Part shown: piece after piece, positions 1 to 49,350 of the stretch
Layout of the letters: each line of letters opens with the position of its first letter
How positions within the stretch are numbered: position 1 is the first letter of the stretch
Program-made: the position numbers and the translations under genes
Assembly (NCBI GenBank): GCA_009842645.1
Contig: VYFB01000155.1
Coordinates: 1 to 49,350, forward strand
Length of the DNA: 49,350 bases
Source: Nitrospira sp. SB0677_bin_15
GTDB lineage: Bacteria; Nitrospirota; Nitrospiria; Nitrospirales; UBA8639
Direction of reading: 5' to 3'
The notes under the pieces: generated by a model
Told to the model about the DNA's origin: nothing
Seen by the model: only the letters and a program-made list of their open reading frames with translations
Databases searched by the model: none

Positions 1-11
1 CGCATAAGCTT

Positions 12-40
12 TTGAGGGTAGGCGTCAGGTCTGCTATACT
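12..40 (+). promoter_or_regulatory. Sigma70-type promoter of the mre operon
   Basis: TTGAGG at 12-17 and TATACT at 35-40 are 17 bp apart, and a TG dinucleotide one base before the -10 box makes it an extended -10. Transcription would begin near 47, leaving a leader of about 90 nt before mreB. The match is seen directly; activity is inferred. Confidence 0.6.
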
Positions 41-108
41 GGATGACCTGAAGCGCGAACAATTCCTGCCTGTGTCTATGAAACCCATCGTTTCCGAGTT
101 CAGCCTGA

Positions 109-1179
<1,071 letters not shown>

Positions 1180-1193
1180 AGGAACAACTTCTT

Positions 1194-2096
1194 ATGCGTG
1201 GCCGGTCTCGGCCTGGGGTGTTTTGGGGTTCCGGCGTAATGCGGGTTAGCGTGGCCGTCCTGGCCATCGCCTTTGTCGCGCTTGCCCTCTTGCCCCAGCA
1301 ATCGCAATTTTTCTTCCACGTGCTCGGCGAACCTCTTGCCGGTCTCGTCGCCGTTCCCGTGAAGGGCATGGCCACATTGGACCGGACCTTGCGTGAATGG
1401 TGGATGCAATATATTGCCCTCCAGGGTCTTTCCCAACAAAACCGTCAACTCCGGGAAACAGTTCAGCAACTCAATGGAGAGGTGAACCGGTTGCGAGAAC
1501 AGGCATACATGGCGGAACGGTTAGCCTCACTGTTGGAATTTCAGGAGGACAAATCGGTCCGGACGGTGGCGGCAAGGGTCATTGGCCGTAGTGTGTCCAA
1601 TTGGTATCAAGGCGCGATTCTGAATAAAGGCGAAGATGACGGCATTCAGGAACAGATGGGCGTCATGACGCCGGCCGGGGTGGCGGGACGCATCGTCAGA
1701 ACCTCGAGGTCCGCGAGTATTGCCTTGTTGACAACCGACCCGAATCTTGTCATCGCAGGCATGATTCAACGGACGCGAGATGAAGGCATGGTCCAGGGAA
1801 CGTCGCAAGGGCTGGTCCGCATGAAATATCTTCCTCCGCTTTCCTCGGTCAAAACAGGGGATGCCGTGGTCACGTCAGGCTTGACGGGAGGATTTCCACG
1901 CGGGGTGTTGATAGGAGAAGTCGATCACGTCGAAGAAAGTGAAGACGGTTTGTTCCGCACCGCCCAAATCGTGCCGGTCGTACAGTCTCGACACTTGGAC
2001 GAAGTGTTGATCGTCGTTTCTCCCCGGTCACCGGAAGCCATGCCGTCACCAGATCATGAATTGATTCTCCCGGGGGCACAGAATCCGACTCCATGA
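1194..2096 (+). CDS. mreC: Rod shape-determining protein MreC
   Basis: Bitopic inner-membrane elongasome protein whose periplasmic part contacts PBP2. Visible parts are a short basic N-terminus, one membrane helix at about residues 16-33, a coiled coil at about 75-110 rich in Q, L and E, and a beta-rich periplasmic domain to about residue 275. The length of 300 aa is normal. The chosen ATG is 14 nt after mreB with AGGA about ten bases upstream; an internal ATG at 1239, directly before the membrane helix, is the alternative start. Its stop overlaps the mreD start (ATGA), implying translational coupling. Confidence 0.93.
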   Translation: MRGRSRPGVFWGSGVMRVSVAVLAIAFVALALLPQQSQFFFHVLGEPLAGLVAVPVKGMATLDRTLREWWMQYIALQGLSQQNRQLRETVQQLNGEVNRLREQAYMAERLASLLEFQEDKSVRTVAARVIGRSVSNWYQGAILNKGEDDGIQEQMGVMTPAGVAGRIVRTSRSASIALLTTDPNLVIAGMIQRTRDEGMVQGTSQGLVRMKYLPPLSSVKTGDAVVTSGLTGGFPRGVLIGEVDHVEESEDGLFRTAQIVPVVQSRHLDEVLIVVSPRSPEAMPSPDHELILPGAQNPTP

Positions 2097-2581
2097 AGGT
2101 TAGTGCATATATGCTGTTGGCTCTGTCCCTTTTTCCCTTTCAGGTCACCCTGTTGTCTTCTTTCAATCCTTTCGGGATTCAACCGGATTTTTGTCTCGTC
2201 ATCGCTTGTTTGGTTGGTTTTCGGACCGGACAGGTTCACGGCCTGATCGTAGGATTTGGCCTGGGCTTTCTCCAGGATTTATTTTCCGCCGGTCCGTTTG
2301 GACTCCATACGTTCACAAAAGCCGGGGTGGGCTTCCTGTCCGGCGTCTTTGCCAGGAATTTGTCGAATAGGGATCCCCATGCCGCCTTTGTGCCGGTTAT
2401 GGCATGTTCGGGTCTTTCGGCCATGGTGTTTTTGCTGTGGTCACGGATGGGCATGGGTTTGGGAGAGATGCTTTACGGATTTTCCTATATCTTATTACCA
2501 CAAGCGGTTTTGGATGGACTTGTGGCCATCATGGCCAACTGGGTCTTCGGCCGGTGGCTGGTCGAGGCGCCGAGTCCGTGA
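2093..2581 (+). CDS. mreD: Rod shape-determining protein MreD
   Basis: Small polytopic inner-membrane member of the elongasome. The 162-aa product is hydrophobic almost throughout, with about five predicted membrane spans, and contains the conserved-looking segment GLGFLQDLFSAGPFGLHTF near residue 55, typical of MreD. No Shine-Dalgarno sequence precedes the ATG; the start overlaps the mreC stop by four bases, so translation is probably coupled. Assignment rests on hydrophobicity, length and its position between mreC and mrdA. Confidence 0.88.
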   Translation: MKVSAYMLLALSLFPFQVTLLSSFNPFGIQPDFCLVIACLVGFRTGQVHGLIVGFGLGFLQDLFSAGPFGLHTFTKAGVGFLSGVFARNLSNRDPHAAFVPVMACSGLSAMVFLLWSRMGMGLGEMLYGFSYILLPQAVLDGLVAIMANWVFGRWLVEAPSP

Positions 2582-2617
2582 AGGACGTCCCGTGATGAAT
2601 CGGCATGAGGTCCGTCA

Positions 2618-4510
2618 ATGAAGCCGGGCATAACGAGTTCCGGTCTCCAATCAACCGGATTAGCAGACATCCAGGGACGGTTGCTGCTCGCCAGAGTCGT
2701 CGTGTTGATCATTGTGGGGCTGTTGGTCGTGCGCTTATGGCAGCTTCAAGTTCGTGATGGGGTCTACTATCGGAATCTTTCTCATGACAATCGGACCCGG
2801 TCGGTTGTGTTGCATCCGGTTCGTGGATTCATTTATGACCGAAACGGAGTCTTGCTGGCGAACAGTGTCCCGATTTTCAACCTGTACGTGGAACTCGGTG
2901 ACGTGTCGGACCGCGAAGCCTTGATCGGGAAGCTCGTCGAGTTGTTGTCGTTGGAGCGGAGTGAGTTGACCGGGATCATGGACACTCACGCCGGGGGAAC
3001 GCCGGTTCGTTTGAAAAAAGGCGTCAGTCTCAAAGAAGCGGCCATTATCGAATCACACCGGTTGGATTTGCCCGGCGTGGTGATTCGTCCGGAATTTCAG
3101 CGGAACAATCCCGAGGGGGGCTATGCTGCCCATGTGCTTGGGTACGTGGGGGTCGCTTCAGAGGAACAACTCACACGTGAAGCGGTTCAAGGGCTGCCCG
3201 CAGGAAGCGTGATCGGCCAGTATGGCGTGGAACGGATCTACGAGAAGACGTTGCGAGGGCACGCAGGGCGAAAACTTATCGAAGTCGACGCGTTGGGGCA
3301 TGAGAAGCGTATGATTTCCGTGGATAAGCCGCAAGTGGGCAATGACGTGTATCTCACGATTGACTTTCGTTTGCAGAAATTGGCTGAAGATCTGTTAGGG
3401 GAGGAAGCCGGGGCGATTGTGGCGTTAGACCCGCAAACGGGGGACGTCCTGGCCATGGCGAGCCGGCCGAGTTTTGATCCCAATGCCTTATCCCGTGGGT
3501 TGCGTGCCGACGTGTGGAACGACATTCTTCAGGACAAGCGCCATCCTCTCACGAACCGGGCGATTCAGGGTCAGTATCCACCGGGCTCCACGTTTAAAAT
3601 CATCACGGCAGCGGCTGCTCTTGATACCAATGAGATCGAACCCGCCGATACGCTTCATTGTGAGGGACGGTTTCGATTGGGCCGCCGAACGTTTCGGGAT
3701 TGGAAAAAGTATGGTCATGGAGAGGTCAATTTACGGAAGGCGATTGCCCAATCGTGTGACGTCTATTTTTATCGTTTAGGGTATCGTATGGGTGTGGACA
3801 CCATTGCATTCTATGCCGGACAGTTCGGATTGGGTGAAAGAACGGGCATCGACCTTCCTGCAGAAAGAACCGGACTGATCCCGTCCTCGGAATGGAAGAA
3901 ACGGACGCGAGGGGAACCATGGTATCCAGGGGAAACGACTTCCGTCGCAATCGGTCAAGGCTACGTCACGGTTACGCCCCTGCAAATGGCGAAAGTCATT
4001 GGCATGATCGGGAATAACGGGACTCCGTTTCAACCGCACGTCCTTCGTGGCGTATGGGGACGAAAGGGCGAATGGATTGATGAGTGGAGTCCGACGCAAA
4101 CGACCCCCCTGACGTTACCGGCCCATCAACTGGAAACCATTCAAGCGGCGCTGGCGGCGGTGGTCACCGAAGGAACGGCGCGAGAATCTCGATCGTCGGT
4201 GGTTACGTTGGCCGGAAAAACCGGGACGGCACAAGTGGTCTCGTTACGTCCGGAATCCGAAGAAGAGACCCCAAAACGATTTCGGGACCACGCCTGGTTT
4301 GTCGCCTATGCGCCATTCGAACGTCCCCGTATCGCCGTGGCCGTGTTGGTCGAACACATGGGCCACGGCGGGTCTGCGGCAGCCCCATTGGCTAAAGAAC
4401 TGATCGAGACCTATGTGTCGTATGGGGGCGACGACAAAGAGCGTACTCGGGTGTCCCTGACGAGGCCGTCCGACAAGGTGATGCAACGGGGGCCGCGGCG
4501 TGATGGATGA
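2618..4510 (+). CDS. mrdA: Penicillin-binding protein 2 (elongation transpeptidase)
   Basis: Class B PBP that cross-links peptidoglycan during elongation together with RodA. It has one N-terminal membrane helix at about residues 27-44, then the PBP dimerisation domain, then the transpeptidase domain. The three active-site motifs are all present: STFK with nucleophile Ser324 and Lys327, SCD at 379-381, and KTG at 534-536. The length of 630 aa is normal for PBP2. A GAGG lies about nine bases before the ATG. It overlaps rodA at its 3' end and ends in a basic tail. Confidence 0.96.
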   Translation: MKPGITSSGLQSTGLADIQGRLLLARVVVLIIVGLLVVRLWQLQVRDGVYYRNLSHDNRTRSVVLHPVRGFIYDRNGVLLANSVPIFNLYVELGDVSDREALIGKLVELLSLERSELTGIMDTHAGGTPVRLKKGVSLKEAAIIESHRLDLPGVVIRPEFQRNNPEGGYAAHVLGYVGVASEEQLTREAVQGLPAGSVIGQYGVERIYEKTLRGHAGRKLIEVDALGHEKRMISVDKPQVGNDVYLTIDFRLQKLAEDLLGEEAGAIVALDPQTGDVLAMASRPSFDPNALSRGLRADVWNDILQDKRHPLTNRAIQGQYPPGSTFKIITAAAALDTNEIEPADTLHCEGRFRLGRRTFRDWKKYGHGEVNLRKAIAQSCDVYFYRLGYRMGVDTIAFYAGQFGLGERTGIDLPAERTGLIPSSEWKKRTRGEPWYPGETTSVAIGQGYVTVTPLQMAKVIGMIGNNGTPFQPHVLRGVWGRKGEWIDEWSPTQTTPLTLPAHQLETIQAALAAVVTEGTARESRSSVVTLAGKTGTAQVVSLRPESEEETPKRFRDHAWFVAYAPFERPRIAVAVLVEHMGHGGSAAAPLAKELIETYVSYGGDDKERTRVSLTRPSDKVMQRGPRRDG

Positions 4511-5624
4511 ACCGTGGCGTCGCAGGCGAGAGTTCGACCGGTTTGATTGGTACTTCTGCGCGATTATTTTGGCGCTGTCAGCCATCGGAGTCCTGACCAT
4601 ATACAGCGTCACGTCAGAAAAAGCCGGGACGCAGTTTCCCCTGTACCTGAAACAGGTGATATGGATCGGTGTGGGCGCGCTGGCTTTTCTGACGATGTCG
4701 CGAATCGATTATCATGCGCTCGCTCGATGGTCGTTTCCGCTGTACGGCGTTGCGTTGGTGCTCCTTGTGATCGTGCTCCTCGGGGGGAAGGCCAGTCACG
4801 GTGCTCAACGATGGATTGCCTTGGGTCCTCTGGCGTTTCAGCCGGCAGAATTCGTCAAGATTCCGATGCTTTTGATATTGGCCGTCTATTATTCCGCCCA
4901 AAATCGTCGAGGTTGGTGGTATCGGGTCATCGTTCCGGCGTTGATCACCGTGCCGGTATTTTCCTTGATTCTCAAACAACCGGACCTGGGAAGCAGCCTG
5001 AGCTTTTTGTCGATTTACGTCACCTTGCTTCTGGTTGTCGGCGTCAAGTCTAAAGCGTTCGGGGTGGTGTTGCTGTCCGCGCTGATGCTGTTCCCATTTG
5101 CCTGGAGTGAATTATGGGGTTCACTGCATGATTACCAAAAGGAACGGATCTTGAGTTTTGTCAATCCCGACTATGATCCGGCGGGAAGAGGCTACCAGGG
5201 GATGCAATCCCGTATTGCCGTGGGTTCGGGGCAATTGGTCGGCAGAGGGTTTCATGGCGGGACACAAACGCAATTCAAATTTCTTCCGGAAGGTCACACC
5301 GATTTTATCTTCGCGGTCCTCGCCGAGGAATGGGGATTTTTGGGTGGGGTACTCTTCATCAGTCTATTTCTCGCGTTGCTGCTCATGGGGCTGGACGTTG
5401 CGGCGAAAGCCAAGGATTCATTGGGCGCCCTGTTGGCTATCGGGCTTGTGGGCATGTTGACGTTCAATATGGCGGTCAACGTGGGGATGACCATTGGTCT
5501 GGCACCCATTGTCGGTATTCCTTTGCCGTTACTCAGTTACGGGGGGAGCGCGACGATTATGACAATGGCCGGGTTGGGTCTGCTGTTCAGTGTGAAGAAG
5601 GCAAGACTCAAGTTATCGCCGTGA
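4503..5624 (+). CDS. rodA: Rod shape peptidoglycan glycosyltransferase RodA
   Basis: SEDS-family polymerase that extends glycan strands from lipid II and partners PBP2. The 373-aa product has about ten hydrophobic spans. It carries SEDS signatures, including the segment with GRGFHGGTQTQFKFLPEGHTD near residue 245 and a C-terminal PLLSYGGSATI region. The gene starts inside the end of mrdA, with GTG at 4500 or ATG at 4503 as equivalent choices. FtsW is the paralogue to exclude; linkage to mreBCD and mrdA favours RodA. Confidence 0.95.
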   Translation: MDEPWRRRREFDRFDWYFCAIILALSAIGVLTIYSVTSEKAGTQFPLYLKQVIWIGVGALAFLTMSRIDYHALARWSFPLYGVALVLLVIVLLGGKASHGAQRWIALGPLAFQPAEFVKIPMLLILAVYYSAQNRRGWWYRVIVPALITVPVFSLILKQPDLGSSLSFLSIYVTLLLVVGVKSKAFGVVLLSALMLFPFAWSELWGSLHDYQKERILSFVNPDYDPAGRGYQGMQSRIAVGSGQLVGRGFHGGTQTQFKFLPEGHTDFIFAVLAEEWGFLGGVLFISLFLALLLMGLDVAAKAKDSLGALLAIGLVGMLTFNMAVNVGMTIGLAPIVGIPLPLLSYGGSATIMTMAGLGLLFSVKKARLKLSP

Positions 5625-5785
5625 ACCGTTCGCGTGAGGTCTTCTCCGTCACGGAGCAGAATGGATCATTTGACGAAATGGAGAATCCGTGTCACGCTTT
5701 TGGATTACCATCATGGCTTGGGCATGGTTAGCCTTGCCACCGGGTCGCACGCGCTACCCGGGTGATGAAATAAAGGAGTAGAGGT

Positions 5786-7315
5786 ATGGGAGTTGAAATT
5801 GCCATTAACATCACTCCGCAAGAAACACGTGCGGCGGTGTTGGAAAATAAAGTGGTCACGGAACTCTACGTGGACCGCGTCAAGAAAAAAGATTTTGTCG
5901 GCAACGTCTACAAGGGCAAAGTGGTCAAAGTCCTGCCCGGCATGCAAGCGGCGTTTATTAATATCGGGCTGGAGCGCGCAGCCTTTATGCACGTGTCGGA
6001 TTTGTCGGTCGGGACCGAACCCGGCGATATCCTGGTGGAAAGTGATGAAGATGAGAAGAGTCCGGAATTCCCGCACCCCCGGCGGCAAACGGTGCGGCCC
6101 ATTCAAGAGTTGTTGGAAGAAGATCAGGAACTCGTCGTACAGATTTCCAAAGGCCCGATCGGGACCAAAGGCCCGCGAGTGACGTCCTATTGCTCATTGC
6201 CGGGCCGTTTCCTGGTACTCATGCCGAACGTCGATCATATCGGGATCTCACGACGCATTGCCGAGGAGGAGGAGCGTAGCCGTCTCAAAGACATCATGAA
6301 ACGCATCCGTGAACCCGGGTATGGCTACATTGTCCGGACGGTGAGTGAAGGGGTCAGCGAGGAGGATCTCAAGGCCGACGTCGGGTTTTTAACCGCCATG
6401 TGGCAAGATATCGTCAAGAAGCAGGATCGTCATCCGGCGCCTGCCGCGTTACATATGGATTTGGACCTGACGCTCCGCGTGGTGCGCGATTTATTTACCA
6501 AGAACGTCAAGAGGCTCCTCATCGATTCGAAAGAGGAATGTGAAGCGGTCAGGGAGTTTGTCCGGCGGTATCTTCCCGACCAGACGTCTCGCATTTCTCA
6601 TTATGAAAAAGAGGAGAGCCTGTTCGATCATTTGGGGATTGAACAGGAAATCTCGCGCGCCCTGAGCCGGAAAGTCTGGCTGAAGTCCGGCGGCCACATT
6701 GTGATCGATCATACGGAAGCCATGACGGTCATCGACGTGAACACGGGCCGGTACGTCGGAAAGCGCGATCAGGAAGAAACCATTTTGCGAAACAACCTGG
6801 AGGCGGCGCGCGAGATTGCCTACCAGATCAAACTTCGCGGAATCGGGGGAATCATCATTATCGACTTTATCGACATGGAACGAGGACGGAATCGTGATAA
6901 AGTCTATCACGCCCTCGTGGACGCGATGGGTAATGATAAAGCGCGCACGCGCATTTCCCGCATCAGTGACTTGGGGTTGATCGAGATTTCCCGGGAACGC
7001 GTGCGGGAAGACCTGCTCCGCACGCTCTCCGACGTCTGCTCCGATTGTGACGGTCGCGGATATACCCGCTCTGCGCTCACGGTGGTGTACGATATTTTCC
7101 GCGACGTTCGCCGAATCGGACGAGCAGCCGGGCAGCAAACCGTGGTCATCGGGGTCCATCCCCATATCGTGGAGATGCTGCAAGACACCGAGCCCGAAAC
7201 GCTTGAGCAGCTTCAACGGGAATTTCAGTATCGGATTGTGGTGAATGCCGACCCCCTGCTCCCTCTCGAGCAGTATGATATCGTGGTGTTGAACGAAGGG
7301 GCGGGAGTCGCCTAG
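5786..7315 (+). CDS. rng: Ribonuclease G/E family endoribonuclease
   Basis: Endoribonuclease of the RNase E/G family, acting in 16S rRNA maturation and mRNA turnover. The N-terminal S1 RNA-binding region (about residues 35-125) is interrupted by an acidic loop. The catalytic DNase I-like region carries VIDVNTGRYVG and IIIIDFIDMERGR, which supply the metal-binding aspartates. The zinc-link motif CSDCDGRG lies near residue 415. At 509 aa it lacks the long RNase E scaffold, so it is RNase G-like. The start is well supported by GGAG and AGG immediately upstream. Placement downstream of mreBCD/rodA is a common bacterial arrangement. Confidence 0.94.
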   Translation: MGVEIAINITPQETRAAVLENKVVTELYVDRVKKKDFVGNVYKGKVVKVLPGMQAAFINIGLERAAFMHVSDLSVGTEPGDILVESDEDEKSPEFPHPRRQTVRPIQELLEEDQELVVQISKGPIGTKGPRVTSYCSLPGRFLVLMPNVDHIGISRRIAEEEERSRLKDIMKRIREPGYGYIVRTVSEGVSEEDLKADVGFLTAMWQDIVKKQDRHPAPAALHMDLDLTLRVVRDLFTKNVKRLLIDSKEECEAVREFVRRYLPDQTSRISHYEKEESLFDHLGIEQEISRALSRKVWLKSGGHIVIDHTEAMTVIDVNTGRYVGKRDQEETILRNNLEAAREIAYQIKLRGIGGIIIIDFIDMERGRNRDKVYHALVDAMGNDKARTRISRISDLGLIEISRERVREDLLRTLSDVCSDCDGRGYTRSALTVVYDIFRDVRRIGRAAGQQTVVIGVHPHIVEMLQDTEPETLEQLQREFQYRIVVNADPLLPLEQYDIVVLNEGAGVA

Positions 7316-7365
7316 CCCGGCCGATGCCCATCCCACCCGCGTCTTGTTTATCGTTCTGCTGAACC

Positions 7366-8487
7366 ATGGAATTGCTGGAAGCATGGCTGATCCTGCGGTC
7401 AGTGAAAGGCGTCAGTGACGGGACAATCTGTACGCTCGTTCGGCATTTTGGCGGACCGAAGGAGGTACTGTCCGCTTCGGCGTCCGAGTTGCGGCACGTG
7501 GCCGGATTGCGGCCTTCCGTTGTGACCGCATTGCGGAAAGAACCTGAACCAAGCGTCGTGGCGCACGTTCGGAAGGAAATGCGGCTGCTCGAAAAGGGCG
7601 AAAGCGGGATCGTCACGATTCTGGATGCTGCCTATCCTCGCCGGCTGGCGATGATCCCCGATCCGCCGCCCTTGTTATACGTGCGCGGCACGTTGCCTGC
7701 GTCCGATAATTATGCCGTCGCGATCGTGGGATCGAGAAAAGCCTCACCGGCGGGGGCGCTCATGACGCAAGAACTCAGTCAACAATTGGCCGGCATGGGG
7801 TTGACGATTGTGAGTGGGTTGGCACGGGGAATCGACGCGGCAGCCCATCGAGGCGCGCTGGCGGCCAAGGCCACGACGATTGCCGTCGTCGGGTGTGGAG
7901 TGGATCGAACGTATCCACCCGAACATCGACAATTACAACGGGACATTGAAGGCCATGGCGCAGTGGTATCGGAATTGCCGCTTGGGGCCCCGCCGCTGCC
8001 GCACCATTTTCCTCGTCGCAACCGGATTATCAGCGGATTGTCGTTAGGCGTGATCGTCTCGGAAGCCGATCAAAAAAGCGGCGCGTTGCTCACGGCACGT
8101 TTTGCGCTCGAGCAGAACCGTGAGGTTTTTGCCGTTCCGGGTGCCGTCAAATACGGAAAACATCGAGGGGCCCATGGACTCATCAAACAAGGAGCCAAAC
8201 TCGTTGAAGATGCCCGTGACGTCGTTGAAGAATTGCTCCCTCAATTTGACGGACTCTTAGTCGATCGAGTAAAGAATGCCCGTTTTCAGGAGACAATCTC
8301 TCAAAGCTTCACCCCCAAAGAACGACGCGTGTTGTCTCTTTTGCATGAGGACCCCGTGTCGATTGACGAGGTGTTAATGGAAGCGCCGTTTGACCGGGCC
8401 GAAGTGATGAGTCTGCTGCTCAGCCTGGAATTGCGAGGCTGTATTCGACAGGTGCCCGGTTCCCGTTACGTGAGGACGTCCTGCTGA
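7366..8487 (+). CDS. dprA: DNA processing protein DprA (Smf)
   Basis: Binds single-stranded DNA entering during natural transformation and loads RecA. The order is an N-terminal helix-hairpin-helix/SAM-like region (residues 1-70), then a Rossmann-like core beginning near residue 90 with VGSRKASPAGALM and VSGLARGIDAAAHRGAL, then a C-terminal winged-helix domain from about residue 310. The 373-aa length is typical. The stop codon overlaps the topB start by one base (TGATG). No clear ribosome site is seen before the ATG. Presence alone does not prove competence, since DprA is widespread. Confidence 0.94.
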   Translation: MELLEAWLILRSVKGVSDGTICTLVRHFGGPKEVLSASASELRHVAGLRPSVVTALRKEPEPSVVAHVRKEMRLLEKGESGIVTILDAAYPRRLAMIPDPPPLLYVRGTLPASDNYAVAIVGSRKASPAGALMTQELSQQLAGMGLTIVSGLARGIDAAAHRGALAAKATTIAVVGCGVDRTYPPEHRQLQRDIEGHGAVVSELPLGAPPLPHHFPRRNRIISGLSLGVIVSEADQKSGALLTARFALEQNREVFAVPGAVKYGKHRGAHGLIKQGAKLVEDARDVVEELLPQFDGLLVDRVKNARFQETISQSFTPKERRVLSLLHEDPVSIDEVLMEAPFDRAEVMSLLLSLELRGCIRQVPGSRYVRTSC

Positions 8488-11141
8488 TGCCTGCCCGTAC
8501 GTCTCCCACAGCCGCGAAAAAGAAGGCGCGCTCCCGCGTGACCGAAGGAGTGGGCAAGATCTTGGTCATTACCGAGAAACCTTCGGTGGCCCGCGACATC
8601 ACAAAGGCACTCGGCGGGTTTCAGAACGATAAAAATTTTTTCGAGGGGCAGGCCCACGTCGTGACGTCGGCAGTCGGTCACATGCTCGAACTGGTTGCCC
8701 CCGAAGGCGTTGAAGTCGAGCGAGGAAAGTGGGCGCTCGCCAACCTCCCGGTGATTCCCGATCACTTTGAACTCAAACCGATACAGAAGAATGAATCCCA
8801 ACTCAAACTCATCAGGAAACTTTACGCACGCAAGGATATTGACAGAATCATCAACGCCTGTGACGCCGGCCGCGAGGGCGAGCTGATCTTTCATTATTTG
8901 ATCCGGCATTTCAAGGGATCAAAGCCGGTCCAACGTCTTTGGTTGCAATCCATGACCCCGCAGGCGATACGCGAGGGCTTTGAGCGTCTTCGCGACGGTG
9001 AGACATTGTTGCCCCTCCAGCGGGCCGCGGTGTGTCGCTCGGAGTCCGACTGGCTCATCGGGATCAATGCCACCCGGGCGATGACGGCGCTGAATTCGAG
9101 CGGTGGCGGGTTTTCACTGACGACGGTGGGGCGAGTGCAAACACCGACGCTCGCGATCCTTGTCGACCGCGAAAAAGAGATCCAGCACTTCGAACCTCGC
9201 GAGTATTGGGAGGTCAAGGCCACCTTCGCTATTGCCTCAGGCCGGTACGAAGGGCACTGGGTTGATCCGCAGCTGCAAACCCGGGCGAAGCAAGGCGCTG
9301 CATCCGGTGAGGTCAAGGATCAACACGGCACCACAAAGCCTGAGCGCATCTGGGATAAGACCCGGGCCGACGCCATCGTGGCGCAATGCGCGAACCGGGA
9401 GGGCAACGTGTCCGAAACCACGAAGCCGTCGAGTCAGCAGCCTCCGATGTTGTTTGACCTGACGTCACTCCAGCGTGAAGCGAACCGGCGGTTCGGGTTT
9501 TCGGCCAAGGCGACGCTCGGCATCGCACAGGCCCTCTATGAACGGCACAAGGTCCTGACCTACCCGCGTACCGATTCGCGGACGTTGCCCGAGGATTACC
9601 CGGACACGGCCAGGAACATTATGCAATCGCTGGGTTCTTCCGACGCCGGCCGGGGCGCCACGTCGCCGGAGAACAAAGACGACCGGCCGATCAGCCACTG
9701 GGCCAGGCAGGTCCTTCAAAAAAATTTCATCAATGGAAACAATAAGCGCATCTTCAACAACGCTCAGGTGTCCGACCACTTTGCCATCATTCCGACCGGG
9801 GAGGTGCCGGGTAAGCTGAAAGAACAGGAACGGCGCATCTATGAACTGGTCACGCGCTCGTTCATCGCGGCCTTCTACCCTCCGGCCCGGTTTGAAAACA
9901 CCGTGCGCCGCACCGTCGTTGAAGGGGAGACCTTCGAGACTCGCGGGCGGGTGCTGATCGACGGCGGCTGGTTGCAGGTCATGGGACGCAAGGAAAGCAA
10001 CGAGACGTTGCCTCCGCTTTCGGGAGCCGCCGGCGCCGAAATGGCCAGGACGGTCGAGATCGACGTGGAAGGGAAGCACACCAAGGCCCCGCCGCGCTAT
10101 AACGAGGCGACCTTGTTGTCCGCGATGGAAGGCGCGGGCAAACTGATGGAGGATGATGATCTGCGGGAAGCCTTGCAGGGTCGTGGTCTCGGCACGCCCG
10201 CGACGCGTGCCGCGATCATCGAGGAATTGATCCGCAACAGGTACATCCTCCGGGACGTCCGTGAACTGATCCCGACGGCCAAGGCCACGACGCTCCTCAG
10301 GTTATTACGCGCCCTCAAGATTGACGAATTGACCACGGCCGAATTGACCGGCGAGTGGGAAAAGAAACTGAAACAGATTGAAAGTGACCAGTTCTCCTCC
10401 GAAGAGTTTATGCGGCACATTCGCAAGATGACAGTCAATATCGTCGAAGCCGCCCGGCAGTGTGACGTTGACCAGATTGACGACGAATACGCCGTGCTCG
10501 ACGTGCCCTGTCCCAAGTGCGGCAAGGGTACGGTGCGAGAGAACTATCGCAAGTTTGTGTGCGAAAGCTGTGATTTCTCGATTTGGAAATCCATCGCCGG
10601 GCGCGAGTTGTCACCCAACGAGGTGGCCGTTCTGTTGCGTGACCGTCGCCTCGGCCCACTGAATGGGTTTCGCAGCCGTCTCGGCCGGGAATTTTCCGCC
10701 GAGTTGACCATCAAGGACGATTTCACCGCGGCGTTTGATTTTGGTGACACCGCCGAGGATGACGACGTTGATCCACGGACCGCCGACCAAGTTGGTCCCT
10801 GCCCCAAATGCGAAGCGCCGGTGCTTGATACGCCGAGACGGTACGTCTGTCGAAGCGGACTCGGTGATCAACCGGCTTGCGATTTCAAAATCAGCCGGCA
10901 GATTCTGAACCGCTCAATCGATGCAGGTGAAGTGCGACAATTGTTGGACAAAGGGAAAACCGATCTCCTGCAAGGGTTCGTGTCGAAGAAGAACAGACGC
11001 AAGTTTGCTGCCCATCTCACGCTTGACCCCGGTTCCGGTAAATTAGGTTTCGAGTTCGCCCCGCGCAAGAACGACGTGAACGGCGACGGCAAGAACAAAC
11101 GGTTCGGGAGAAAAAAGACCGCGCGAAGCTCCGGCGCGTGA
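8487..11141 (+). CDS. topB: DNA topoisomerase III-type (type IA) topoisomerase
   Basis: Type IA enzyme that cuts one strand and passes another, relaxing or decatenating DNA. The TOPRIM domain starts near residue 24 (ITEKPSVARDI) and contains DAGREGELIFHY near residue 126. The catalytic tyrosine is Tyr359 in LTYPRTDSRTLP. These wordings match TopB rather than TopA. The C-terminal 200 residues hold zinc-ribbon-like pairs (CPKCGKG, CESCDF, CPKCEAP) and repeated topoisomerase C-terminal modules, making it longer (884 aa) than E. coli TopB. The dprA-topB coupling resembles that in betaproteobacteria. Its stop directly abuts the clpX stop. Confidence 0.92.
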   Translation: MPARTSPTAAKKKARSRVTEGVGKILVITEKPSVARDITKALGGFQNDKNFFEGQAHVVTSAVGHMLELVAPEGVEVERGKWALANLPVIPDHFELKPIQKNESQLKLIRKLYARKDIDRIINACDAGREGELIFHYLIRHFKGSKPVQRLWLQSMTPQAIREGFERLRDGETLLPLQRAAVCRSESDWLIGINATRAMTALNSSGGGFSLTTVGRVQTPTLAILVDREKEIQHFEPREYWEVKATFAIASGRYEGHWVDPQLQTRAKQGAASGEVKDQHGTTKPERIWDKTRADAIVAQCANREGNVSETTKPSSQQPPMLFDLTSLQREANRRFGFSAKATLGIAQALYERHKVLTYPRTDSRTLPEDYPDTARNIMQSLGSSDAGRGATSPENKDDRPISHWARQVLQKNFINGNNKRIFNNAQVSDHFAIIPTGEVPGKLKEQERRIYELVTRSFIAAFYPPARFENTVRRTVVEGETFETRGRVLIDGGWLQVMGRKESNETLPPLSGAAGAEMARTVEIDVEGKHTKAPPRYNEATLLSAMEGAGKLMEDDDLREALQGRGLGTPATRAAIIEELIRNRYILRDVRELIPTAKATTLLRLLRALKIDELTTAELTGEWEKKLKQIESDQFSSEEFMRHIRKMTVNIVEAARQCDVDQIDDEYAVLDVPCPKCGKGTVRENYRKFVCESCDFSIWKSIAGRELSPNEVAVLLRDRRLGPLNGFRSRLGREFSAELTIKDDFTAAFDFGDTAEDDDVDPRTADQVGPCPKCEAPVLDTPRRYVCRSGLGDQPACDFKISRQILNRSIDAGEVRQLLDKGKTDLLQGFVSKKNRRKFAAHLTLDPGSGKLGFEFAPRKNDVNGDGKNKRFGRKKTARSSGA

Positions 11142-12401
11142 CTACGAGCCCACCGCGGGCTTCATGCGTGGTGACGGGTCAATAAATTTGAACGGTTCAC
11201 CTTGTTTGAGAATCACGTCCTCGGTAATCACCACTTCCTTGATCTCGGTTTGCGAGGGGATCTCGTACATAATATCGAGCATGACCTCTTCCATGATCGC
11301 GCGAAGTCCCCGTGCCCCGGTTTTTTGCGCATAGGCTTTTCTGGCGACGGCATGGAGAGCCCCATCTGTAAATTTCAGTTTCACGTTGTCCAGGGACAAC
11401 AGCTTTTGATACTGCTTGGTTAAGGCGTTCTTGGGTTCAGTCAAAATCCGGACCAACGCGTGTTCATCCAACTCCTCCAGCGTCGTCACCACCGGCAATC
11501 GCCCGATGAATTCGGGAATTAATCCGTATTGAAGTAAGTCTTCCGGTTGGATATGGGCCAGCAGGGACGTGGAGCGTTCCCGCGGCGAGGCGGACCGGTC
11601 CGATTTGAAGCCCATGCGGTTCCGGTTCAACCGTCGTTCGATAATGGGTTCAAGCCCGACAAATGCCCCGCCGCAAATGACCAGGATATTCTTGGTGTCC
11701 ACTTGAATGAACTCCTGATGGGGATGTTTCCGGCCGCCTTGCGGCGGCACGTTGGCCACCGTGCCTTCGATGAGTTTCAGCAGGGCCTGCTGCACGCCCT
11801 CCCCCGATACGTCGCGGGTAATGGAGGGGCTGTCGGCCTTCCGCGTGATCTTGTCGATCTCATCGATATAAATGATGCCGCGTTCGGCGCGTTCGACTTC
11901 ATAATCCGCGGCTTGCAGCAGTTTCAGGATAATGTTCTCGACGTCTTCCCCAACGTACCCCGCTTCAGTCAAGGTGGTGGCATCGGCCAGGGTAAACGGC
12001 ACGTCCAGGTAATCGGCCAGGGTTTGAGCCAATAGCGTTTTCCCTGTTCCCGTCGGCCCAATCATCAGAATGTTGCCCTTTTGGAGCTCGACGTCTCGGG
12101 TTTCATTCGCGGTGATGCGTTTATAGTGATTATGAACGGCGACTGAGAGAATCTTTTTTGCGCGGGCCTGGTCGATGATATATTGATCCAGGTGGCGGTT
12201 GATCTCGACGGGTTTGCGAAGTTTAGAGGAAAGGGCTTCTTTGGCTTCCTGCCATTCCTCGGCCATGATTTCGTTGCAGAGGCCCACGCATTCGTCGCAG
12301 ATGTAGACGGTGGGCCCGGCAATCAGTTTGCGCACCTGATCGCGGCTTTTCCCGCAGAACGAACACCGCAGATTCTCGTCCGATGTGAGTTGTTTGGTCA
12401 T
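11142..12401 (-). CDS. clpX: ATP-dependent Clp protease ATP-binding subunit ClpX
   Basis: AAA+ unfoldase that recognises tagged substrates and feeds ClpP. The N-terminal zinc-binding domain has Cys13, Cys16, Cys35 and Cys38. Walker A GPTGTGKT is at residues 115-122, the pore loop GYVG at 148-151 and Walker B IIYIDEID at 176-183. The 419-aa length is normal. It lies 21 bp after clpP on the same strand and converges on topB with no intergenic base. Confidence 0.98.
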
Positions 12402-12422
12402 GGGGTACTCGATGCTCAGCGG

Positions 12423-13034
12423 TCAGGCGCCGTTCGAGCCGGCCGTTTCTTTTTCCGACGCCCTGATAATGACTTCATCGATAAGACCGTAGTCCTTGGC
12501 TTCCGTGCCGGACATGAAATAATCCCGCTCGGTGTCCTGGCTGATTTTATCCAACGACTGACCCGTGTGCTCCGCCATGATCTGGTTAAGCCGTTCGCGA
12601 ATTTTCAGGATCTCGCGCGCGTGAATGTCAATCTCCGTCGCTTGTCCCTGAAATCCTCCCATGGGTTGGTGAATCATCACCCGGGCGTTGGGCAGGGCAT
12701 ACCGTTTGCCTTTGGTGCCCGCCGCCAGGAGCAGGGCGCCCATACTGGCGGCCTGACCCAAGCAAATGGTCGTGATCGGTGGTTTCACGTATTGCATGGT
12801 ATCGTAAATGCCCAGGCCCGCGGTCACGCTCCCGCCCGGGGAATTAATATAGAGGTTGATGTCTTTTTCCGGATCTTCGGCTTCCAGGAACAGTAATTGC
12901 GCAATGATGAGGTTGGAGAACACGTCGTCGATAGGCGCGCCGAGAAAGATAATGCGGTCCTTCAATAGGCGGGAGTAAATATCGTACGCCCGTTCACCGC
13001 GGTTCGTACTCTCAATAACCATTGGAATTAACAT
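12423..13034 (-). CDS. clpP: ATP-dependent Clp protease proteolytic subunit ClpP
   Basis: Serine protease that forms the double-heptamer chamber used by ClpX. The catalytic triad is visible as Ser97 (GQAASMGA), His122 (MIHQP) and Asp171. At 203 aa the length is normal. The ATG at 13034 has AAAGGG about nine bases upstream; an ATG four codons later is also possible. Gene order tig-clpP-clpX is widely conserved and suggests coordinated folding and degradation of new proteins. Confidence 0.98.
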
Positions 13035-13075
13035 ACGGTTGTACCCTTTCTGTGCAAACGGGTTTGCGGAGCGTC

Positions 13076-14401
13076 TTACCCCTGAATCACCGCAAATTGA
13101 TAGACCAATTGAAGCGCTTTTTCAGCCCGGATGCGGTCCTCGAACTCCTGAAGCGAACTTTCCCCTCCCGATTCCACCATCTTGCGGATGTCATCCAGTG
13201 GAACTTGAAGCCCTTTGGCAAGGTTGGTGAGTTCTTCCTCGATCTCCTGTTCGCTCACGGAAATCCCTTCCTTGTCCGCAATGGCTTCCAGGACCAACGC
13301 GAGCTTGACCCGTTTCTGCGCTCCCGGTGCCACCTCCTGTTGGATGCGTTTCGCTTGCTCTTCCATTTGGATTTGATCATCCATTGAGAACTTACCGCCC
13401 TTTTTCCGTTGCTCTTCCATGACGCGTTGTCGAACCAGCGTACGAATTTCACGTTCGACCAGAGTCTCGGGCAGATCGAAGTGATGCATTTCCAACAGGC
13501 GTTCCATGATCCGATCCTTATAGCCTTCTTCGATATCCCGTTTGAGGACCGACTCCAATTCGGAGCGAATCATGTCCTTGAGCGCATCGAGGTTCTCGTA
13601 CTCCCCGCAATCTTTGGCAAATTCATCATCCAACGGAGGGAGAATTTTCTGCTTCACGCCAAGGACGGAGAGATGAAACGTCACGACTTTGCCGGCCAGC
13701 CGGGCATCCGGATGCGTGGCGGCATATTCCTGCTGAAGTTCCGCGTGGTCTCCTTCCTGTTTCCCTACCAGCGCGTCGTCGATGACGAGACCCAGCACGG
13801 GTTCCTGAGACCCCACCTTGTGGAGGTGCCCTTCCTTTTTCGAACCTTCCACCGGCTCGCCGTCGACCACGCCTTCGATCCTCACGACGGCATACAGACC
13901 TTCAGCCAGGAGGGTGCCGGGAGGGGCGGCGTCGAGCTTGGCCTGTTGTTCTCGAAACCGGTCCAGGGCCTTATCCACGTCCTGATCGGTAATGGTCCGG
14001 GAATCGGGTTTCAAGGCAATGGGGTTGGGCGGGCGATAATCGCGTAATTCAATCGGAGGCTTGATTTCCACGGTGGCGGTAAAGGTCAGCGACGTGTTTC
14101 GGTGAGCTTTCATTCGCTCCATAGGAGAAATTTCAACCAACACGGGCGCCACGCCGGCTTCTTGAATCGCCTTCTGATAGTAAATCGGCACCAGGCGCTG
14201 AATGACGTCCTGTTCGACGGCCTTCGCGTAGCGTTTTTCCAACATGGCGACCGGCGCTTTGCCGGGCCGGAAGCCGGGGACGCGCACCTGGCGTTTCAGG
14301 TCGGTATACACCCGGTCGAATTCCTGGTTGACGGCGTCTTCAGGCACTTCGATTTTAAGCGCGCGTTTAACAGGTCCTAATTCCGTGACTTCCAATTTCA
14401 T
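13076..14401 (-). CDS. tig: Trigger factor (ribosome-associated chaperone)
   Basis: Chaperone that docks at the ribosome exit tunnel. The ribosome-binding signature GFRPGKAP is near residue 43, followed by the FKBP-type prolyl isomerase region (about 160-245) and the helical C-terminal chaperone arms. The start at 14401 gives MKLEVTELG, the family N-terminus, and 441 aa. Reading further upstream would enter the tRNA-Leu gene, so a longer form is rejected. No clear Shine-Dalgarno lies in the 29 nt between the tRNA CCA end and the ATG. Confidence 0.96.
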
Positions 14402-14430
14402 GTCGATCGTTGATGAAAGACAGCGGGGAA

Positions 14431-14513
14431 TGGTGCGAGAGGGGGGATTTGAACCCCCACGGTCTCCCACGAGATCCTAAGTCTCGCGCGTCTGCCAGTT
14501 CCGCCACTCTCGC
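14431..14513 (-). tRNA. tRNA-Leu (anticodon UAG)
   Basis: The minus strand folds as a class II tRNA of 83 nt including an encoded CCA. The acceptor pair is GCGAGAG with CTCTCGC, followed by discriminator A and CCA. The anticodon stem GAGA/TCTC encloses loop CTTAGGA, giving anticodon TAG. The T arm contains GGGGGTTCAAATCCCCC, and a short variable arm sits between. The 5' TGGCGGAACTGGCAGACGC is typical of bacterial tRNA-Leu. The gene precedes tig by 29 nt on the same strand. Confidence 0.96.
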
Positions 14514-14594
14514 GTCTCTGAACAGGTTCTTTTCCCGTGAGCACTCGAAACCGGGCAGCTAAAGCCCAAAGGCCACAAGTCTACCCGTTTGTGC

Positions 14595-14624
14595 TATTTA
14601 CCCATACGGTGCGTAGGGTGTCAA
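14595..14624 (-). promoter_or_regulatory. Probable promoter of tRNA-Leu-tig-clpP-clpX
   Basis: On the minus strand a perfect TTGACA (14624-14619) is followed 18 bp later by TAAATA (14600-14595), a weak -10 box. The tRNA 5' end lies about 80 nt downstream. No better promoter was noticed between here and tig, so tRNA and tig are inferred to share the transcript. Confidence 0.45.
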
Positions 14625-14703
14625 CGAAGCCTGAACGCCGGGCGGACGGTCTAAGCCTTCCTCTTCTTGCCAGAAACCAATGGAGTAAGCTAAGGTGTTC
14701 GGG

Positions 14704-14970
14704 ATGGATCTCAAAAAACTGTACCTGAACATTTACGAGCAGTTCATCCAAACGCGCGAATCTCACAAGGGGTTCCATTTTCAAGAGGAACCGCTTAAAA
14801 GCGTGGCGCCCAAAGCGGTGTCGTTTAAGGATCGCGTCACGTGGTGGACCCTTGACCGGCCCAGCCGGTTGAAGAAGATTGAGCAGGAACGGGACCGCCA
14901 ACAGCAGGAGATTCTCGCCCTCAAGCAAAAGCCTGTCCCCGATGCCTGTAATCGGGGATCATCAGGTTAA
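14704..14970 (+). CDS. Hypothetical protein, charged, with C-terminal coiled coil
   Basis: An 88-aa product I do not recognise. The first 60 residues are mixed and aromatic-rich (MDLKKLYLNIYEQFIQ at the start), and residues 58-78 (KKIEQERDRQQQEILALKQK) form a short charged helix likely to coil. ATG 14704 has AAGG eight bases upstream; a GTG at 14695 in the same frame is the alternative start. It reads divergently from the tRNA-Leu promoter and toward the membrane protein at 15006. The last residues look less conserved in character and run into the gap. Confidence 0.6.
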   Translation: MDLKKLYLNIYEQFIQTRESHKGFHFQEEPLKSVAPKAVSFKDRVTWWTLDRPSRLKKIEQERDRQQQEILALKQKPVPDACNRGSSG

Positions 14971-15005
14971 TCGGCCTAATCGGCTTTTATTTCCCACGAC
15001 GACTC

Positions 15006-15821
15006 ATGCCGGAGTTCGTCCCAGCGACTCTTCAACTGTATCGTCAAGCCCTATTGGCGACGTGGCAGTCGCTGACCAGAAACTGGCTGCTCGTCCCGGC
15101 GGTCATGATCCTGGCCGTGCTCATGTACGCGGCCACCGGATTGGCCATGGGGCTCGGCATGCCGGGAGGCTTGTTGCTGGGCATGGCCAACGCTTTTGTG
15201 GTCGGGGCGTTTCTGGGGTTACTCGAACAGGCCGTGACGGGCGCGCGACCCATGGTGTGGAGCGATCTGTGGGACGTGGCCGGCGGCTATTTCTGGGACG
15301 TGATTACGGTCGGCTTTATCGTGTGGGTCCCCCTGCAAATTCTCGAACTTGGCATGCAAGCCAACCCGTATGGGCCGGCAATCGTTTCAGCCGTCTTCCT
15401 GCTCCTGTTTATTTTGCTCAATCCCGTCCCCGAACTGATTTACCAGAGCCGTGCCGGTACCTCCCTTGAAATCCTCAAAGACAGCTACGAATTCGTCCTG
15501 GAAAATTGGATTGAATGGTTTTCCCCCCTGGTCGTGATCCTGGCACCGTTCGGGTTGTCCTTTTTCTTTTCGATTTCGAGCCGGAACGGCAGGCTGATGG
15601 GTTTGGATTTTCTTCAACTCCTGGGATTGCCCTTCGCCGTGTTGAGCCAGTGGTTCCAGGCTCTCGGACTGTCCTCCTTGACGGCCATGATCCTGGTTCT
15701 GTGCCTGACTCCCGTTTCAGCAGTCCTGATGATGCTGTTTCGCGGTCATCTCTATAAAGCCCTGACCAGTTCCTCCCGGCGACAACGATTATTTCAACGA
15801 CGCCAATCCTTGGGTAACTGA
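15006..15821 (+). CDS. Hypothetical polytopic membrane protein
   Basis: 271 aa with about six hydrophobic spans (for example residues 25-60, 95-120, 125-145, 175-195, 215-240) and a strongly basic C-terminal tail. No enzyme motif is visible. The overall pattern resembles YciC/DUF975-like integral membrane proteins, but I cannot assign a family. No good ribosome-binding site is seen before the ATG. A hairpin with a T run at 15890-15972 may terminate its transcript. Confidence 0.75.
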   Translation: MPEFVPATLQLYRQALLATWQSLTRNWLLVPAVMILAVLMYAATGLAMGLGMPGGLLLGMANAFVVGAFLGLLEQAVTGARPMVWSDLWDVAGGYFWDVITVGFIVWVPLQILELGMQANPYGPAIVSAVFLLLFILLNPVPELIYQSRAGTSLEILKDSYEFVLENWIEWFSPLVVILAPFGLSFFFSISSRNGRLMGLDFLQLLGLPFAVLSQWFQALGLSSLTAMILVLCLTPVSAVLMMLFRGHLYKALTSSSRRQRLFQRRQSLGN

Positions 15822-15889
15822 CGGGGATTTTGTGTCCCTCTTACAAAGGGGAATTATGTATTTAATTTGGCAAGATTGTTAGCAGTTGT

Positions 15890-15972
15890 AGGTCGGATTA
15901 GCCGAACAGGCGTAACCCGACATCGCAGGCCCTCGTCGGATTACGCTCCGCTAATCCGACCTGCGTTTTTTT
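15890..15972 (+). terminator. Hairpin repeat with T tract after the membrane protein gene
   Basis: Perfect 12-bp arms AGGTCGGATTAG (15890-15901) and CTAATCCGACCT (15951-15962) enclose further palindromic sequence, and seven T residues follow at 15966-15972. It belongs to a GTAGGTCGGATTA...TAATCCGAC repeat family, with a relative at 28629-28673. Termination is inferred; the loop is long for a classic intrinsic terminator. Confidence 0.4.
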
Positions 15973-16030
15973 GTAGCGGCCGTATCTTATGCGGCCAAGG
16001 AGAGGCGCCATAAGATGGCGCGGCTACAAT
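15971..16030. repeat. TTGTAGC...GCTACAA palindromic repeat, copy A
   Basis: The segment begins TTGTAGCGGCCG and ends GCGCGGCTACAA, with internal TCTTATGCGGC and GCCATAAGATGG also pairing. A related copy lies at about 41291-41350. It forms part of the 372-bp gap 15822-16193, which contains three repeat types and no gene. Confidence 0.6.
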
Positions 16031-16051
16031 AAGGAGAGGACGTCAAGTTAA

Positions 16052-16193
16052 GGAACCTCTGATTCAGTGTGATAGTGGGATGCAGGGCAAGGCGTCCCGG
16101 AGCGAAACCCGAAGCTTATCATCGAGATAGGTGAGGGTTGAGCGAGGACACAACGCAGCCATGCGCCCGATCGTGCACTTAATCAGAGGTTCC
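16052..16193. repeat. GGAACCTCTGAT hairpin element, copy 1
   Basis: A 142-bp element with perfect 13-bp terminal inverted repeats GGAACCTCTGATT and AATCAGAGGTTCC. The halves align imperfectly along most of their length (for example GTGATAGTGGG against the complement of CCCGATCGTGCAC), so the whole unit can fold into one long hairpin. The core from GTGATAG to GTGCA is shared with copies at 22734-22916 and 49283 onward. The element ends on the base before the spoIID-like gene's stop codon. No ORF is seen inside. Confidence 0.85.
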
Positions 16194-17381
16194 TTATGAA
16201 GACGGCAGGATCATGACCACCTGATCGCGCGGCAGAATTTCCGTCCCCGGATAGTAATAGCGCAGGATGGATTGATAGGGGTACCCCAACTCGGCCATTT
16301 CCTTGGCACCCCATTGACAGAGGCCGACCCCGTGTCCTGCCCCCTTTCCCGCAAACACCACGTGCCTGTCAATTCGTTCAATGGAAAAACGGGTACTGCG
16401 GACTTTGGCATACCCGAGTATCCTCCGAAATTCCTGTCCCGTGATAACGAGTTCTCCCCGGGAATGCAGGATTCTCATATCCTTGACTCGACCGGCAGTG
16501 GTCATGCCATAGGGCGTGAGCGTTGCGAGCCAGCCAATGGGATACCCTTCTTCCCTGAGCCGGGCTTCGACCGTGTCAAACGGAATGGTTGCTCGCCACT
16601 CATACCAAGGCGACTTCCGGTCAAAGGGACAAGCCACCCCTTTGAGATAGGGCAAGTCTTTGGCCCACACGTTCATAGCGTCTTCCGTAGGCCCGGCGGT
16701 CGTGGATGAATACACTGCGAAAATGGGACGGCCTTCATAGGTCAGGACCTGGCCGCGCGTCCGGTTTACGGCATCGAGCACGGCGCGATTAACTTTTTGA
16801 CGGCCCGTATAAACCTGATCCTGCACGTTCGCATAGACGTCGAACGGTTGGGCTGCGCTCTCGAGTTTCTTGTACAATACGTAGGTCCGCGCCGCCACGG
16901 CCTGCGTTCGCAAGAGTTCCTCGTGCCAACCGGGATTGACTTCCGAACTCACGACGCCCGCCACGTACTCTTCGAGATCAACCACGTTCACGATCAGCAG
17001 GTGTTCATCCCGGATCGTTATTTCGAGATCCCCGTACACCGCCCAATGTTGGCTCACCGCATCAGGGGACGATCTTTGAATGGTGATTTGTAATTCATTG
17101 TGTGTCCCGTGAATTGCGAGACCGTTGCCTCGGACCACGTTTCCATCGACCTGCAACCCATGCCCCTTCAGAACAACCGTTGCCTCGGACAACACGTCAA
17201 CGTGGTCTCCCGAAGACGTTTCGAGACGCAAATCTCCGGCGGAAGCGACCGTGACACGGTCGGCTTGTTCGGTCAAGGCAACCCGGATATGATCCGCTGC
17301 GTGAACGCAGGGCAACGATCCCTGCCCCACCCCGATGATCAGCAGGAGCATCCAAACCGGAGAGAAAGGGGGCTTGGTCAT
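16194..17381 (-). CDS. SpoIID/LytB-domain protein
   Basis: 395-aa exported protein with an N-terminal signal peptide (residues 1-29, ending VHAAD). The SpoIID/LytB domain covers the rest: EVNPGWHEELLRTQAVAART near residue 165, YSSTTAGPTEDAMNVW near 225, and GAGHGVGLCQWGAKEMAELG near 350. In Bacillus, SpoIID is a lytic transglycosylase acting on peptidoglycan; in non-sporulating Gram-negatives the role of such proteins is less defined but probably wall-related. The start overlaps the DUF2905-like gene (ATGA). The stop codon immediately follows hairpin element copy 1. Confidence 0.85.
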   Translation of the reverse strand: MTKPPFSPVWMLLLIIGVGQGSLPCVHAADHIRVALTEQADRVTVASAGDLRLETSSGDHVDVLSEATVVLKGHGLQVDGNVVRGNGLAIHGTHNELQITIQRSSPDAVSQHWAVYGDLEITIRDEHLLIVNVVDLEEYVAGVVSSEVNPGWHEELLRTQAVAARTYVLYKKLESAAQPFDVYANVQDQVYTGRQKVNRAVLDAVNRTRGQVLTYEGRPIFAVYSSTTAGPTEDAMNVWAKDLPYLKGVACPFDRKSPWYEWRATIPFDTVEARLREEGYPIGWLATLTPYGMTTAGRVKDMRILHSRGELVITGQEFRRILGYAKVRSTRFSIERIDRHVVFAGKGAGHGVGLCQWGAKEMAELGYPYQSILRYYYPGTEILPRDQVVMILPSS

Positions 17382-17617
17382 CGTTTCAGGAAGAAGTAGA
17401 GAAGGAGACTGCCCACCAGGCTGATGACAATACTGGTCCCTAGTGGGAAGTAAAAGGTGAAGTTGTCTCGCTTGATGAAAATATCGCCCGGCAGCTTTCC
17501 CGGCCAGCCGAGCCCCGTCCCCTCACCCGGCCACTTGCCGAGCAACGAGACCACGATACCGAGGACGACGATTCCCAATCCCAGCATGATGAGCATCTTC
17601 CCGATGAACTCCGGCAT
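17378..17617 (-). CDS. DUF2905-like small membrane protein
   Basis: 79 aa with two hydrophobic helices (about 8-28 and 57-76) separated by a Gly/Pro-rich loop, GWPGKLPGDIFIKRDNFTFY. This loop is the signature I associate with the DUF2905 family, of unknown function. It sits three bases after asd and overlaps the next gene by four bases, so asd, this gene and the SpoIID-like gene probably form one transcription unit. Confidence 0.8.
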   Translation of the reverse strand: MPEFIGKMLIMLGLGIVVLGIVVSLLGKWPGEGTGLGWPGKLPGDIFIKRDNFTFYFPLGTSIVISLVGSLLLYFFLKR

Positions 17618-17620
17618 GGC

Positions 17621-18631
17621 TCACCTTGTCAATGCCTCGGCAATCTGGACGGCGTTGAGCGCAGCCCCTTTGCGCAGGTTATCCGCCACCACCCACAAAT
17701 TGAGCCCATTGGGAATGGAGTCATCTTCACGAATCCGTCCCACGAACACCGCATCCGTTCCCGCGGCGTCGATCTGCAGGGGATACAACTTCCGCGAAGG
17801 ATCGTCATATAGTTGCACGCCCGGCGCGGTCGAGAGGATGGCGCGGGTTTCCTCCACCGACAACTTCCGTTTGGTTTCGACGTTGACGGATTCCCCATGA
17901 CCGACGAACACGGGTACACGCACCGTCGTCGCGGATATCCCAATCGAATGGTCACCAAGTATCTTCCGGGTTTCATTGACCATCTTCATTTCTTCACCGG
18001 TATACCCCGACGACAAAAAATCGTCGATGTGCGGCAAACAGTTGAACGCGATCTGATACGGATACACCGTGGGCGTCGCGTCGCCGAAGCTTAACAACTG
18101 CCGGCACTGTTCCGCCAATTCATCCATGGCTTCCTTGCCGGTACCGGAAACCGATTGATAGGTTGAGACAACGACGCGGGTAATCGTGGCCCGATCATGT
18201 AACGGCTTGAGCACCACCACCATTTGAATGGTGGAACAATTCGGGTTGGCCACAATACCCTGCTGGGTTTCCAGGTCGTGCGCGTTCACTTCAGGGACGA
18301 CCAGCGGAACCTGTGGGTCCATACGCCAGGCCGAACTGTTATCGATCACCACCGCCCCGGCCTTGACGGCAGCCGGCGCGTACTCCTTACTCACGGAGGC
18401 GCCGGCGGAGAACAACGCGATATCGATGCCCTGAAACGATTCCCGCGTGAGCAATTGCACCTTGACGTCGTCGCCGCGAAACGACACGGTCACGCCTGCG
18501 GACTTGGACGACGCCAACGGACGCACCTCATTCACGGGAAACTTGCGTTCTTCCAAAACCGAAAGCATTTCCGTGCCCACGGCACCGGTGGCCCCGACCA
18601 CGGCAACAGTATAGGCCGATTTCTTCTTCAT
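17621..18631 (-). CDS. asd: Aspartate-semialdehyde dehydrogenase
   Basis: Reduces aspartyl phosphate to aspartate semialdehyde, the branch point to lysine, threonine, methionine and diaminopimelate. The NADP-binding GATGAVGTEML is at residues 13-23 and the catalytic Cys132 is in NPNCSTIQM. At 336 aa it belongs to the shorter Gram-positive-like class. Transcribed with the two membrane or wall genes downstream; a 101-bp gap with a CCCTCACCCC-type hairpin separates it from the NHL gene upstream. Confidence 0.95.
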   Translation of the reverse strand: MKKKSAYTVAVVGATGAVGTEMLSVLEERKFPVNEVRPLASSKSAGVTVSFRGDDVKVQLLTRESFQGIDIALFSAGASVSKEYAPAAVKAGAVVIDNSSAWRMDPQVPLVVPEVNAHDLETQQGIVANPNCSTIQMVVVLKPLHDRATITRVVVSTYQSVSGTGKEAMDELAEQCRQLLSFGDATPTVYPYQIAFNCLPHIDDFLSSGYTGEEMKMVNETRKILGDHSIGISATTVRVPVFVGHGESVNVETKRKLSVEETRAILSTAPGVQLYDDPSRKLYPLQIDAAGTDAVFVGRIREDDSIPNGLNLWVVADNLRKGAALNAVQIAEALTR

Positions 18632-18690
18632 CTTGCGCGTTCGTTATTCCTGCGGTTTCCAGCGGGAATCCACGTTTTTCTCTTCCCCCC

Positions 18691-18729
18691 CCCCTCACCC
18701 CGGCCCTCTCCCGCCAGGGGCGAGGGGGA
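18691..18729. repeat. CCCTCACCCC-type hairpin repeat
   Basis: CCCCTCACCCCGGCCCTCTCCC followed by a complementary GGGGCGAGGGGG forms a short hairpin between the NHL gene and asd. Relatives are at 21058-21093, 26521-26560, 36945-36982, 37037-37095 and 46374-46413. Confidence 0.7.
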
Positions 18730-18732
18730 TAT

Positions 18733-19947
18733 TCACGGGTTTCCGTTTACCACGACGCGGATACGGTGACTGAAGGTATCCGCGATGTACACGTGCCCTC
18801 GGGAGTCCAAGGCGACTCCGAACGGATAGTTCAGACTGCTCTGCAAGGGATCCTTCCCATCGCCGGAAAATTCTGCCTTCCCGTTCCCGGCCAGGAGCGA
18901 CATTTCTTTTTTCTGCAGGTGCCACACCCGAATCAAGTGGTTGTCGCTGTCCGTAATGAACAGGCGGCCGTCGGGATGAAGGGCAATGGCATACGGCCGG
19001 GACAAGCTGGGAGAGGATTCATTTTCACCCGGTGTAAAATGAAACTCACCCGTTCCGCCAGTCACCGTCTCCACCGTCCCGGTCTCTCGATCCCACTTCC
19101 GAATGCGACTATTAAACGTATCGGCAATGTACAGGTTTCCGTCCTCATCCACGGCAAGTCCGCTGGGACCGGCCAACGCGGTTTCAGGGCCGGCGGCCCC
19201 ATCGCCGTTGTATCCCGACTCCCTGGTCCCCGCGATTGTCGTCATCACGCCGGAAGGCACGTCGAGCTTTCGGATCCGGTTGTTGCTTTGATCCGCGATG
19301 TACAAACAATCCGGTTCGTCCAGGGCCAAGGCCACGGGTTCATTCAGGGCCGCTTTTACGGCAGGTCCATTGTCACCATAAAATTTTGCCTGGCCCGTTC
19401 CTGCGATGGTGGAGATGACCCCGGTGGCGGGATCAATCCGGCGGATTCGGTGATTCCAGGTATCGGCAATGTATACGGTGCCATCTTCGGCCACGGCCAC
19501 GGCCGAGGGAAAATTAAGCGCGGCCCCGGTTGCCGGGCCACCATCACCTGTAAACCGCTGATCCTTTGATTGGGTTCCGGTCACGTAGCGGACCATGCCA
19601 CTCAAATCCGGGGTTTGCGAGTAGGCGTCACCCGGCTTGTTCACCGGATCTGCCAATGGATCTTCATCGTCTTCTGCGCGCTCAGGCACAGGCTCGACAG
19701 ACGTGGACGCAGGGGCATCAGGCTCTAAGGTTCCGGCTATCGTGGTGATGAACCCGGTTTGCGCGTCAACCTTACGCACCAGATGATTCTCCGAATCGGC
19801 GATATAGAGATTGCCTGCGGCGTCGAGAGCCACCGTTTTGGGCTCGTTCAACGTGGCCGCGGTGGCCGGACCGGCATCTCCGCCGCAGCCGGGCTCCCCG
19901 CTTCCGGCGATGGTTCCGATCGTGCCGCCCTGTATGGTGTCCAACAT
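18733..19947 (-). CDS. NHL-repeat beta-propeller protein
   Basis: 404 aa made of about six NHL-type blades, each with variants of GLAVDEDGNLYIADTFNSRI and TIAGTG...GDGGPA. NHL propellers are binding scaffolds; no catalytic domain or clear signal peptide is present, so it may be cytoplasmic. A low-complexity acidic linker rich in P, E and D (about residues 85-115) splits blades two and three. The start is supported by AGGAG six bases before the ATG. It lies between leuB and asd in a biosynthetic series; no functional link to them is evident. Confidence 0.85.
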   Translation of the reverse strand: MLDTIQGGTIGTIAGSGEPGCGGDAGPATAATLNEPKTVALDAAGNLYIADSENHLVRKVDAQTGFITTIAGTLEPDAPASTSVEPVPERAEDDEDPLADPVNKPGDAYSQTPDLSGMVRYVTGTQSKDQRFTGDGGPATGAALNFPSAVAVAEDGTVYIADTWNHRIRRIDPATGVISTIAGTGQAKFYGDNGPAVKAALNEPVALALDEPDCLYIADQSNNRIRKLDVPSGVMTTIAGTRESGYNGDGAAGPETALAGPSGLAVDEDGNLYIADTFNSRIRKWDRETGTVETVTGGTGEFHFTPGENESSPSLSRPYAIALHPDGRLFITDSDNHLIRVWHLQKKEMSLLAGNGKAEFSGDGKDPLQSSLNYPFGVALDSRGHVYIADTFSHRIRVVVNGNP

Positions 19948-19969
19948 GTTTCTCCTGCCTCTCCCTGGT

Positions 19970-21040
19970 CTAACCGATGTGTTGAAGAATACGGTTGCTC
20001 ATCTCTTTGGTACCCACGAGGGTGGTTCCCGGTGCCGCGATGTCTCCGGTTCGGCACCCCTGGCCTAACACGGCCTGAATCGCGTTCTCGATCAAGTCCG
20101 CTTCCTCGCCCATGCCAAACGAATACCGGAGCATCATCGCACCGGAGGCGATCATGCCGATAGGGTTAGCCGCGTCCTTGCCCGCAATATCCGGGGCGCT
20201 CCCGTGAATCGGTTCATACATGCCGACGGACGCGCCGACGCTGGCCGACGGCAGCATCCCGATCGACCCGGTCAACATGGCGGCTTCGTCACTCAAAATG
20301 TCACCGAACAGGTTCGTTGTCAGGATCACGTCAAACTGTTTTGGATTCCGGATCAACTGCATCGCGCAATTGTCCACGTACATGTGTCGCAGTTCCACGT
20401 CCTGATAATCCTCGTGGACCTCGATGACGACCTTCCGCCACAATTCCGAGGATTCCAGCACGTTTGCCTTATCCACGGAAGTGACGCCCCCTCGGCGTTT
20501 GCGTGCCACGTCGAAGGCGATTTTGGCAATCCGCGTAATTTCTTCCGTTGTATAGACCTCGGTATTAAATCCGCGATGGCCGGTCGGCGTCGCTTCCACG
20601 CCCTTGGGTTTCCCGAAATAGATGCCACCCGTCAGTTCACGCACCACCAGCACGTCGATGCCTTCGATGATCTCGCGCTTGAGGGTCGAGGCATCGGCCA
20701 ATTCCGAATACAGCTTGGCCGGACGGAGATTCGCAAACAACCCGAGTTGTTCCCGCAAGCCCAGCAAGGCCCGTTCGGGCCGCCGCTCATAATCGAGGCC
20801 CTCCCATTTCGGGCCTCCCACCGCCCCCAACAGGACCGCGTCGCTGGTTTTGGCCAACTGAAGCGTGTCGTCCGGGAGCGGCCATCCCGTGTCATCAATG
20901 GCCTGACCGCCGACAGCAGCGTGAACAAACTCAAACGCGTGACCACCACGTTTTCCGACCGCCTCCAACACCGCCACGGCCGCCGGCACGATCTCAGGAC
21001 CGATTCCGTCCCCCGCCAATACTGCGATCTTTTTGTTCAT
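19970..21040 (-). CDS. leuB: 3-isopropylmalate dehydrogenase
   Basis: Oxidative decarboxylation of 3-isopropylmalate, the third leucine-biosynthesis step. The protein starts [18 protein letters not shown] with AAAGGA just upstream; an in-frame extension to 21082 runs through repeat DNA and is rejected. The fingerprint [14 protein letters not shown] and the metal-binding [19 protein letters not shown] are present. The 356-aa length is typical. leuA lies upstream on the same strand, separated by a short hairpin repeat; leuC and leuD are not in the window. Confidence 0.96.
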
Positions 21041-21057
21041 CTTATCCTTTTCCTCAC

Positions 21058-21093
21058 CCTCACCCCGGCCCTCTCCCGTCAAGGGAGAGGGAG
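21058..21093. repeat. CCCTCACCCC-type hairpin repeat
   Basis: Arms CCCTCTCCC and GGGAGAGGG around TCAA lie in the 100-bp gap between leuA and leuB. The sequence adds an in-frame N-terminal extension to leuB if translated, which is why the start at 21040 is preferred. Confidence 0.7.
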
Positions 21094-21140
21094 AAAATAC
21101 AAGGCTTCCTCTCCTTTCAAAAGAGAGGGGACTTTTTTGG

Positions 21141-22688
21141 TCAACACAGCCCGATTTTATCGCCTTGGTTGGCGCGGCGCTCCAGTTGCGACGCGAGTTT
21201 ATTCAGGGCATTCAGATAGGCTTGGGCCGAAGCCACGATAATATCGGTATTCGCCCCGTTCCCGGTGACGATTTCGCCGTTCTGCTCGATCCGTACCGAC
21301 ACCTCTCCTTGCGCGTCCGTTCCGCCTGTGATGGCCTTGACCACGTAGGCCAACAATTTACTTTTGGTTTGCGTGATCCGGGCAATTGTTCGATAGACCG
21401 CGTCGACCGGACCATCGCCGGCGCCCGTCTCCTTCATCGCCCGCCCGTCCACCTCCAACTCTACGGTTGCCGTCGGCAATTGATTCGTCCCGCTTTGGGT
21501 GTTCAGCGCCTTTAACGAATACCGTTCAGGCACCTTGGTGACGGCTTCGGACACGATCGATTCCAAATCTTCCTCAAACAGTTCCTTTTTCTGGTCCGCG
21601 AGCCGTTTGAATCGCTCAAACGCCGCGTTCATTTCTTCGTCCGAGAGCGCATAGCCCAACTTCGCCAATTCCGCTCGAAAAGCGTGGCGACCGGACAGTT
21701 TTCCCATCACCAGACGGCTTTGCGTCAACCCAACGGAATCAGGCTGCATGATTTCATACGTATTTTTATCCTTGAGCAACCCGTCCTGATGGATCCCGGA
21801 AGTATGCGCAAACGCGTTCGCCCCGACGATGGCCTTGTTGGGTTGGACGACCATCCCCGTGATCTTGCTGACCAGCCGGCTGGTCTTGGAAATTTCTTCG
21901 GTGCGAATCTGCGTCCCGGCGTCATAAAAGTCTTTGCGGGTCCGCAGCCCCATTACGATCTCTTCCATCGACGCATTGCCGGCCCGTTCGCCGATGCCGT
22001 TGACCGTACATTCCACTTGCCCGGCGCCGGCGTGGATGGCCGCCATGGAATTGGCAACCGCCAATCCCAGATCATTGTGACAATGGACGGAGATGATCGC
22101 CCGATCGCAGTCACGCACCCGCGTCCTGAGCGTTCGGATAATCTCTTCAAATTCCTTGGGGGTCGTGTAGCCCACGGTATCGGGAATATTCACCGTACCC
22201 GCGCCTGCGTCCACGACCGCCTCCACGACTTCGCACAGGTAGGAGACGTCCGACCGCGTCGCGTCCATGGGGGAAAACTCAACGTCATCGACGTAGCTGC
22301 GCGCGTGCCGGACCATCTCGACCGCACGCTGAAGCGCTTCCTCTCGCGTCATGCGGAATTGGTGTTTCAGGTGAATGTCCGACGTGGACAGGAAGGTATG
22401 AATGCGTGGTTTGGCCGCCCCCTTCAATGCCTTCCACGCCGAATCAACGTCCGCAGGCTTGGCTCGTGCCAGACTACAGACCGTCGGGCCTTCCACCTCC
22501 TGCCCGATACGCTGCACCGCCTCGAAATCGCCGGGGGAACTGAAGGCAAACCCCGCTTCAATAATATCAACGTTCAAGCGAGCCAGTTGTTTGGCGACCA
22601 GCACTTTTTCTTCCACGTTCATGCTGGCCCCCGGAGACTGCTCGCCGTCACGCAAAGTGGTGTCGAAAATTCTGATGTGTCGCTTCAT
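21141..22688 (-). CDS. leuA: 2-isopropylmalate synthase
   Basis: Condenses acetyl-CoA with 2-oxoisovalerate, the committed step of leucine synthesis. The HMGL-like barrel begins with [16 protein letters not shown], and the metal-binding [14 protein letters not shown] lies near residue 200. The C-terminal 120 residues form the LeuA dimerisation and leucine-feedback domain. The 515-aa length fits LeuA type 1; citramalate synthase is a possible relative, but the N-terminal motifs fit LeuA. GAGGAG lies about nine bases before the ATG. A hairpin element sits 45 bp upstream of the start. Confidence 0.94.
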
Positions 22689-22733
22689 CGCCCATGCTCC
22701 TCACGAAGATGTTTCACAGCCTACCATAATAAC

Positions 22734-22916
22734 GGAACCTCTGATCCCCGATTAAAAACGTCGGGGACAGGCGTCGAGGACATGTTTATTGTGATAGCGG
22801 GATGCAGGGCAAGGCGTCCCGGAGCGAAACCCGAAGCTTATCAAACGAGATAGGTGAGGGTTGAGCGAGGACACAACGCCGCCATGCGCCCGATAGTGCA
22901 ATAAATCAGAGGTTCC
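22734..22916. repeat. GGAACCTCTGAT hairpin element, copy 2
   Basis: Second copy of the element at 16052-16193, 183 bp long. The core (GTGATAGCGGGATGCAGGGC onward) is nearly identical to copy 1. It carries about 41 extra bases just inside the left end, themselves a small palindrome CCCCGATTAAAAACGTCGGGG, so one repeat is nested in another. It lies between pssA and leuA, just beyond the terminator at 22919-22952. Confidence 0.85.
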
Positions 22917-22918
22917 CT

Positions 22919-22952
22919 AAAAAGCCTTCACCCCGAAGAGGTGAAAGCCTTT
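22919..22952 (-). terminator. Rho-independent terminator downstream of pssA
   Basis: On the minus strand AAAGGCTTTCACC pairs with GGTGAAGGCTTT (two G-U wobbles) around a seven-base loop TCTTCGG, and the stem runs into TTTTT. The wobbles pair only in the minus-strand RNA, so the signal is directional. It would end the psd-pssA transcript, which implies leuA needs its own promoter. Confidence 0.75.
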
Positions 22953-23069
22953 GACCTGCTTCGGGGGCATCAGGGGGACACTGCTGTTTTAAGCAGATCC
23001 GCCAGCGTCAATACCGCGTCACCTAAGAGAAGGGTGCCCCGTCCTTTTCCCTGCCATTGATCCATGCGA

Positions 23070-23861
23070 TCAGTCCTTTGACTCCGACGACACGGACGCC
23101 CGAACCGGCGTCTCCCGCGTCGTTGGTGCGGTGACAACGTTCCAGCCCTTTTCCAACAAACCGGAACTCACGTATACCAAACAAATCACAAACAACATCA
23201 ATTCAGGATAGGCCATGACGGACACCAGAAGCAAGACGGCCCAGACCAAATACATGAAATGGTTGTGGCCTGCAAACTTCAACTGTTTCGGGCTACGGTA
23301 TTTCACCGTGCTCACCATGAGGAACCCCATCAGCAGGCTCAAGACGATAACCACCGAGGGAAGCACGCTTGCAGGCAGATGACTGATGTGCACGTCGAAA
23401 ATATAAAACGTCGCGATAAAACCGGCTGCCGCGGGAATGGGCAAACCCGTAAAAAACCGGCTCTCCGCACTGCTCGCCATGACGTTGAACCGGGCCAAAC
23501 GCAGGGCACCGCAGGCCACGTACGCAAACATGATCGCCGCGCCCAACATACCCGGGGATTTCAGCGCCCACGCATAAATCAAAAACCCGGGAGCGAGCCC
23601 GAATGAGATCAGATCGGACAGGGAATCGTACTCCACGCCGAACTCGCTCGTACTGTTGGTCAAACGGGCGGACGTGCCGTCCAGGACGTCGAAGACCATC
23701 GCAATCAGGATCGCAATTGCCGCCGCTTCCAAGCGACCATGGTACACAAACACGATCGCGGCCAATCCGCTGAACAGATTGCCCGTGGTGAGGATGTTAG
23801 GGATCAGGTGAACGCCACGACGGCGTGACCCTTCCTTATTGTTCAATATTTTCCCCTTCAC
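23070..23861 (-). CDS. pssA: CDP-diacylglycerol-serine O-phosphatidyltransferase
   Basis: Makes phosphatidylserine from CDP-diacylglycerol and serine in the inner membrane. The CDP-alcohol phosphotransferase motif D-x2-DG-x2-AR-x8-G-x3-D-x3-D is complete (DVLDGTSAR then GVEYDSLSD). Eight or so hydrophobic helices follow. The best start is GTG at 23861, overlapping the psd stop as GTGA; this yields VKGKILNNKEG and 263 aa. A longer frame to 24020 merely reads through psd. Pairing with psd completes the route to phosphatidylethanolamine. Confidence 0.93.
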   Translation of the reverse strand: MKGKILNNKEGSRRRGVHLIPNILTTGNLFSGLAAIVFVYHGRLEAAAIAILIAMVFDVLDGTSARLTNSTSEFGVEYDSLSDLISFGLAPGFLIYAWALKSPGMLGAAIMFAYVACGALRLARFNVMASSAESRFFTGLPIPAAAGFIATFYIFDVHISHLPASVLPSVVIVLSLLMGFLMVSTVKYRSPKQLKFAGHNHFMYLVWAVLLLVSVMAYPELMLFVICLVYVSSGLLEKGWNVVTAPTTRETPVRASVSSESKD

Positions 23862-24508
23862 GTGAACTCCGCGAGTATGGATTCTCCACCCTTCACCTGG
23901 TCTCCGACCCTGACGCGGACACGGCTGTCGAGATCGAAATACGTATCCATCCGGGACCCGAACCGGATCAAACCAAAGCGTTCGCCGGATGTGGCGGTAT
24001 CGCCAGGCTGTGCCCAGCACACGATCCGCCTGGCCACGAGCCCCGCGACCTGGACACAGAGCACCTTTTTCTTCGACGGTGTTTCAATCATCAGCGCATT
24101 CTGTTCGTTATGCACCGTGGCATCCTGATCGCTGGCGTCGAGAAACTGTCCCGGCTGGTAGGCCATATCCATCACGGTGCCTGCACACGGCATTCGATTG
24201 ATGTGTACGTCGAAAATATTCAGAAAGATACTGATCCGGGTACTTTGCTCTTTCAAATATCTGGGTTCAAATTCCTTCTGGATCGCGATGACTTTCCCGT
24301 CCCCGGGTGCAAGAATTAAGTCGTCGCCCCGAGGGGGAGTGCGAGGAGGATTTCGGAAAAACCAGCCGGTAAAACACGCGAGAACTCCAAAGGCCATAGC
24401 GGTTTTTCGCAAACCCAACAACCTGGCCAGCAGGGCCGGCGTCGCCGCTCCCAGGACAAAGGGCAGCCCTTCCGGCGCAATGGGGAGATCTTTCGCACGA
24501 TCAGTCAT
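23858..24508 (-). CDS. psd: Phosphatidylserine decarboxylase (short form)
   Basis: Pyruvoyl enzyme that converts phosphatidylserine to phosphatidylethanolamine. The self-cleavage site is the GSR of IRFGSRMD near residue 184, where the serine becomes the pyruvoyl group. Conserved NIFDVHINRMPCAG is near residue 98. At 216 aa it is the short PSD class, with an N-terminal hydrophobic segment (about 18-48). It is upstream of and translationally coupled to pssA, and follows ilvC after a 100-bp gap filled by a repeat. Confidence 0.94.
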   Translation of the reverse strand: MTDRAKDLPIAPEGLPFVLGAATPALLARLLGLRKTAMAFGVLACFTGWFFRNPPRTPPRGDDLILAPGDGKVIAIQKEFEPRYLKEQSTRISIFLNIFDVHINRMPCAGTVMDMAYQPGQFLDASDQDATVHNEQNALMIETPSKKKVLCVQVAGLVARRIVCWAQPGDTATSGERFGLIRFGSRMDTYFDLDSRVRVRVGDQVKGGESILAEFT

Positions 24509-24549
24509 TACTATAAAACAACCTCAATCAGCCCGCCTCTCCTATTCCC

Positions 24550-24598
24550 CTCCTTTGTAAGGACGGGAACTTTTTCCGAAGAGGGAAAAGTTGGGAGG
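24550..24598. repeat. CCTCCTTTGTAAGG...GGGAGG repeat, copy 1
   Basis: About 49 bp containing AACTTTTTCC and GGAAAAGTT inverted arms. A near-identical copy in opposite orientation lies at 25742-25791, so the pair flanks ilvC as inverted repeats about 1.15 kb apart. Confidence 0.7.
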
Positions 24599-24608
24599 TA
24601 GAGTCCGG

Positions 24609-25730
<1,122 letters not shown>

Positions 25731-25741
25731 GAATACCTCCA

Positions 25742-25791
25742 CCTCCCAACTTTTCCCTCTTCGGAAAAAGTTCCCGTCCTTATAAAGGAGG
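25742..25791. repeat. CCTCCTTTGTAAGG...GGGAGG repeat, copy 2 (inverted)
   Basis: Inverted match to 24550-24598 with only a few differences (TATAAAGG for TACAAAGG). It lies in the ilvC-ilvN gap. Confidence 0.7.
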
Positions 25792-25943
25792 GGTAAAGAA
25801 GGGCTGCCAGCCATTGCCTCCCCGTCGCCTGCCCTGAGCTTGTCGAAGGGTAAGGGGAGGTCGGGTGGGGTAGAGTCCTGAGCCCGAAAACCTCGCGCTC
25901 CGCATCGCGTATGAGCGAAGGGAACAACGATCGTTGCTTCCTT

Positions 25944-26465
25944 CTAGTTGGCTTTGGCAAGCGGGCGCGACTGAGCCGCCACCGTGCGAACGGGTTCCCG
26001 GGCAATGGCAATCCGGCCGGTCCTGACGATTTCCTTGATACCGAGAGGTTGGAGCAACTGGATAATGGCGTGAATCTTCTGCACGTCACCCGTGACCTCG
26101 ATCGTATAGGACGTTGGGGATGAGTCAATCACGTTCGCTCGAAAGATATCGGCAATCCGCAGGGCCTCAGCCCGGTCCTCAGCCCGGGCGTGCACTTTAA
26201 TCAACGCACTCTCACGGCTCACGGCGTCACTTTCATTGAGGTCAACAACCTTGATGACGTCGATGATTTTATTCAATTGCTTGAGGATCTGTTCAATGAT
26301 GCGCTCATCCCCGTTGGTGACCACGGTCATCATCGACACGCTCGGGTCGAGCGTGGGCGCCACCGATAAACTTTCGATATTGAATCCCCGCCCGCTGAAC
26401 AAACCCGCGACCCGTGACAAGGCCCCTGATTTATTTTCCAACGTCACTGAAATAACGTGTTCCAC
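25944..26465 (-). CDS. ilvN: Acetolactate synthase small (regulatory) subunit
   Basis: Regulatory partner of IlvB that confers valine feedback. The N-terminal ACT domain reads VISVTLENKSGALSRVAGLF, and the second half is the ALS_ss C-terminal domain. The most natural start is GTG at 26465 (VEHVISVTLEN), giving 173 aa, the family length; an upstream ATG at 26507 would add a charged extension encoded by spacer DNA. AAGGG lies about ten bases before the GTG. It follows ilvB after a 101-bp gap containing a hairpin repeat. Confidence 0.93.
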   Translation of the reverse strand: MEHVISVTLENKSGALSRVAGLFSGRGFNIESLSVAPTLDPSVSMMTVVTNGDERIIEQILKQLNKIIDVIKVVDLNESDAVSRESALIKVHARAEDRAEALRIADIFRANVIDSSPTSYTIEVTGDVQKIHAIIQLLQPLGIKEIVRTGRIAIAREPVRTVAAQSRPLAKAN

Positions 26466-26520
26466 GAATGCTCTACCCTTTTCCCGCTTACGCCGTTCAC
26501 GCCCCATTCGCCCTCTCCAT

Positions 26521-26560
26521 CCCCCTCTCCCCTGGAGGGAGAGGGCTGGGGTGAGGGGGG
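26521..26560. repeat. CCCTCACCCC-type hairpin repeat
   Basis: CCCCTCTCCCC followed by GGGAGAGGGCTGGGGTGAGGGG lies between ilvB and ilvN, in opposite orientation to most other copies. Confidence 0.7.
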
Positions 26561-26566
26561 CACTCC

Positions 26567-28339
26567 CTACGCCGTCAAAATCGTGTCCTTGCTCTCCTCT
26601 TGGCCCGTCGCCCCTTGTCGCTTCTGCAACTCCGGCGGATCTTCCAGAATCATTTCATGGTTACAGCCGCCGGCCGGAATCATGGGATAACAATTCTCGA
26701 ATTGATCTACCGGCACGTCGATGAAGACCGGCTTGTCAATGGCCATGGCCTCTCGAATTCCGTCATCCACTTCACTGACTTTTTGAATGCGCAGGCCGGC
26801 CGCGCCATAGGCTTCCGCGAGTTTCACGAAGTCCGGAGATTGATCCAGGTAGCTGCACGCATAACGGCCTTCATAGAACAGGTCCTGCCACTGCCGCACC
26901 ATACCGTGGAACCGGTTGTTGATAATAAACACCTTGACCGGCAGTTTTTCGATCGTGGCTGTCGCCAATTCCTGGCTGTTCATCTGCACGCTGCCGTCAC
27001 CCGCAATACACAAGACGAGTCGGCCACGAAAGGCCGCCTGAGCCCCGAGGGCAGCGGGAAACCCAAAGCCCATCGTTCCCAACCCGCCGGACGTCAGCCA
27101 CGTATTCGGTTTGGTGAGATGAAAGTATTGCGCCGCCCACATCTGATGCTGGCCCACGTCGGTGGATACGATCGGGTCACGGTCTTTCGTGAGTTGATAG
27201 ACCCGGTCAATCAGGTACTGCGGTTTGATCAACTTGTCGGCATTCTGCCGGTAGCTCAAAGGGTGGGCGGTTTTCCACTCATTCAGTTGATCCCACCACG
27301 GCTTGCGCAGTTCTTTCTGGTCGCCATTCACCGTTGCGCGCAACACGTTGTTCAATTCCTGCAAGACGCATTTACAATCACCCACGATGGGAACGTCCAC
27401 GTGGATGTTCTTGCGAATCGACGTCGGATCAATATCGATATGGATAATCTTGGCACCGGGACAAAATTCGGACACCTTCCCGGTCACACGATCATCGAAC
27501 CGGGCGCCGATGGCAATGACCAAATCGGAATAATGGATGGCCATGTTGGCCACGTAGGTGCCGTGCATGCCCAGCATCCCCAAGGACAACGGATGTTGAC
27601 CGGGGAACGCTCCCAAGGCCATCAGGGTCTGGTTCACGGGGATCTGGGTCAACTCGGCCAATTCGCGCACTTCCGCCGAGGCGCCGGACAACTGCACGCC
27701 CCCACCAATATAGATGACGGGCCGTCGCGCCTTCATGATGGCATCAGCGGCTTGCTTGATTTTCCACTTGCTGCCTTCGTAAGTCGGATTGTAGCCGCGA
27801 ATCGAGACGGAGTCCGGATATTTGAAATCAGTCTTCTCCATCGAAATATCCTTCGGAATGTCCACCAGCACGGGACCGGGTCTGCCCGTGGATGCGATGT
27901 AGAACGCTTCCTTGATGGTCTCCGCCAAATCGTTCACGTCTTTCACCAGGAAATTGTATTTCGTACAGGGGCGGCTGATCCCAACGTTGTCGGCCTCCTG
28001 AAAGGCATCGTTCCCGATGAGCGCCGTGGGGACCTGACCGGAAAAGCACACCATCGGCACGGAATCCATGTAGGCATCGGCCAACGCGGTAATCACGTTG
28101 GTCATGCCCGGACCCGACGTAATCAAAGCCACTCCGGGTTTCCCCGTGGCCTTTGCATAGCCTTCCGCCATGTGGCCGGCCGCTTGTTCATGCCGGGTTA
28201 AAATGACTTCGATGTCTTTCTGTTGATGCAGGACGTCGAAAATTTTCAGGACGACCCCGCCGGGAAGAGCAAAAATCGTTTTCACTCCTTCGCGCTTCAA
28301 GGCTTCCACAAAAATTTCGGCTCCTGTAAGCTGTGCCAT
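26567..28339 (-). CDS. ilvB: Acetolactate synthase large (catalytic) subunit
   Basis: Thiamine-diphosphate enzyme that makes acetolactate from pyruvate. The catalytic glutamate is Glu51 in [16 protein letters not shown]. The FAD and central domains follow, and the ThDP motif [15 protein letters not shown] lies near residue 440. The ATG at 28339 ([10 protein letters not shown]) has GGGAG five bases upstream and gives 590 aa; ATGs at 28351 and 28378 lack a ribosome site. It is the first gene of the ilvB-ilvN-ilvC-psd-pssA series. Confidence 0.96.
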
Positions 28340-28399
28340 GATCTCCCTCATTGGTTTGAACCACTCATGCCGAACCATGCATGAACGGTTCAGTTAAAA

Positions 28400-28429
28400 A
28401 TAATGACGATCCACCCGACGACGATTCAA
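28400..28429 (-). promoter_or_regulatory. Possible ilvB promoter
   Basis: TTGAAT (28429-28424) and CATTAT (28405-28400) are 18 bp apart on the minus strand, giving a leader of roughly 55 nt. The match is moderate, and no attenuator or T-box was recognised. The rest of the gap 28379-28713 holds two repeats (28538-28606 and 28629-28673). Confidence 0.35.
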
Positions 28430-28537
28430 GTCGGCCAAGAAACCCAATAGTTTCCATGAGTTGCAGACCTAAACAGACAATGATAAACCTGCATTGTCCA
28501 CAAGTCAAGGGACGGCACAGGGGCCATCCCTTGCCCC

Positions 28538-28606
28538 CAATCACTCCCCCCTTGAGGGGGAGTCGCAGAAGCCAAGCCACCAGGCGCCGGCTGAGGCGGT
28601 GGGGGG
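28538..28606. repeat. AATCACTCCCCCTTGAGGGGGAGTCG repeat, copy 2
   Basis: Same orientation as, and nearly identical to, 25661-25730; the two bracket ilvN and ilvB as direct repeats about 2.9 kb apart. Confidence 0.75.
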
Positions 28607-28628
28607 CCAGTCGAAGGGGAAATGCCGT

Positions 28629-28673
28629 AGGTCGGATTAACGTAGCGTAATCCGACAAACCTGCGTAACCCGA
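28629..28673. repeat. GTAGGTCGGATTA hairpin repeat
   Basis: GTAGGTCGGATTAACG followed by CGTAATCCGAC forms a hairpin, with a trailing GCGTAACCCGAC. It is a relative of the repeat at 15888-15965 and lies about 40 bp upstream of the BioF-like gene. Confidence 0.6.
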
Positions 28674-28713
28674 CAACGAACACAGACAAATCTACGCACC
28701 CGGACGCGGCTTC

Positions 28714-29883
28714 ATGTTACGCGACTTTGAACAAGAGATAAAACATTTAGAAACTCGGCACCTGCTCCGGAAATTCAGGATCGTGGAGTCGCCATCGGAT
28801 ACAACCATCACCATCCAAGGCCGCCGGTTCATCTCCATGGCCTCGAATAATTATCTCGGGTTGGCCAACCATCCCGGAGTCAAGCAGGCGGCCATCGAAG
28901 CGATCGAACAATGGGGTGTCGGAGCCGGCGCCGCGCGTCTCGTGTCCGGCACCATGACGCCCCACCAACAACTGGAACAGGATCTGGCCCGATTCAAACA
29001 AGTCGAAGCCGCCCTGACCTTCGGCACGGGCTACACCACGAACCTGGGGTTGATCCCCGTACTCATCGACCGGGACGGCCTCATCCTGGCCGACCGCTAC
29101 TGTCACGCCAGCCTCATCGAAGCCTGCCGGTTAGCCAAAGCCACACTGCGCGTCTTTCACCACAACGACGTCGAGCATCTGGAAAAACTGCTCAAGAAAC
29201 GGGAAAAAGCCAGGCCGACCCTGGTTGTTACCGAAGGCGTCTTCAGCATGGACGGCGACCTCGCCCTGCTCCCGGATTTACTGGCACTCTGCCGGCAACA
29301 TGGGGGCACGCTGGTCATTGACGACGCCCACGGCACGGGTGTTATGGGAAAAAACGGGCGAGGAACGGTCGAACACTTCGGGTTGAACCCACGAGACGTG
29401 ATCCAGATGGGAACGCTCAGCAAAGCCATCGGTGCCAGTGGCGGCTACGTTGCGGGAACGACTGCCCTCAAAGACTATCTGCTCAACACAGCAAAGGCCT
29501 TCATCTACACCACCGCCCAACCACCCGCCATCGCCGCCGCCGCGTCAGCGGCCATTCGGATCATCCAGGACGAACCTGTTCGCCGGGAACGCCTCCGGAC
29601 CAACCGAAACGCTCTTCACGCAGCACTGACAGACCTGGGCTTTCAACTCACCAACACACAAAGCCCGATACTCCCGATCATCATGAAATCGCCGGAACGA
29701 GCGGTAGCGATGTCACAAGCCCTGTACGAAGCCGGCGTGTATGTGCCCGCCATCCGTCCACCCACCGTCCCCAAAGACAGCAGCCGGCTACGCCTCACCG
29801 TCAGTTCGGACCATACGGAAGAACAATTGGAAACAGTGGTGCAGGGTTTGCAGAAGGTAGGAGCAGCACTGCGTGTGATTTAA
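28714..29883 (+). CDS. bioF: 8-amino-7-oxononanoate synthase-like alpha-oxoamine synthase
   Basis: PLP enzyme that condenses an amino acid with an acyl-thioester; in biotin synthesis alanine joins pimeloyl-ACP. The PLP lysine is Lys237 in TLSKAIGASGGYVAG, and the PLP-ring aspartate lies in VIDDAHGTGVMG at 202-213. The 389-aa length fits BioF. Glycine C-acetyltransferase (Kbl) is the main alternative. No other biotin gene is in the window, so the substrate is inferred. No clear ribosome site precedes the ATG. It is transcribed divergently from ilvB. Confidence 0.85.
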   Translation: MLRDFEQEIKHLETRHLLRKFRIVESPSDTTITIQGRRFISMASNNYLGLANHPGVKQAAIEAIEQWGVGAGAARLVSGTMTPHQQLEQDLARFKQVEAALTFGTGYTTNLGLIPVLIDRDGLILADRYCHASLIEACRLAKATLRVFHHNDVEHLEKLLKKREKARPTLVVTEGVFSMDGDLALLPDLLALCRQHGGTLVIDDAHGTGVMGKNGRGTVEHFGLNPRDVIQMGTLSKAIGASGGYVAGTTALKDYLLNTAKAFIYTTAQPPAIAAAASAAIRIIQDEPVRRERLRTNRNALHAALTDLGFQLTNTQSPILPIIMKSPERAVAMSQALYEAGVYVPAIRPPTVPKDSSRLRLTVSSDHTEEQLETVVQGLQKVGAALRVI

Positions 29884-29943
29884 TGCTCAGGCGAACGGCT
29901 TCGCTCTTTATTGGGTGATGTAGTAGTAGGCAGGTTGAGTTAG

Positions 29944-30068
29944 CCCTTCGACTACGCTCAAGATCGATAGCTTCTCCCCCCCGTTCGTCCTGAGCGTAGC
30001 GCAGTAGCGCGAAGTCGAAGGAAGCGTAGCGTTAGCGAAGTCGAAGGGCGCTCAGCACAGGCGTAGCG
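29944..30068. repeat. CCTTCGACTACGCTC...GTCGAAGG repeat cluster, left copy
   Basis: Begins CCCTTCGACTACGCTCAAGA and continues TTCGTCCTGAGCGTAGCG, then GAAGTCGAAGG twice. The same series recurs in shorter form at 30405-30499, so the pair flanks the small gene at 30126-30329 as direct repeats. Confidence 0.75.
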
Positions 30069-30125
30069 TAACCCGACAATCGGTCTGCATGACCCGAGAT
30101 ACCGTCACACAAATCCAGCGATCTT

Positions 30126-30329
30126 TCAGGTGAAAAAGGTCTTAACGACAAGACTGACCACGCCGGTCAGGACAATGGTGATCAGGACTTCAACGCGGAT
30201 GAGCCGGTTCTCAATACTCGCCAATCGGCTCTCGAACCCGGCAATCTCTTCGGCCGCCTCACGCGCCTTCTCGTCCGACGCGCCGGCATCTTTCAACGCT
30301 TCATAAGTTTTGGCGAGCATCACAGCCAT
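30126..30329 (-). CDS. Small coiled-coil protein with C-terminal membrane anchor
   Basis: 67 aa from the ATG at 30329 (a second ATG lies three codons later, and a GTG at 30356 extends it). A helical segment KAREAAEEIAGFESRLASIE with heptad spacing precedes a hydrophobic tail of about 18 residues (VLITIVLTGVVSLVVKTFF). The architecture resembles DUF1640-type or tail-anchored coiled-coil proteins; function is unknown. An intrinsic-terminator-like hairpin lies just upstream and direct repeats flank the locus. Confidence 0.65.
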   Translation of the reverse strand: MAVMLAKTYEALKDAGASDEKAREAAEEIAGFESRLASIENRLIRVEVLITIVLTGVVSLVVKTFFT

Positions 30330-30367
30330 ACAAACAGGATACCTTTCATGAGTCACCTCCGCAAGGC

Positions 30368-30397
30368 AAAAACGACTGACCTATAAATAGGTCAGTC
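30368..30397 (-). terminator. Palindrome with T tract upstream of the coiled-coil gene
   Basis: GACTGACCTA and TAGGTCAGTC are perfect 10-bp arms around four bases (30374-30397), and on the minus strand they are followed by GTTTTT. It could terminate the truncated antitoxin transcript coming from 30641. Confidence 0.5.
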
Positions 30398-30404
30398 GGG
30401 TCAG

Positions 30405-30499
30405 CCCTTCGACTACGCTCAAGATCGATAGCTTCTCCCCTCGTTCGTCCTGAGCGTAGCGTTAGCGAAGTCGAAGGACGCTCAGGACAGGCGTAGCGT
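30405..30499. repeat. CCTTCGACTACGCTC...GTCGAAGG repeat cluster, right copy
   Basis: Shorter version of 29944-30068; the first 40 bases are almost identical. It runs into the 3' end of the antitoxin at 30462-30641 and supplies its last codons. Confidence 0.75.
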
Positions 30500-30641
30500 A
30501 ATGTGAGTCTTCCCTCAACAGTTCAAGCGCCGCTTGATTGACAATATCGGAGAGCGTTCGATCGCTTTCTGCCGATTTCAACTTCAGGGCACGATAGACC
30601 CCAGGGTTCAAGTAAACCGTCGTTCGCGCGCTATTGCCCAT
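30462..30641 (-). pseudogene. Truncated ribbon-helix-helix antitoxin
   Basis: Starts at 30641 with a good GAGAGGAAATTT ribosome site. Residues 3-45 are a CopG/RHH DNA-binding domain (ARTTVYLNPGVYRALKLKSA, then DIVNQAALELLRED). After LREDS the product continues as HYATPVLSVLRLR, which is the translated repeat at 30405-30499. Relatives of this type normally continue with an acidic toxin-binding tail followed by a RelE/BrnT-like toxin gene; neither is present. Loss of tail and toxin by repeat-associated deletion is inferred. Confidence 0.65.
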
Positions 30642-30927
30642 AAATTTCCTCTCGCAGGATGATGACAATGGTTTCAAATTATGGCATACGCAAACTCCGT
30701 TGCAGAACATCATGCGGAGTTTTCGAGAAGCAGGACAAACGTCGAGTATGTCTTCCAATTTTTCTTGACCATATTTGGTTTTCGAGTGTGGAGAGGACGA
30801 CAAGAACAATGGTAGGGGCGTGGTCCATGCGGTTCCGTTTCATTGTCTGTTGCAGCACTCACCTCTTTAAGAGACTTGCGACAAAAATTACACAATAACT
30901 CATCCCATTTCTCCCTTGGACGCCTTA

Positions 30928-31356
30928 TCACTTTGCGGGTTTCCACTCGCGCGCCAACCGCTGCGACTCGGCAAGCCGGTCAGGGGTCATTTTCGACAAG
31001 ACCACGTAGTCGTAGCCACCATTGAGCCCTAGCGTGGTCTTGTTCCGCTGCCCGCCAAAACCAGCGCACCGCCTCTGCCGCATCCTCCGGCACCCCACGG
31101 CCCTGGGGCATACATGAACCCGAAGTTGAACTGAGTTCTGAGCCTCAGCATTGCCCTTCTCGGCAAGGGCACGAAACACCTCGAAGGCAACAGGGTAATC
31201 ACGACGCTCAAACGCAACCATGGCCTCCTCAAGCCTCTGGGCTCCCGCTATAGGCGCACCAAGCAGCGCAAGTACCAGTAGCACTGAGGCGACCATGCCT
31301 TGACAGACAAAAGGGCATGCGGTGTATTCCCGATGGCCGACCTGTTCGAGAGTCAT
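30928..31356 (-). pseudogene. Frameshifted Sel1-repeat protein
   Basis: Residues from the ATG at 31356 give a signal-like segment (VLLVLALLGAPIAGAQ), then FERRDYPVAFEVFRALAEKG, the start of a Sel1 repeat. Homology then jumps frame: QFNFGFMYA is in a second frame and GRGVPEDAAEAVRWFWRAAE in a third. A duplicated CTGAGTT at 31131-31143 and an extra base near 31104-31109 account for the shifts. The original frame returns for the typical C-terminus KMTPDRLAESQRLAREWKP. So this is a shortened, inactive Sel1-like lipoprotein or exported-protein gene. Confidence 0.7.
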
Positions 31357-31561
31357 ATGCTGAATTTCTCCTTTACTCAAACAAGGCACTAGAGTATCAG
31401 ATTCTCGACATCGTTGATATTCCGAATGATCCTTGGCAGCGTGGGCACCCAACAATTGGTAAACAAGACCGAAAATACCAATTACGCTCTTGAGTAAATT
31501 AACTCAATAGAGGTTTCGCAAGCGCCAAAAGCAGGGCATGACAAGTCGATGCTCGGCTCCT

Positions 31562-31996
31562 TCACACCGGAATGACGCATAAGAAGGAACGTTGATTTTC
31601 TGCCACCAACCCTTCTATGCCTCTGTCCAGCGTGGCCAGTTGGCCATGACGTTGCATTGCAGTGGCCAGCAATACGGCATCTGTAATCTGCCGGTATCCC
31701 TGAAGGCGAACGCCAAGTGAATCGGGTAGGCGCACGATGGACTGGTCCAACGGCCAGAACACATGGGAACCCAATTGCGTCAGTCTCTCCAAAACCCCGA
31801 TGGCGTCAAGAGGGGTGACGGTGTGATGGACCACCAAGGGGTTGCAGGAGACTCGGACAAACCCCGCCTCTGTCAATGTGCAGGTTGCCCAACCTTCCTC
31901 CCGATGAGCTTCAAACCACGTCCAAGCTGCGGCATGGTGTACATGATTGGGCCAGGCAAGAGCGATAAGGACGTTCACGTCCGGCAGGTAAGTCAC
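31562..31996 (-). CDS. vapC: VapC-family PIN-domain toxin
   Basis: 144-aa PIN-domain ribonuclease, likely cleaving tRNA or rRNA when free of antitoxin. The acidic catalytic set is intact: Asp6 (LPDVNVLIALAW), Glu43 (LTEAGFVR), Asp106 (QITDAVLLATA) and Asp124. Its ATG overlaps the stop of the VapB gene (ATGA). This is the only complete module in the 30-33 kb patch. Confidence 0.92.
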   Translation of the reverse strand: MTYLPDVNVLIALAWPNHVHHAAAWTWFEAHREEGWATCTLTEAGFVRVSCNPLVVHHTVTPLDAIGVLERLTQLGSHVFWPLDQSIVRLPDSLGVRLQGYRQITDAVLLATAMQRHGQLATLDRGIEGLVAENQRSFLCVIPV

Positions 31997-32220
31997 GGCC
32001 AGTCGCTCAAGGACCGGTAGACGTCATCGCTGGTAATAGGACCGGCGTCGGAGGCAGCGGCAAAAACAGTGCCTTCCCTTTGCTCCATCGCGACATGCGC
32101 GCTTCGGAACCCGCGCCGTGCCAGATCAGAAATGGCACGGCCAAGACTGGTACCGTTCCGTTCGGCAAGCGCTCGAGCGACCGCCAGTACATCATTATCG
32201 ATGGTGATGGTTGTTCGCAT
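31993..32220 (-). CDS. vapB: VapB-type antitoxin
   Basis: 75 aa. The N-terminal MRTTITIDNDVLAVARALAE is a ribbon-helix-helix DNA-binding strand and helix, and the C-terminal part (SDAGPITSDDVYRSL) should wrap the VapC active site. It would repress its own promoter with VapC. The promoter at 32227-32255 places the transcription start at or within a base or two of the ATG, and no ribosome-binding site exists, so the mRNA is probably leaderless. Confidence 0.88.
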   Translation of the reverse strand: MRTTITIDNDVLAVARALAERNGTSLGRAISDLARRGFRSAHVAMEQREGTVFAAASDAGPITSDDVYRSLSDWP

Positions 32221-32226
32221 GGCAGC

Positions 32227-32255
32227 ATCATCGCATCAATGCATCGCTGTGTCAA
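32227..32255 (-). promoter_or_regulatory. vapBC promoter giving a leaderless transcript
   Basis: TTGACA (32255-32250) and GATGAT (32232-32227) are 17 bp apart. Only six bases separate the -10 box from the vapB ATG. Confidence 0.5.
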
Positions 32256-32300
32256 TCAAAGAGAGTTCTCGCCGATCCCAGAATTATCCGTCGATTCTTG

Positions 32301-32471
32301 ATGCCCTACCTGCTCGACACCAACGTCGTCTCGGACCTCGTGCGCAATCCACAAGGACAGGTGATGCAACACATTCGCGAGGTCGGCGAAGCACAGGTCT
32401 GCACCAGCATCATCGTTGCTGCAGAACTTCGTTACGGGGCTGCCAGGAAGGGATCGGCCCGACTGACCAAG
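32301..32471 (+). pseudogene. 5' fragment of a vapC PIN-toxin gene
   Basis: The frame opens MPYLLDTNVVSDLVRNPQG, a PIN-domain N-terminus with its first catalytic Asp, and runs through IIVAAELRYGAARKGSARLT (about 57 residues). It then passes into reverse-strand transposase sequence, and the resulting hybrid ORF runs to 32666. The remaining acidic residues of the PIN fold are missing. No antitoxin gene stands in front: the sequence there is the promoter of the divergent vapBC. Confidence 0.7.
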
Positions 32472-32761
32472 AGCCCGGCCTGGCTGAGCGCACTCGCTCA
32501 ACAATCATTCTCCCAGGTCAATGGCCCAATCTTCGCATGCAACACGGGCGCGTCGCCCGCCGAGGCGGCCACCGGCTTCCCCTCACTGTCGAAGATCGCA
32601 GGCACGCCGGCCAGGCGGTGCTCCTGCCACGGCTTAATCGGGTTCGGATGCACGTCAAACGGCTGAGCGAGTTCTGTCAGGGTCTGTTCCTCGCGGATGG
32701 CTGCCAGCGCCATCTGGGTTGTAAAAGCCAGGCGATGGGTTCGGCGGGGTCGTCTCATCAT
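32472..32761 (-). mobile_element. IS3-family transposase OrfA remnant
   Basis: From ATG 32761, with GAGGAGGAATC upstream, the frame reads MMRRPRRTHRLAFTTQMALA and LTELAQPFDVHPNPIKPWQE, a helix-turn-helix OrfA start, and ends HAKIGPLTWENDC before a stop. The stop sits where related OrfA proteins read END-FLE; the same frame then resumes as ASALSQAGLL, so point changes have broken it. OrfB is absent. The 3' break coincides with the truncated vapC. No terminal inverted repeats were identified. Confidence 0.7.
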
Positions 32762-33019
32762 GATTCCTCCTCATTGACGGCAATGATGCCGCTGATGAGC
32801 AGAAATGTCACTTATCCCTCTTGTTCAGATTTCCCGAGACACCTCTGTTCCATGGAGATCAGAGTTTTTATACAGGTATCTAAAAATCGTGAAATTCTGC
32901 GTCTTCCGGTTTCGTTCAATAGGGTGATTCAGGAGGAAGTCAATCAGAACGTGTCCTGAATGCGATGAAATGGGGCGAAAGGGTTGTTGTCCATACCCCT
33001 TGACGTTCGGCGTGACGTG

Positions 33020-33460
33020 CTACCGCGTTTCGTGTTCGTCCCCGATTTCCGTAGCGTCGTGCTCACCAAAAATCGCACTGTCGTGCGTGTAGTGTTTGAA
33101 CTCCAGCAAATTGTGTGAGGGGTCTTCGAGAAAAAACGTCTGATGTTCCAACCGGGTGCCTGGAAATCGACGGCGAGGCTGTTGGTAAAACTTCAGCCCG
33201 CGGGTCCTGGCCCGTTCCGCCAGTTCCTTCCATTCCGTTTCGTCCGTAAACACTAATCCGAAATGTCGAGGATAGATGCCTTTCTGCCTGGACAGCGGCT
33301 CCGTGGTCAATTGCGCCACAATCTGATGATGATTGAATTCCATCACCATGGCGTGCGGCGACCGGCGTCCCAGCGTGCAGCCCAGACCGCCCACGTAAAA
33401 TTTCCTGGCTTCTTCCAGATCGTGTACGGGAAAGGCCAAATGAAAGATGACGGATCCCAC
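33020..33460 (-). CDS. VOC-family (glyoxalase/bleomycin-resistance fold) protein
   Basis: 146 aa with the paired beta-alpha-beta-beta-beta units of the vicinal-oxygen-chelate fold. FHLAFPVHDLEEARKFYVG opens unit one with a metal-ligand-like His, and FFLEDPSHNLLEFKHY closes unit two with the typical Glu. The substrate cannot be told from the sequence; glyoxalase, dioxygenase and resistance proteins share the fold. It lies 21 bp after the unknown gene at 33482-34048 on the same strand and is likely cotranscribed. Confidence 0.85.
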   Translation of the reverse strand: MGSVIFHLAFPVHDLEEARKFYVGGLGCTLGRRSPHAMVMEFNHHQIVAQLTTEPLSRQKGIYPRHFGLVFTDETEWKELAERARTRGLKFYQQPRRRFPGTRLEHQTFFLEDPSHNLLEFKHYTHDSAIFGEHDATEIGDEHETR

Positions 33461-33481
33461 CTTGCTCGATTCTGCCGTTGC

Positions 33482-34048
33482 TTAATGCAGGAGAATGTCT
33501 TTGGCCCGTTGGTGCGGAGGATTCTGCATGCGGTCCAAGTCCTGGCGAACGAGGCCCAGGCCGGTCACGCATAGTTCGAAGTTCGTCGAAAGTTTTTGAA
33601 ACAGCACCGGCGGTTCGTTCCGCTCACCGTGTTGAAAGCCGGCGACGATCCGGTACGAGCGTTTCCCGGCTTTCACGTAATTCACGAAATAATCCTTGTG
33701 GTAAATCAGTCCGCCGGTTTTGATATAGCGAAGATATTCCGGAAACAATCCCGCGATGAACAGCGTCAAGTTGCCGATGTGTCGGTGAATGCTCCGTTCC
33801 CGGTCCGGAGTAGGAGCGTCCGTCGCAAGTTCGGATTCGTATAAGAGTTCGGCCACCGTTTCGACGCGTTGTCCGCGCTGGTTCTTGATGTGTTGGAGTT
33901 GGTCGACGTGTGAGAATTCGACGAGCAGATTGGAGAGGTACGCGGTGACGTTGAAATCGGGCCACCCCAGTGACTCGGTGAAGCTGCGTTCCGTCAGCGA
34001 CACGAACAATTGCCTGAGTGGATGATGTTGAGAAACAACGGCCGCCAT
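33482..34048 (-). CDS. Conserved-looking hypothetical protein (188 aa)
   Basis: I do not recognise this family. It is soluble, rich in aromatic and charged residues, with no signal peptide or membrane helix. Notable segments are TERSFTESLGWPDFNVTAYL near residue 19, RERSIHRHIGNLTLFIAGLF near residue 83, and IYHKDYFVNYVKAGKRSYRI near residue 114. Codon use and an upstream TCCTCCC complement (GGGAGGA about eight bases before the ATG) support a real gene. It is followed by the VOC gene and preceded by murJ's downstream end. Confidence 0.75.
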   Translation of the reverse strand: MAAVVSQHHPLRQLFVSLTERSFTESLGWPDFNVTAYLSNLLVEFSHVDQLQHIKNQRGQRVETVAELLYESELATDAPTPDRERSIHRHIGNLTLFIAGLFPEYLRYIKTGGLIYHKDYFVNYVKAGKRSYRIVAGFQHGERNEPPVLFQKLSTNFELCVTGLGLVRQDLDRMQNPPHQRAKDILLH

Positions 34049-34095
34049 CTTCCCTCCTTTGACCCGTTTACAGCGCGGATCGTTCCATCACTAAT

Positions 34096-35727
34096 CTATT
34101 TTCCCCGATTCCCTCCGGTGACTGTCAAGAACAAATGTGACCGGGCTGTCATTTGTTGAACGAGCTTCCACAGGACTTCCAGTTCTTTGGAGTGAAACAA
34201 GGCCTGTATGCCGACGTAGCCGGTCGTGCTCAAGCCGATGCCGACTGTCAGCATGATGCCCTTGGCAATCCATTCGTCTGCGCGATGCCAGACCGCCAAA
34301 TCCGCAATCCAGAGACAGATCAGGATCACGGGGATGGTCGCGAGTCCGGCTCGGCCGAGTGAACGGCCGATTCCTTGCCAATCAATGCCGCCCAGTCGAT
34401 ACGTCAGAATGCCGGTCAAGACACTGATGTTCACCATGGCCGAGAGCGCCGTAGCCAGAGCCAGGCCGGCGTGCTCAAACGGCTGCATCAGGAGTAACGC
34501 CAGGATGATATTGATAAGCATAGCGGCCACGGCTGCGAAAGCCGGGGTCTTCGTATCCTGGAGCGAGTAAAAGGCCGTGACGATGATGCGAATGCCCGCG
34601 AAGGCCCACAGCCCGACCGCATAGGCCAACACCGCGGCGGCGGTGGCTTGGGTGTCCGTGGCGGAAAAGGCACCGTGTTCAAACAACAGGTGTACGATGG
34701 GACCCCGAAGAAAAATAATCCCGATCATGGCCGGCAGGATCATGAAGCCAATCATGCGAAGGCCGAATCCCAACGTATCCCGCAGTTCATCCAAGGCCCC
34801 GCGCGACGCCTGATCCGACAGGGTGGGCAGAATGGCCGTGGCCAGGGCTACCCCGAAAATGCCCAAGGGAAATTGGATCAAGCGCATGCCGTAAAACAGG
34901 TACGTGGGGCCGCCGGGAAAGTACGACGCCAGGATCGTGCTCACAGTGATGTTGATCTGCACCACGGAGAGTCCAAGCAACGACGGGATGATCAAGGTGC
35001 CGATCTTCCGCACCCCGGGGTGCCCTGGGTTGAATCGCCATTGGAAGAGCAGGCCGTGTTTCTGAATGCCGGGTAGTTGCATGACGAACTGCGTCAGTCC
35101 GCCTGCCACAACCCCGAGGGCGATGCCCAAGGCCGGTTCCTCCAATGCCGGGGACAATACCAGCGCCGAGAGGATAATGCAGACGTTGAAAAACACCGGA
35201 CCTAGGGCTGGGGCGGCAAAGGCTCGCAGGGAATTCAGCATACCCATGGTCAAGGCCGCGAGACTGATGAAGATCAAATACGGGAACATGATTCGGGTCA
35301 GGATAGTCGTGAGGCTCAACCGTTCGAGGTCATCATGAAACCCGGGCGCCAGGACCCACACCAGGCCCGGGGCGGCGATCACGCCGAGCAGGGTAATCAG
35401 CGTGACGATGGACAGGAGCGTGGTAAACGCGGCGCTGGCCAGTTCCCAGGTTTCTTTTTTGCTGCGCAGGGTGTGGTATTCGGTAAAGACGGGGATAAAG
35501 GCAGAGGACATAGAGCCCTCGGCCAGGAGTTCGCGCAACAGGTTGGGAATGCGATAGGCCACGAAAAATGCATCGGCCGCAATCGTCGCCCCCAACAGTC
35601 GCGCGAGCAGAATATCGCGCACCAGTCCCAGGATGCGGCTGGAAAACGTCGCTGTACCGATGAGACCAGCGACTCCGGCGATAGCGCGGTGCTCGTCGGC
35701 GTTCGGCGATTTGGGTTCCGAAGACAT
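34096..35727 (-). CDS. murJ: Lipid II flippase MurJ (MviN)
   Basis: Flips the peptidoglycan precursor lipid II across the inner membrane. 543 aa with about 14 hydrophobic spans of the MOP superfamily. The N-terminus GTATFSSRILGLVRDILLARLLG carries the conserved Ser-Arg and Arg-Asp residues of the MurJ cavity. The start at 35727 (MSSEPKSPN) gives a short cytoplasmic tail before helix 1; the frame is open to 35802 but that part has a different character. It complements the mre/mrdA/rodA wall-elongation set. Confidence 0.94.
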   Translation of the reverse strand: MSSEPKSPNADEHRAIAGVAGLIGTATFSSRILGLVRDILLARLLGATIAADAFFVAYRIPNLLRELLAEGSMSSAFIPVFTEYHTLRSKKETWELASAAFTTLLSIVTLITLLGVIAAPGLVWVLAPGFHDDLERLSLTTILTRIMFPYLIFISLAALTMGMLNSLRAFAAPALGPVFFNVCIILSALVLSPALEEPALGIALGVVAGGLTQFVMQLPGIQKHGLLFQWRFNPGHPGVRKIGTLIIPSLLGLSVVQINITVSTILASYFPGGPTYLFYGMRLIQFPLGIFGVALATAILPTLSDQASRGALDELRDTLGFGLRMIGFMILPAMIGIIFLRGPIVHLLFEHGAFSATDTQATAAAVLAYAVGLWAFAGIRIIVTAFYSLQDTKTPAFAAVAAMLINIILALLLMQPFEHAGLALATALSAMVNISVLTGILTYRLGGIDWQGIGRSLGRAGLATIPVILICLWIADLAVWHRADEWIAKGIMLTVGIGLSTTGYVGIQALFHSKELEVLWKLVQQMTARSHLFLTVTGGNRGK

Positions 35728-35798
35728 GAAAGAGATTCTAGACGAACGTGACCGGGGAATCCAGAAAGCGAACGGCACGGGCCGCACGGAATCGTGCC

Positions 35799-36785
35799 TC
35801 ATAGGCCGCCCCGGTCCTGGCGCGGGATGGTCAGTTTCGCCTCGATGAACTTCTGGTGCGGCAACTCGAACGATTTGGCGATCTGGCGAATCGCTTCGAT
35901 CTCGTCATGGGAAGTGTTCTCCGCGGCATTGGCAATGGCGAACAGGCATCGCAGAAACGCTTTGCGCTCTTCGATGGTGGTGTGGCGGCAAAATCCGCTG
36001 GTAAGCCGCACGAGATCCAGACCGTGCATGATCCGGGCCTGACTCATCCCGGTGATCAACCGGGCTTCATCCGCGGGCACGTTCCAGAGTTCCCTGAGAG
36101 CGACGTTCATGGCCTCGCGTTCCCGGTGGCACACTTCGTTGTCCACCCAGGCCACGTGGGCCATCAGCCCTGCGGCCAAACAGATTTTCCGGGCCTCCGT
36201 CTCGGGAATCGACAGGATGCGTCCCTGCTGCTCCAACTCCGAAGTCAACTGGAAGTAAATCGTGTTCTTGATGAAATCTTCGATCCGGTCCTCGCGTGTC
36301 CCCTGACTGGCCTTGCGTTTCAGGGTTTTTCGAAAGGGCGCAGTAAGGTGGACCAACAGGCCGGTACTGCGTCCTTCGAGGTCCTGACGAACGTCTTCTA
36401 CAAACGCCGACTCCGTGACGACACCCTTCGACAAGCTTCCTTCGACTTCGCTCAGGACAGGCAGGGCAGTCTCGGGGGTGTCACCTACAGCCCGGCCGCT
36501 CCCGTCGCCCGCGACCAGTTTCTCCAAGGTCTCAAGCACGAGTTGTTTGTCCCCGGAAGATCGAATGCCGGATAGGACGCGGTCGAGTAAATCGCGGCGT
36601 TCGGCGTCGCTCACCGCATGCGTCATATAGAGTTCCAGTTGCATCCACTCTTCCCCGGAAATATCCGGGAGCAGGAACAGGAGTTCCTTCAACGCATTGA
36701 TTTCGTCCTGCTCCAGCCGGCCGTCGATCCATGCGATGCCGATCATCAATTTTCCGAGATCCAGAATAAAATCTCTCGTTGCCAT
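35799..36785 (-). CDS. TerB-like domain protein with an in-frame repeat insertion
   Basis: 328 aa. The N-terminal region (MIGIAWIDGRLEQDEINALK near residue 14) and the C-terminal half (LMAHVAWVDNEVCHREREAM near residue 207) each resemble the helical TerB fold, with acidic metal-binding residues. TerB proteins are linked to tellurite and stress responses, but the biochemical role is unknown. Between the two halves, about residues 108-120 (LPVLSEVEGSLSKG) are translated repeat DNA, 36424-36462. It lies upstream of murJ with a 71-bp gap. Confidence 0.8.
   Translation of the reverse strand: MATRDFILDLGKLMIGIAWIDGRLEQDEINALKELLFLLPDISGEEWMQLELYMTHAVSDAERRDLLDRVLSGIRSSGDKQLVLETLEKLVAGDGSGRAVGDTPETALPVLSEVEGSLSKGVVTESAFVEDVRQDLEGRSTGLLVHLTAPFRKTLKRKASQGTREDRIEDFIKNTIYFQLTSELEQQGRILSIPETEARKICLAAGLMAHVAWVDNEVCHREREAMNVALRELWNVPADEARLITGMSQARIMHGLDLVRLTSGFCRHTTIEERKAFLRCLFAIANAAENTSHDEIEAIRQIAKSFELPHQKFIEAKLTIPRQDRGGL
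36424..36462. repeat. CCTTCGAC...GTCGAAGG-type repeat inside a coding region
   Basis: CCCTTCGACAAGCTTCCTTCGACTTCGCTCAGGACAGG-like sequence, the same family as 29944-30068 and 30405-30499. It is 39 bp (13 codons) and keeps the TerB-like frame open. Confidence 0.7.
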
Positions 36786-36910
36786 GCATCCTCCGTTCCC
36801 CGTGGCCGCATTGTTTCATTGACACGAAAACGACCCTTTCTATAGCATCTTTCGGAGTTTTTGTCTTTGGAAAACGCGGTATCAATGAGGATGAATGGGG
36901 TTGCAAGGTT

Positions 36911-37095
36911 GTAGGGGCGACCGGTCGTTCGCCCCTACCAGACACCCCCTCACCCCAGCCCTCTCCCGCAAGGGGCGAGGGAGTTAACGGTTCTACCTCC
37001 CCTTACCCCTCCTTACAAAGGAGGGGAACGAAAGAACCCTCTCTCCCATTTCCTGCATTAAGCGGGAAATAGGGAGAGGGCTGGGGTGAGGGGGG
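36911..37095. repeat. Repeat cluster between the TerB-like gene and the spermidine synthase-like gene
   Basis: Three units fill the 371-bp gap 36786-37156: GTAGGGGCGA...TCGCCCCTAC (36911-36938), a CCCTCACCCC hairpin (36945-36982), and a second in opposite orientation with a longer stem (37037-37095). A CCTTACCCCTCCTTACAAAGGAGGGG stretch lies between. No gene is seen. Confidence 0.7.
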
Positions 37096-37156
37096 AAATT
37101 GTCAACGAATACGTGAATACATGCAGCGGACACGCAGATCCGCCCCTACGCAATAC

Positions 37157-38704
37157 ATGGATACGAACGTCACTCCTGCATCGCCGTACCCGTGGGGCCG
37201 GCTGTGGTTTTTCGGCACGGCCTTTACCACGGGTGCCGTGGTCATGGCCCTGGAAATTTTGGGCAGTCGTCTGCTCGCCCCGGTGTTCGGCACTTCGCTG
37301 TTCGTCTGGGGCGCGTTGATCGGAGTCGTCCTCGCGGCCATGAGCAGCGGTTATTCCACCGGCGGCTGGCTGGCCGACCGGCGTACGCCCGGTGCGGTGT
37401 TGCCTTGGTTACTGTTGGGCTCGGGTGCATGGACCCTCCTGTTGGCCGGGGTGGGACAGCCGATTGTGTTTACGGTCTCGCAATGGACCGCGGACCCGCG
37501 ATGGGGTCCCTGTCTCGCGGCCAGCGTCCTGCTGGCGGTTCCGGCCTTCGGGTTAAGCGGTGTGCTCCCCGTGCTCCTGCGGTTGGCCATTGCCGATATA
37601 GGACACCTGGGCCGGCACACCGGGGCGATGATCGCCGTCTCCACCATCGGCAGCCTGGTCGGGACGTGGGGCACTTCGTTTTTCCTGTTGACGTGGTTGG
37701 GGAGTTTGACCCTGGTTGCGGTCCTGGGTGTCGTGCTGGTGATCCTGGGCTTGGGCTGGTTGTGGTGGAGCCGCCGGGTCAAGGGGCTGGCACTGGTGCC
37801 GGTCGTCGGGATACTGGGCGGGCTGGTTTGGCTGGGGTTCCATCCGGTTCTCATCTATCCGCCGGTGCTCCACCAGGAAGACAGCCCGTATCAGCAGGTG
37901 CAGGTCCGCGATGAGAAAGGCCTGCGCTTCCTGGTACTGGATAATACCTTCCACGCGATCATGTGGCAGCCCGACCCGGTGCGATTGGCACTGCCGTACA
38001 GCCAGATGATGATGGCCGCTCTGGCATTGCATCCCGAGCCGCAACGGGGACTGATCCTGGGGCAGGGCGGCGGGTCCATTGCCAAATGGCTGGAGCGGCA
38101 TTGGCCGGACCTGGAACTGGACGTGGTTGAAATGGACCCCTCGGTCGTCGAAGCGGCTGAGCGGTTTTTTGAATATCAGGCACCCGCCAACCACCACGTG
38201 TACGTCCGGGACGCGCGCGTCTTTTTGGCAAGGAAGGTCGCGCAATACGACGTCATCTGGGTGGATGTCTTCGCCCGGCACCAGATCCCGTTTCACTTGA
38301 CCACGACGGAATTTTTTACCGAATTACGCGCGCACCTGAGCCCCAACGGCGTGGTGGCGGTGAACCTGGCCTCTTCGGATTCGGACCTGGACCGGATCAG
38401 GGCCGAGGCCGTGGTGTCCACGATGAAAACCTCGTTCCCGCACGTGGAGACGTACAGTATTCCCGCCCCGACCTGGCTCCGCACCAAACCCGGGTCGGTG
38501 AACCTGATTTTCTTTGCCGGTCACCGCCCGTTACACATGGACTCCGACGAGTTTGCCCTGGCTACGATGATCCTGCTGAATCAAGACAAAATGCCGCCCG
38601 AAGTCCTCCCCTTTCTGAATGCCGCCAAAGCCCCGGCCTGGAACCCCGGCCTCATCCTGACCGACGACTTCTCCCCCTTCGACATCCTGCAAGGGAGCGG
38701 GTGA
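37157..38704 (+). CDS. Membrane-bound spermidine synthase-like protein
   Basis: 515 aa from ATG 37157 (an in-frame ATG at 37121 lies at the edge of repeat DNA). The first half has about seven to eight membrane helices beginning GAVVMALEILGSRLLAPVFG, a hallmark of fused spermidine synthases. The second half is a Rossmann-type aminopropyltransferase or methyltransferase fold with LILGQGGGSIAKWLERHWPD, VVEMDPSVVEAAERFF and a DVIWVDVF segment. The role may be polyamine synthesis or an unrelated transfer reaction; the canonical SpeE gatekeeper residues are not clear. Confidence 0.85.
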   Translation: MDTNVTPASPYPWGRLWFFGTAFTTGAVVMALEILGSRLLAPVFGTSLFVWGALIGVVLAAMSSGYSTGGWLADRRTPGAVLPWLLLGSGAWTLLLAGVGQPIVFTVSQWTADPRWGPCLAASVLLAVPAFGLSGVLPVLLRLAIADIGHLGRHTGAMIAVSTIGSLVGTWGTSFFLLTWLGSLTLVAVLGVVLVILGLGWLWWSRRVKGLALVPVVGILGGLVWLGFHPVLIYPPVLHQEDSPYQQVQVRDEKGLRFLVLDNTFHAIMWQPDPVRLALPYSQMMMAALALHPEPQRGLILGQGGGSIAKWLERHWPDLELDVVEMDPSVVEAAERFFEYQAPANHHVYVRDARVFLARKVAQYDVIWVDVFARHQIPFHLTTTEFFTELRAHLSPNGVVAVNLASSDSDLDRIRAEAVVSTMKTSFPHVETYSIPAPTWLRTKPGSVNLIFFAGHRPLHMDSDEFALATMILLNQDKMPPEVLPFLNAAKAPAWNPGLILTDDFSPFDILQGSG

Positions 38705-38778
38705 GGGTACGCATCCTGTACATCCGGTGCAGAAAGATCTATGCCGGTTGCCGAGAAATGTCCTAACCAACGAATTAA

Positions 38779-39735
38779 TCAAAGCGCATCGTATGGACCC
38801 AGAAAACGTTCCCCGTCGAAGTGGATTAAGTGCGACGGTGCATCGGCAACCCATACCTCGGTTTCCCACGCAATCTCGCCAAGGTATCGGGCCATAACGG
38901 CTCGATTCGGGAAGGCGGTCACATAGACCAACCCGGCCTTTGCCCCCACAAACAATTGGGCCAATTCAGAGTGTCTCTTGCCGTCAACGGGTCCGTGACT
39001 GGTAACCGCTTCTACCAAAACAAGCCAGTTACGATCAGCATAATAGAAAACTACATCCGGCATCTTCCCATGTGAATACACGTTTATGCCGAGTTCAGCG
39101 AGCAGAGGCGCGTCAAAGTATCCCCATTTGTCACCTGTGTCTCCGGCATAGATCAGTATGCTACCGGGTGTAAACCGAGGCCCGAAGTCTTCAATAATCA
39201 AACGTATCAGTTCACTGTGTTCACCAGGGCTGAGGGTTATCTTCTTGCTCTTGGCAATTTGCACGGGAATTCGGTTTTGTCGGCGCTCTTTGGCATACTT
39301 GGCAGCCAGCGTCTTACGACGGGAGAGATAGTTTGCCAGCTTATCGTTCCACGCCTTGGTGCCGAAGTTGCGAAGCAGTTCCAGAGTGACCGGTTCGATT
39401 TGATAGACTGCTCTTGGGCTGTTAACGGGTCTGTCGGGTGCGTCAGGGTTGTAGATGGCAATTCCAGCATCTACGAATTGATGGATGGTCTGTCGGCGAA
39501 AAGTTTCTCGTGTGTTCGGGGCATAGTCTTTCTTGTAGTGCTCCCTCGCCCAATCCATGATCGGTGTAATGCCCATAAGAGGATTTTCCGCTCGCGCCCA
39601 TTTCCTGCGAGGCGTTAGATTCAGCAATGCAAGCAAGCATAGGGCGGAACGTGTATTCTGTTGGGCGCGGGGCAACCCAAGTGCAATGAGAATTTGGTTG
39701 GCTTCGGTGATGCGTTTATTGGACACATTCGTCAT
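38779..39735 (-). CDS. Type II restriction endonuclease, BsuBI/PstI family
   Basis: 318 aa. The N-terminal 140 residues are a helical, winged-helix-like specificity region (NKRITEANQILIALGLPRAQ). The C-terminal part contains the PD-(D/E)xK-like core MPDVVFYYADRNWLVLVEAV followed by TSHGPVDGKRHSEL. These match what I know of BsuBI/PstI enzymes, which cut CTGCAG; the specificity here is inferred. Its ATG overlaps the methyltransferase stop (ATGA), so host protection is made first. Confidence 0.85.
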   Translation of the reverse strand: MTNVSNKRITEANQILIALGLPRAQQNTRSALCLLALLNLTPRRKWARAENPLMGITPIMDWAREHYKKDYAPNTRETFRRQTIHQFVDAGIAIYNPDAPDRPVNSPRAVYQIEPVTLELLRNFGTKAWNDKLANYLSRRKTLAAKYAKERRQNRIPVQIAKSKKITLSPGEHSELIRLIIEDFGPRFTPGSILIYAGDTGDKWGYFDAPLLAELGINVYSHGKMPDVVFYYADRNWLVLVEAVTSHGPVDGKRHSELAQLFVGAKAGLVYVTAFPNRAVMARYLGEIAWETEVWVADAPSHLIHFDGERFLGPYDAL

Positions 39736-41186
39736 GAGCCCAGACTCTCCAGTTGCTCCGCGGTCAGGGACTGAATCTGTTCATGACTGCGCATAGCCCT
39801 CTCGCCTAAGGCAATGAGGCTTTTCTTGTTCGGGTACTTTATGAGCCGGAGATCGGTTGCGTTGACTTGAGTATGGCCGTTGAAACGTCGAAAGTTTTCA
39901 TCAACCGCTGTTGTGTTGAGGAATGCCGCCAATCCGTATGCCAACGCTTCCGTCAAGCCATGCTTCTCCTCATGAAACACGTTCAGGTGGTTTTCAAAAC
40001 CCAACGCTTTGGTATTGGGAAAACTCTCAGGCGTTACGACACTCGCTACGATACGGCGTTTTTCCTCCTTGGAGGAAAGGCGGCGGACCACGCAATAAAA
40101 CCCATTGGGGTAAAGCCATTTTTCCGTCTGAGCATTGCGGCATATCGCATTGGGTTTTTTTAATTCAGGATTCGGCCAATCCGTCGTTTGCTCTTTAAAG
40201 TGGCCGGGATAGAGCAAGGGGACCGTGTCCGCGTCAGGCATGTCACGTAGGTGTTCCTTCAATCGAAAATCGACAACGGGACCGGTTGACACCTTGATAC
40301 CTATATCGTCCAGGGTGAAGCGGATTACCCTCGACCGTTCGATGGCGTTAAATTCCGGTGATGTCGGCACGTGTATGAATCGTTCGGGGTCTCCGGGAAA
40401 CACGATGCGATCGAAGGAGTACCCATTCGTCTCCATATCAGTGAAGCTGGCATCGATCGAGGTTGTCACCGTTACGTTGCCTTGGCGGGCTCCACGCTCC
40501 AACGCGATGATGACGTTCTCTTGCAACACGTCATCATCTTTAAAAGCCTTGGTTCTTGAGGCGAACAGATGTATCCGCAGAATCGCTGCACGTTCCAGAA
40601 CATATTCACGGAAGGGACGGTAGTACGGCCCATTACAGAAACTGCGCGGTACGATTGCGACAAGTTGGCCGTGATCCTCCAGCAAAGATAAAGACAAGGC
40701 CACAAATGCTGAATACAGATTGACCGTTTCAATGCCGACTCTCCGCAATGCCGAACGATAGAGAGAATTGCTGCGTATTTTCTTGTAGGGAGGGTTCAGA
40801 ATCGCGTGGGTATATCTTGGAAGGGCCTTGACAAATAAGTCGCCAGAGAGCGAATTGACCGCAGCATGGACAAAATCGTCACCCCGAACGTTTGACACGA
40901 CGTTTTGGATCCCTCCGTATTTTTCCAGCGATCGGATTAAATAGGGGTGCAAAGACTTGTCGATCTCAAAGGCATCGACTTCGACACGCCGAAAATCGAG
41001 GCCACTAGGAGCCTGCCTTTCTAAAAAGGCTGCGGTAAGAGAACCAATTCCGGCCCCGGCATCAAGCAGGCGACAATTGTCCTCGGATTTTCGAGTAAAC
41101 AACCCTGCCATAAATCGCGCGATTTCCGCAGGTGTGAAAAACTGCCCATACTGTGACTTCTTCTTTGGGTCAATCGTCTTTGTCAC
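39732..41186 (-). CDS. N6-adenine DNA methyltransferase of the PstI/BsuBI type
   Basis: 484 aa. Motif X-like QYGQFFTPAEIARFMAGLF near residue 13, motif I LLDAGAGIGSLTAAF near residue 40, and the catalytic motif IV NPPY near residue 133. The C-terminal half is the target-recognition region. GTG at 41186 with AAGG six bases before it is the start. Together with the coupled endonuclease it forms a complete type II system. CTGCAG occurs in the window at 3858, 17774 and 18913, consistent with protection by methylation if that is the site. Confidence 0.9.
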   Translation of the reverse strand: MTKTIDPKKKSQYGQFFTPAEIARFMAGLFTRKSEDNCRLLDAGAGIGSLTAAFLERQAPSGLDFRRVEVDAFEIDKSLHPYLIRSLEKYGGIQNVVSNVRGDDFVHAAVNSLSGDLFVKALPRYTHAILNPPYKKIRSNSLYRSALRRVGIETVNLYSAFVALSLSLLEDHGQLVAIVPRSFCNGPYYRPFREYVLERAAILRIHLFASRTKAFKDDDVLQENVIIALERGARQGNVTVTTSIDASFTDMETNGYSFDRIVFPGDPERFIHVPTSPEFNAIERSRVIRFTLDDIGIKVSTGPVVDFRLKEHLRDMPDADTVPLLYPGHFKEQTTDWPNPELKKPNAICRNAQTEKWLYPNGFYCVVRRLSSKEEKRRIVASVVTPESFPNTKALGFENHLNVFHEEKHGLTEALAYGLAAFLNTTAVDENFRRFNGHTQVNATDLRLIKYPNKKSLIALGERAMRSHEQIQSLTAEQLESLGS

Positions 41187-41241
41187 GGTCAGCCTTGATG
41201 GTTAGTTTCTGCGAGCGCGGGAGCACCTTTTATTTGGGATT

Positions 41242-41378
41242 TATCCGGAATAGTTGATAATGAGCGTTCTTCATAGAAAAACCCGCGATTTGTAGCTGCC
41301 GCATCTTACGCGGCTCGGAAGACGGCGGGATAAAATCCCGCAGCTACAATGAGGAAGGGCTGTCAACTATTCTGGATA
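41242..41378. repeat. Palindromic element with outer TATCCGGAATAGTTGA ends
   Basis: Left end TATCCGGAATAGTTGA (41242-41257) and right end TCAACTATTCTGGATA (41363-41378) are inverted repeats with one mismatch. They enclose a second palindrome TTGTAGCTGCCGC...CCCGCAGCTACAA (about 41291-41350), a relative of 15971-16030. It lies upstream of the methyltransferase gene; the rest of the gap 41187-41390 holds nothing else recognised. Confidence 0.65.
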
Positions 41379-41390
41379 GTTCCCTTTTAT

Positions 41391-41600
41391 CTATGGAGAT
41401 GCGTCTTCGTCTTCATCCGGGAAGATTTTCGAATTCCAGAACGAATCGATAACGTCCTAGGGTGTCTCGTCGAAGTCCGGAGCGATCCAGATCTGTCCCT
41501 CAAGCCCGCCAAGTTTGCGCTTGGCGCCGGGCTTTTTCAACTTGGAGGTATACGGATTTTTGCGGGATTTGAGTTTGGACAAATCATATTCCGGTTTCAT
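41391..41600 (-). pseudogene. Hybrid antitoxin remnant with internal nonsense codon
   Basis: From ATG 41600 the frame reads MKPEYDLSKLKSRKNPY, the start of BrnA/CopG-like antitoxins, then KLGGLEGQIWIAPDFDETP, the C-terminal toxin-binding style of Phd/VapB antitoxins, and stops at TAG 41457-41459 after 47 aa. Beyond the stop the same frame continues DVIDSFWNSKIFPDEDEDASP to a second stop at 41391. So two antitoxin pieces appear joined and a Glu-type codon has become TAG. It has no toxin partner next to it. Confidence 0.5.
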
Positions 41601-41617
41601 CGAAAATCACCTTGGTG

Positions 41618-41857
41618 TTACAACCAGTTGCGTACTTGTAATTCCTTGAACGCCCGGAAATCGGTTGGGTTCGACGTAATGAGAATCAGCTCGTTCACGT
41701 GCGCAATTGCTGCGATCTGCCCGTCGATGAACGGCGGCGTCTTTCCGGCAGCCTCCAACTGTGCGCGTTCGAGCGCGTGCCAATCTGCGGCTTCCTGGTC
41801 GTAGTCAAGCACGGGAAAACTCGCCAGGACCACGTCTTCGATATAGCGTTCGATCAC
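41618..41857 (-). pseudogene. C-terminal half of a PIN-domain toxin
   Basis: 79 residues from GTG 41857: VIERYIEDVVLASFPVLDYD, then PPFIDGQIAAIAHVNELILI and the terminal TSNPTDF. These are the second half of a VapC/FitB-type PIN fold. The first strand with the leading catalytic Asp and the helix with the Glu are missing. Its 5' end is fused out of frame to the antitoxin at 41805-42122, whose last 15 or so codons are toxin DNA read in the wrong frame. Confidence 0.65.
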
Positions 41858-42122
41858 GTCCTTGCATATCCGCGCGAACTTCTGAGAATAACTGGTCGGG
41901 ATCGAGATTAAGCTTCGCTAGGCCGACGCGTTCCGCAAATGTTCGATAGGCTTCGGTAAAACCGCAATGATTGGAAGCCAGTTGCTCAAAGCGGCGACGG
42001 CTGATCAGCATTGCAACCGGCTCACCGCGTCGCGTCAACTCCACGGCTTTGCCCCGTTCCGTTTCACGAACCAGTCTCGATAAATTCCGGCGGGCTTGGG
42101 TAATGGAATATCGTTCAGTCAC
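41805..42122 (-). CDS. Phd/YefM-type antitoxin with altered C-terminus
   Basis: 105 aa from GTG 42122 (an ATG at 42206 extends it by 28 residues). TERYSITQARRNLSRLVRET and GKAVELTRRGEPVAMLISRR are the classic Phd/YefM DNA-binding and dimer segments. After MQGRD the product ends RTLYRRRGPGEFSRA, derived from the adjacent toxin remnant. It stands head-to-head with the antitoxin at 42261, with about 140 bp of shared promoter DNA. Confidence 0.7.
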   Translation of the reverse strand: MTERYSITQARRNLSRLVRETERGKAVELTRRGEPVAMLISRRRFEQLASNHCGFTEAYRTFAERVGLAKLNLDPDQLFSEVRADMQGRDRTLYRRRGPGEFSRA

Positions 42123-42205
42123 GGTTTGCCGATAATGTTCATTAGGAAGTCCATCTTTATGGAATACCGTATGACAATGCAACACTACCTGACGCATATT
42201 AGGCA

Positions 42206-42235
42206 TTGTGACTATGGTCGTGACTATAGTATCAT
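42206..42235 (+). promoter_or_regulatory. Promoter and likely operator of the plus-strand toxin-antitoxin pair
   Basis: TTGTGA (42206-42211) and TATCAT (42230-42235) are 18 bp apart. Between them TGACTAT occurs twice, and ACTAT/ATAGT form an inverted pair, a plausible autoregulatory site. Confidence 0.45.
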
Positions 42236-42260
42236 AGCAACGTTTTCAACAACAAACAGG

Positions 42261-42551
42261 ATGGGGTTTAAGAAGATGGGTAACGAAAAAGTAGTCGGCG
42301 CCCGGACGATCAAGGCATCCGAGTTCAAGGCGAAGTGTCTGAAGCTCATGGACGAGGTGGCAGACAGTGGTGCCGAGATCGTCATTACCAAGAACGGCCA
42401 TCCAGTGTCACGACTTGTGCCGTATCGCGAGAAGCCGAAGAGTCTGTTTGGCATTGACAAGGGAAGATTCAAGATACTTGGCGACATTATTGACCCTCTG
42501 GATGTGGAGTGGGAAGCCAACACCGACAGGACAGGGGACGGTGACGAGTGA
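42261..42551 (+). CDS. Phd/YefM-type antitoxin
   Basis: 96 aa from ATG 42261 (ATG 42276 is the alternative). The core IKASEFKAKCLKLMDEVADS and EIVITKNGHPVSRLVPY are the Phd/YefM fold; the acidic C-terminus (DPLDVEWEANTDRTGDGDE) should neutralise the toxin. The stop overlaps the toxin start (GTGA). This pair is intact. Confidence 0.88.
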   Translation: MGFKKMGNEKVVGARTIKASEFKAKCLKLMDEVADSGAEIVITKNGHPVSRLVPYREKPKSLFGIDKGRFKILGDIIDPLDVEWEANTDRTGDGDE

Positions 42552-42946
42552 TTCTTCTCGATACGCACGTCGTGTTGTGGCTGAGAGGGGGTGAGGCGCG
42601 ATTGGGTCCCAGGGCTCGACGCGAGATCGACCGGGCATGGCAGTTGGGTCAAGTTGGTGTCTCTGCGATCTCGTTCTGGGAAATAGCGATGCTCAAGGAC
42701 CGGGGACGGATCAAGTTTTCTGAAGACGTCGGCCTGTGGCGTCGTGAACAACTGGAACAGGGTATGATTGAAATTGCCGTTGATGGAGCGATCGGAATTC
42801 GCGCGATCAGCCTTGCCGATTTCCATGCCGATCCGGCCGACCGTCTGATTGTTGCAACCGCGTTGGATGGCCACCGTCTCGTGACCGCCGACGAACGCAT
42901 ACTCAGTTGGGCAGGCCGGCTGAGTCGGCTACGAGCCACGGAATGA
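42548..42946 (+). CDS. vapC: PIN-domain toxin (VapC-like)
   Basis: 132-aa PIN ribonuclease with complete acidic residues: Asp5 (MILLDTHVVLWL), Glu45 (ISFWEIAML), Asp98 (DPADRLIVATA) and Asp115. Translationally coupled to the antitoxin by GTGA. The 128 bp after it (42947-43074) contain no recognisable gene before the convergent vapC at 43075. Confidence 0.92.
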   Translation: MILLDTHVVLWLRGGEARLGPRARREIDRAWQLGQVGVSAISFWEIAMLKDRGRIKFSEDVGLWRREQLEQGMIEIAVDGAIGIRAISLADFHADPADRLIVATALDGHRLVTADERILSWAGRLSRLRATE

Positions 42947-43074
42947 AGACGTGCGCCCAAGCAGGCTCTCTGGCCCGAAGTCCTCTTCGTTACAGGTATA
43001 ACCCGACTCTCAGCCGCGTTGCCGTCCCAGATATTCGGCCGTGGTCTGCTGGACAGGGGCATTTTCGGTGTAAC

Positions 43075-43446
43075 TCATGCTTGCACCTGATAAGCGAAGT
43101 TCATTTTCTTTGCCGCTGCTTTGAGCCGGCTGTCTTGTGTCCATAGTTGAGTCGGTGGGGCTAAAAGCGTTGCAGTCAGCAGGTGGACGTCAATATAACC
43201 AAGGCCCAGTCCCATTAATTGATGACGTTCGATACAATACAACGCTTCGGATTCATCTGCCTTGGGAAGAGCGGGCAAATCCTTCAGCCGCGCCAGGACT
43301 TCATCGCGGTGAGCAAGAGTCCCGCAGGCTATCTCCCCAATAACAAAGGGATGGATAAGCACTTGGTTGTTATTGAGCAAGTGCGCCAAGGCACGGTTCC
43401 CCTTGCGCAGATGCTCAATCCACACCGAGGTGTCAATCAGAATCAT
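43075..43446 (-). CDS. vapC: PIN-domain toxin (VapC-like)
   Basis: 123-aa intact PIN toxin: Asp5 (MILIDTSVWIEHL), Glu38 (FVIGEIACGTL), Asp86 (LGYIDVHLL) and Asp105. The start lies 14 nt inside the end of the antitoxin gene. Convergent with the other intact pair at 42261-42946. Confidence 0.92.
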   Translation of the reverse strand: MILIDTSVWIEHLRKGNRALAHLLNNNQVLIHPFVIGEIACGTLAHRDEVLARLKDLPALPKADESEALYCIERHQLMGLGLGYIDVHLLTATLLAPPTQLWTQDSRLKAAAKKMNFAYQVQA

Positions 43447-43636
43447 CGATCAAACGGCGTCGAGGAACGAATTGGAGACCGGGTTGACTGCCGCCCAGCT
43501 TGGCAAGTCGTCTCGCGCTTTCCCGCTCCACCAACGCCTTCAGTGCTTCCCGAATCAGTGCCGGTTTCGTCGTGATACTGGTAACTTCCTGAGCCCGCGC
43601 TAACAAGGTATCATCTATATTCAAGGTTGTTCTCAT
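43433..43636 (-). CDS. vapB: VapB-type antitoxin
   Basis: 67 aa starting MRTTLNIDDTLLARAQEVTS, a VapB ribbon-helix-helix N-terminus, with ALIREALKALVERESARRLA as the dimer helix and a C-terminal toxin-binding arm. GGAG abuts the ATG and is too close to act normally. A perfect 12-bp palindrome lies 57 bp upstream. Confidence 0.88.
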   Translation of the reverse strand: MRTTLNIDDTLLARAQEVTSITTKPALIREALKALVERESARRLAKLGGSQPGLQFVPRRRLIDDSD

Positions 43637-43692
43637 CTCCGACCTTCCGTGGTTGATTAGATGGACGATAAAACTATCCACCTCAAATTTTA

Positions 43693-43704
43693 CATCAATT
43701 GATG
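43693..43704. promoter_or_regulatory. CATCAATTGATG palindrome, probable vapBC operator
   Basis: A perfect 12-bp palindrome sits between TTGATT and TAAAAT (16-bp spacing on the minus strand), which could serve as the promoter of vapB 43636. Confidence 0.4.
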
Positions 43705-43773
43705 ACAAAATCAACGCTTCTGGATGTTTTCATCTCGGAGACGGGTGTCTTCGGTGGAGGGATGGGTATTGTT

Positions 43774-44082
43774 TCACGATGGCTCGCACGTGGGGCGGCG
43801 CCATCGGAGACCTTCGAAGCGTGCGAAGTCACGATCGAGTGTGATCCATTCACAGCCGGACTCGATTGCCAGCGCAGCGAAATACGCGTCAGGTATCAGG
43901 TTGCCCATCGTTTCCGCATCCCGATACAGGCGAGTGAATATCTCCCAATGCCTGGGACCGGGGCTGATCGGAACACATTGGGGCTGACTCCGGATCACGT
44001 TTGTGAATTGCAGGGCTTCGTCCGGGGGACTCGGGCGGATGAACACGCGAGGATGGGTGACGATGCGGAGGAATCCGCTCAA
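43774..44082 (-). pseudogene. N-terminally truncated PIN-domain toxin
   Basis: 102 residues starting at a TTG: SGFLRIVTHPRVFIRPSPPD, then NLIPDAYFAALAIESG with Asp65 and TLDRDFARF with Asp83/85. This is the latter two-thirds of a VapC of the type that normally opens LPDVNVL. About 45 N-terminal residues, including the first catalytic Asp and Glu, are absent. The open frame abuts the antitoxin stop directly (TTGA), so an internal deletion removed the antitoxin tail and toxin head together. Confidence 0.65.
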
Positions 44083-44294
44083 CGCGAGGCCGAGTCGTTC
44101 AGGTCCACACCGGGCATAACTCCCGTTCCATGAAACAGGGGCAGGTTGATGGCTGGTCGCTCCGTTGCGCGACGTCGAGACAGGGATTCGCGGAGAGCGT
44201 CATGAATGAGCGCCGTCATGGTCTTACCGGTGTCCGCAGCAATCCCTTTTAACTCGGCGAACAGATGGTCATCAATGTGAATCGTTGTACGCAT
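44079..44294 (-). CDS. VapB-type antitoxin (toxin partner truncated)
   Basis: 71 aa from ATG 44294: MRTTIHIDDHLFAELKGIAA is the DNA-binding half, then PLFHGTGVMPGVDLNDSAS leads into the usual toxin-binding end. It stops at SASR, probably a few residues short of the ancestral end because of the deletion. The DNA-binding half is intact, so it may still bind its own or related promoters. The transcript appears leaderless. Confidence 0.75.
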   Translation of the reverse strand: MRTTIHIDDHLFAELKGIAADTGKTMTALIHDALRESLSRRRATERPAINLPLFHGTGVMPGVDLNDSASR

Positions 44295-44301
44295 GCATAA
44301 A

Positions 44302-44330
44302 AACATACATGGCAGGCATATCTATGTCAA
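44302..44330 (-). promoter_or_regulatory. Promoter of the 44294 antitoxin, leaderless
   Basis: TTGACA (44330-44325) and TATGTT (44307-44302) are exactly 17 bp apart, and the ATG at 44294 lies seven bases past the -10 box, at the expected start of transcription. Confidence 0.55.
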
Positions 44331-44401
44331 TGCTAAATCAGCCGTCATTGAGCCCCTGGACTAACCGCGACGTTTCACGTCACTCGAATCGGCAACGGCA
44401 C

Positions 44402-44728
44402 TCAGTCGGCTTGGGCGGGCCAGAACTTGTAGCGGATTTGAGGGAGCTGTTTGCCCTCGAAGTTGGGAATGTCGTACAGGCACCGGTCGATGGTGGCGAC
44501 TTCGTCCTCTGTGAACTCGAACACCTTCGACATCTTCCAGAATTTATCAAAGGTAAAGTAGTCCCCTTTTTCCGGTTTGTCAGCGATTGCCGCCTGCATT
44601 TGCTTAAAGCCTTCGGTATCCACGTTCGGGATCCGTCCGTTATTTTTGTCCACGCACCATTTCAGGACCTCGGCGACTCCATACATGGTGAGTTCGATTT
44701 TCACTTTTCCTGAGTTTGTTTCCGACAT
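44402..44728 (-). CDS. Hypothetical protein (108 aa)
   Basis: Soluble acidic-basic protein of unknown family. It opens with MSETNSGKVKIELTMYGVAE and contains KPEKGDYFTFDKFWKMSKVF near residue 51, then DEVATIDRCLYDIPNFEGKQ. One of the best ribosome sites in the window (GGAGGAGG) precedes the ATG, which suggests active translation. It follows the toxin-antitoxin cluster but has no toxin or antitoxin features. Confidence 0.75.
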   Translation of the reverse strand: MSETNSGKVKIELTMYGVAEVLKWCVDKNNGRIPNVDTEGFKQMQAAIADKPEKGDYFTFDKFWKMSKVFEFTEDEVATIDRCLYDIPNFEGKQLPQIRYKFWPAQAD

Positions 44729-44950
44729 CAGTAACCTCCTCCTTCCAAAGAAAGAATCTATAGCACATTCTTGTAAAACTCTTCCAGTCGTTTCATGGGA
44801 AAATTGCAGGATTCAGTGAAAATCCCGTGGCGGTCCCGCGGACGAATAACCTGGTTGTGTCACATGGCCAAAGCTCATATACTGCTCTATTCTCTGCGGA
44901 CGCGGTGACAACCATGCCGGAAACCGCACGATCCGAGAAGGGGTGGTGAA

Positions 44951-46117
44951 ATGATCGTTCCCCGCCTGATGGCAGGCAACATACTCCGGTTCTTCACGTT
45001 GTGCAGCATCCTGTTTCTGCCCGGGTGCTCGCCCAAAGATCCTTACGTGCCCCCGGATCTGCTCTATCTCTTTGCCAGTTATGACGTCGGGAAAAATCCG
45101 ACCGCCGTGAGAGCCGGGGACTTCAATGAGGATGGATTTTCTGACCTGGTGACCAGCAACATTTCGGCGAATACCCTGTCCCTCCTGCTCGGGAACGGGG
45201 ATGGAAGCTTCCAGGCGCAAGTCTCCATCCGGGTATGCAAGGAACCGCGGAACCTGACGGTCATGGACTTCAACGGCGACGCGCACGAGGACTTGGCGAT
45301 CGCCTGTTCCGGGAGCAATCAGGTTGCGATTTTTACGGGGCGGGGTGGTGGGACGTTCGAGAAAGACGGGCTGTACCCTGTCCACCGGACGCCGGTCTCC
45401 ATCGCCAGTGGGGATTTCAACAGTGACGGTCAGGTGGATTTGGTGGCGGCCCTGCGCAACGACAAGCTGCAACTGCTGTTCGGAAACGGGAACGGGAAAT
45501 TTCGAATCGGTCCGTTATACGAATATGGGGATACCCCTACCTCGGTGACCACCGCGGATTTCAACCAGGACGGACACGTGGATATGGCGGTGACCAACGG
45601 CGGACCGATGAGCAGTGCCGTCTCGATCTGGTTAGGCCAAGGCGACGGCACCTTTCTTTCGCCCACCGATTACCGGACGGGTAAGCGGCCCTTATCCGTC
45701 TCCTGCGCCGACTTCAACAACGACGGTGTGTTGGACCTTCTGGTAGTGAACGGGCAGATGAACACGATCACCGTCTTTTTGGGAAACGGCGACGGCACGT
45801 TTCAGGAGGGTATGGATTCAGGCGGCGACGCGGGTCCCAATGACGGCCTGGCCCGGGATTTCGATGGAGACGATATTCCCGATGCCGCGGTCGTGAACAT
45901 CCAATCGGGGAGTATTTCGGTGTTGTTCGGAAACGGCGACGGCACTTTTCATTATCCCCCGCGGCACTATCGCACGCCGCGCGGGCCGTTTGCCCTGACC
46001 ACGCTGATCGTGGCCAGGGACCGGGACGAAGAGCCCGGCTTGGCGGTTGCCAACAATGCAGAAAATAGTGTATCGATTTTCCTGCATCATGGGTTAAAAT
46101 TCAGGCAACAGAGCTAA
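44951..46117 (+). CDS. FG-GAP/VCBS-repeat lipoprotein
   Basis: 388 aa. A signal peptide ends in lipobox FLPGC, with Cys near residue 26, so it is probably anchored to a membrane facing the periplasm or surface. Six repeats of about 50 residues follow, each with a calcium-binding-like loop (GDFNEDGFSDL, GDFNSDGQVDL, ADFNQDGHVDM, ADFNNDGVLDL, RDFDGDDIPDA) and a closing LLGNGDGSF-type strand. Such repeats form a beta-propeller; adhesion or ligand binding is typical, but the partner is unknown. Confidence 0.88.
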   Translation: MIVPRLMAGNILRFFTLCSILFLPGCSPKDPYVPPDLLYLFASYDVGKNPTAVRAGDFNEDGFSDLVTSNISANTLSLLLGNGDGSFQAQVSIRVCKEPRNLTVMDFNGDAHEDLAIACSGSNQVAIFTGRGGGTFEKDGLYPVHRTPVSIASGDFNSDGQVDLVAALRNDKLQLLFGNGNGKFRIGPLYEYGDTPTSVTTADFNQDGHVDMAVTNGGPMSSAVSIWLGQGDGTFLSPTDYRTGKRPLSVSCADFNNDGVLDLLVVNGQMNTITVFLGNGDGTFQEGMDSGGDAGPNDGLARDFDGDDIPDAAVVNIQSGSISVLFGNGDGTFHYPPRHYRTPRGPFALTTLIVARDRDEEPGLAVANNAENSVSIFLHHGLKFRQQS

Positions 46118-46181
46118 GGAACCGGCCACCACCTGAACGGTGGCGGCATGGAAAGAACACGGCAGGACCAGGAAGCAAATC

Positions 46182-46364
46182 ATGAAATGTCTCAAGTGTC
46201 AGGGCCTGATGATGGTGGAGCGGCATTACACCACAATGACCAGACACCTCCACGCCAAGTGCTTCAATTGCGGATTCTGGTTCGACCTGGCGGACGTGCT
46301 CAGGTTCTTTTATCGCATCGTACAAAACGGCTATCGCGGAGCGAAAATCCGGGAAACGCTGTAA
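46182..46364 (+). CDS. Small zinc-ribbon protein
   Basis: 60 aa with two Cys pairs, MKCLKCQG at residues 2-8 and AKCFNCGFW near residue 26, spaced as in a zinc ribbon, followed by a basic helical tail. AGGAAG lies about seven bases before the ATG. Function unknown. It lies 64 bp after the FG-GAP gene on the same strand. Confidence 0.7.
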   Translation: MKCLKCQGLMMVERHYTTMTRHLHAKCFNCGFWFDLADVLRFFYRIVQNGYRGAKIRETL

Positions 46365-46373
46365 ACGTTCCGG

Positions 46374-46413
46374 TCCCCCTCACCCCAGCCCTCTCCCTCC
46401 AGGGGCGAGGGAG
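46374..46413. repeat. CCCTCACCCC-type hairpin repeat
   Basis: CCCCTCACCCCAGCCCTCTCCC with GGGGCGAGGGAG lies between the convergent zinc-ribbon and ruvA genes. Confidence 0.7.
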
Positions 46414-46417
46414 GCAG

Positions 46418-47023
46418 CTAGTGTTTCGAGAGCAGTTTCAAGCCTTCCCGGATCAGTTCGTCGAGTGAGGTGAGGGCAGGGCTTATGCGGTTCACCTGGT
46501 CGAGGGCGTTTTTCACGTCGCGATGCCGGTATCCCAGGTTGACCAGTGCCGACAGGGCATCCTCCCGTGGGGCATCAATCGACGCCGGGGCGTCGGTCGC
46601 TTCAGGCGGTCCATCCCCGAGGCAGGCGATAGTATCCTTGAGTTCCAGGGCAATGCGGCCCGCGGATTTCTTCCCGATGCCCGGAACGGACGCGAGTTTC
46701 TCCACGTCACCGGCAAGCACGGCCTCCCGCAGATCGGCAACCTTCAAGGCGGACAACACGCTCAGGGCTAGTTTGCCGCCCACGCCGGAGATTTTGGTCA
46801 GCAGGGTAAAGGCTGTTTTTTCGTCGGTCGTCAGGAACCCGAATAATTGAATGGCATCGTCCCGCATGTGCGTGAAGACGTGTAACGTCATGGGCGCACG
46901 CAGGTCCGGAAGGGCGAAATAGGTGCTGAGCGGGATGAACACTTCGTAGCCCACGCCGTTGACGTCGATCACGACCCGTGAGGGGTCTTTCGCCGCCAGG
47001 ATTCCCGTCAGGTTGGCAATCAT
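46418..47023 (-). CDS. ruvA: Holliday junction DNA helicase subunit RuvA
   Basis: Binds four-way junctions and targets the RuvB motor. The N-terminal OB fold (MIANLTGILAAKDPSRVVID) is followed by two helix-hairpin-helix motifs (TKISGVGGKLALSVLS and ASVPGIGKKSAGRIALELK) and a C-terminal RuvB-binding domain. 201 aa is normal. It follows yebC after 33 bp; ruvC and ruvB are not in the window. Confidence 0.95.
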   Translation of the reverse strand: MIANLTGILAAKDPSRVVIDVNGVGYEVFIPLSTYFALPDLRAPMTLHVFTHMRDDAIQLFGFLTTDEKTAFTLLTKISGVGGKLALSVLSALKVADLREAVLAGDVEKLASVPGIGKKSAGRIALELKDTIACLGDGPPEATDAPASIDAPREDALSALVNLGYRHRDVKNALDQVNRISPALTSLDELIREGLKLLSKH

Positions 47024-47056
47024 GAAGCGGGGTCACGTGAGAGGGGGTGGCGCACC

Positions 47057-47809
47057 TCAGCCGGAGGCCGCGACTTTTTCCATCACTTCATCCGGAATGT
47101 CGAAGTTGGCGTGCACTTTTTGGACGTCGTCATGGTCATCCAGGATTTCCATCAATTTCAACATCTGCTCGGCCGGTTTTTCCTCGAGACGGATCTGATT
47201 CTGTGAGAGATAGGTGAGTTCAGCCAATGACGTGTGAACGTCGGCCTCGTACAAAGCCGCCTTGACCGCTTCGAACGTAGCGATCTCCGTGGTGATTTCA
47301 AAGCCGGCACCGGTCTGTTTCACGTCCTCCGCGCCGGCGTCCAGGACGATGTTCAATAGCTGATCTTCATCGAGCGCCGGCCCGTCTGCAAGCAGGAGCC
47401 CTTTCTGGTGGAACTGCCACGCCACGGCCCCGGCTTCGGCCATGGTTCCGTGATTCTTCCCCAGCATGCTGCGAATTTCCGACACCGTACGGTTGCGATT
47501 ATCCGTCATCACCTCAATCAGGATAGCGGTTCCACCGGGCCCGTAGCCTTCGAGCGAGAACTCCTCATAATTGGCGCCCGGTAGCTCCCCCGTACCCCGC
47601 TGGATGGCGCGTTTGATGGTATCGGCCGGCATGTTGGATTCCTTGGCCTTGGCGATACAGGTCCGCAGGGTCGGGTTCGCATCGGGGTCGCCGCCCGCGC
47701 GGGCTGCGACGGTAATTTCGCGGATCAGTTTGGTGAACATTTTTCCGCGTTTGGCATCGACCCCGGCCTTATGGCGTTTGATTGTGGACCAATGACTATG
47801 ACCACCCAT
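47057..47809 (-). CDS. yebC: YebC/PmpR-family protein (transcriptional/translational regulator)
   Basis: 250 aa starting MGGHSHWSTIKRHKAGVDAK, the family signature, with GTGELPGANYEEFSLEGYGP near residue 71. YebC proteins are DNA-binding regulators in some bacteria, and recent work links members to translation of proline-rich stretches. It has a strong promoter (47889-47918) and a GAAGG ribosome site, and heads the yebC-ruvA unit. Confidence 0.95.
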   Translation of the reverse strand: MGGHSHWSTIKRHKAGVDAKRGKMFTKLIREITVAARAGGDPDANPTLRTCIAKAKESNMPADTIKRAIQRGTGELPGANYEEFSLEGYGPGGTAILIEVMTDNRNRTVSEIRSMLGKNHGTMAEAGAVAWQFHQKGLLLADGPALDEDQLLNIVLDAGAEDVKQTGAGFEITTEIATFEAVKAALYEADVHTSLAELTYLSQNQIRLEEKPAEQMLKLMEILDDHDDVQKVHANFDIPDEVMEKVAASG

Positions 47810-47888
47810 GCCTTCGTATCCTTATGCAAATCGTGCGAAACTCTTGGGATGTTTCCTGATGGTTCAGGGAACACGTTGCTTGGTTTGC

Positions 47889-47918
47889 ATCATAGGATAG
47901 GGCATCCGATGGTGTCAA
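47889..47918 (-). promoter_or_regulatory. yebC-ruvA promoter
   Basis: Perfect TTGACA (47918-47913) and TATGAT (47894-47889) with 18-bp spacing, giving a leader of about 75 nt. Confidence 0.6.
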
Positions 47919-48002
47919 CGAGAGTTATGTAATAAATCTTAAGTATCACCATGCGATTTCTCATAATCTGCTCACGACGGACGGCGAGTTCCATATCATC
48001 CG

Positions 48003-48232
48003 TGTATGTGTTCGGTCATTCGTTGACAAAATAAAGGGCTGGCCTCACCAGAATTGTCATTCTGAGCGTAGCGAAGAATCCCCTTGCTGTCATCCCCGAC
48101 TCCGATCGGGGATCCAGGGTTGTTGTCGTTGCGAAGGGCAGAAAAAGCAAAGACTCTGGATCCTCGATTAAAGATGTCGAGGATGACAGAAGGAGACAGT
48201 GAAATGTGTCAACGAATGACTGAACACATACA
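48003..48232. repeat. Nested palindromic element upstream of fmt
   Basis: Outer inverted arms of 26 bp (48003-48028 and 48207-48232, one mismatch, TGTATGTGTTC.GTCATTCG) enclose an inner inverted pair (48088-48119 and 48154-48188) beginning TGTCATCC and ending GATCCAG. A GTCATTCTGAGCGTAGCGAAG piece lies between. The element is about 230 bp and fills most of the 482-bp gap 47810-48291; no gene is seen there. Confidence 0.75.
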
Positions 48233-48291
48233 ATCCGAATCGCGCCAACAGGGAAGTTGCGTGAAGACAGGGAGGATGGTAAGGAAACACC

Positions 48292-49293
48292 ATGCGCGTC
48301 GTGTTTATGGGAACACCTGCCTTTGCGGTGCCGTCACTCGAAGCCTTGGACAACTCGGACCATGAAGTCGTGGGCGTGGTCACGCAGCCCGACCGCCCCA
48401 AGGGAAGAGGCCAAGCCGTGGTGTCGTGCCCGGTCAAAGAACTGGCGTTGTCCAAGGGATTGCCAGTGTGGCAGCCCGACAAGATCAAGAGCCCGGAATT
48501 CCTGCAACAACTTTCCGAGTGGAAGCCGGACGTCATCGCCGTAACGGCCTTCGGGCGGATTCTGCCCAAGGTGATCCTGGATCTGCCGCCCATGGGATGC
48601 GTCAATGTTCATGCGTCGCTGTTGCCCGCATACCGGGGCGCCGCTCCGATCCAATGGGCGCTCATTCACGGGAATACGGAAACCGGCATCACCACGATGG
48701 TGATGGATGAAGGCATGGATACGGGAGCCGTGTTGCTTCAGCAAACCATCCCGATCGAACCCGAGGATACTGTCTTGGAGTTGGGCAACCGGATGGCGCT
48801 GGCCGGCGGTGCGCTCCTGGTGGAGACGCTGACGCGCTTGGCCGCGCGCACGGTCGTCCCTCGCGCACAGGATCATAGCCGGGCAACGATGGCCCCGTTA
48901 CTGAAAAAAGAAGATGGCGTGATTGATTGGACCCAATCGGCCACGGAAATCGCCAACCGGATCCGGGGCCTCTCGCCGTGGCCCGGGTCCTACACCTTTC
49001 ATCATGCCTGTCCTGAGCAGAACGGAGCGGAGCGAAGTAAGCAGCGTTTGATCATCCGCAAAGGCCGTGTCGATGCACAAGGCGGCTTGGCCGGTGGCAA
49101 GCAACAACCCGGCACCATCCTGGCCGTGGGTCCGAAATCCTTTTGGGTGGAAACGGGTGAGGGTAGGATCGAAGTGCTGGAAGTGCAGCCCGCGAACAAA
49201 AAACGCATGTCCGTGGAACAGTTTCTGCTAGGATATGCCCTTCGAGCGCAGGAAACGCTTAGTCCGCAGTCGAGGACAACGTGGAACCTCTGA
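48292..49293 (+). CDS. fmt: Methionyl-tRNA formyltransferase
   Basis: Formylates initiator Met-tRNA. The N-terminal catalytic domain has FMGTPAFAVPSLEAL near residue 5 and the formyl-folate site HASLLPAYRGAAPIQWALI near residue 106; the C-terminal OB domain binds tRNA. AAGGA lies six bases before the ATG. At 333 aa it is longer than the usual 310-315 because of a 13-codon insert (49006-49044). Its final codons, Asn-Leu-stop, are the first bases of hairpin element copy 3. def is not adjacent in this window. Confidence 0.95.
   Translation: MRVVFMGTPAFAVPSLEALDNSDHEVVGVVTQPDRPKGRGQAVVSCPVKELALSKGLPVWQPDKIKSPEFLQQLSEWKPDVIAVTAFGRILPKVILDLPPMGCVNVHASLLPAYRGAAPIQWALIHGNTETGITTMVMDEGMDTGAVLLQQTIPIEPEDTVLELGNRMALAGGALLVETLTRLAARTVVPRAQDHSRATMAPLLKKEDGVIDWTQSATEIANRIRGLSPWPGSYTFHHACPEQNGAERSKQRLIIRKGRVDAQGGLAGGKQQPGTILAVGPKSFWVETGEGRIEVLEVQPANKKRMSVEQFLLGYALRAQETLSPQSRTTWNL
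49006..49044. repeat. Probable repeat-derived in-frame insert in fmt
   Basis: Thirteen codons ACPEQNGAERSKQ, containing TGTCCTGAGCAGAACGGAGC and GAGCGAAGT, resemble the TCCTGAGCGTAGCGAAGT-type repeats elsewhere in the window. They interrupt the expected PWPGSYTFHH...RLIIRKG join in the C-terminal domain. Confidence 0.5.
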
Positions 49294-49350
49294 TCTATTG
49301 TGATAGCGGGATGCAGGGCAAGGCGTCCCGGAGCGAAACCCGAGGCTTAT
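49283..49350. repeat. GGAACCTCTGAT hairpin element, copy 3 (cut by window end)
   Basis: GGAACCTCTGAT then the conserved core GTGATAGCGGGATGCAGGGC, matching copies 1 and 2 to the last base of the window. Its first 11 bases include the fmt stop codon. Confidence 0.8.

Follow-up and report, generated by a model that had tools for sequence, protein, structure and literature searches.

Three long imperfect hairpins with shared terminal inverted repeats lie along the window, the whole stretch of DNA analysed here (contig C49, 49,350 bp), and the locus raises the question of what kind of element they are, since an earlier note had described them as fitting either a non-autonomous, MITE-like element or a structured RNA. 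We are confident in answering that the hairpins are a type II MITE of about 142 bp, which is gene-free and shares only its terminal inverted repeats (TIRs) with an IS5-family insertion sequence (IS). The hairpin is then accounted for by the palindrome, and no host function is needed for the family.

The window copies and the wider family

Copy 1 (16052-16193, + strand) has the standard 142-bp form and carries GGAACCTCTGAT at 16052-16063 and, inverted, at 16182-16193. It lies between a left 4-bp target duplicate, TTAA (16048-16051), and a right one, TTAT (16194-16197), within which falls the stop codon of a SpoIID-domain gene (ORF 16194-17381, - strand). Copy 2 (22734-22916, + strand) is a long, 183-bp form in which an additional block of some 40 bp separates the left end from the core (22746-22785, + strand), as is typical of the 169-197 bp variants, and it sits 46 bp upstream of leuA (21141-22688, - strand). 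Only the first 68 bp of copy 3 (49283-49350, + strand) are present, because contig C49 terminates within the element; the final codons of fmt (48292-49293, + strand) and its stop codon, TGA at 49291-49293, are provided by this copy. The three copies are thus where the earlier note had placed them and, as it claimed, all are at gene edges: the stop of the SpoIID-domain gene, the upstream side of leuA and the 3' end of fmt. The window holds five exact GGAACCTCTGAT ends vs 0.18 expected, an expectation that allows one mismatch.

The extended hairpin proposed for copy 1 is borne out by a predicted fold of -70.2 kcal/mol, a single long hairpin (z = -7.3 relative to dinucleotide shuffles), and a fold is likewise predicted for the reverse strand (z = -5.5). 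No gene lies within the window copies, in agreement with the reported lack of an internal ORF, and 142 bp is too short for a transposase. No sigma-70-like promoter was found at 15900-16300, the region that includes copy 1. Copy 1 is 97-99% identical to its best-matching copies elsewhere in the genome.

Two further features of the window lie close to these elements. Adjoining copy 2, at 22917-22960, a hairpin followed by a T run on the - strand stands upstream of leuA and is conserved in relatives, most of which have some 59-88 bp more sequence in this region than the genome of the window (G000) and G011; it may be a leader attenuator for leuA or may terminate the gene upstream. A second intergenic palindrome, of the type GTAGGTCGGATTAGC..GCTAATCCGACCTGC, occurs at 15887-15965 and near 28634-28653, and its GGATTAGCGNAGCGTAATCC has two matches in the window vs 0.01 expected. 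This palindrome is a second dispersed repeat family, found beside many MITE copies.

The suggestion of a repeat family holds, but the figure of three copies does not: the genome-wide search that the earlier note had proposed yields many more. The 12-bp end GGAACCTCTGAT occurs 278 times in the 2.55-Mb genome vs once for a reversed control pattern, and stretches totalling 849 kb, most of them picked for carrying copies, contain 120, so that the census consists of these stretches together with the pattern counts. Exactly 142 bp is the length of 49 of the 120, the others being 141-143 or 169-197 bp; 38 are cut by contig ends, and full copies are nearly all of 141-197 bp, with a maximum of 216 bp. 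From the 278 ends and some 230-270 first-look candidates we estimate a genome total of roughly 140-230 copies in 2.5 Mb. A search of 395 genomes of the phylum found the core in 11 of the genus's 14 species and in no genome outside the genus. The core also occurs in public records, those with names being metagenome assemblies of Nitrospira sp. and Nitrospirales; several of these are, we presume, of marine sponge origin. Viral contigs gave no match to a 21-bp core pattern. Within an incomplete coverage of the literature, no paper describing this MITE family was found, and the papers on the end sequence that were examined are unrelated.

A block related to the extra one of copy 2, TAAGAACGTCG(A/G)GGACAGG, also precedes the core in the G010 and G006 copies L274 and L286. 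In copies L268, L273 and L285 of these two genomes, the left and the right end carry the same one-base insertion (GGAACCCTCTGA .. CAGAGGGTTCC), and this symmetry points to a matched variant of the ends or to template switching within the palindrome. At L148:14154, L150:3977, L156:7896 and L114:7379 in G000, a lone GGAACCTCTGAT end runs into non-MITE sequence; such ends may belong to decayed copies or to other elements that have this TIR.

Many G000 contigs end 30-90 bp inside a MITE copy and the MITE therefore limits assembly. Copies of the element explain breaks in these assemblies, the contig of the window being among those that end inside a copy, and repeat interiors may be homogenised in assembly through the MITE.

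Conservation of the core and of the ends

In two species the core is conserved above the ends, which is not predicted by a purely selfish element and is the one question worth following. Identity of the core to the consensus is 93% in G010 (a single contig) and G006, whereas the ends match it at 63% and 73% (about 68% together). The counts, 1977 of 2124 for the core vs 271 of 396 for the ends, give p of about 1e-37, a value that is indicative only, since the columns of related copies depend on one another. No relative of the transposase described below was found in G010 or G006.

Such a pattern is what would be seen if the element had been domesticated, that is, if a structured core of about 108-118 bp had a host function and was selected after insertion, with the IS5 ends as its means of spreading. 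A genus-specific palindromic core of transposon origin would in that case have become a dispersed regulatory or processing hairpin, retained through selection at many unrelated gene edges while its ends decayed in the species in which no relative of the transposase was found, and it might act as a small RNA, a protein-binding site or a hairpin for 3' ends or processing; we regard this reading as unlikely. Private changes in G000 also point towards it, being rarer per column in the core (10 in 83 columns) than towards the ends (23 in 54), as does the 99-100% identity of some orthologous copies with flanks of 83-88%. However, short-read assemblers can homogenise repeat interiors and so generate both the G000 pattern and that of the orthologues, and gene conversion between copies or a TIR-less ancestry of some of them could give the pattern in G010 and G006. 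In the one clean orthologous pair there, L268-L285, the core is 95% identical vs 92% for the flank, so that selection on the core is not established.

Covariation by RNAalifold is weak (-0.71), and it was set aside as proof of RNA function, being confounded by the palindrome, in which template switching can produce covariation. Rfam gave no match to the element, either at gathering thresholds or with E up to 1. Selection, gene conversion, core-only ancestry or, in the drafts, short-read collapse of repeat interiors could each underlie the excess conservation of the core. Of the two descriptions in the earlier note, the MITE-like one is upheld by the copies, the IS partner, the duplications and the empty sites; the structured-RNA one is left with a well-conserved core, no Rfam match and weak covariation.

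The probable IS5-family partner, insertion and loss

An autonomous IS with the same ends, which the earlier note had proposed to look for, is present in the same genome. Contig C105 of G000 (L070:1013-2177) carries an intact IS5-family element of about 1165 bp that encodes an IS5-type DDE transposase of 313 aa, scoring 312 bits with NF033581 (cut-off 140) and exceeding the cut-offs of DDE_Tnp_1 and DUF772. The element has inverted repeats with GGAACCTCTGATTAAGT ends and TTTA on both sides, a 4-bp duplication. It has 17 and 13 bp in common with the MITE at the ends and elsewhere chance words only, and it is because only the ends are common that the MITE is assigned to type II. G000 also holds a second, decayed copy of this IS, and two are present in G013, one of them near-intact and the other broken and bearing a MITE insertion in its end. 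Related IS with similar ends and with 4-bp duplicates such as CTAG or TTAA occur in other Nitrospirota, and one at L291, from another family of the class, has a GGAACCTCTGAT end and a TTAA duplication.

The common ends and the 4-bp duplication make it likely that the C105 transposase moves the MITE. That a different transposase moves the family, the C105 element being a bystander that shares its ends, seems to us improbable, and the evidence on it is mixed. The IS is represented in G000 by just the one intact and one decayed copy, no recognisable relative of its transposase was found in nine of the 11 MITE-bearing species, where movement would therefore need a lost or unassembled IS, and the targets of the MITE are mostly TNNA, not strictly CTAG as in several related IS. 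Against this, the C105 IS is itself inserted at TTTA; the inner extension that matches the IS, TTAAGT(G), is present in 34 of 78 G000 MITE copies vs 1 of 96 elsewhere, which ties the C105 IS to the G000 copies; and among 24 unassigned ends outside MITEs, only IS copies carry a transposase identified here. A separate idea, that the IS-matched subfamily (TTAAGTG) is a recent burst, was rejected: by internal identity it is not clearly younger, and a matched empty-site test gave 10 of 12 in each class.

The family is mobile, as seen in its 4-bp duplications, its empty sites and its variable occupancy. Perfect 4-bp target duplications flank 42 of 73 copies vs 4.4 by shuffling, and the same test gave no excess at 2, 3 or 6-9 bp. 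For 17 distinct insertions among the loci compared, some relative lacks exactly the element plus one 4-bp duplicate (a gap of exactly -4). For 24 G000 insertions with perfect duplicates, the two flanks were fused without the element and searched for in four relatives; 20 were found uninterrupted in at least one of them, and one of these 20 sites is filled in two relatives (142-bp gap) and empty in the remaining two. The orthologue of copy 1 in G001 is flanked by TTAT at either end, and G005 and G003 have a single, uninterrupted TTAT; the G001 duplicates imply that the left duplicate of copy 1 (TTAA) has mutated or that its left flank has been exchanged. Recombination between MITEs was considered for this differing left flank and rejected: the expected left neighbour lies on contig C39 of G000, but no recognisable MITE copy is present at the break there. 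None of the 13 relatives has copy 2.

Occupancy thus varies between species at empty orthologous sites of the kind that the earlier note had named as support for mobility, and the copies are not confined to ancient sequence at the same loci everywhere. About ten insertions are common to species (for example L046/L065/L238, L115/L230 and L151/L226), which indicates long-lasting activity of the family. These shared insertions are also what would be seen with an old fixed repeat, REP-like or intergenic, that has no mobility in the genus, but the tested insertions are mostly lineage-specific with exact empty sites and many have perfect duplications, and we give that reading almost no credence.

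The coding fraction is about 88% by simple ORF finding, yet the copies are mostly intergenic. In a set of 97 insertions with perfect duplicates, in which a few shared insertions enter repeatedly, 28 fall in predicted coding DNA vs 74 expected from the same 4-mers, and a stop codon lies within the duplicated 4 bp in 15 of the 97 vs 2.3 expected (5.9 among non-coding sites; p = 6e-4). Most of the 4-bp targets have the form TNNA. Since the duplication restores the stop codon, insertions at stops should be nearly harmless, and the site bias may be due to the removal of harmful insertions by selection no less than to the choice of target.

In the mechanism that we propose for the type II MITE, the IS5 transposase would recognise the GGAACCTCTGAT(TAAGT) ends and act in trans, placing the MITE in AT-rich 4-bp targets, mostly TNNA. 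Copies would then persist chiefly in intergenic DNA and at stop codons, where they would survive because the duplication regenerates the stop, and later loss would proceed by deletions inside the palindrome, leaving end-to-end scars of 25-33 bp or remnants of 6-10 bp. At L125, L131, L151 and L165 only two fused ends are left, of 25-33 bp; a GGAACCTCTG remnant is found in G000 where G003 has the element, and a GGTTCC remnant in G005 where G011 has it. The fused ends and remnants fit deletions inside the palindrome, imprecise excision being the alternative.

The locus of the last remnant shows a further difference. At L137:3893-4034, compared with L264-L267, G000 is without a gene of about 400 bp beside the MITE that four relatives have. 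The MITE is present there in G011, the site is empty in G001 and G005 has the GGTTCC remnant. A deletion adjacent to the MITE is possible.

Comparison with known systems

Type II prokaryotic MITEs are short (<500 bp), with terminal inverted repeats of about 4-30 bp, target duplications beside younger copies, no gene and a likeness to an IS at the ends only (PMC10969869). An AT-rich sequence is typical of such MITEs but is no requirement. The family is a type II MITE, as the earlier note suspected, and is of a kind already known: its length, inverted repeats, duplications, want of a transposase gene, ends-only IS match and mobility all agree with this definition. It resembles the described type II MITEs in being below 500 bp, with target duplications, a stem-loop, an intergenic location and many truncated or decayed copies (PMC10969869), and differs in its high copy density (an estimated 140-230 or so in 2.5 Mb), its restriction to one genus and the conservation of its core above its ends in two species. 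We describe a genus-confined MITE family of high density, with a probable mobiliser identified, in Nitrospira-like bacteria known from metagenome assemblies. Its insertions are markers between species, and its copies, which are of different age, offer a chance to examine whether MITE sequences become functional.

By their descriptions, Chunjie of Geobacter uraniireducens and QMITE2 of Coxiella are similar in their size variants and many partial copies (PMC10969869), and copies of QMITE2 lie mostly 3' of genes, lose their ends and resemble REP sequences (PMC10969869). Both belong to another host phylum; for the present family a probable autonomous IS is identified. With the IS5 family (NF033581, IS5_4), whose features here are a DDE transposase with DUF772, GGAACCTCTGATTAAGT ends and a 4-bp duplication, the MITE has only the ends in common and is without the transposase. 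The Correia and ERIC elements are likewise described as high-copy intergenic hairpin MITEs (PMC10969869), ERIC with 711 copies reported in Photorhabdus (PMC10969869), and for both of them effects on expression have been tested experimentally (PMC10969869).

Follow-up and report, generated by a model that had tools for sequence, protein, structure and literature searches.

We found that the 230-bp segment at positions 48003-48232 of the window (the whole stretch of 49,350 nucleotides of Nitrospira sp. SB0677_bin_15 analyzed here) is very probably a non-autonomous MITE that carries both ends of an IS481-like insertion sequence (IS) of the same genus. This interpretation accounts for some fifty dispersed repeat ends in the same genome and for similar sets in sister species, points to the parent IS, and adds an example of palindromic repeats serving as landing sites for an IS481-like element. 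The features of the element and its surroundings are as follows.

48003..48232, no strand: whole MITE, 230 bp (arms, flanks and near-full-length relatives)
48003..48028, + strand: left terminal inverted repeat, TGTATGTG-type end (repeat search, genome-wide copies)
48207..48232, - strand: right terminal inverted repeat, TGTATGTG-type end (repeat search, genome-wide copies)
47998..48002, no strand: left copy of the target-site duplication ATCCG (sequence; a single ATCCG at the orthologous place in loci L174 and L167)
48233..48237, no strand: right copy of the target-site duplication ATCCG (sequence, flank comparison)
48082..48193, no strand: inner palindrome, an independent dispersed repeat (fold; copies with and without ends nearby; matches within the genus)
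48292..49293, + strand: presumed fmt, downstream neighbor outside the element (open reading frame, ORF; matches in 13 of the 14 genomes of the genus)
47057..47809, - strand: presumed yebC-like gene, divergent upstream neighbor outside the element (ORF; adjoins fmt in 13 of 13 loci)

The earlier note, made from the letters of the window alone, had described outer 26-bp inverted repeats with one mismatch and an independent inner inverted pair that together form a two-level hairpin of about 230 bp. Both levels were recovered by the repeat search and by folding: the outer arms (26 nt) are 96% complementary with a single mismatch, and the inner arms at 48087-48100 and 48176-48189 (14 nt) are 93% complementary. 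The inner helix predicted by folding is longer than these inner arms, pairing 48082-48126 with 48147-48193 through 41 base pairs. The 230-nt segment folds far better than its shuffled versions, both as RNA (-118.7 kcal/mol vs a shuffled mean of -62.1, z -11.4) and as DNA (z -9.5), and in neither case did any of 200 shuffles reach the value of the segment. Neither of the two ORFs overlapping the element has a Pfam match at E <= 0.01. The element is thus short, bounded by terminal inverted repeats and devoid of a transposase gene, as is characteristic of MITEs.

Copies of the 26-mer arm were identified at 53 places in the same genome (up to three mismatches) vs none for a backwards-pattern control, so the ends are multicopy, as expected of a MITE; within the window, the arm is present only twice (shuffle mean 0.00). 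Among the 41 genomes searched, the arm is carried by 12 of the 14 genomes of the genus and by none of the 27 outside it. A scan of GTDB contigs for the exact 26-mer gave 58 stretches, 57 of them titled Nitrospira or Nitrospirales. The remaining stretch, L199, is titled as an Alphaproteobacteria MAG; it is ~78-86% identical over kilobases to loci of the window's genus and is probably mis-binned, and a wide taxonomic spread of the 26-mer was therefore rejected. Near-full-length relatives of the window element include L097 of genome G013 (89% over 230 positions) and L002 in the same genome as the window (79% over positions 3-227).

The interiors enclosed by these ends are heterogeneous. Single-linkage grouping of 50 short elements yielded three main classes of 18 (including the window element), 15 and 12 members, plus five singletons, and the three main classes share no detected similarity. 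A strong hairpin is not a trait of all interiors, the picture being mixed: among 48 elements of up to 400 bp, 25 have a fold z below -3 (median -3.15).

Complete ISs possessing both ends and a transposase coding sequence were identified in five sister genomes, one in each: L090 (G010), L137 (G001), L138 (G012), L140 (G007) and L141 (G006). The ends of the window element thus match those of an autonomous element of ~1 kb (1049-1062 bp) with a single frame and ends that start with TGT. In G010, a genome assembled as a single contig, the ends bound a segment of 1049 bp whose transposase is broken by one stop; the part after this stop has matches, some of them distant, in 6 of the 14 genus genomes at E <= 1e-10. 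L140 and L141 likewise have one stop each within the transposase match, and the frames of L137 (345 aa) and L138 (342 aa) are intact. The transposases of L137 and L138 contain the Pfam domains rve and rve_3, and rve_2 was matched as well. The best NCBIfam model for both is IS481 (197 and 204 bits), followed by IS3 (98 and 96 bits). As the IS481 scores are below the curated cut-off of 224, we refer to the parent as IS481-like. Ends of the IS481 family start with TGT; the parent IS shares this property, as well as the length of ~1.05 kb and the presence of one frame, which encodes a transposase whose integrase core matches rve and rve_3. Three features differ from or set it apart from that family, namely the NCBIfam score below the cut-off, the preferred target GTC-ATYCC-CGAC within palindromic repeats, and a TGA stop codon taken from the landing site in four of five complete copies.

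A transposase match at E <= 1e-60 was obtained in 4 of 198 genomes sampled from the phylum, all of them from the window's genus. No complete parent IS was found in the assembly of the window's own genome, where a 184-aa transposase query had no matches at E <= 1e-10 and a 345-aa query had a single distant match (40% identity over 106 aa). We suggest that the transposase would have been supplied in trans by an IS that is now lost or missing from the assembly, would have bound the 26-bp ends, and would have inserted the element at a TCATCCG sequence ahead of fmt. As for the origin of the short elements, a 644-bp element in G010 (L122:1845-2488) retains ~310 bp of each IS end and may represent an intermediate in MITE formation. 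The other short elements match the IS only in the ends and a few adjoining bases, so that internal deletion is supported for this one element, and the idea that every MITE arose simply in this way was rejected.

The window element is flanked on both sides by ATCCG (target TATC-ATCCG-AATC). By analyzing 55 paired elements, which come from fetched loci picked by best matches rather than from whole genomes and were paired within 1500 bp by ends with up to six mismatches to a degenerate pattern (the pairing is nested or questionable in a few cases), we found an exact 5-bp flank duplication in 21, compared with 5.4 expected from re-paired flanks. None of 20000 permutations reached 21 (the largest count was 15), and exact duplications numbered 0 at lengths 2, 3, 6, 7 and 8 and 1 at length 4. 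The remaining 34 elements have flanks that differ by one base (15 cases) or by more (19 cases).

Comparison of the 12 sister fmt loci (genome G008 gave no fmt match) revealed no arms at any of them, at up to eight mismatches. The gap between yebC and fmt is 482 bp in the window, 236-248 bp in G003, G004, G005, G006, G010 and G012, 196 bp in G002 and 253 bp in G009, and longer gaps in G001 (400 bp), G011 (417 bp), G007 (662 bp) and G013 (872 bp) hold other sequence. When the window flanks were joined without the element and with one ATCCG, they aligned across the junction in seven of the 12 loci (L167, L168, L169, L172, L174, L175 and L176); the other five do not align at the site. The cleanest unfilled site is L174 of G010 (TTTC-ATCCG-GATG). 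ATCCG is visible at the unfilled site only in L174 and L167, the latter with a 10-base gap to the left. The lack of arms in the sister loci together with the seven unfilled alignments suggests that the insertion is probably recent and, among the genomes compared, confined to the window genome. Thus, the earlier note's suggestion of a MITE with separate ancestry is borne out by the repetition of the ends across the genome, by full-length ISs that share them, by the 5-bp duplication and by unfilled orthologous sites. In L167 (G011) and L170 (G001), the yebC-fmt gaps contain extra sequences of a different kind that resemble each other and lack the 26-bp ends, indicating that this gap took insertions more than once.

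The same comparison bears on the possibility that the hairpin is a cis-regulatory element of fmt, that is, a leader, attenuator or terminator that controls this gene. As the earlier note had pointed out, the hairpin lies just before fmt and may affect its transcription, and the element indeed ends 59 bp ahead of the start codon of the gene that we take to be fmt. This position, the strong predicted fold and a weak promoter-like match directed toward fmt at the right end of the element (48206-48234, + strand, 9/12; two matches found, 0.7 expected) are in line with such a role. However, the 12 sister fmt loci all lack the arms, ~50 copies of the same ends are located elsewhere in the genome, and no terminator-like site was detected on the + strand, with one small site on the - strand. 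We therefore consider fmt control quite unlikely, and the absence of the arms in the sister loci led us to drop it as the main reading. The stretch from about AGGGAAGTTGCG to the fmt start is conserved among the aligned sister loci and intact in the window. The only good promoter-like match (TTGACA-18-TATGAT, 11/12) is located outside the element at 47889-47918 on the - strand, upstream of the presumed yebC-like gene, which it could serve; most of the surrounding sequence is conserved where the sister loci align. We infer that the MITE has no required function at fmt and at most provides a longer, folded leader: if fmt transcription starts on the far side of the element, the leader would carry the hairpin. 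The MITE reading also cautions against taking this hairpin for an fmt regulator.

The inner palindrome has matches in 13 of the 14 genus genomes and in none of 27 others (E <= 1e-5). Among 29 places sampled from fetched stretches of the window's own genome, with ends counted at up to eight mismatches within 300 bp, it lies within that distance of an end in 15 and has no end nearby in 14. The latter places indicate that the inner palindrome is a second, independent dispersed repeat carried between the ends. The earlier note had considered that its reading would fail with unique outer arms and an inner pair occurring alone everywhere; instead, the arms are repeated and about half of the sampled inner palindromes accompany an end.

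The solitary copies of the inner palindrome (14 of 29 sampled places) can also be taken to mean that a REP-associated tyrosine transposase (RAYT) moved the whole segment as a REP/BIME-type repeat, its outer arms being just further palindromic units. Consistent with this, the genome encodes one protein with a Y1 transposase match (G000:C108:18855-19211, 23.5 bits vs a cut-off of 23). However, the outer arms belong to the termini of DDE-transposase elements, which produce 5-bp duplications, and thus are not REP/BIME units, and neither the inner palindrome nor the window element has a match in the 3357 bp around the Y1 gene; a different palindromic repeat flanks the gene. A RAYT for the inner palindrome was therefore not found in this genome, and this scenario appears even less credible than fmt control. 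The Y1 gene, in L242 (G000:C108), sits between inverted copies of that other repeat (L242:1418-1448 and 2007-2038), which recurs inside MITE L093 and may represent the true REP of this genome. Finally, chance or an assembly artefact, for which only the division of the genome into 156 contigs can be cited, has a negligible probability and is refuted by the fold (z -11.4), the 53 ends vs 0 in the control, the whole-length relative in another species (L097) and the unfilled sites elsewhere.

Returning to the MITE, we analyzed where the family lands. The motif GTCATYC occupies positions -8 to -2 outside the end in 26 of the 53 ends of the window's genome, vs 0.0006 per position in the same stretches. 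The targets rebuilt from the 21 exact duplications are mostly GTC-ATYCC, in many cases followed by CGAC. A few do not fit (L065 and L106), and the target of the window element, TATC-ATCCG-AATC, is a looser version. The inner palindrome itself opens with the preferred motif: its left arm holds CTGTCATCCCCGAC, and CTGTC-ATCCC-CGAC is contained in the palindrome. Judging from these flanks, palindromic repeats that include GTC-ATYCC-CGAC are the preferred landing sites of the family.

The landing site also contributes to the transposase gene. In L090, L137, L138 and L141, the transposase frame is open across the whole terminal repeat and takes its TGA from the flank, (G/A)G(G/A)ATGACAG, which corresponds to the preferred target read on the opposite strand. 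L140 has a shorter flank, in which this TGA does not fall into the frame. Since the landing site supplies the stop in four of the five complete ISs, the choice of target completes the transposase gene in these copies, a conclusion drawn from five copies in all. Similar target-made stops occur in other ISs. It can be speculated, with some doubt, that the parent IS481-like element is specialized on the palindromic repeats of its genus (GTC-ATYCC-CGAC), with a frame that has no stop of its own and is stopped by the landing site, and that the MITEs hold this repeat in their interior. If so, the MITEs would bring their own landing pad to new sites, making the nested, modular hairpins self-feeding.

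The segment is, in our reading, a MITE derived from an IS481-like IS and holding an independent palindromic repeat in its interior; MITEs as a kind are already known. Bacterial examples of MITEs include MITEAba12 (PMC6382973) and MITECca01, whose parent is ISCca4 (PMC9769881). As far as the accessible parts of these two papers describe them, the window element is similar to both in being short, multicopy and free of a transposase, with ends shared with an IS, and differs in its parent family and in the three main classes of interiors found here (18, 15 and 12 of 50). Landing in REP palindromes is described for IS1397, ISKpn1, IS621 and ISPsy8, and the families named for such ISs are IS3, IS110, IS4, IS256 and IS5; the word IS481 is absent from the accessible text of this source (PMC1525189). 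Like these four ISs, as that text presents them, our family inserts at a constant position within palindromic repeats that are dispersed in the genome. Unlike them, it is IS481-like, and its target repeat is palindromic with only candidate REP status. The GTDB genus bin75 has been renamed Ca. Nitrosymbion, with members mostly from marine sponges, and the accessible text of that report contains neither 'transpos' nor 'insertion sequence' (PMC11812461). We infer that the window's genus is this one, comprising mostly sponge-associated nitrite oxidizers. No description of the parent IS or of its target preference for this genus was found in the literature searched, which was covered largely at the level of listings.

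Several further observations concern the repeats themselves. Five stretches of the window (15895-16041, 24529-24607, 25725-25878, 36945-37125 and 46374-46416) have short matches to MITE interiors and lack the 26-bp ends; these are possibly what the earlier note called simpler repeats elsewhere. In L112:1247-1526, L006:1382-1653 and L081:892-1526, one end is interrupted after TTCA(G/C)TCATTC by ~20 to 45 bases that open with CCTTCGAC, after which GTTGACA resumes; apparently, another short repeat has been inserted into the terminal repeat. The last of these, a 635-bp element with the same end type, carries a DUF559 gene (ORF 1056-1517, Pfam E 5.3e-32), and thus TGTATGTG-type ends may be able to move a small gene.
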